DNA from: Alphaproteobacteria bacterium
GTDB lineage: Bacteria > Pseudomonadota > Alphaproteobacteria > Acetobacterales > Acetobacteraceae
DNA: 34,609 nt
Assembly (NCBI GenBank): GCA_026400775.1
Contig: JAPLOK010000199.1
Location: 1 to 34,609 of the forward strand
Direction: 5' to 3'
Shown here: one piece after another, positions 1 to 34,609 of the stretch
Layout: every line of letters starts with the position of its first letter
How positions within the stretch are numbered: the stretch's first letter is position 1
Position numbers and translations under genes: made by a program
The notes under the pieces: generated by a model
The model's database searches: none
What the model saw: the letters and a program-made list of their open reading frames with translations, nothing else
What the model was told of the DNA's origin: nothing

Positions 1-1161
1 GTCCCAAGGGCCGCGCGATTCGGCCGGCGACTTCACCTCGAACAAATAGCTCGGCTGCACGCGCCGGCCATCGGAGCGGATGCTGCCCTGGCCCATCGCG
101 TCGTCATCGGTGGGCATCGCCTTCATGCGGTTCACCGTCTCGATGCCGCTGGCGCGCGCCGCCGGCACGCCCATCTCGGCCACCGCCTTCAGGTAGTGCA
201 GCACGGTGGAATAGCAGCCGGCCTGCGTCATGCTGGGGCGGAACTGGTTGGGCATGTTGGGCAGCACGCGGCGGGTGAAGGCGCGGGTGCGGTCGTTCAG
301 GTCCCAGTAAAAGGTCTCCGTGCAGACTAGGCCCTGCGCGGTCTCCAGGCCCAGCGCATGCACATCGGGCAGGAACATGAGCAATGCTGCCAGCTTGGTG
401 CCGCGCCGGGTGATGCCGAATTCGGCGGCCTGCTTGATGCAGTTCACCGTGTCGCCGCCGGCATTGGCCAGCCCGATCACCTTGGCCCGGCTGGCCTGCG
501 CCTGAACCAGGAAGGAGCTGAAATCGGTGGTGCCGGGGAAGGGCGTGCGCACGCCTCCCAGCACCCGCCCACCGGCCGCGCGGATGAAGCCCGAGGTGTC
601 ACGCTCCAGCGCATGGCCGAAGGCGTAATCGGCGGTGATGAAGAACCAGGTGTCGCCGCCCGCCTGCACCATCGACCCGCCGGTGGACTTGGCCAGCATG
701 TAGGTGTCGTACACCCAGTGGATGGTGTTCGGGCTGCACGCCGCCCCGGTCAGGTCGGAGGTAGCGGCCGCGGTGTTCAGGTGGATCTTGTTGCGCTCGC
801 GTACGACGGTGTTGACGGCGAGTGCCACGGAACTGGTCGGCAGGTCGGTCACCACGTCCACATTGTCGCGGTCGATCCATTGCCGCGCGAGGGTGGAGCC
901 GACATCGGGCCGGTTCTGGTGGTCACCCACCACCAGCTCCACATTGATGCCGCGCGTGGTCACGCCGCTGTCCTGGATGGCCTGGCGGACGCAGACCACT
1001 GAACCCGGCCCGCCTAGATCACGATACAGGCCGGACTGGTCGCCCAGGATGCCGATGCGCACGGTATTGGCGGCCTGGGCGCGGGCGCGATGGGCGGGCA
1101 GCGCGCCCCAGGCGGTGGCGGTGGCGGCGGCGCCCAGCAGGGCGCGACGGGATGTGCTCAT
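1..1161 (-). CDS. Branched-chain amino acid-type ABC transporter substrate-binding protein, copy 1 (partial, 3' end runs off the window)
   Basis: Hand translation from ATG at 1161: MSTSRRALLGAAATATAWGALPAHRARAQAANTVRIGILGDQSG...DHQNRPDVG...ADYAFGHALERDT...MKAMPTDDDAMGQGSIRSDGRR. Clear paralog of the 1222..2460 ORF; Tat-like RR signal. Absent from the ORF track because it is open at the window edge. Confidence 0.9.
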   Translation of the reverse strand, partial: MSTSRRALLGAAATATAWGALPAHRARAQAANTVRIGILGDQSGLYRDLGGPGSVVCVRQAIQDSGVTTRGINVELVVGDHQNRPDVGSTLARQWIDRDNVDVVTDLPTSSVALAVNTVVRERNKIHLNTAAATSDLTGAACSPNTIHWVYDTYMLAKSTGGSMVQAGGDTWFFITADYAFGHALERDTSGFIRAAGGRVLGGVRTPFPGTTDFSSFLVQAQASRAKVIGLANAGGDTVNCIKQAAEFGITRRGTKLAALLMFLPDVHALGLETAQGLVCTETFYWDLNDRTRAFTRRVLPNMPNQFRPSMTQAGCYSTVLHYLKAVAEMGVPAARASGIETVNRMKAMPTDDDAMGQGSIRSDGRRVQPSYLFEVKSPAESRGPWD

Positions 1162-1221
1162 GGTACCTCTCCTCAAGGGCGGGATGCGTGGTCTGTCGCC
1201 GCGCTATCCCGGTTGCGTGGT

Positions 1222-2460
1222 TCAGCGGATCAACGAGCAGCCGCCTTCGGCCAGCGGGCGGAATGCCTCTTCGGCGCTCACGGTCTGCAGCACCTTGTAG
1301 TAGTCGTAGCGACCGCGGGATTCCTGTGGCGTCTTCACCTCGCAGAGATAGGCGGGGTGCATCTTGCGGCCATCGGCGCGGATGGTGCCGGCACCGAAGG
1401 CGTCATCATCGGTGGGCATCGCCTTCATGCGGTCGACCACGGCGCGGCCATTGGCCTTGGCGGCGGCGACGCCGAGATCGGCGCAGGTCTTGAGGTAGTG
1501 CAGCGTCGCCGAATAATCGCCCGCATGGCTCATCGCCACCGGCATATCCGCGCCCGAAAGCCGAAGGATGCGCTCGGACAGGCCGCGCGTGCGCGCATTG
1601 AGGTCCCAGTAAAAGGTGTTGGCGCAGACTAGGCCCTGTGCCGTTAGCAAGCCCAGCGCATGCACATCGGTGATGAACATCAGCAGCGCGGCCACGCGAA
1701 TGCCGCGGCGCGTCAGGCCGAATTCGCCGATCTGCTTGATGCTGTTGATGGTGTCAGCGCCCGCATTGGCCAGCCCGATCACCTGCGGCCGCGCGGCCTG
1801 CGCCTGCAACAGAAAGGAGGAGAAATCGGTGGTGCCGGGGAAGGGGTGTCGCACCCGGCCGATGACGCGGCCGCCCGCGGCTTCCACGAAGCCGGTGGTG
1901 TCGCGGTCCAGCGCATGGCCGAATGCATAGTCGGCCGTCAGGAAGAACCAGTTCTGCCCGCCCGCGCGCACCGTGGCCAGGCCCGCGACCTTGGCGAGCA
2001 TGTAGGTGTCATACACCCAATGGATGGTGTTGGCGTTGCAGGAGCGGCCGGTCAGATCCGAAGTCGCTGTCGAGGTCGGGATGCAGACCTTGTTGCGCTC
2101 GGCAGCCACCTGCGAGACGGCGAGTGCGACCGACGATGCCGCCAAGTTCAGGATCATGTCGACGTTTTCGTTGTCGATCCAGCGCCGCGCGATGGCGACA
2201 CCGGCATCCGGCCGGTTCTGGTGGTCGGCATTGACGAATTCGACATTGAAACCGCGTTGGCCGAATTCCTGGATGGCCAGCCGCGCGGCAGCCAGCGAAT
2301 TCGGCCCGTTCAGGTCACGGAAAGGCCCCGAGAAATCGGTCAGCATGCCGATCTTGATGGTGTTGGCGGCCTGCGCCTTGGCCGAGCGATAGGGCAGGGC
2401 GCCCCAGACGGGGGCGGTGGCGGCGGCGCCGAGAACGGCGCGGCGGGTCGTATCGGTCAT
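1222..2460 (-). CDS. Branched-chain amino acid-type ABC transporter substrate-binding protein, copy 2
   Basis: 412-aa ORF, MTDTTRRAVLGAAATAPVWGALPYRSAKAQAANTIKIGMLTDFSGPFRDLNGP..., Tat-like signal, periplasmic type-1 binding fold, paralogous to its neighbours. Confidence 0.93.
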   Translation of the reverse strand: MTDTTRRAVLGAAATAPVWGALPYRSAKAQAANTIKIGMLTDFSGPFRDLNGPNSLAAARLAIQEFGQRGFNVEFVNADHQNRPDAGVAIARRWIDNENVDMILNLAASSVALAVSQVAAERNKVCIPTSTATSDLTGRSCNANTIHWVYDTYMLAKVAGLATVRAGGQNWFFLTADYAFGHALDRDTTGFVEAAGGRVIGRVRHPFPGTTDFSSFLLQAQAARPQVIGLANAGADTINSIKQIGEFGLTRRGIRVAALLMFITDVHALGLLTAQGLVCANTFYWDLNARTRGLSERILRLSGADMPVAMSHAGDYSATLHYLKTCADLGVAAAKANGRAVVDRMKAMPTDDDAFGAGTIRADGRKMHPAYLCEVKTPQESRGRYDYYKVLQTVSAEEAFRPLAEGGCSLIR

Positions 2461-2587
2461 GCTGGGTTTCTCCTGGACGTGAAGGGGCGGGCGATCTGGC
2501 GTCGCCCTGCCCCGGATGGTGAAACATTCGGGTCTAATCGAATCGGTCTGGAACAGATTGATCCGTGAATCAGCCCCGCAAAATCAT

Positions 2588-2622
2588 TACAGCATGAGCC
2601 ATAAACACCGGATCATGCTGTA
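2588..2622. repeat. Perfect 10-bp inverted repeat with 15-nt loop (REP-like extragenic palindrome or hairpin)
   Basis: TACAGCATGA (2588-2597) is the reverse complement of TCATGCTGTA (2613-2622). Confidence 0.7.
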
Positions 2623-2680
2623 GTCACTATGCGAGGTGTACACCGCTTCGGTGATTCCACCTTCGCGGATCACGCTCTAG
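2609..2680 (-). repeat. Two diverged direct copies of a 15-bp motif, CTANAGCRTGATCCG (minus strand), in the SBP2-SBP3 intergenic region
   Basis: Plus-strand CGGATCATGCTGTAG (2609-2623) and CGGATCACGCTCTAG (2666-2680), 13/15 identical; the second overlaps the SBP3 stop codon. Confidence 0.6.
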
Positions 2681-3887
2681 CGCACCAGCGCGCAATTCCC
2701 CGCGGCCATCGGGCGAAATGCCTCTTCGGCCGGCGTGGTTTGCAGGAGCTGGTAGAAGTCCCAGGCGCCGCGCGATTCCTGCGGCGTCTTGACCTGGAAC
2801 AGATAGGCCGGGTGCAGCTTGCGGCCATCGGGGCGAATGGTGCCGGCGCCAAACGCGTCGTCATCCGTGGGCATCGCCTTCATGCGCGCGATGGTGGCGG
2901 CACCATCGGCCTTGGCGGCGGCGTGGTCGCGGAATAGCAGCCTGCATGGCCCATGGAAGGCCGATTGCCGCCCGGCGTGCCATTGGCGACGATGCGGCCC
3001 GAGACGGCGCGGGTGCGGTCGTTCAGGTCCCAGTAGAAGGTTTCGGTCAGCACCGAGCCGCCGGCCGTCTGCAGCCCGAGGCTGTTCACGTCATTGACGA
3101 AGACCAGCAGGCCGGCCACGCGCTGGCCGCGGCGCATCAGGCCGAATTCGCCCGCCTGCTTGATGGCGTTGATGGCGTCCACGCCGGCATTCGCAATGCC
3201 CACCACCTGCGCGCGGCTCGCCTGCGCCTGGAGCAGGAAGGAGGAGTAGTCCGTGGTGCCCGGGAAGGGGTGCCGCACGCTGCCCACGACGCGCCCGCCG
3301 GCCTGGCGGACGAAATCCATCGTCTGGCCTTCCAGGCTGTGACCGAAGGCGTAGTCGGCGGTAATGAAGTACCAGCTCTGCCCGCCGGCGCGCACCAGCG
3401 CGGCGCCCGTACTGCGCGCCAGCATCCAGGTGTCATAGGTCCAGTGGATGGTGTTGGGGCTGCACTGCCCGCCGGTCAGTTCGACGGTGGCGGCCGTGCT
3501 GTTGAGGTAGACCTTGTTGCGCTCGCGCACGACGGTGTTCACGGCCAGCGCCACGCCCGAGGAGGGGACGTCCATGATGACATCCACGCCGTCGCGGTCG
3601 ATCCACTGGCGCACCAGGTTCACGCCGACATCGGGGCGGTTCTGGTGGTCGGCCACCAGCACTTCCACGTTGAAGCCGCGATTGCCGAAATCCTGCACAG
3701 CGGTGCGGGTGGAGACCACACTGGTGGGGCCGGAAATGTCGCGGAAGGGCCCGGACATATCGGTCAGCACGCCGATGCGGATGGTGTTGGCCGCACCCTG
3801 CGCGCGGGCATGGGTGATGGGGCTTGCGGCACCCAGCGCGATCGCGCCCGTGCCAGAGAGGAAGTTGCGGCGACCTGTGTCGATCAT
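2677..3887 (-). pseudogene. Branched-chain amino acid-type ABC transporter substrate-binding protein, copy 3, disrupted by a ~34-nt deletion/frameshift
   Basis: N-terminal part MIDTGRRNFLSGTGAIALGAASP... (start 3887) runs to ...SMGHAGCYSATTPPPRPMVPPPSRA* at 2880. The C-terminal part continues in another frame as HAAAKADGAATIARMKAMPTDDDAFGAGTIRPDGRK...CALVR* ending at 2677. The LHYLK..ADLGV segment present in both paralogs is missing. Confidence 0.85.
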
Positions 3888-3916
3888 CTCTATGTATCCC
3901 GGTCTTTGGTTGAGGT

Positions 3917-4621
3917 TCAAACGCCCAGATACTGGTGCAGGCGGTCCATGGCACCGGCGAGTTCAGCATTGGTTACGCTGTCCACCACCACGCCATGATC
4001 CATCACATAATGCCTGTCAGCGACGGTCTGTGCGAAGCGAAAATTCTGTTCCACCAGCAGAACGGTGAGGCCGCGTTGCTTGAGCTCGCGCACCGTCCGG
4101 CCGATCTGCTGCACGATGACGGGTGCGAGACCCTCGGAAGGTTCATCGAGCAGCAGCAGTTTCGCACCGGTTCGCAGGATGCGCCCGATCGCCAGCATCT
4201 GCTGTTCGCCGCCCGAGAGCTTGGTGCCCGGGCTGCGCGCGCGTTCCTTCAGGTTCGGGAAGAGCGTGTAGATTTCGTCCACCGTCATGCCGCCCTGCGC
4301 TATCTGCGGCGGCAGCATCAGGTTTTCGGTCACATCCAGGCTGGCGAAGATGCCGCGCTCCTCGGGACAATAGGCAATCCCCTTGCGCGCGATGATGTCC
4401 GACCGCGCCGAGACCAGTTCCTGCCCCTGGAATTTCACACTGCCCGACCGCCTGCCGGTCAAGCCCATGATGGCTCGCAAGGTGCTGGTCTTGCCCGCGC
4501 CGTTGCGGCCGAGCAGCGTGACCACCTCGCCTTGCTGGATGTGGATGTCCACGCCGTGCAGCACATGCGATTCGCCGTACCAGGCCTCCAGGCCTTTCAC
4601 CTCGAGCATCATCTCAGCCAT
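3917..4621 (-). CDS. livF: Branched-chain amino acid ABC transporter ATP-binding protein (LivF type)
   Basis: MAEMMLEVKGLEAWYGESHVLHGVDIHIQQGEVVTLLGRNGAGKTSTLRAIMG...LSGGEQQMLAIGRIL...LLLLDEPSEGL: Walker A, signature and Walker B. Start chosen at ATG 4621, overlapping the livG stop by 8 nt. Confidence 0.93.
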   Translation of the reverse strand: MAEMMLEVKGLEAWYGESHVLHGVDIHIQQGEVVTLLGRNGAGKTSTLRAIMGLTGRRSGSVKFQGQELVSARSDIIARKGIAYCPEERGIFASLDVTENLMLPPQIAQGGMTVDEIYTLFPNLKERARSPGTKLSGGEQQMLAIGRILRTGAKLLLLDEPSEGLAPVIVQQIGRTVRELKQRGLTVLLVEQNFRFAQTVADRHYVMDHGVVVDSVTNAELAGAMDRLHQYLGV

Positions 4622-5399
4622 GGGCCGCGCCCTCCGGCACGCCGACACTGGCGGGGTCGGTGCCCAGATAGGCCGCGATCACCTCAGGATTGGCGGAGAC
4701 GGCGGCGTAATCGCCCTCCGCCAGGACCTGGCCGCGGGTCAGCACGGTGATGGTGTCGCACAGGCCTTCGACCACGCGCAGATTATGCTCGACCAGCAGC
4801 ACAGTGCGGCCGGCCGAGACGCGCTTCACCAGTGTCACGATGCGGTCCACATCCTCGGCCGTCATGCCGGCGGTGGGTTCGTCCAGCAGCATCATTTTGG
4901 GGTCCATCGCGAGCGTGGTCGCGATCTCCAGCGCGCGCTTGCGGCCATAGGGAAGCTGGCCGGCCGCCAGTTCGGCATGTTCGGTCAGACCGACATCGGC
5001 CAGCAATTCCACCGCGCGCTCGTCATATTGCTTCAGCACGCTGTCGGCGCGCCAGAAATCGAAGCTGTTGCCGCGTTGGCGCTGCAAGGCCACACGCACA
5101 TTCTCCAGTACGGTCAGATGCGGGAACACCGCCGAAATCTGGAACGACCGCACCAGCCCCAGCCGCGCCACTTCGGCGGGCTTCATCGCGGTAATGTCGC
5201 GCCCGTCATAGGTGATGGAACCGCGCGTCACCGGCAGGAACTTGGTCAGCAGGTTAAAGCAGGTGGTCTTGCCCGCGCCATTCGGCCCGATTAGCCCATG
5301 GATGGTGCCTCGGCGCACCTGGAGGTTGACGTCGGACACCGCGGCAAAGCCACGGAATTCCTTGGTCAGAGCCTTTGTCTCGAGGATGAAGTCACTCAC
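4614..5399 (-). CDS. livG: Branched-chain amino acid ABC transporter ATP-binding protein (LivG type)
   Basis: MSDFILETKALTKEFRGFAAVSDVNLQVRRGTIHGLIGPNGAGKTTCFNLLTKFLPVTRGSITYDG...LLDEPTAGM. Confidence 0.93.
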   Translation of the reverse strand: MSDFILETKALTKEFRGFAAVSDVNLQVRRGTIHGLIGPNGAGKTTCFNLLTKFLPVTRGSITYDGRDITAMKPAEVARLGLVRSFQISAVFPHLTVLENVRVALQRQRGNSFDFWRADSVLKQYDERAVELLADVGLTEHAELAAGQLPYGRKRALEIATTLAMDPKMMLLDEPTAGMTAEDVDRIVTLVKRVSAGRTVLLVEHNLRVVEGLCDTITVLTRGQVLAEGDYAAVSANPEVIAAYLGTDPASVGVPEGAAHG

Positions 5400-5470
5400 C
5401 CGAACGCCTCTCCTGCCATACCTTGCACGCGGGGTTGTTCCCCGCTGACATCATGGCTGTATGAACGGGC

Positions 5471-7738
5471 CTAGGCCCGCTGTCCAGCACGCAAAAGCCG
5501 CTCGGGGGAGACGGGCGCGTCCAGATGCGCAACGCCCGCCGCATCCTTCAGCGCGTTCCACACCGCACCCGCCAGAAGCAGCGGCGGCTCGCCCACCGCC
5601 TTGCTGCGGAAGATGGTGTTCACCCGCGCCGGCCCGGCTTCAAGGATACGCGCCTGAAACACTGGCGGCACATCGCGCGAGCCTGGAATCTTGTAGGTCG
5701 AAGGCCCGACAGTGCGCAGACGGCCCACCGGGTCCCACCACAATTCCTCGCTCGTCAGCCAGCCCATGCCTTGCACGAAAGCGCCCTCGATCTGGCCACG
5801 ATCGATCGCCGGGTTCAGCGATTTGCCGCAATCCTGCACCAGATGCGCCGACAGCACGCGGTGTTCGCCGGTGAGCGTGTCGATCACCACCTCCGAGACC
5901 GCCGCGCCATAGGAGAAATAGAAGAACGGCTTGCCGCGCACCGCCTGCATGTCCCATTCCAGATCGGGCGTGGCGTAGTAGCCGGTGGCGGAGAGCGAGA
6001 CGCGCGCCAGCCAGCATTTTTTCGCAAGCTCGCCGAAGGTCAGGCGCTGGTTGTCGGTCGCACCCAGCACCTGGCCATCCTGGAAGCGCACGGCGTCCTC
6101 GGCGCAGCCGAAATGCTTCGCGGCGATAGCGGCCATGCGTGCGCGAATCGCATCCGCCGCGTTGAAGGCGGCCCAGCCGTTCAGGTCGCTGCCGGTGCTG
6201 GCCGCGGTCGGGCTGGTGTTGGGCACTTCGGCGGTGTGGGTGGCGGCCAGGCCCACGGTTTCGATGGGCACGGAAAACACCTCAGCGACCACTTGCGCCA
6301 CCTTGATGAACAGGCCCTGGCCCATCTCGGTGCCGCCATGGGCAAGGCGCACGGAGCCATCGGTATAGACATGCACCAGCGCGCCGGCCTGGTTCAAATG
6401 CGGAATGCCGAAGCTGATCCCAAAGGCGCTGACGAAACAGCCCAGGCCCCGGCGCAATGTGGGGTGGGTGGCATTGAAGGTGGTGATCTCCGCGCGACGG
6501 CTTTCCCAGCCGGAATCGGCCATGGCTTCAGCATGCACGCGGCGGATCAGATCGCCTTCCAGCGCCTGGCCGTATGGGGTGCAAGAGGGGTTCGGCCCGC
6601 CTGCGAAGTTGCGCGCGCGCACCGCTTCGATGTCGTGCCCGGTGGCGCGCGCGACATGGGCGAGCACATCATCCATCAGCATCGCACCCTGCGGCCCACC
6701 GAAGCCACGGAAGGCGGTATTGCTGACGTGGTTGGTCTTGATGGCGCCGCAGGTGATGCGCAGATCGGCGACGCTGTAGGCGTTGATCGCGTGGGTCAGC
6801 GCCCGCATCACCACGCCGCCGGACATATCCACGGAATGGCCGCCATCGGCGGTCATGTCGGCCACCAAAGCAGTGATGCGGCCCTGCGCATCGAAGCCCG
6901 CGCGCCAGCGATAGAGGAAGGGGTGGCGCTTGCCGGTCGCGGCCATGTCCGCCTTGCGCGGCAGGCGCAGCTTGACGGCGCGGCCCGTGTGGCGCGCGGC
7001 CAGCGCGGCGGCGGCCGCGACCCAACTGGCGTTGCTCTCCTTGCCGCCAAAGGCGCCGCCCATGCGGCGGCACTGCACCTGAACGGCGCCATAGGGGACG
7101 CCCAGCACGCGGGCCACGATATGCTGGCCTTCGCTCGGGTGCTGGGTGGAGGAATGCACCAGCATCTCAGCACCCTCGCCGGGGATGGCGAGTGCGACCT
7201 GGCCTTCGAGATAAAAGTGCTCCTGCCCGCCGATTTCGAATTCGCCCTGCGCGGTGAAGGGAGCGGCGGCCAGCGCCGCATCGGCATCGCCATTCTTCAT
7301 CGTGAAGGGGCCGACCAGCCAGTCGCGCCCATCCTGGATGCGCAGGATGGGCGGCAGGGTTTCGATGTCGGGGCGCAGGGCGGCTGCGGCGCGGAGCGCT
7401 TCGTCGCGCGTGCGCGCCACCACCAGCGCCAGGGCCTGGCCGTGATGTTCGATGGTGTCCTCGACGAACAGGACTTCGTTGCGCGCAATGGGTGCGATAT
7501 CGTTCTCGCCGGGGATGTCGGCCGGGCCAAGAACCGCGACCACGCCGGGCATGGCGCGTGCGGGCGCCAGGTCCAGTGCGCGCAGCCGGCCATGCGCCAC
7601 CGGCGATGTAACCAGTGCCGCGTGCAGCGTGCCCGCGGGTTCGGGCATGTCGTCGATGAAGCGCGCCTCGCCGGTGGCGTGCTTCACGGCGCTGTCATGG
7701 CGCAGCGCCGCACCGGCGATCTTCGTCACGGCGTTCAT
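5471..7738 (-). CDS. Xanthine dehydrogenase-family molybdopterin-binding subunit (XdhB-like)
   Basis: Start at ATG 7738 (MNAVTKIAGAALRHDSAVKHATGEARFIDDMPEP), ATGA overlap with the upstream gene. Motifs GGAFGGKESNAS, SNTAFRGFGGPQG and VGEPPLLLAGAVWNAL. Confidence 0.92.
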   Translation of the reverse strand: MNAVTKIAGAALRHDSAVKHATGEARFIDDMPEPAGTLHAALVTSPVAHGRLRALDLAPARAMPGVVAVLGPADIPGENDIAPIARNEVLFVEDTIEHHGQALALVVARTRDEALRAAAALRPDIETLPPILRIQDGRDWLVGPFTMKNGDADAALAAAPFTAQGEFEIGGQEHFYLEGQVALAIPGEGAEMLVHSSTQHPSEGQHIVARVLGVPYGAVQVQCRRMGGAFGGKESNASWVAAAAALAARHTGRAVKLRLPRKADMAATGKRHPFLYRWRAGFDAQGRITALVADMTADGGHSVDMSGGVVMRALTHAINAYSVADLRITCGAIKTNHVSNTAFRGFGGPQGAMLMDDVLAHVARATGHDIEAVRARNFAGGPNPSCTPYGQALEGDLIRRVHAEAMADSGWESRRAEITTFNATHPTLRRGLGCFVSAFGISFGIPHLNQAGALVHVYTDGSVRLAHGGTEMGQGLFIKVAQVVAEVFSVPIETVGLAATHTAEVPNTSPTAASTGSDLNGWAAFNAADAIRARMAAIAAKHFGCAEDAVRFQDGQVLGATDNQRLTFGELAKKCWLARVSLSATGYYATPDLEWDMQAVRGKPFFYFSYGAAVSEVVIDTLTGEHRVLSAHLVQDCGKSLNPAIDRGQIEGAFVQGMGWLTSEELWWDPVGRLRTVGPSTYKIPGSRDVPPVFQARILEAGPARVNTIFRSKAVGEPPLLLAGAVWNALKDAAGVAHLDAPVSPERLLRAGQRA

Positions 7739-9096
7739 GCCGGCACCGCGAAGACATCCGCCGGCATCTTGGGATGCGCGTGGCGCAACCACAGCCGTTC
7801 GACCAGGCCGCGCGCGGCCGTCATGCGCCATTCGGCGCTGCCGCGCCAATCGGAAAGCGGGGCGAAGTCCAGCGCGGCGGCGGCTTCGCGCGCGGTTTCG
7901 CGTGTCAGCGCGCGGCCGATCAGCGCGCCCTCCGCGCCTGTCGCGCGGCGCGTCGTGGCGGCCATGCCGCCAAAGGCGATGCGCGCGCGCGACACCACGC
8001 CGCCTGCGAATTCCACGCGGGCGACCATGGCCACAGCCGAGATATCCTGGTCATGCCGGCGCGAGAGCTTTTCCGCGACCAGCAGCGCGCCAGGTGCGGG
8101 GCGCGGCAGGCGGATGGCGGCGATGATCTCATCCGCCGCCAGCGCATTGCGCCGGTAGTCCAGCAGGAAATCCGCGACCGGCAGTTCCCGCGCGCTGGTC
8201 TCCACCACCGCATCCAGCGCCAGCAGGATGGGCAGCGCATCGCCGATCGGCGAGGCGGTGCCGAGATTGCCGCCCACCGTCCCCATCGCGCGAATTTGCC
8301 GCGAGCCGAGCCTTGCCAGATAGGGTGCCAGCGGCGCGAAATCGGCATCGCCCGCGCAGGCTTCATGCAGCGCGGAATAGGGCTCAGCGGCGCCGATGCG
8401 AATGCCCGTGCCATCCACGCGCAGCCCGCGCAATTCGGACATGTTCAGCAGTGCGATCACCGCTGGCGGATTCTCCCGATGCTCGGAAAAGCGCAGGCCC
8501 AGATCGGTGCCGCCGGCCAGCAACCAGGCATCGGGCAGCGCGCGCTTCAGCGCCACCGCCTCGGCCAGCGTCGCGGGCAGGTGGAACACCTGCTCAGGTG
8601 TGGCGAAGGACGCCGGCGCCGGCGCCACGGCATCCGCGCGCACGCCGTCATCCTGCATGCGCCCCATCGCCTCCAGGATGGGGCGATAGCCGGTGCAGCG
8701 GCACAGGTTCCCGGCCAGTGCTTCGTGCGCGTCGCCACCCTCGCGCGTCCAGGCCCAGGCGGACATGACAATCCCCGGCGTGCAGAAGCCGCATTGCGTG
8801 CCATCCGCATCCGCCAGTGCCTCGGCCACCGCGCGGCCGATGCCTTCAACGGTGCGGATCGCGCGGCCATGCATCTGGCCGAGCGTGGCGAGGCAGGCAT
8901 TGATCGGCTCGCGCCGCGCGCCATCCTCCAGCACCACGGTGCAGGCGCCGCAATCGCCTTCCGCGCAGCCTTCCTTGGTGCCGGTCAGCCAAGCATCCTC
9001 GCGCAGCCAGTCGAGCAGCGTGCGGGTGGCGATGGTGCCCGCGGGCAGCGCCATCGGCTGTCCGTTCAGGGTGAAGCGGATCCGGTTATCTTGCAT
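7735..9096 (-). CDS. Xanthine dehydrogenase small subunit, fused [2Fe-2S] and FAD domains (XdhA-like)
   Basis: GTKEGCAEGDCGACTVVLEDG, QCGFCTPGIVMSAWA, NLCRCTGYRPI, then FAD domain LLAGGTDLGLRFSE...IRAMGTVGGNLGTASPIGD. Confidence 0.93.
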   Translation of the reverse strand: MQDNRIRFTLNGQPMALPAGTIATRTLLDWLREDAWLTGTKEGCAEGDCGACTVVLEDGARREPINACLATLGQMHGRAIRTVEGIGRAVAEALADADGTQCGFCTPGIVMSAWAWTREGGDAHEALAGNLCRCTGYRPILEAMGRMQDDGVRADAVAPAPASFATPEQVFHLPATLAEAVALKRALPDAWLLAGGTDLGLRFSEHRENPPAVIALLNMSELRGLRVDGTGIRIGAAEPYSALHEACAGDADFAPLAPYLARLGSRQIRAMGTVGGNLGTASPIGDALPILLALDAVVETSARELPVADFLLDYRRNALAADEIIAAIRLPRPAPGALLVAEKLSRRHDQDISAVAMVARVEFAGGVVSRARIAFGGMAATTRRATGAEGALIGRALTRETAREAAAALDFAPLSDWRGSAEWRMTAARGLVERLWLRHAHPKMPADVFAVPA

Positions 9097-9123
9097 GCAC
9101 GTAATGTGCGGCGCAGCAAGCCC

Positions 9124-9693
9124 TCAGCGCAAGCCGTCCTGGCCCTGAATCTGGTCGATGGTCAGCCCGCCGATGCGCGGCAGCGGCCGGCCGCCCGCCG
9201 CCAAAGCCAGGCAGAGCAGGATTTCATCGGCCATCGGCGCATCGGTCACGCGCGCCTCGATCGCGTCGAAATGACTGCGCACGAAGGCCGCGTCCTTGTG
9301 GCCGAGCGGCACGTCGATCACGGCCCCCATGCCCGCGCGCTTCTTCGCGGAAGGAATCAGCGCAGCACCGCCACCCAGCGCCGCGCGCACCGGCGCGCCC
9401 ATCTTCGGGTGCAGCAGGGCGGCCGCGTGTTCCAACTCACCGGCCTCGCCCACGATGGCGGCCTTGCCATAGCCTTGCGCGCGCTGGCCCAAGGCGGCCA
9501 GCGCGCGCTCCACCAGCAGCGCGCCCAGCGCTTCGCCAGCTTCGATCAGCACCGAGACATCGGGGTTGTAATGCCCGGCCAGCGGGTTCTTCAGCACCGC
9601 GCAGGCGACGGCGCGGCGGATGGGCGGTGCGACGTCCTGGCCCATCTCGGTCAGCGTGTCCTCGACGAAGGTGACGAGTTTGCGGATCTTCAT
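9124..9693 (-). CDS. Amino acid synthesis family protein (DUF1185-type)
   Basis: Start at ATG 9693: MKIRKLVTFVEDTLTEMGQDVAPPIRRAVACAVLKNPLAGHYNPDVSVLIEAGEALGALLVERAL...GKAAIVGEAGELEHAAALLHPKMGAPVRAALGGG, recognised family pattern. Confidence 0.82.
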   Translation of the reverse strand: MKIRKLVTFVEDTLTEMGQDVAPPIRRAVACAVLKNPLAGHYNPDVSVLIEAGEALGALLVERALAALGQRAQGYGKAAIVGEAGELEHAAALLHPKMGAPVRAALGGGAALIPSAKKRAGMGAVIDVPLGHKDAAFVRSHFDAIEARVTDAPMADEILLCLALAAGGRPLPRIGGLTIDQIQGQDGLR

Positions 9694-9748
9694 GCCTGCC
9701 TCCGATGGTTGGAGCGCCGAAGGCGCGGAAAGCTGAATCGGTGGCGCA

Positions 9749-10897
9749 TCATGCAAGCTCCGGCACGCGCGCCGCGGGCGGCGTGTTGCGGCTGCGCGCG
9801 CCCACGCGCACCTCGCCATCGATCACCACCAGGCCGATGCCCGGCAGGTCACCCAGCGCCAGGCTCTCCGCCGCATCGCGCCCCGCGCCGCCAATCGGCG
9901 CGTCGATGAACACCATATCCGCCGGCCGCCCCGCCGCCAGCACGCCCTGTTCCAGGCCGCGCCATTTCGCGATGTTCCCGCTGCCCGAAGCGATCGCCAG
10001 GCCCGCATCCAGCCCGCCCAGGCTGGCCAGGAACGACACCGTGCGCAGCACACCCAGCGGCTGCACGCCCGAGCCTGCCGGGCTGTCCGTGCCCAGCACC
10101 AGCCGGTCCAGGCGGCCCATCTCGCGCAGGGTGTTCAGCGCATGCAGCGCGGTGCGCGGATTGCCATTGTGCACGATTTCGATGGCGCGCGTGGTCGCCG
10201 CCATCACGCGTGTCAGTTCCTCCGCTGCAAGGCTGGTCGGCCCGCCATTGATGTGCGCCACGATATCCGCATCGGCCGCCACCACCTGCTCGAACCCCAT
10301 GCGATTCGACCCCGCGATGGAAGGCCCGCCGCAATGGATCATCATGTTCAGACCGGCCGCGCGCGCCCAGGCGGCGTGCTGCGCCACCTCCTCCGGCTCG
10401 CGAATCGAACCGAGGCCGATCTCGCCCAGCAACTGCACGCCCGCCGCACCGCATTCGGCGTAGTCGGCGGCGGTCATGCCGCGCTCCGCCACCGGGGCGC
10501 CAGCGATCACCTTGGCACCCAGCGGCCGGAATGCGGAGAAACAGCGTTGTGCCGCGATCGCCAGCGCCTTCACGCCCACCGGGTCCTTCGGGCGGCCTGG
10601 GATATGCACCTCGCCCGCGCTCAGCATGGTGGTGACACCGCCCTGCACGAAGGCCTCGATCCAACCCAGCTGGTTCTGCCGCGGCGTCCAATCGCCGAAG
10701 GCCGGGTGTACATGGTTGTCGATCAGCCCGGGCATGACCGCGCAGCCCTTGGCATCCCACACTGGCCCGGCACCTTGCAGCCCGCGCCCGATGGCCGTGA
10801 TTCGTCCGCCCTCGATCAGGATGGAATCCGCATCCAGCACCGGCTGCGCGACATCGCCGCTGAACATCAGCCCGATATTCGTGATCAGCATCCGCAT
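9749..10897 (-). CDS. Amidohydrolase-superfamily protein, probable enamidase
   Basis: Start at ATG 10897: MRMLITNIGLMFSGDVAQPVLDADSILIEGGRITAIG...VMPGLIDNHVHPAFGDWTPRQNQ...GGVTTMLSAGEVHIPGRPKDPVGVKALAI...VAHINGGPTSL...EIVHNGNP...LGTDSPAGSGVQPLG...SRNTPPA. These stretches match my recollection of Eubacterium barkeri enamidase; not aligned. Confidence 0.8.
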   Translation of the reverse strand: MRMLITNIGLMFSGDVAQPVLDADSILIEGGRITAIGRGLQGAGPVWDAKGCAVMPGLIDNHVHPAFGDWTPRQNQLGWIEAFVQGGVTTMLSAGEVHIPGRPKDPVGVKALAIAAQRCFSAFRPLGAKVIAGAPVAERGMTAADYAECGAAGVQLLGEIGLGSIREPEEVAQHAAWARAAGLNMMIHCGGPSIAGSNRMGFEQVVAADADIVAHINGGPTSLAAEELTRVMAATTRAIEIVHNGNPRTALHALNTLREMGRLDRLVLGTDSPAGSGVQPLGVLRTVSFLASLGGLDAGLAIASGSGNIAKWRGLEQGVLAAGRPADMVFIDAPIGGAGRDAAESLALGDLPGIGLVVIDGEVRVGARSRNTPPAARVPELA

Positions 10898-10959
10898 TCT
10901 CCTTGGTGGCGCAGTATTTGCCGGTTGAGTGCCGAACGAACAGCCCCTATGCCCGCAAG

Positions 10960-11781
10960 ATGGATGCCTATTTCCGACCGACGTCACTGCCCGAGGCGCT
11001 GGATTTGATGGCGCGGCACCGCCCGCAGCCCTTGGCCGGCGGCACCGACCTTTACCCCTCGATCACCGGTGCGGAGGTTTGGGGGCCACGTCCCGCCTTG
11101 AACTGGCTGGACATTTCGGGGATCGCCGCGCTGCGCGGCGTGTCGGCCACGCGCATCGGCGCGCTGGCGACCTGGACAGAGGTGGCCGAGGCCGCGCTGC
11201 CGCCCCCCTTCCGCGCCTTGGAACAGGCCGCGCGCCAGGTGGGCGGGCGCCAGGTGCAGAATCGCGGCACGGTGCTGGGGAACCTTTGCAATGCCTCGCC
11301 CGCGGCCGATGGCGTGCCGCCCTTGCTGCTGTTGGACGCGGAGGTGGAGCTGGCCAGCGCGGCCGGCACGCGGCGCATCCCACTGTCGCAGTTCATCCTG
11401 CACAATCGCCGCACCGCGCGCGCGCCGGAGGAAATCGCGGTCGCGCTGCACATTCCCGCGCAGCCTGATGTGGAGAGCCGCTTCGAAAAACTCGGTGCCC
11501 GCAAGCAGTTGGTGATCTCCATCGCCATGGCGGCGGGCCTGGCGCGCTGGGATGGCGCGCGCATTGCGCAGCTGCGCGTGGCGATCGGCGCCTGCTCGCC
11601 GGTCGCGCGGCGGCTGCATGGGCTGGAGGCGGCCCTGCTGGGCGCGACGCGAGACGAGGCCGCGCACATCATCGCGCGGCTGCCATTGCCGGAACTCTCG
11701 CCCATCGCCGATGTGCGCGGCAGCGCCGCATACCGCGCGGCCGCCGCGCGCGAAGTGATCGCCCGCGCGGTGCTGGCATGA
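10960..11781 (+). CDS. FAD-binding subunit of a molybdenum hydroxylase (CoxM/XdhA-FAD type)
   Basis: Start at ATG 10960: MDAYFRPTSLPEALDLMARHRPQPLAGGTDLYPSITGAEV...QVGGRQVQNRGTVLGNLCNASPAADGVPPLLLLDAEVEL. Confidence 0.9.
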   Translation: MDAYFRPTSLPEALDLMARHRPQPLAGGTDLYPSITGAEVWGPRPALNWLDISGIAALRGVSATRIGALATWTEVAEAALPPPFRALEQAARQVGGRQVQNRGTVLGNLCNASPAADGVPPLLLLDAEVELASAAGTRRIPLSQFILHNRRTARAPEEIAVALHIPAQPDVESRFEKLGARKQLVISIAMAAGLARWDGARIAQLRVAIGACSPVARRLHGLEAALLGATRDEAAHIIARLPLPELSPIADVRGSAAYRAAAAREVIARAVLA

Positions 11782-14456
11782 ACGCGATGCCGCCGCCCCC
11801 CATCGCCTTGACCGTCAATGGCCAAACGCATGCGCTGCCCTTGCCGCCGGCCACGCGCCTTTCGGCCGCTTTGCGCGACACGCTGGGCCTGACCGGCACC
11901 AAGATCGGCTGCGATGCCGGTGATTGTGGCGCCTGCACCGTGCTGCTGGATGGCGCGCAGGTTTGCGCCTGCATGGTGCCGGTGGCGCAGGCCGCGGGCG
12001 CGCAGGTCACAACGGTTGAGGGCCTGGCCGGCACGCGTTGGGGTCAGGCGCTCGCCGCGTCTTTCCTGCACCATGGCGCGGCGCAATGCGGCATCTGCAC
12101 GCCGGGCATGGTGATGGCCGCGGCCGAGCTTCTGACGCGCGACGCGACGCCCGATGAAGCAGCCGTGGAAGCGGCCCTGGGGGGCGTGCTATGCCGCTGC
12201 ACCGGCTACCGCAAGATCACCGATGCGGTGCTGGACGCGCATCGTTTCCTGGACACGCCGCCGGTGCCGGAAGTCGGTGCGGTCGGCGCGCGCATCCCGC
12301 GCCTGGATGGCCCGGCAAAGCTGGACGGCAGCGAGCGCTACGGCGCCGATGCCGCGCCTGCTGACGCGCTGTGGCTGCGCCCGATCCGTAGCCCGCACGC
12401 GCATGCGCGGTTCACCCTGCCGGACATTCCGCAGTTTTTGGCAGCGAACCCCGGCGTCGAGGCGGTGCTGACCGCGCGCGACGTGCCTGGCCGCAATGGC
12501 TTCGGGATCTACCCGCACATCAAGGATCAGCCCGTCTTTGCCGAGCACACGGCGCTGTATCGCGGTGATTGCGTGGCGGCCCTGGTGGGCGCGCGCGATG
12601 CCGTGCTGCGCGCGGAATTGCCGGTGGCTTGGATGCCGCTCCCGGCGCTGGACGTGAACGCTGCGCGGGCCGATGGCGCGCCGCTGCTGCACGCGCATCT
12701 GCCAGGCAATATCCTGACCACAGGGCGCGTGGTGTCTGGCGCCGCCGCACCCGCCGCGCACACAGCGCGCATCGCCGTGCAGACCAGCTTCGTCGAGCAC
12801 GCCTATCTCGAGCCCGAGGCCGGCTACGCGCAGCGCATCGGCGATGTGGTCGAAGTCTTCGCCTCCACCCAGGCCCCCTACATGGACCGCGCGGAAGTGG
12901 CCGGCGTGCTGGGCATCCCTGAGGACCGTGTGCGTATCATTCCATCCGCCTGTGGCGGAGGTTTTGGCGGCAAGCTGGATGTCGCGGTGCAGCCCATGCT
13001 GGCGGTTGCGGCCTGGCTGCTGAACAAGCCGGTGCGCACGATCTACGCCCGCCCCGAATCCATGCTGAGTTCCACCAAGCGCCACCCTGCTTCGATCACC
13101 GCTGAAGCGGGCTGCGACGCGGCCGGACGGCTCACGCATATCCAGTTCGCTGGCGACTACGACACCGGCGCCTATGCCAGCTGGGGGCCGACCGTGGCGG
13201 GCCGCGTGCCCGTGCATGCCAGTGGCCCGTATCGCGTGCCGCAGGTTGCAGCGGTGGCGCGCGCGGTGCACACGCACAACCCGCCCTCCGGCGCATTCCG
13301 CGGCTTCGGCGTGCCGCAGGCGGCCATCGCGCAGGAGGCGCTATGGGACCAGTTGGCGGACGCGGCCGGTCTGGATCGGCTAGAGTTCCGCGTGCTGAAC
13401 GCGCTGCGTGCCGGCGACACGACAGCCACCGGGCAACGCGTGGAGCATTCGGTCGGCCTGCTCGCCTGCCTCGAAGCGCTGCGCCCGCATTGGCAGGCGC
13501 TGCGTGCGCGCGCCGCCCACGAAAACGCCAGCGGCGGCACACTCCGCCACGGCGTGGGCGTGGCCTGCATGTGGTACGGCATCGGCAATACCGGCATGTC
13601 CAACCCATCGACCATGCGGCTGGAATTGACGCCCGACGGGCGGCTGACCTTCTTCAACGGCGCGGTGGATATCGGCCAGGGCAGCACCACCGTGCTGCAC
13701 CAGATCGCGGCCGAGGCGCTGGGGCTGCCGGTCGCGGCCTTTGCGCATGTCAATGGCGACACCTTCCTGACGCCCGATGCCGGCAAGACCAGCGCCTCGC
13801 GCCAGACTTTTGTGAGTGGCCGCGCGGCCTTCGAGGCGGGGCGCGCGCTGCGCGCCGATATCCTGCGTCGCGCCAATGCCGGTGATGATGCGGTGCTGTC
13901 ACTGGAAGCTGGCGTGCTGAGTGTGAATGGCGTGGCACTGCATCTGCACGAGACGCTGCGCGCCGAGGGCCGCTTCGACCCGCCCACCGTGCCGCTGGAC
14001 GAAAACGGCCAGGGTATTCCCTATGCCACCTATGGCTTCGCAGCCCAGATCGCGGCACTGGCGGTCGATACGCGGCTCGGCACCATCAAGCTGCACCGCA
14101 TTGTCGCCGCCCATGATGTCGGCCGCGCCATCAACCCGACGCTGCTGGAAGGCCAGATTCATGGCGGCATCGCGCAGGGCATCGGGCTGGCACTGATGGA
14201 GGAATACATCCCCGGCCGCACCGAGAACCTGCACGACTACCTGATCCCCTCCATGGGCGATGTGCCGCCAATCGACACCATCCTGATCGAGGACCCCGAA
14301 CCGCTCGGCCCCTGCGGCGCCAAGGGCGTGGGCGAGCCCGCGCTGGTCGCGACCGCGCCTGCGATCTATTCGGCGATCCGCGACGCGACCGGGGCGGTGA
14401 TCACCCGCGTGCCGGCCTTGCCGCATCGCGTTCTGGAGGCGCTGCGCCGTGGATAG
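11778..14456 (+). CDS. Molybdopterin-dependent hydroxylase, N-terminal [2Fe-2S] domains fused to the Mo-binding domain
   Basis: 892 aa: GTKIGCDAGDCGACTVLLDG, QCGICTPGMVMAAAELL, GVLCRCTGYRKI, then Mo domain with GGGFGGKLDVAV, SGAFRGFGVPQA and GAKGVGEPALVATAPAIYSAI. ATGA overlap with the FAD subunit. Confidence 0.92.
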   Translation: MNAMPPPPIALTVNGQTHALPLPPATRLSAALRDTLGLTGTKIGCDAGDCGACTVLLDGAQVCACMVPVAQAAGAQVTTVEGLAGTRWGQALAASFLHHGAAQCGICTPGMVMAAAELLTRDATPDEAAVEAALGGVLCRCTGYRKITDAVLDAHRFLDTPPVPEVGAVGARIPRLDGPAKLDGSERYGADAAPADALWLRPIRSPHAHARFTLPDIPQFLAANPGVEAVLTARDVPGRNGFGIYPHIKDQPVFAEHTALYRGDCVAALVGARDAVLRAELPVAWMPLPALDVNAARADGAPLLHAHLPGNILTTGRVVSGAAAPAAHTARIAVQTSFVEHAYLEPEAGYAQRIGDVVEVFASTQAPYMDRAEVAGVLGIPEDRVRIIPSACGGGFGGKLDVAVQPMLAVAAWLLNKPVRTIYARPESMLSSTKRHPASITAEAGCDAAGRLTHIQFAGDYDTGAYASWGPTVAGRVPVHASGPYRVPQVAAVARAVHTHNPPSGAFRGFGVPQAAIAQEALWDQLADAAGLDRLEFRVLNALRAGDTTATGQRVEHSVGLLACLEALRPHWQALRARAAHENASGGTLRHGVGVACMWYGIGNTGMSNPSTMRLELTPDGRLTFFNGAVDIGQGSTTVLHQIAAEALGLPVAAFAHVNGDTFLTPDAGKTSASRQTFVSGRAAFEAGRALRADILRRANAGDDAVLSLEAGVLSVNGVALHLHETLRAEGRFDPPTVPLDENGQGIPYATYGFAAQIAALAVDTRLGTIKLHRIVAAHDVGRAINPTLLEGQIHGGIAQGIGLALMEEYIPGRTENLHDYLIPSMGDVPPIDTILIEDPEPLGPCGAKGVGEPALVATAPAIYSAIRDATGAVITRVPALPHRVLEALRRG

Positions 14457-15888
14457 GACCGCCCAATTCGGCGCGAGGGAAGGCAATGACGGCATCGTCC
14501 GCTGCGATGCCTGCCCCGTTCTCTGCCGCATCCGCCCCGGCCGCGCCGGCGCCTGCGACCGCTACGCCAACCGCGGTGGCGAGTTGGTGCGCGTGGACCC
14601 GCTGGTGCTGCTCTCGCGCGCCGAAACCGCCGTGCCCTTGCTCGAAGCCGACAGCACCTTCGTCACCGCCATCGGCGCCGGCACCACCTACCCGGACTAC
14701 AAGCCCGCGCCCTTCATCGTGGAATCGCAACACCAGGGCATCGACACCATCACCGTCGTGACCGAGGGAATCTTCAGCTATTGCGGCCTGAAGGTGAAGA
14801 TCGACACCGACCGGCATCTCGGCCCGGAAACCGCGCCCGTCCGCCACAAGGGCGAGCAGATCGGCCATGTCACCACCGCCGAATATGGCAGCCAGATGCT
14901 CTCGATCGGCGGTGTGCACCACCTGACCGGCGGCTCCAAGAAGGAAGGCAGCGTGACCTGTGCGGCGATGCTCGCACTCGCGTCCAAGGAAGCGCTGGAA
15001 GTCACCATCGATGGCGGCGCCACGCTGGTCATCCAGGCGGGAAAGCCGCCTATCGTGAATGGCGCGCCGGAGCGGCGCATGCGTGTGGGTTGCGGCAGCG
15101 CCACCATCGGCATCTTCGCGCAGCAATGGCAGGGCCATGTCGACGAAGTGATCGTGGTGGACGACCACATCACCGGCGTGCTGACCGAACACCAGGCCGG
15201 GAAATGCCTGGACATGCGCGCGGCGGGCATCCGCGTGCGTGGCCGGCGCTCCACGCCCGGTCGCTATTTTCAGGTGGCGCATCCGGGCACCGGCTGGGGC
15301 GGCACTGACATCACCGACCCGCTCGCCATCATCGAATCCATTGACGCCAAGACCGCCTGGCCCGGTCTGCGCCTGCTGATGACCAGCACCACCGGCGAGG
15401 ATGCCGCCTGGTTCGAACTGGACGAAAGCCTCCGCCCCACACCCGCGCGCATGCCCGACGCCATCGCCGCCACTGTCGCGCGCATCGGCGAGAATTGCGA
15501 ACCTGCGCTGACCTCCGTGCTGTTTATGGCTGGCGCCGGCGGCAGCTTGCGCGCCGGTGTGACCGACAACCCCATTCTGCTCACCCGCGCCGTGCAGGAT
15601 GGCCGCGTGCGCATCACCATGGGCGGCGCGCCGTGCATCCTGTGGCCCGGCGGTGGCATCACCATCATGGCCGATGTGCTGGATCTGCCGGCCGGCGCCT
15701 TCGGTTACGTCCCAACGCCTGCGCTGGTCGCACCACTCGAATTCACGATGCCGTCCGCGCTCTATGCCGCGATCGGCGGGCATCTTGGCGCCGCCTTGCT
15801 GCTGGAGACAGTGCTGGCGGAATACGCAGCCAGCGCCCTCGTGGACCCCGCGCGCGGAGACCTGCCATGGCGTGGCAGCCCGGCCTGA
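14449..15888 (+). CDS. 6-hydroxynicotinate reductase-like iron-sulfur protein
   Basis: GTG start overlapping the upstream stop by 8 nt: GIVRCDACPVLCRIRPGRAGACDRYANRGGELVRVDPLVLL...GTTYPDYKPAPFIVESQHQGIDTITVVTEGIFSYCGLKVKIDTDR...GGVHHLTGGSKKEGSVTCAAMLAL. Family recognised by pattern; adjacency to enamidase and a Mo hydroxylase supports it. Confidence 0.75.
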   Translation: MDRTAQFGAREGNDGIVRCDACPVLCRIRPGRAGACDRYANRGGELVRVDPLVLLSRAETAVPLLEADSTFVTAIGAGTTYPDYKPAPFIVESQHQGIDTITVVTEGIFSYCGLKVKIDTDRHLGPETAPVRHKGEQIGHVTTAEYGSQMLSIGGVHHLTGGSKKEGSVTCAAMLALASKEALEVTIDGGATLVIQAGKPPIVNGAPERRMRVGCGSATIGIFAQQWQGHVDEVIVVDDHITGVLTEHQAGKCLDMRAAGIRVRGRRSTPGRYFQVAHPGTGWGGTDITDPLAIIESIDAKTAWPGLRLLMTSTTGEDAAWFELDESLRPTPARMPDAIAATVARIGENCEPALTSVLFMAGAGGSLRAGVTDNPILLTRAVQDGRVRITMGGAPCILWPGGGITIMADVLDLPAGAFGYVPTPALVAPLEFTMPSALYAAIGGHLGAALLLETVLAEYAASALVDPARGDLPWRGSPA

Positions 15889-16741
15889 ACACCCGCACGC
15901 TCCCCGATGGCCGCCTTCTGATCGAGGAAGGCCCGATCCATCTCGTCATCGGCATCGAGGGCAGCCCCGGCGCGGTGCGCGCCGCACAGCAAGCCGCGGT
16001 GCAGCGCATGAACGGCCTGCTCGCCGCGCTGTGCGAGGAACTGCCCATCCTGCGCACGCCGCTGGCCGATGCCATGCCCGCTTTGCGCCACCCCGTCGCG
16101 CGCCGCATGGCCGAAGCCTGCTGGCCGCACCGCATCGGCTTCATCACGCCCATGGCCTGCGTCGCCGGCGCCATCGCCGAATACGCGCTGCAAGGCATCA
16201 CCGACCTGCCCGGCATCACGCTCGCGCATGTCAATAATGGCGGTGACATCGCGTTGCACCTGGCGCCGCGCGCGCAGCTGCGCGTGGGCCTTTGCGCCAA
16301 CCTCGCTATGGCATGGCGCTGATCCGCGCCGAGGACGGCATCGGCGGCGTGGCCACTTCCGGCTGGCCGGGCCGCAGCTTCTCACGCGGGATAGCCGACG
16401 CGGTGACGGTGCTGGCCACGCGCGCCGCCGATGCGGATGCGGCGGCGACCATCATCGCCAATGCCGTCGATGCCGATCACCCGGCCGTGCTGCGCCGCCC
16501 GGCGCGAACGCTCGATGCGGACAGCGACCTTGGTGACATACCCGTGACTGTGGAGGTGCGAAACCTGCCGCCGCCGCTGGTGTTGCTGGCGTTGGAACGC
16601 GGCGCGCGGGTGGCCGAACGCCTGCTCTCCCGCGGACTGATCCGGGCTGCGATGCTGCGGCTGAAGGGACAGAGCCTGATCGTGGGTGACATTCCTGTCA
16701 CTCCGCTGTTGCTGGACAATGCCGTGCCCGGACTGCGATGA
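15867..16741 (+). pseudogene. UPF0280 family protein (ApbE superfamily), frameshifted
   Basis: Frame 1 from ATG 15867: MAWQPGLNTRTLPDGRLLIEEGPIHLVIGIEG...VNNGGDIALHLAPRAQLRVGLCANLAMAWR*. The protein continues in another frame: RYGMALIRAEDGIGGVATSGWPGRSFSRGIADAVTVLATRAADADAAATIIANAV...GDIPVT. A 1-nt deletion near 16290-16320 (or a sequencing error) explains it. Confidence 0.8.
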
Positions 16742-16768
16742 TCAAGCGACGAAAGCTGGGGATGTGTG

Positions 16769-17425
16769 ATGCCTGACGACAATGCGTCGCAGCACTTGAA
16801 ACGTCGCCTTCTGGTGGTGAAGGGCGCGGCATTGGGCACCCTCGCGGGCACCGCGCAGGCGCAGGGGCCGAAATCCGGCTCGCGCGCGCCCGCGCCCAAC
16901 GGCATCACCGATGCCGACCCGCAGGACCCGCCGAACCAGGGCCGTGGCGGCGGCGCCCAGCAACGTCCCGGTGGTGTGACGGATGCCGACCCACAGGACC
17001 CGCCAGGCCAGGGCCGTGGCGGCTCCGCGCAGCGTCCCGGCGGTGTCACGGATGCTGACCCGCAGGACCCGCCGGGCCAGGGCCGTGGCGGCTCCGCGCA
17101 ACGTCCTGGCGGTGTGACGGATGCCGACCCGCAGGACCCGCCGGGCCAGGGCCGTGGTGGCAGTGCGCAGCGGCCTGGCGGTATCTCGGATGCCGATCCG
17201 CAGGACCCGCCGGGCCAGGGCCGGGGCGGCAATGCGCAGCGCCCTGGTGGCGCGCCGCCGCAGCAGGGCATGAGCGACGCCGATCCGACCGATCCGCCTG
17301 GCCAGGGCCGCGGCTCCGCCCGCCCGCCAATGCCCCAGCAGCGCCAAACCGGCGTGACCGACGCCGATCCGCAGGACGCCCCGGGCCAGGGCCGTGGCGG
17401 TCGCGGCCCGCTGAAGCCGACCTGA
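16769..17425 (+). CDS. Low-complexity tandem-repeat protein with a signal-like N-terminus and DADPQDPPGQGRGG repeats
   Basis: MPDDNASQHLKRRLLVVKGAALGTLAGTAQAQ followed by seven DADP(Q/T)D(P/A)P(G/N)QGRG units; 28 nt downstream of the UPF0280 gene, same strand. Confidence 0.75.
   Translation: MPDDNASQHLKRRLLVVKGAALGTLAGTAQAQGPKSGSRAPAPNGITDADPQDPPNQGRGGGAQQRPGGVTDADPQDPPGQGRGGSAQRPGGVTDADPQDPPGQGRGGSAQRPGGVTDADPQDPPGQGRGGSAQRPGGISDADPQDPPGQGRGGNAQRPGGAPPQQGMSDADPTDPPGQGRGSARPPMPQQRQTGVTDADPQDAPGQGRGGRGPLKPT
16901..17404 (+). repeat. Coding tandem repeat, core unit 69 bp (23 aa), seven units
   Basis: DAD codons begin at 16910, 16982, 17051, 17120, 17189, 17276 and 17360; spacings 72, 69, 69, 69, 87 and 84 bp. 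Confidence 0.9.
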
Positions 17426-17427
17426 CG

Positions 17428-19065
17428 CTACGCCTTGCGCGCCTGGTCATAGGGCGCATAGGGCGGGTGTTCGCCGATCGCGGACATGTCGATCTCGACC
17501 AGCACCGGACCTGGTGTCTCGAACGCGCGCGCCAGTGTCGGGCCGAAGTCCGCGATGCTGGAGACGCGCATGCCCGGCAGGCCGGCCAGCGCCGCCAGCG
17601 CCATCAGGTCGGGGCCTTGCAGGTCGTGGTAGAAGCGCCGGCCGGCGGCGAAATCCTGGATGTGGCGGATCACCCCGTAGCCGCGGTCATTCATCACCAT
17701 CACCACCAGTTCGGCGCGTTCCTGCACCGCTGTCCACAGCTCGGGCAGGTTGATGGCGAAGCCGCCATCACCACACATCGCCAGCGCCTTGCGCCCGGGC
17801 GCGCCCAGGGCTGCGCCGATGCCCAAAGGCAGCCCAGGCCCGATCGCGGCCCCCACCGGATGCACGGCATCACGCGGGCCGAAGACAGGGAAGATCCGGT
17901 TGCCCCAGGCGGAGTTGCTGATGGTGATGTCGCGCACGAAGAGCGCATCGCGCGGCATCACCGCGCGCAGCGTTTCGGGGAAGGTTTCATAGGGACCGAG
18001 GCCGGCGGCATAGGCGGCGAAGGCGCGCGGCTTCAGCGCTGCCAGATCGGCCTGCAGCGCGGGCGGGCGGGGCGACAGCGCATCGGCAATGGCCTGCATC
18101 GTGAGCGCGGCATCGCCCTGGATGAAGATGTCGGGCGCGTAGGTGCGGCCGCGCGCGGCGGCGTCCACATCGACATGGATCAGCGGTCGCGGCAGTGGGA
18201 GCGCAAAATCCTGGGTTTCATGGCCGCGTAGTCGGCTGCCTACGACCAGCATGGCGTCACAGGTCGCGTAGAAATCGCGCACCGGCGCGCTGCCATTGCC
18301 GTGCAGGCCGCCCAGGCTTCGCGGGTCGTCCTCGGCCACGATGCCGCGGCCATTCCATGAATGCACCGCGCCGAAACCCAGATCGAGCAGGCGCATCGCG
18401 GCATCACGCGCGCCCTTGGCGCCATTGCCAAGCCAAAGCATCGGGCGCTCGGCGCGCGACAGGAGAGAGATTGCGGCGGCGAGTGCCGCGGGGTCGGGCG
18501 GCATGGGCGCCGGGATGTGCAGCGCGAAGGATGACCAGTCCGGGCGAGGCACTTCGGCGCGTTGCAGGTCGATGGGGATTTCAACGCTGATCGGGCCCAT
18601 GGGCGGGGTCAGGGCGGCGGTGGCGGCGGCGGTCAGGACGCCCAGCGCCTGATCGGCCGCGCGGATGCGCAACGCCTGCTTGCACACGGCAGAGAGCATC
18701 GCCGTCTGGCCCGGCACGTCATGCACCGTGCCCATGTCGCGGTCGATGAAGCGCGTCGCGGTCTGGCCGGTGATATGCAGCACGGGTGAGCCTGCGAAGC
18801 GCGCTTCCACCAGGCCCGGCATGGCGTTGGCGGCACCCGGACCGGTCGAGCTGAACAGCACGCCAAGCCCACCGGAGGCGCGTGCATAGGCGTCCGCCAT
18901 ATGCGCGCCGCCCATCTCGCCGCGCGCCATCACATAGCGTACCGCATTGCGCTGCGAGAGTGCGTCCAGCATCGGGATATTGTGCACGGAGACGATGCCG
19001 AAGGCGGTGCGCACGCCGATGGAGGCGATGAATTCGGCGACCAGGTCTCCGACGGTGTAGGTCAT
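17428..19065 (-). CDS. Thiamine pyrophosphate-binding enzyme (acetolactate synthase/benzoylformate decarboxylase-like)
   Basis: MARGEMGGAHMADAYARASGGLGV...STGPGAANAM; C-terminal ThDP motif MCGDGGFAINLPELWTAVQERAELVVMVMNDRGYG. Confidence 0.9.
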   Translation of the reverse strand: MTYTVGDLVAEFIASIGVRTAFGIVSVHNIPMLDALSQRNAVRYVMARGEMGGAHMADAYARASGGLGVLFSSTGPGAANAMPGLVEARFAGSPVLHITGQTATRFIDRDMGTVHDVPGQTAMLSAVCKQALRIRAADQALGVLTAAATAALTPPMGPISVEIPIDLQRAEVPRPDWSSFALHIPAPMPPDPAALAAAISLLSRAERPMLWLGNGAKGARDAAMRLLDLGFGAVHSWNGRGIVAEDDPRSLGGLHGNGSAPVRDFYATCDAMLVVGSRLRGHETQDFALPLPRPLIHVDVDAAARGRTYAPDIFIQGDAALTMQAIADALSPRPPALQADLAALKPRAFAAYAAGLGPYETFPETLRAVMPRDALFVRDITISNSAWGNRIFPVFGPRDAVHPVGAAIGPGLPLGIGAALGAPGRKALAMCGDGGFAINLPELWTAVQERAELVVMVMNDRGYGVIRHIQDFAAGRRFYHDLQGPDLMALAALAGLPGMRVSSIADFGPTLARAFETPGPVLVEIDMSAIGEHPPYAPYDQARKA

Positions 19066-19169
19066 GGCGCTTCCTCAGGGCTTGCTGCGCTTCAGGATGC
19101 GCGCGGGGATTGGCGCGGGCAACCGCCAGCATAGTCCGCGCCGTTTGGCGGCTTCGCCGCGGCTGGGCC

Positions 19170-19460
19170 ATGGTCCAGACTCGCAGCTTCTGCGGTGGTG
19201 CCGTCGAGGTGAATGCCGGCTATCGCGGCGCGAGCGACGCCCAGGGCAATGACGTCGAATACTACGCCTTCGTCAGCGGCACTGATCCGCAGCGGCTCTC
19301 GCTCACCGCCACCATCCGGTTCAATGCGCCGTCCGGCGTGACAGCGGCGGTCGATCCGGCGCGCGTGCGGCTGGCGGCCGAACGCCAGGCGGCGGGGCAG
19401 ATGCGCCCCTCCATCCCGCGCGCGCAGGTCGTCAGCTACGTGATCGTCACCTGTTCCTGA
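19170..19460 (+). CDS. Small hypothetical protein
   Basis: ORF from ATG 19170: MVQTRSFCGGAVEVNAGYRGASDAQGNDVEYYAFVSGTDPQRLSLTATIRF...VSYVIVTCS, ends directly next to the convergent CDS; start uncertain. Confidence 0.5.
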   Translation: MVQTRSFCGGAVEVNAGYRGASDAQGNDVEYYAFVSGTDPQRLSLTATIRFNAPSGVTAAVDPARVRLAAERQAAGQMRPSIPRAQVVSYVIVTCS

Positions 19461-20426
19461 TCAGCCGGCGCGGATGTTGCGCGCGCGGATGAGCGCGCCC
19501 CATTTGGCTGATTCACGCGCCTGATAGGCACGGAAATCCGCCATGGCGCCGACCACTGGCGTCATGCCCTGGGCCAGCAGCCGCTCCCGCACGCCGGCAT
19601 CGCGCAGCGTGGTGGCGAAGACAGCATGGACGCGCGCGATGAGCGGCGCGGGCGTTTCGGCTGGCGCGAAGAGCGCGAAATCGGTGCTGCTCTCGAAGCC
19701 CGGCAGCCCGCCTTCAGCAATGGTCGGCACATCCGGGGCGAGCGCGCTGCGCTCGGCGGTGGAGACGCCGAGCGCGCGCATTGTGCCGGCCCGCATGTGT
19801 GGGATGGCGGTGATGGCATCGACGAAGGTTACCTGCACCTCGCCGGTCAATTGCGCCTGCGCGGCCGGGCCGCCGCCGCGATAGGGCACGTGCAGCATCT
19901 CGATGCCGGCCATCTGCATCAGCAGTTCCGTCGCCAGGTGGCTGGTGCCGCCATTGCCCGAGGAGGCGAAGGACAGTCGCCCCGGATTGGCCCGTGCGAA
20001 GGCCAGGAATTGCGCCAGGTTCTGGAAGGGTTGCGCGGGGTGGGTGACCAGCAGCTGCGGGTTGGTCGCCATCAGCATGATCGGTGCGAAGGCACTGTCA
20101 TCATAGGGCAGGGCGCCCATCAGATGCGGCGCGATGGCATAGGTGGAATTGGTGCCGGCGAGCAGCGTATAGCCATCGCCGCGGGCGCGCGCGACGAAGG
20201 CGTGGCCCACCGTGCCGGTGGCCCCCGTGCGGTTGTCGACCACGAAGGACTGGCCGGTGGACGCTGCCAGATGCTGCGTCAGCGTGCGCACCAGCGCATC
20301 GGTGGAGCCGCCGGCGGGCCAGGGCACGACGACGCTGACCGAGCGGTTCGGCCAGTCGGATTGCGCGAATGCGGGCAGGGCGAAGAGGGGCAAGGCACGG
20401 CGGGCGATGCGCATGGTGTTCCTCAC
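19461..20426 (-). CDS. Tripartite tricarboxylate transporter-type (Bug/TctC family) substrate-binding protein
   Basis: SDWPNRSVSVVVPWPAGGSTDALVRTLTQHLAASTGQSFVVDNRTGATGTVGHAFVARARGDGYTLLAGTNSTYAI; GTGA overlap with the hyuA-like stop. Confidence 0.93.
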   Translation of the reverse strand: MRNTMRIARRALPLFALPAFAQSDWPNRSVSVVVPWPAGGSTDALVRTLTQHLAASTGQSFVVDNRTGATGTVGHAFVARARGDGYTLLAGTNSTYAIAPHLMGALPYDDSAFAPIMLMATNPQLLVTHPAQPFQNLAQFLAFARANPGRLSFASSGNGGTSHLATELLMQMAGIEMLHVPYRGGGPAAQAQLTGEVQVTFVDAITAIPHMRAGTMRALGVSTAERSALAPDVPTIAEGGLPGFESSTDFALFAPAETPAPLIARVHAVFATTLRDAGVRERLLAQGMTPVVGAMADFRAYQARESAKWGALIRARNIRAG

Positions 20427-22552
20427 GGCAGTTCGATCACAAGGTTGAGCATGTCATCCACCAGCGCGACGGCGCCAGGGGGAATGATGGTGGTGCTCTC
20501 GCGTTCCTCGACCAGGGCTGGGCCTTGGATGCGCGCGCCTGGGGCAAGCGCGTAGCGGTCGAGCACCTGGGCCGCCACTTCGCCATGGGTTTCGGTGCGC
20601 AGCCTGCGCGTGCCGCGCGTCGCGCTGGCGCCGGTCGCCGCGCGGGCGAGCGAGATGTCCTGCGGTGCGGCGGCGGCGGAGAGGCGCCAGGTCAACGCCT
20701 CGATCGGCGCGTCCTCCATGATGCGCGCGAAGCGTTCGCGATAGGCGGTGAAGAAGGCTGTTCGGATCGCCGGCAGATCATGGGCGGAGAGCACGAGGCC
20801 CGGCAGCGGCACCGGGATTTCGAACCCCTGGCCGACATGGCGCATCTCGGCCACCGCCTGCCAAATGATGGCATCGGGCGTGGCGCCGGCTTCGACCAGA
20901 AGGGCTTCGCATTCGGCGCGCATCGCGGCGTAAAGGCTGTTGATGCGGTCCCAATCGAGGCGTTCGAGGCGCGCGACGAGGCTGCGCACGGCGTCGGTCG
21001 CGGGAGGTGCGACGAGGAAGCCGAGTGCGGAGGCGACGCCCGCGCCGATCGGCACCACGACGCGCCGCATCTTGAGCAGGCGCGCGAGGTTGCAGGCATG
21101 CACCGGCCCCGCACCGCCGAAGGCCACCAGTGTGTAGCGTCGTGGATCGCGGCCCTTTTCGGCCAGGTGCATGCGGGTTGCCGCCGCCATGGTTTCATCG
21201 ACGATGCGCGAGATGCCGAGTGCGGTGTCGGCCACCGGCATGGCGAGTGCGGCGGCCACGCCCTGTTCGACCACGCGCGTGACGCCGCCCTGGTCGAGTG
21301 CCATTTCGCCACCCAGGAAATGCGCGGGGTCGAGGCGGCCGAGCAGCAGGTCGGCATCGGTCACGGTGGGTTCGGTGCCGCCGCGGCCGTAGCTGACGGG
21401 GCCTGGCACCGCGCCCGCGCTGCGCGGGCCGACCTTCATTAGGCCCGAGCCTGCTTCCACGCGCGCGATGGAGCCACCGCCCGCGCCGATCTCGATCATG
21501 TCCACCACCGCGACCTTCAGCGGCAGGCCGGAGCCCTTGGCGAAGCGGCGCACGCGGCCGGCTTCGAAGTCATGCTTGCGGTGCGGCGCGCCGTTCTCGA
21601 CCAGGCACATCTTCGCCGTGGTGCCGCCCATGTCGTAGCTGACGACGTGCTCCAGCCCCGCCTTGCGTGCGATGAAGGCCGCGGCCATCGCACCCGCCGC
21701 CGGCCCGCTTTCGATCAGGCGGATGGGAAATTCCTTGGCCTCGCGCAGCGACGCGATGCCACCGGCGGAGAGCATGACATAGAGCGCGCCGGTGAAGCCG
21801 GTGTCGCGCAGATCGGCCTCAAGCTTGGTCAGGTAGCGCTGCATGCGCGGCTGCACATAGGCATTGGCGCAGGCGGTGCTGGTGCGTTCGTATTCGCGGA
21901 TTTCGGGGGCGACGGCCGATGAGAGTGTGATGGGAATGCCCCGATGCGTGGCGCGCAGCAGGGCGCCGGCGCGCTCCTCGTGGCGGCTGTCACGGTAGCT
22001 GTGCAGGAAGGAGACGGCGATGGCCTCGGCACCGTTCTCGACCAGGAAGCGCGACTGTTCCAGGAGTGCGCTTTCGTCCAGCGGCAGCAGCACTTCGCCA
22101 TCGGCGGAGAGGCGTTCGGGCACTTCACGGCGCAGCCAGCGCGGCACCAGGAAGGGCGGCGGATCCAGGAAGAGATCGTAGAGGTCGTAGCGGATTTCCT
22201 TCGCGATCTCGAGGCTGTCGCGGAAGCCCTGGGTGGTCAGCAGGCCCACCTTGCAGCCTGTGCGCTCGATCACCGTGTTGGTGACCAGCGTGGTGCCGTG
22301 GACGATGCTGTGCAGTTCGGCGGGCGTCAGGCCGGCTTCGCGCAGGATGCGGGCCACGCCCTCGGTGATGGCGCGCGAGGGATCGTCGGGCGTGGTCAGC
22401 AGCTTGCCGGTGTGGGTGATGCCGCGGGCTGCGTCATGCAGCACCAGGTCTGTGAAGGTGCCGCCGACATCGACGCCGATGCGCGCGGTGGGGCGTTGCG
22501 CCGGCTGATCCAGGCTGTGCGCCCGCGGCGCTGCGTCATCCGCGCTGGTCAT
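20423..22552 (-). CDS. Hydantoinase/oxoprolinase family protein, subunit A (HyuA-like)
   Basis: IGVDVGGTFTDLVLHDAARGITHTGKLLTTPDDPSRAI...VHGTTLVTNTVIERTG...SYDMGGTTAKMCLVENG...FGGAGPVHACNLARLL. Confidence 0.93.
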   Translation of the reverse strand: MTSADDAAPRAHSLDQPAQRPTARIGVDVGGTFTDLVLHDAARGITHTGKLLTTPDDPSRAITEGVARILREAGLTPAELHSIVHGTTLVTNTVIERTGCKVGLLTTQGFRDSLEIAKEIRYDLYDLFLDPPPFLVPRWLRREVPERLSADGEVLLPLDESALLEQSRFLVENGAEAIAVSFLHSYRDSRHEERAGALLRATHRGIPITLSSAVAPEIREYERTSTACANAYVQPRMQRYLTKLEADLRDTGFTGALYVMLSAGGIASLREAKEFPIRLIESGPAAGAMAAAFIARKAGLEHVVSYDMGGTTAKMCLVENGAPHRKHDFEAGRVRRFAKGSGLPLKVAVVDMIEIGAGGGSIARVEAGSGLMKVGPRSAGAVPGPVSYGRGGTEPTVTDADLLLGRLDPAHFLGGEMALDQGGVTRVVEQGVAAALAMPVADTALGISRIVDETMAAATRMHLAEKGRDPRRYTLVAFGGAGPVHACNLARLLKMRRVVVPIGAGVASALGFLVAPPATDAVRSLVARLERLDWDRINSLYAAMRAECEALLVEAGATPDAIIWQAVAEMRHVGQGFEIPVPLPGLVLSAHDLPAIRTAFFTAYRERFARIMEDAPIEALTWRLSAAAAPQDISLARAATGASATRGTRRLRTETHGEVAAQVLDRYALAPGARIQGPALVEERESTTIIPPGAVALVDDMLNLVIELP

Positions 22553-24165
22553 GCGTAGTCCTCCGGCCGCGTCACGACACCATCGCGCAGGTCGGCCTCC
22601 AGCGCGGCTGCTGGGCGTGCCGCGGGCGTGCCGTAGCCGCCGCCGCCGGCATAGGTCATGGTCAGGCGCATGCCCGGCCCGATGGTGGTGCGCGATTTCG
22701 GATGCGGGCGCGTGCCGTCACTCATCCGGATATCTGAACAACCGCCCGGCGCGCCGCCCAGCACGCCGAGTGCGGGGTGCTCGCGCCGGTCCGACAGCAG
22801 CGACAGGCGCAGCGGTGCGGGGGCGCGCACCTCGATCTCGGCCTCCTGCCCCAGGCCGCCGCGGAACTGGCCGGCGCCGCCACTGTCCGGGCGGAATTGC
22901 TTGCGCCAGACCACCAAGGGCGCCACCGATTCGAAGGCTTCGATGGAACCGGCACCGGCATTGGTGGGGAAAGCCGTCGTGGGCAGGCCGTCGCGATGCG
23001 GCGCCGCACCCATGCCGCCAGAGGCAAAGAGAACCTGCGAAAAACGATCGCCATTGCGATCCAGCCCGGAGAACAGGCAGCGCATGGTGGGCGCGCCACC
23101 GCAATCGGCGATGACGCGCTCGGGCATCACGGGTGCCAGCGCGCGATAAATCGCGCCCGCCAAGAGATGGCCCGTCAACTGCCGCGCGGAGACCGGCGCG
23201 GGATAGGCAGGGTTCAGGATGCTGCGCTCCGGCGCGCGCACGGTGATGGCGCGATAGCTGCCCTCATTGCGCGGCGTGAAGGGATCGAGCGCGCATTTCA
23301 CCGGATAGACCGAATAGGCATGGGTGTAGTTCCACACGCAGTTGATCCCGCGCGCGATCTGCGGGGATGTGCCTTCGTAGTCGATCTCCATCGCATCGCC
23401 GCGGATGCGCACTGTGCAGACAATGCGGGTCCTCTCGGCATCGAAGCCGTCCGCCTCCTGCACGGCGTGGTAGTCGCCGTCGGGCAGGGCAGTGATCGCC
23501 GCGCGCATCGCCGCATCGGTGCGTGCCGCCAGTGCCGCGCCCAGTTCGGCCAGGTCCGGCAGCCCCGAATCATCGAGGAATTCCGCTACCCCCGCGGCGC
23601 AAACCTGGTTCGCGGTGATCTGCGCCTCCAGGTCGCCCTGCACCTGGCGCGGCACGCGGGTATTGGCCAGGAACATCTCCAGCACATCGGCGTTCCACAC
23701 CCCTTCGCGCATGATGCGCAGCGGCGGGATGCGCACGCCTTCCTCAAACACTTCCTGGCAATCGGCACCCCACAGCGCGCCGCCCACATCGGGGCTATGC
23801 GCGATGGAGCCCGCGAAGCCCACCAGCCGGCCGCGATGGAAGATGGGCGACACCGCGGTGATGTCCGGCAGGTGCCCGGTGGCGAGCCACGGGTCATTGG
23901 TGATGACCACATCGCCCGGCCGCCAGGTATCGGCTGGGAATCGCGCCAGGAAGGCGCGCGTGGTGCGTGGCAATATGCAGGAGAAGCTGGCGATGCCGCC
24001 GGTATTCTCCGACACCGAATTGCCTTCGGCATCCATCAGCACGGTCGCGAAGTCATTGCTCTCGCGCACGATGGTGGAGAAGGCGGTGCGCAGCAGCGCG
24101 GTCGCGGCCTCATCGGCGATGGAGATGAGGCGCGACCAATGCACTTCAAGGGTGATGGGATCCAT
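22549..24165 (-). CDS. Hydantoinase B/oxoprolinase family protein (HyuB-like)
   Basis: Start at ATG 24165: MDPITLEVHWSRLISIADEAATALLRTAFSTIVRESNDFATVLMDAEGN...GDVVITNDPWLATGHLPDITAVSPIF; ATGA overlap with hyuA-like start. Confidence 0.93.
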   Translation of the reverse strand: MDPITLEVHWSRLISIADEAATALLRTAFSTIVRESNDFATVLMDAEGNSVSENTGGIASFSCILPRTTRAFLARFPADTWRPGDVVITNDPWLATGHLPDITAVSPIFHRGRLVGFAGSIAHSPDVGGALWGADCQEVFEEGVRIPPLRIMREGVWNADVLEMFLANTRVPRQVQGDLEAQITANQVCAAGVAEFLDDSGLPDLAELGAALAARTDAAMRAAITALPDGDYHAVQEADGFDAERTRIVCTVRIRGDAMEIDYEGTSPQIARGINCVWNYTHAYSVYPVKCALDPFTPRNEGSYRAITVRAPERSILNPAYPAPVSARQLTGHLLAGAIYRALAPVMPERVIADCGGAPTMRCLFSGLDRNGDRFSQVLFASGGMGAAPHRDGLPTTAFPTNAGAGSIEAFESVAPLVVWRKQFRPDSGGAGQFRGGLGQEAEIEVRAPAPLRLSLLSDRREHPALGVLGGAPGGCSDIRMSDGTRPHPKSRTTIGPGMRLTMTYAGGGGYGTPAARPAAALEADLRDGVVTRPEDYA

Positions 24166-24196
24166 CCATGGATGGCAAACCCGCAGCGTTGCCGCG

Positions 24197-24553
24197 TCAA
24201 CCCCGCGCGAGCATCTGCGCCAGCAGCGCCACAGCCGCATCCGGTGAGAAGGGCTTGTGCAGCGTGGGCACGCCGCTGTGGCTGGGCAGCGGCGCATCCA
24301 CCGCCTCGCCGCTGGCGATCGCGAAGGGAATGCGGCGCGCGGCCAGCGCATCGGCCAGGCGCCGGCAGGTCTCGCCCATCAGGTTCAGGTCCAGCAGGGC
24401 GACATGCGGCTGGGCGGTCAGCAGCGCCAGGCCGTCATCCACGCTGGCGGCCGGGCCCAGGACCTGCGCGCCGGCCTCGGTCAGCGCGTCGTCAAGCAGC
24501 ATGGCGATCAGCGGGTCGTCCTCGGCCACCAGCACGCGTGCGCCTTCGAGCAA
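24197..24553 (-). CDS. Stand-alone response regulator receiver domain protein
   Basis: LLEGARVLVAEDDPLIAMLLDDALTEAG...VALLDLNLMGE...FAIASG...LHKPFSPD: acidic pocket, phospho-Asp, Ser and Lys all present. TTG start at 24553 preceded by GGAGGA; an ATG at 24607 is an alternative. Confidence 0.85.
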   Translation of the reverse strand: MLEGARVLVAEDDPLIAMLLDDALTEAGAQVLGPAASVDDGLALLTAQPHVALLDLNLMGETCRRLADALAARRIPFAIASGEAVDAPLPSHSGVPTLHKPFSPDAAVALLAQMLARG

Positions 24554-24618
24554 TGGGGATTCCTCCGAACGGGGACATATAAGAGTCCCATTCCGCGCAT
24601 ACGTCACCCTCCATCTGA

Positions 24619-27110
<2,492 letters not shown>

Positions 27111-27290
27111 GTGAAGCCCGATGTCTGGCGTATCGTGACGATCGGCGCCGGGGTCGGCGCGGCGGGTGTCGCGGTGGGGGCGATGGGCCTTTGGGCGGCG
27201 GGCGAGCCGCCGGATACCGGGCGGACGCTATCTCTGATTTCGGGCCTGATCTGCGTCGTCCTGCTGTCGAGTAACCTGACGCGGCGCTGA
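27111..27290 (+). CDS. Small (59 aa) predicted two-helix membrane protein between kdsA and valS
   Basis: GTG start immediately after the kdsA stop: MKPDVWRIVTIGAGVGAAGVAVGAMGLWAAGEPPDTGRTLSLISGLICVVLLSSNLTRR*. Below the ORF-track length cut-off. Confidence 0.6.
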   Translation: MKPDVWRIVTIGAGVGAAGVAVGAMGLWAAGEPPDTGRTLSLISGLICVVLLSSNLTRR

Positions 27291-27330
27291 AGCCCTTGAC
27301 CCGCGCGCGCCGGTATTGTGACTGGCGCGC

Positions 27331-30114
<2,784 letters not shown>

Positions 30115-30181
30115 GCCGCCACCATCTTGCCGCGCCGCCCATCGCGCGCGACAAACACGCAACACACACGGAGCCAACGCC

Positions 30182-31900
30182 ATGACCCAATGGGACAAGT
30201 CGAAACTGCCAAGCCGCCATGTCTCCATCGGGCCGGAGCGCGCGCCGCATCGCAGCTACTACTACGCGATGGGCATGACGAAGGAGGAGATCGCCTCCCC
30301 GCTGGTCGGCGTCGCCACTTGCTGGAACGAAGCGGCACCCTGCAACATCGCCCTCTCCCGCCAGGCGCAGGCAGCCAAGCGCGGCGTGGCCGCGGCCGGT
30401 GCAGCACCGCGCGAATTCACCACCATCACCGTGACCGACGGCATCGCCATGGGCCACCAGGGCATGAAGGCATCCCTGGTCTCGCGCGAAGTGATCGCCG
30501 ATTCGGTTGAATTGACCATGCGCGGCCATTGCTATGACGCGATGGTGGGCCTGGGCGGCTGCGACAAGACGCTGCCTGGCCTGATGATGGTGATGCTGCG
30601 TCTGAACGTGCCGAGCGTGTTCCTCTATGGCGGCTCGATCATGCCGGGCAAGTTCCGCGGCAAGGATGTGACCGTGCTGGACGTGTTCGAAGCCGTCGGC
30701 ACGCATGCGGCCGGCAATATGTCGGATGCCGATCTGGAAGAACTCGAACAGCATGCCTGCCCGGGCGCCGGCGCTTGCGGCGGGCAGTTCACCGCCAACA
30801 CCATGGCCTGCATCTCCGAGGTGATCGGGCTTGCCCTGCCGCATTCCGCCGGCGCCCCGGCACCCGATGAGGAGCGCGACCAATGGGCCTATAATTCCGG
30901 CCGCGCCGTGGTGGACCTGATCAAGTCGCAGCTGCGCCCGCGTGACATCGTCACCCGCAAGGCGCTGGAGAATGCCGCGCGCATCGTGGGTGCGACCGGT
31001 GGTTCCACCAATGCCGTGCTGCATCTGCCCGCCATCGCCCATGAAGCCGGCATCGACTTCCCGCTGGAGGAAGTGGCCCGCCTGATGCGCGACACGCCGC
31101 ACATCGCCGACCTCAAGCCCGGCGGGAAATATGTCGCGCTGGATGTGCACAACATTGGCGGCGTGCCGGTGATCATCAAGGCGCTGCTCGATGGTGGCCT
31201 GCTGCACGGGGACTGCTTGACCGTCACCGGCAAGACGCTCGCCGAAAACCACAAGGACATCGCCTTCCCGACGAACCAGGATGTGGTGCGCCCGGTCTCC
31301 AATCCGATCAGCAAGATCGGCGGCGTGGTCTCGCTGTTCGGCAACCTGGCCCCGGATGGCGCCATCGTGAAGATCGCGGGCATGCAGAAGCTGCGCTTCG
31401 AGGGCACCGCGCTGTGCTTCGATTGCGAGGAAGACGCCTTCGCCGCGGTGGAAGCCCGCGCCTACAAGGCTGGCGATGTCATCGTCATCCGCTATGAAGG
31501 CCCGCGCGGTGGCCCTGGCATGCGTGAGATGCTGTCGACCACCAGCGCCATCTACGGCCAGGGCATGGGCGACAAGGTCGCACTCATCACCGATGGGCGT
31601 TTCAGCGGCGCGACGCGCGGCTTCTGCATCGGCCATGTGGGGCCGGAAGCCGCGGTCGGCGGCACGATCGGCCTGCTGCAGAATGGCGACAAGATCATCA
31701 TCGACGCGCAGCAAGGCACCATCGATGTCGTGCTCTCCGATGACGAACTCGCCAAGCGCCGCGCCGAATGGAAGCCGCGCGGGCACAATTTCAATTCCGG
31801 CGTGCTGTGGAAATACGCGCAGCAGGTGGGCCCCGCGCGCTACGGCGCGGTGACTCAGCCCGGCGCCAAGGCTGAGACACACACCTACGCCGATATCTGA
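30182..31900 (+). CDS. ilvD: Dihydroxy-acid dehydratase
   Basis: ATG 30182: [37 protein letters not shown]...[16 protein letters not shown]...[28 protein letters not shown]...[25 protein letters not shown]. Confidence 0.97.
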
Positions 31901-31907
31901 TCACAGG

Positions 31908-31954
31908 GGCGGGATTGCGTTACGCTTCTTCACCACGCCCACCGCAATCCCGCC
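31908..31954 (+). terminator. Possible terminator/hairpin downstream of ilvD
   Basis: GGCGGGATTGCG (31908-31919) is the exact reverse complement of CGCAATCCCGCC (31943-31954), 23-nt loop. No T-tract, so the terminator role is uncertain. Confidence 0.45.
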
Positions 31955-32010
31955 GCAAACCCGGCTATGCTGCCCCTTCGCGCCTTGCCGGCGCGCAGCA
32001 GGAGGTTCGC

Positions 32011-32214
32011 ATGCGTCGCATGATTGCCATGTTGGTCATGGCCGCCGGGCTTTCGGGCTGTGCCGTCTATCCTGACGGCACCATCGCCCCCGTGCCGGTC
32101 GCGCTCGCCCCCGCGCCGTACTATGTCGCGCCGCGCCCGGTCGTCGTCGCGCGGCCCTGGGGCTGGGGCTACCGGCCCCATTATGGCGGCGGCTGGGGCT
32201 ATCGCCGCTGGTAG
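32011..32214 (+). CDS. Small Gly/Pro/Tyr/Trp-rich lipoprotein
   Basis: AGGAGG just upstream of ATG 32011; MRRMIAMLVMAAGLSGCAVYPDG lipobox (LSGC) then APYYVAPRPVVVARPWGWGYRPHYGGGWGYRRW. Confidence 0.75.
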   Translation: MRRMIAMLVMAAGLSGCAVYPDGTIAPVPVALAPAPYYVAPRPVVVARPWGWGYRPHYGGGWGYRRW

Positions 32215-32217
32215 CGG

Positions 32218-33618
32218 CTACTCGGCCGCTATGGTCGCGGCTTGCGCAGGCTCGGCCAGGCGCAGCATGGCATGCACATCGGCCGCGCGATCCAGCCCGA
32301 TGATGGCGTCGGCCAGACGGCTTGCCTGTTCGCGACCCAGAACCGCGTCGGCCAGGCCATGGAACTTCGCGCGCAATTCGGCCTCGGACAGGAAATTGCC
32401 CGGCTCGCCCTTGGGCACGATCACGAACTTCACATGGTCCTTGCCGCGCGCGCGCACGGTCAGCTTGCCGGCCATGTTGGTGGGGAATTCGGCCTGCACT
32501 TCCGGGTCCTGGCCAGTGGTGATCTTCGGCATCAATGCACGCAGCGTGGGGTCGTCCAGCTTCTCGTAGCTGTCCCAGCCGAACTCGCCATAGGCCAGCG
32601 CATTGGCCACCACGAACGGGCCGCTGAACTGGGCATCCACCACATTCTGCGGGTTCTGCTTATAGGCCTGCGGATGGCCCACCAGCGTCATGCCCTTGGA
32701 AGGCAGTCCCATATGCGCGCTCTCGATCTCATCGGCGCGCAGGCCCAATTCGGCGCGCAAGGCGAGTGCCGCATCCACCGCCGCATGGCCGTAGCGGCAG
32801 GATGGGTAGGGCTTCACCGCCGTCTCCATCAGCTCGAACACCGTGCCCAGATCCTGCACGGCGCGCGCCGGGTTGGGGTTGGGGGCATAGGCCTGCAGGA
32901 AGCCGTGGCGGCCCTCGATGGCCTCGGCAGCACCGCGGAAACCCTCGCGCGCCAGCAGCGCTGCCGAAAGCCCCGCCATTGCCGCCCAGCCCACCTGGAA
33001 GCGCTTGGTCCAGGCGCCATTGTGCAGGAAGGCCAAGGACCCCGCGCATTGGCTCAGCGCGATGCCGATCGCATCCGCCACCCGGTCCGCATCCAGCCCC
33101 AGCACGCGCGCAGCCGCGACCGCACCACCGAAGGCGCCGCAGGTGGCGGTGGGGTGGAAGCCGCGGTCGTAATGGTCACCGCCGGGCAGGGCCAGCGACA
33201 GGCGGTTGGTGACTTCATATCCGGCCACGATGGCCGCCAGCACGTCATCGCCGCGTGCGCCCACCATTTCGGCGGCCGCCAGTGCGGCCGGGATCACCGG
33301 CGCGCCGGGATGCAGCGTGCCCGCCGCATGGGTGTCATCGAAATCCAGGCTATGCGCGAAGACGCCGTTCAGCAGCGCCGCACCGGCCGCCGAGAAGCGC
33401 TCATTCTGCGCGAAGACCACATGCTGGCCGCCGGCAAAGCCCATGGCGCGCGCCATGCGCAGCACCGGCTCGGAGCTTTCCGCATCCACCCGGCCGCGCA
33501 GCATATTGCCCGCCAGGTCCAGCACCAGGAAGCGCACGCGCTCCTGCACGGCGGCCGGCAGATCGGCATAGCGGATATTCGCGCCATATTCGGCGAAGAT
33601 GCGGGTGACGGCGGTCAT
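32218..33618 (-). CDS. MmgE/PrpD family protein
   Basis: Start at ATG 33618: MTAVTRIFAEYGANIRYADLPAAVQERVRFLVLDLAGNML...NGVFAHSLDFDDTHAAGTLHPGAPVIPAALAAAEMVGARGDDVLAAIVAGYEVTNRL...GFHPTATCGAFGGAVAAARVLGLD. Confidence 0.92.
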   Translation of the reverse strand: MTAVTRIFAEYGANIRYADLPAAVQERVRFLVLDLAGNMLRGRVDAESSEPVLRMARAMGFAGGQHVVFAQNERFSAAGAALLNGVFAHSLDFDDTHAAGTLHPGAPVIPAALAAAEMVGARGDDVLAAIVAGYEVTNRLSLALPGGDHYDRGFHPTATCGAFGGAVAAARVLGLDADRVADAIGIALSQCAGSLAFLHNGAWTKRFQVGWAAMAGLSAALLAREGFRGAAEAIEGRHGFLQAYAPNPNPARAVQDLGTVFELMETAVKPYPSCRYGHAAVDAALALRAELGLRADEIESAHMGLPSKGMTLVGHPQAYKQNPQNVVDAQFSGPFVVANALAYGEFGWDSYEKLDDPTLRALMPKITTGQDPEVQAEFPTNMAGKLTVRARGKDHVKFVIVPKGEPGNFLSEAELRAKFHGLADAVLGREQASRLADAIIGLDRAADVHAMLRLAEPAQAATIAAE

Positions 33619-33711
33619 GGGTGTTTTCCTCCGGGCGTTGCGGAACAATAGGCCGCGCGCCGCCGCCCGCCAAGCTTGTGGCCGGCCGCGCGGCTGTGGC
33701 ACTGACAGGGC

Positions 33712-34609
33712 ATGGCAGGGTTCAGCAGATCGATTCTGATCAGGGCGATTCCGGTGCTGGCATGCCCCGGCATCGCGCAGGCGCAACAAGGCAGCTTCGA
33801 GGCCTTCGTGGCCGCCATACGGCGTGAAGCCGCGGCGGCTGGTGTCTCTCAGGCCACGCTGTCCCGCGCCTTCCAGGGGGTGCGCCCGAATGAGCGCGTG
33901 CTGGAACTGGACCGCCGCCAGGCCGAGTTCACCTTGAGCTGGGAACAATATCGCGACGGCCGCCTGTCGCAGCAGCGCATCGACCATGGCCGCCGTGCCT
34001 TCTTCGAGCACAATGCGCTGCTGCAGCAGGTGGAACAGCGGTACCGTGTCTCCCGCCGCGTGGTGCTGGGCATCTGGGGGCTCGAGACAAATTACGGCGG
34101 TTTTTCCGGCAATTTCCGGGTGATCGAGGCACTGGCCACACTCGCCTGGGAGGGCCGTCGCGCCGCCTTCTTCCGCGCCGAACTGCTGGCCGCTCTGCGC
34201 ATTCTGGATGCCGGCCATATCGCGCCCGAGCGGATGATCGGCAGCCATGCCGGCGCGATGGGCCAGCCGCAATTCATGCCCACCAGCTTCGAACGCCTGG
34301 CGGTCGATTTCGACGGCGATGGCCGCCGGGATATCTGGACCAATACCGGCGATGCGCTGGGCAGCATCGCCAACTACCTCGCCCGCTCTGGCTGGCGCGA
34401 GGGTGAGGGCTGGGGCTTCGAAATCCTGCTGCCGGCGGGCTTCGACATGAGCCTCGTCGAACCCTCGCGCCCGCGCGCGGCCGAAGAGTGGCGCATGCTG
34501 TCGGAGTGGGCGCGGATGGGCGTGCAACGCGCCGATGGCCGGCCACTCGGCGAGGGCAGGGGGGGCATCATCGTTCCCGCCAACCAGCAGACCGGCCCGC
34601 AGGTGTTCA
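33712..34609 (+). CDS. Lytic murein transglycosylase, MltB/SLT_2 type (partial, runs off the window)
   Basis: Hand translation from ATG 33712: signal-like N-terminus, then FEAFVAAIRREAAAAGVSQATLSRAFQGV...VSRRVVLGIWGLETNYGGFSGNFRVIEALATLAWEGRRAAFFRAELLAALRIL...GSHAGAMGQPQFMPTSFERLAVDFDGDGRRDIW. Open at the 3' edge, so absent from the ORF track. Confidence 0.9.
   Translation, partial: MAGFSRSILIRAIPVLACPGIAQAQQGSFEAFVAAIRREAAAAGVSQATLSRAFQGVRPNERVLELDRRQAEFTLSWEQYRDGRLSQQRIDHGRRAFFEHNALLQQVEQRYRVSRRVVLGIWGLETNYGGFSGNFRVIEALATLAWEGRRAAFFRAELLAALRILDAGHIAPERMIGSHAGAMGQPQFMPTSFERLAVDFDGDGRRDIWTNTGDALGSIANYLARSGWREGEGWGFEILLPAGFDMSLVEPSRPRAAEEWRMLSEWARMGVQRADGRPLGEGRGGIIVPANQQTGPQVF

Follow-up and report, generated by a model that had tools for sequence, protein, structure and literature searches.

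Behind a catabolic operon of the window, by which we mean the whole stretch of 34,609 nucleotides analysed here, lies an open reading frame (ORF) whose predicted product is a leader followed by tandem repeats. We asked whether this ORF is a gene, to what family its product belongs, and what its repeats might be for.

The repeat ORF and its coding character

The ORF runs on the forward strand from an ATG at 16769 to a stop codon at 17425 and encodes 218 residues, among which G, P, Q, D, A and R predominate. A GTG stands one codon 5' of the ATG, and GGGGA (16758 to 16762, forward strand), 6 nt before the ATG, is a plausible Shine-Dalgarno sequence. The sequence-only reading that preceded this work had described an N-terminus KRRLLVVKGAALGTLAGTAQAQ, which is correct as given, and seven units of the form DADP(Q/T)D(P/A)P(G/N)QGRG, the central ones spaced by 69 bp. 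All seven were located on the forward strand: unit 1, DADPQDPPNQGRG, at 16910 to 16948; units 2 to 5, each DADPQDPPGQGRG, at 16982 to 17020, 17051 to 17089, 17120 to 17158 and 17189 to 17227; unit 6, DADPTDPPGQGRG, at 17276 to 17314; and unit 7, DADPQDAPGQGRG, at 17360 to 17398. The DADP motifs start at the first nucleotide of each unit (16910, 16982, 17051, 17120, 17189, 17276 and 17360), and their successive distances are 72, 69, 69, 69, 87 and 84 nt, three of them thus having the spacing that had been claimed. Tandem Repeats Finder (TRF) likewise reported a 69-bp array of 4.9 copies at 16905 to 17247 on the forward strand (87% matches, score 463). Against the seven units observed, 2000 codon shuffles yielded none. 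Elsewhere in the window, a 75-bp in-frame tandem duplication (27342-27491, 98% identical) lies near the start of a valyl-tRNA synthetase-like ORF (27331-30114).

The G+C-rich composition, an opposite strand that is open as well (264 aa) and the lack of a family match would all be expected if the ORF were spurious and its repeats were simply expanding. The substitution pattern, in contrast, is that of a coding sequence. Compared with the close orthologue of a neighbouring species (G008), the ORF differs at 4, 5 and 28 first, second and third codon positions over 155 codons, so that third positions hold 28 of the 37 base differences (binomial p 1.7e-7), and differences among the seven units themselves are also chiefly in third positions (18/12/80). 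Since the differences in both comparisons fall mainly in third positions, the ORF is, on this codon-level evidence, a real gene under purifying selection. The codon-position bias rules out the spurious-ORF reading, to which homologues of the same architecture in many genera and a conserved leader are also opposed, and we give it hardly any credence.

An unnamed family of repeat proteins

Searches with the window protein returned no family from Pfam or NCBIfam at E values up to 10, no match in PHROGs and no PDB chain at E values up to 1; the earlier reading would have been refuted by a match to a well-described repeat family, and none appeared. Absence of homologues from all relatives, which would have spoken against a gene, was not what we found: whole-genome searches detected relatives in each of the eight further genomes of the genus, which named loci place among the Rhodovarius-type Acetobacteraceae, in some genomes of the taxonomic family and, twice, in other families of the class. 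Of 300 genomes sampled from the taxonomic family, 45, belonging to 15 genera, carry the repeats; of 20 better-assembled genomes, 18 have unlinked repeat copies. At the window's own locus the relatives have 3 to 8 units, and thus the unit number, a comparison the earlier reading had proposed, differs between species. The 531 units collected conform to [TS]DxDPxD[GA][PA]GxGRG, with D, D, P, D, G and G conserved at about 100% and R at 99%, a conservation that is partly imposed by the search expression, but not at P5 or D7. The Asp residues and the Arg of the unit are about equally constant. From the sequences compared, the repeat proteins are an unnamed bacterial family. One 385-aa protein with an SRRSFL leader and about ten TDxD...GxG repeats (L043, G038:C44) has no JmjC gene that could be seen nearby; the JmjC gene of that genome and another repeat gene both lie on contig C10 (L175).

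A Tat-like leader

Residues 1-31 (16769 to 16861, forward strand) comprise KRRLLVVK, a hydrophobic stretch and AQA/Q, with a putative cleavage site. The motif KRRLLVVKGAALGTLAGTAQA, presumably cleaved before Q, has the two arginines followed by hydrophobic residues, the hydrophobic stretch and the putative cleavage site of a Tat signal. R12 and R13 are invariant in an alignment of 13 proteins, and an RRx[hydrophobic]2 leader is found in 107 of 114 relatives linked to a JmjC gene. Like Tat-exported proteins, the repeat proteins have L-[GS]-R-R-L-L-V-L-R, a hydrophobic stretch and then AxA or a lipobox, and SRRSFL is the corresponding form in other families; unlike Tat-exported proteins, they have only repeats after the leader and no cofactor-binding domain. 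An AlphaFold model of the window protein (mean pLDDT 48.9, pTM 0.13) shows no order beyond the leader helix. The family-conserved RR leader, the hydrophobic stretch, AQA and the disorder of the model past the leader helix support the earlier suggestion of an exported repeat protein, and we infer from the leader sequence that the window protein is exported by Tat. Outside the Roseomonas group, repeat proteins or short partner proteins at several loci (L168-L171, L180, L194 and L196) have an extra motif before RR, such as TLRDEDIVS, RLTDDDI or SLNDSDIQT, which is possibly a recognition sequence for an enzyme.

Repeat genes accompany a JmjC_2 oxygenase

Paralogues in the same genomes, having the family unit and the same RR leader, are encoded directly upstream of a gene for a JmjC_2 (PF08007) 2-oxoglutarate oxygenase. 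The window's own genome has three tandem repeat copies in this position (G000:C70, L031), where its sole close JmjC_2 copy (2369-3486) is split by a frameshift; no other JmjC_2 gene of this genome was among the matches listed at 1e-10. Because the UPF0280 and binding-protein genes of the window are also split, the frameshifts of this assembly are likely to be assembly or sequencing errors.

When the close JmjC_2 clade was defined by E below 1e-45, it was present in 40 of the 300 genomes of the taxonomic family, all 40 of which carry repeats, and in none of the 255 repeat-less genomes; in 39 of the 40, the oxygenase gene is directly preceded, on its own strand, by a repeat gene. Across these 300 genomes, with their 15 repeat-bearing genera, the co-occurrence has a Fisher p of 1e-44 if relatedness is ignored. 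Five of the 45 repeat genomes do not have an intact close oxygenase: one has a weak repeat match (G016), two are incomplete (G207 and G266), in one the oxygenase is a fragment (G314), and one, 97% complete, is without a close oxygenase (G137).

The same linkage was seen in a separate collection scan, in which 80 named loci were gathered by oxygenase similarity alone. Repeat genes lie directly upstream of the oxygenase gene at 73 of these (72 recognized by the repeat pattern and one, L130, by eye) and are not adjacent to it at seven; the pattern matched nowhere else within the 80 loci and gave no match when 660 kb of shuffled sequence were scanned. When a distant oxygenase was used to search the whole class, 12 places were found in addition to the seed, including one in the window's own genome. 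The other 11 are from other alphaproteobacterial families, and nine have TDxD-repeat proteins with an RR leader (SRRSF-type or similar) within 1.5 kb, one (L171) has a more diverged repeat protein and one (L172) has none. Two oxygenases at 37-38% identity (L194 and L196) have, close to their genes, short proteins in which an RR leader is combined with a TDND motif. As a control, more distant JmjC_2 matches were counted by eye, and four of 73, all in one genus, were within 5 kb of a repeat gene. In one genus (G126:C7, G182:C1, G290:C7 and G259:C23), a second, distant JmjC_2 gene flanks or adjoins the same repeat cluster.

A SapC-family gene (PF07277) lies divergently upstream at 24 of the 80 loci, several of which end at contig edges, and on this count SapC was rejected as an obligatory third part. 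The gene does bear on another explanation, in which the exported repeat polymers carry no modification and either bind a cation, Ca2+ or another, by way of DxDPxD or act as hydrophilic spacers. The oxygenase would then be linked to them for a different reason, such as modification of a shared partner (SapC, for example) or a use of the repeat protein that is limited to scaffolding. The conserved acidic DxDPxD core, the disordered model and the SapC-family gene agree with such a role. However, SapC is found at a minority of loci, as compared with repeat genes at 73 of 80; the known calcium-binding repeats (RTX, TSP3, EF-hand and dockerin) gave no Pfam match at E values up to 10; and the GxGRG half of the unit is conserved as much as the acidic half, so that cation binding alone is not a sufficient explanation. 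We regard this explanation as rather unlikely. Genes of the family almost always accompany an oxygenase of a protein-hydroxylating type, which suggests chemical modification of the repeats ahead of export.

The partner enzyme

The Pfam JmjC_2 domain was recognized in the partner enzyme with 94.4, 91.4 and 87.4 bits against a cut-off of 22, and the HxD...H iron triad (H155, D157 and H218) is invariant in 10 sequences including the distant family. The nearest solved proteins by sequence are NO66 and MINA, then YxbC and YcfD, and an AlphaFold model of the oxygenase (pLDDT 79.5) has the same nearest structures. NO66, MINA and YcfD are protein hydroxylases. Sequence and predicted fold together suggest that the partner enzyme is an Fe(II)/2-oxoglutarate hydroxylase of the protein-hydroxylating type. 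The order of secondary structure in the model hints at an RRE-like, leader-binding domain, and profile searches for RRE or PqqD homology of the oxygenase C-terminus gave nothing significant.

One could envisage that the oxygenase is an ordinary ribosomal-protein hydroxylase, similar to NO66 or YcfD, and that the repeat genes are passengers held in place by operon inertia, given that ribosomal proteins are modified by the closest solved relatives. Co-occurrence is complete, however, and the pair recurs in several families of the class despite strongly diverged repeats, while linkage to repeats is mostly absent for the distant JmjC_2 paralogues; we therefore find this improbable, and favor the repeat proteins as substrates.

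The neighborhood of the window gene

The window gene itself is not adjacent to any oxygenase gene. On its 5' side, in the same direction, lies a gene (14449 to 15888, forward strand) that we take to be a probable 6-hydroxynicotinate reductase gene; its product had no Pfam family above the cut-off and no NCBIfam match. Between the two is a UPF0280-type gene (15867 to 16741, forward strand; NCBIfam NF003322), which is frameshifted in the assembly into ORFs 15867-16322 and 16313-16741 and has an intact reading frame of 295 aa in the neighboring species (G008, L055). The convergent neighbor (17428 to 19065, reverse strand) encodes a thiamine-diphosphate enzyme, as identified by Pfam and NF005470. 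A substrate-binding-protein gene at 2677-3887 is also seen as two overlapping ORFs (2677-2883 and 2880-3887), probably through a frameshift.

The surroundings of the gene could mean that its product works for the neighboring catabolic operon, for instance by assisting nicotinate-type catabolism in export or at the cell envelope. The reductase/UPF0280 neighborhood recurs in the window's own genus where assemblies allow (L050-L056), and the place behind the reductase and/or UPF0280 gene is kept in genomes of the Rhodovarius type as well as in a second genus (g69; L182, L187, L191, L192 and L193). In other genera, by contrast, unlinked repeat copies occupy quite different loci, and the window sequence and the oxygenase-linked copies are one family, which leaves the operon-accessory role a small probability. 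In three genomes (L181, L184 and L189), unlinked repeat genes adjoin a gene for a conserved, repetitive-looking protein of 936-994 aa.

Discussion

The reading we favor, and consider probable, is that the product of the window gene, a disordered repeat protein exported by Tat, belongs to a family that offers many sites to a JmjC_2 Fe(II)/2-oxoglutarate oxygenase as its substrate and co-evolves with it. In each repeat the enzyme would hydroxylate one conserved residue, which may be an Asp or the GxGRG Arg. The reaction would take place in the cytoplasm, since Fe(II) and 2-oxoglutarate are available there, and the modified protein would then leave through Tat, a route that fits modification before export. 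In most species one to three of the putative substrates have their genes immediately 5' of the oxygenase gene, with at least one further gene elsewhere; the window protein would be an unlinked substrate of this kind, on which the oxygenase acts in trans. Because its gene is not adjacent to an oxygenase gene, this assignment rests on family membership. For the modifying enzyme that one looks for near the gene of a precursor of a ribosomally synthesized and modified peptide (RiPP), the oxygenase is a candidate, and its gene adjoins the family copies (39 of 40 genomes and 73 of 80 loci), not the window copy. Outside the membrane, the product would most likely be a hydrophilic, possibly metal-chelating polymer of the surface or periplasm, although this is a guess.

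Precedent for a JmjC-type enzyme that acts on an adjacently encoded ribosomal precursor may be found, by analogy, in the biphenomycin-type RiPP clusters, whose JmjC-type or cupin-like hydroxylases BipG, BpmG and PbsQ act on a precursor residue, Orn derived from Arg (PMC12707348, PMC12257519). As in those clusters, a bacterial JmjC-type 2-oxoglutarate oxygenase is encoded here beside a ribosomally made, and in this case putative, substrate. The biphenomycin-type precursors, however, are short and become antibiotics through cross-linking and cleavage by several enzymes, whereas the repeat proteins are long, with 3-8 units and a Tat-type leader, and mostly no other maturation enzyme is seen. With NO66, MINA and YcfD/RoxA the partner enzyme shares the Pfam JmjC_2 domain, the invariant HxD...H and, in its model, the overall fold; those enzymes modify ribosomal proteins, whereas the oxygenase clade described here keeps company with repeat-protein genes. 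RRE-like folds have been described in JmjC proteins of PF08007, with bacterial homologues in RiPP-like contexts, in passages that name neither repeat proteins nor Alphaproteobacteria (PMC12710340). Literature searches for JmjC with SapC or repeats, and for Cupin_4 with RiPP, returned nothing relevant.

Taken further, the data could describe a widespread alphaproteobacterial system that has so far been undescribed. A single JmjC_2 oxygenase would serve several Tat-exported DxDP/GxGRG proteins, both linked and dispersed, and hydroxylate each of their repeats; the extracytoplasmic polymer so made, with its many hydroxylations, would be for bacteria what hydroxylated collagen or EGF repeats are, in kind, elsewhere. 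On this broader proposal we are evenly divided. If it is true, an entire clade of bacterial JmjC_2 oxygenases that has no assigned targets would acquire a substrate class, and enzymes of this type would act on exported repeat proteins, beyond ribosomal proteins and short antibiotic precursors. Repeat-wise hydroxylation would then be predicted in cultured bacteria, namely Roseococcus, Rhodovarius and Neoroseomonas.
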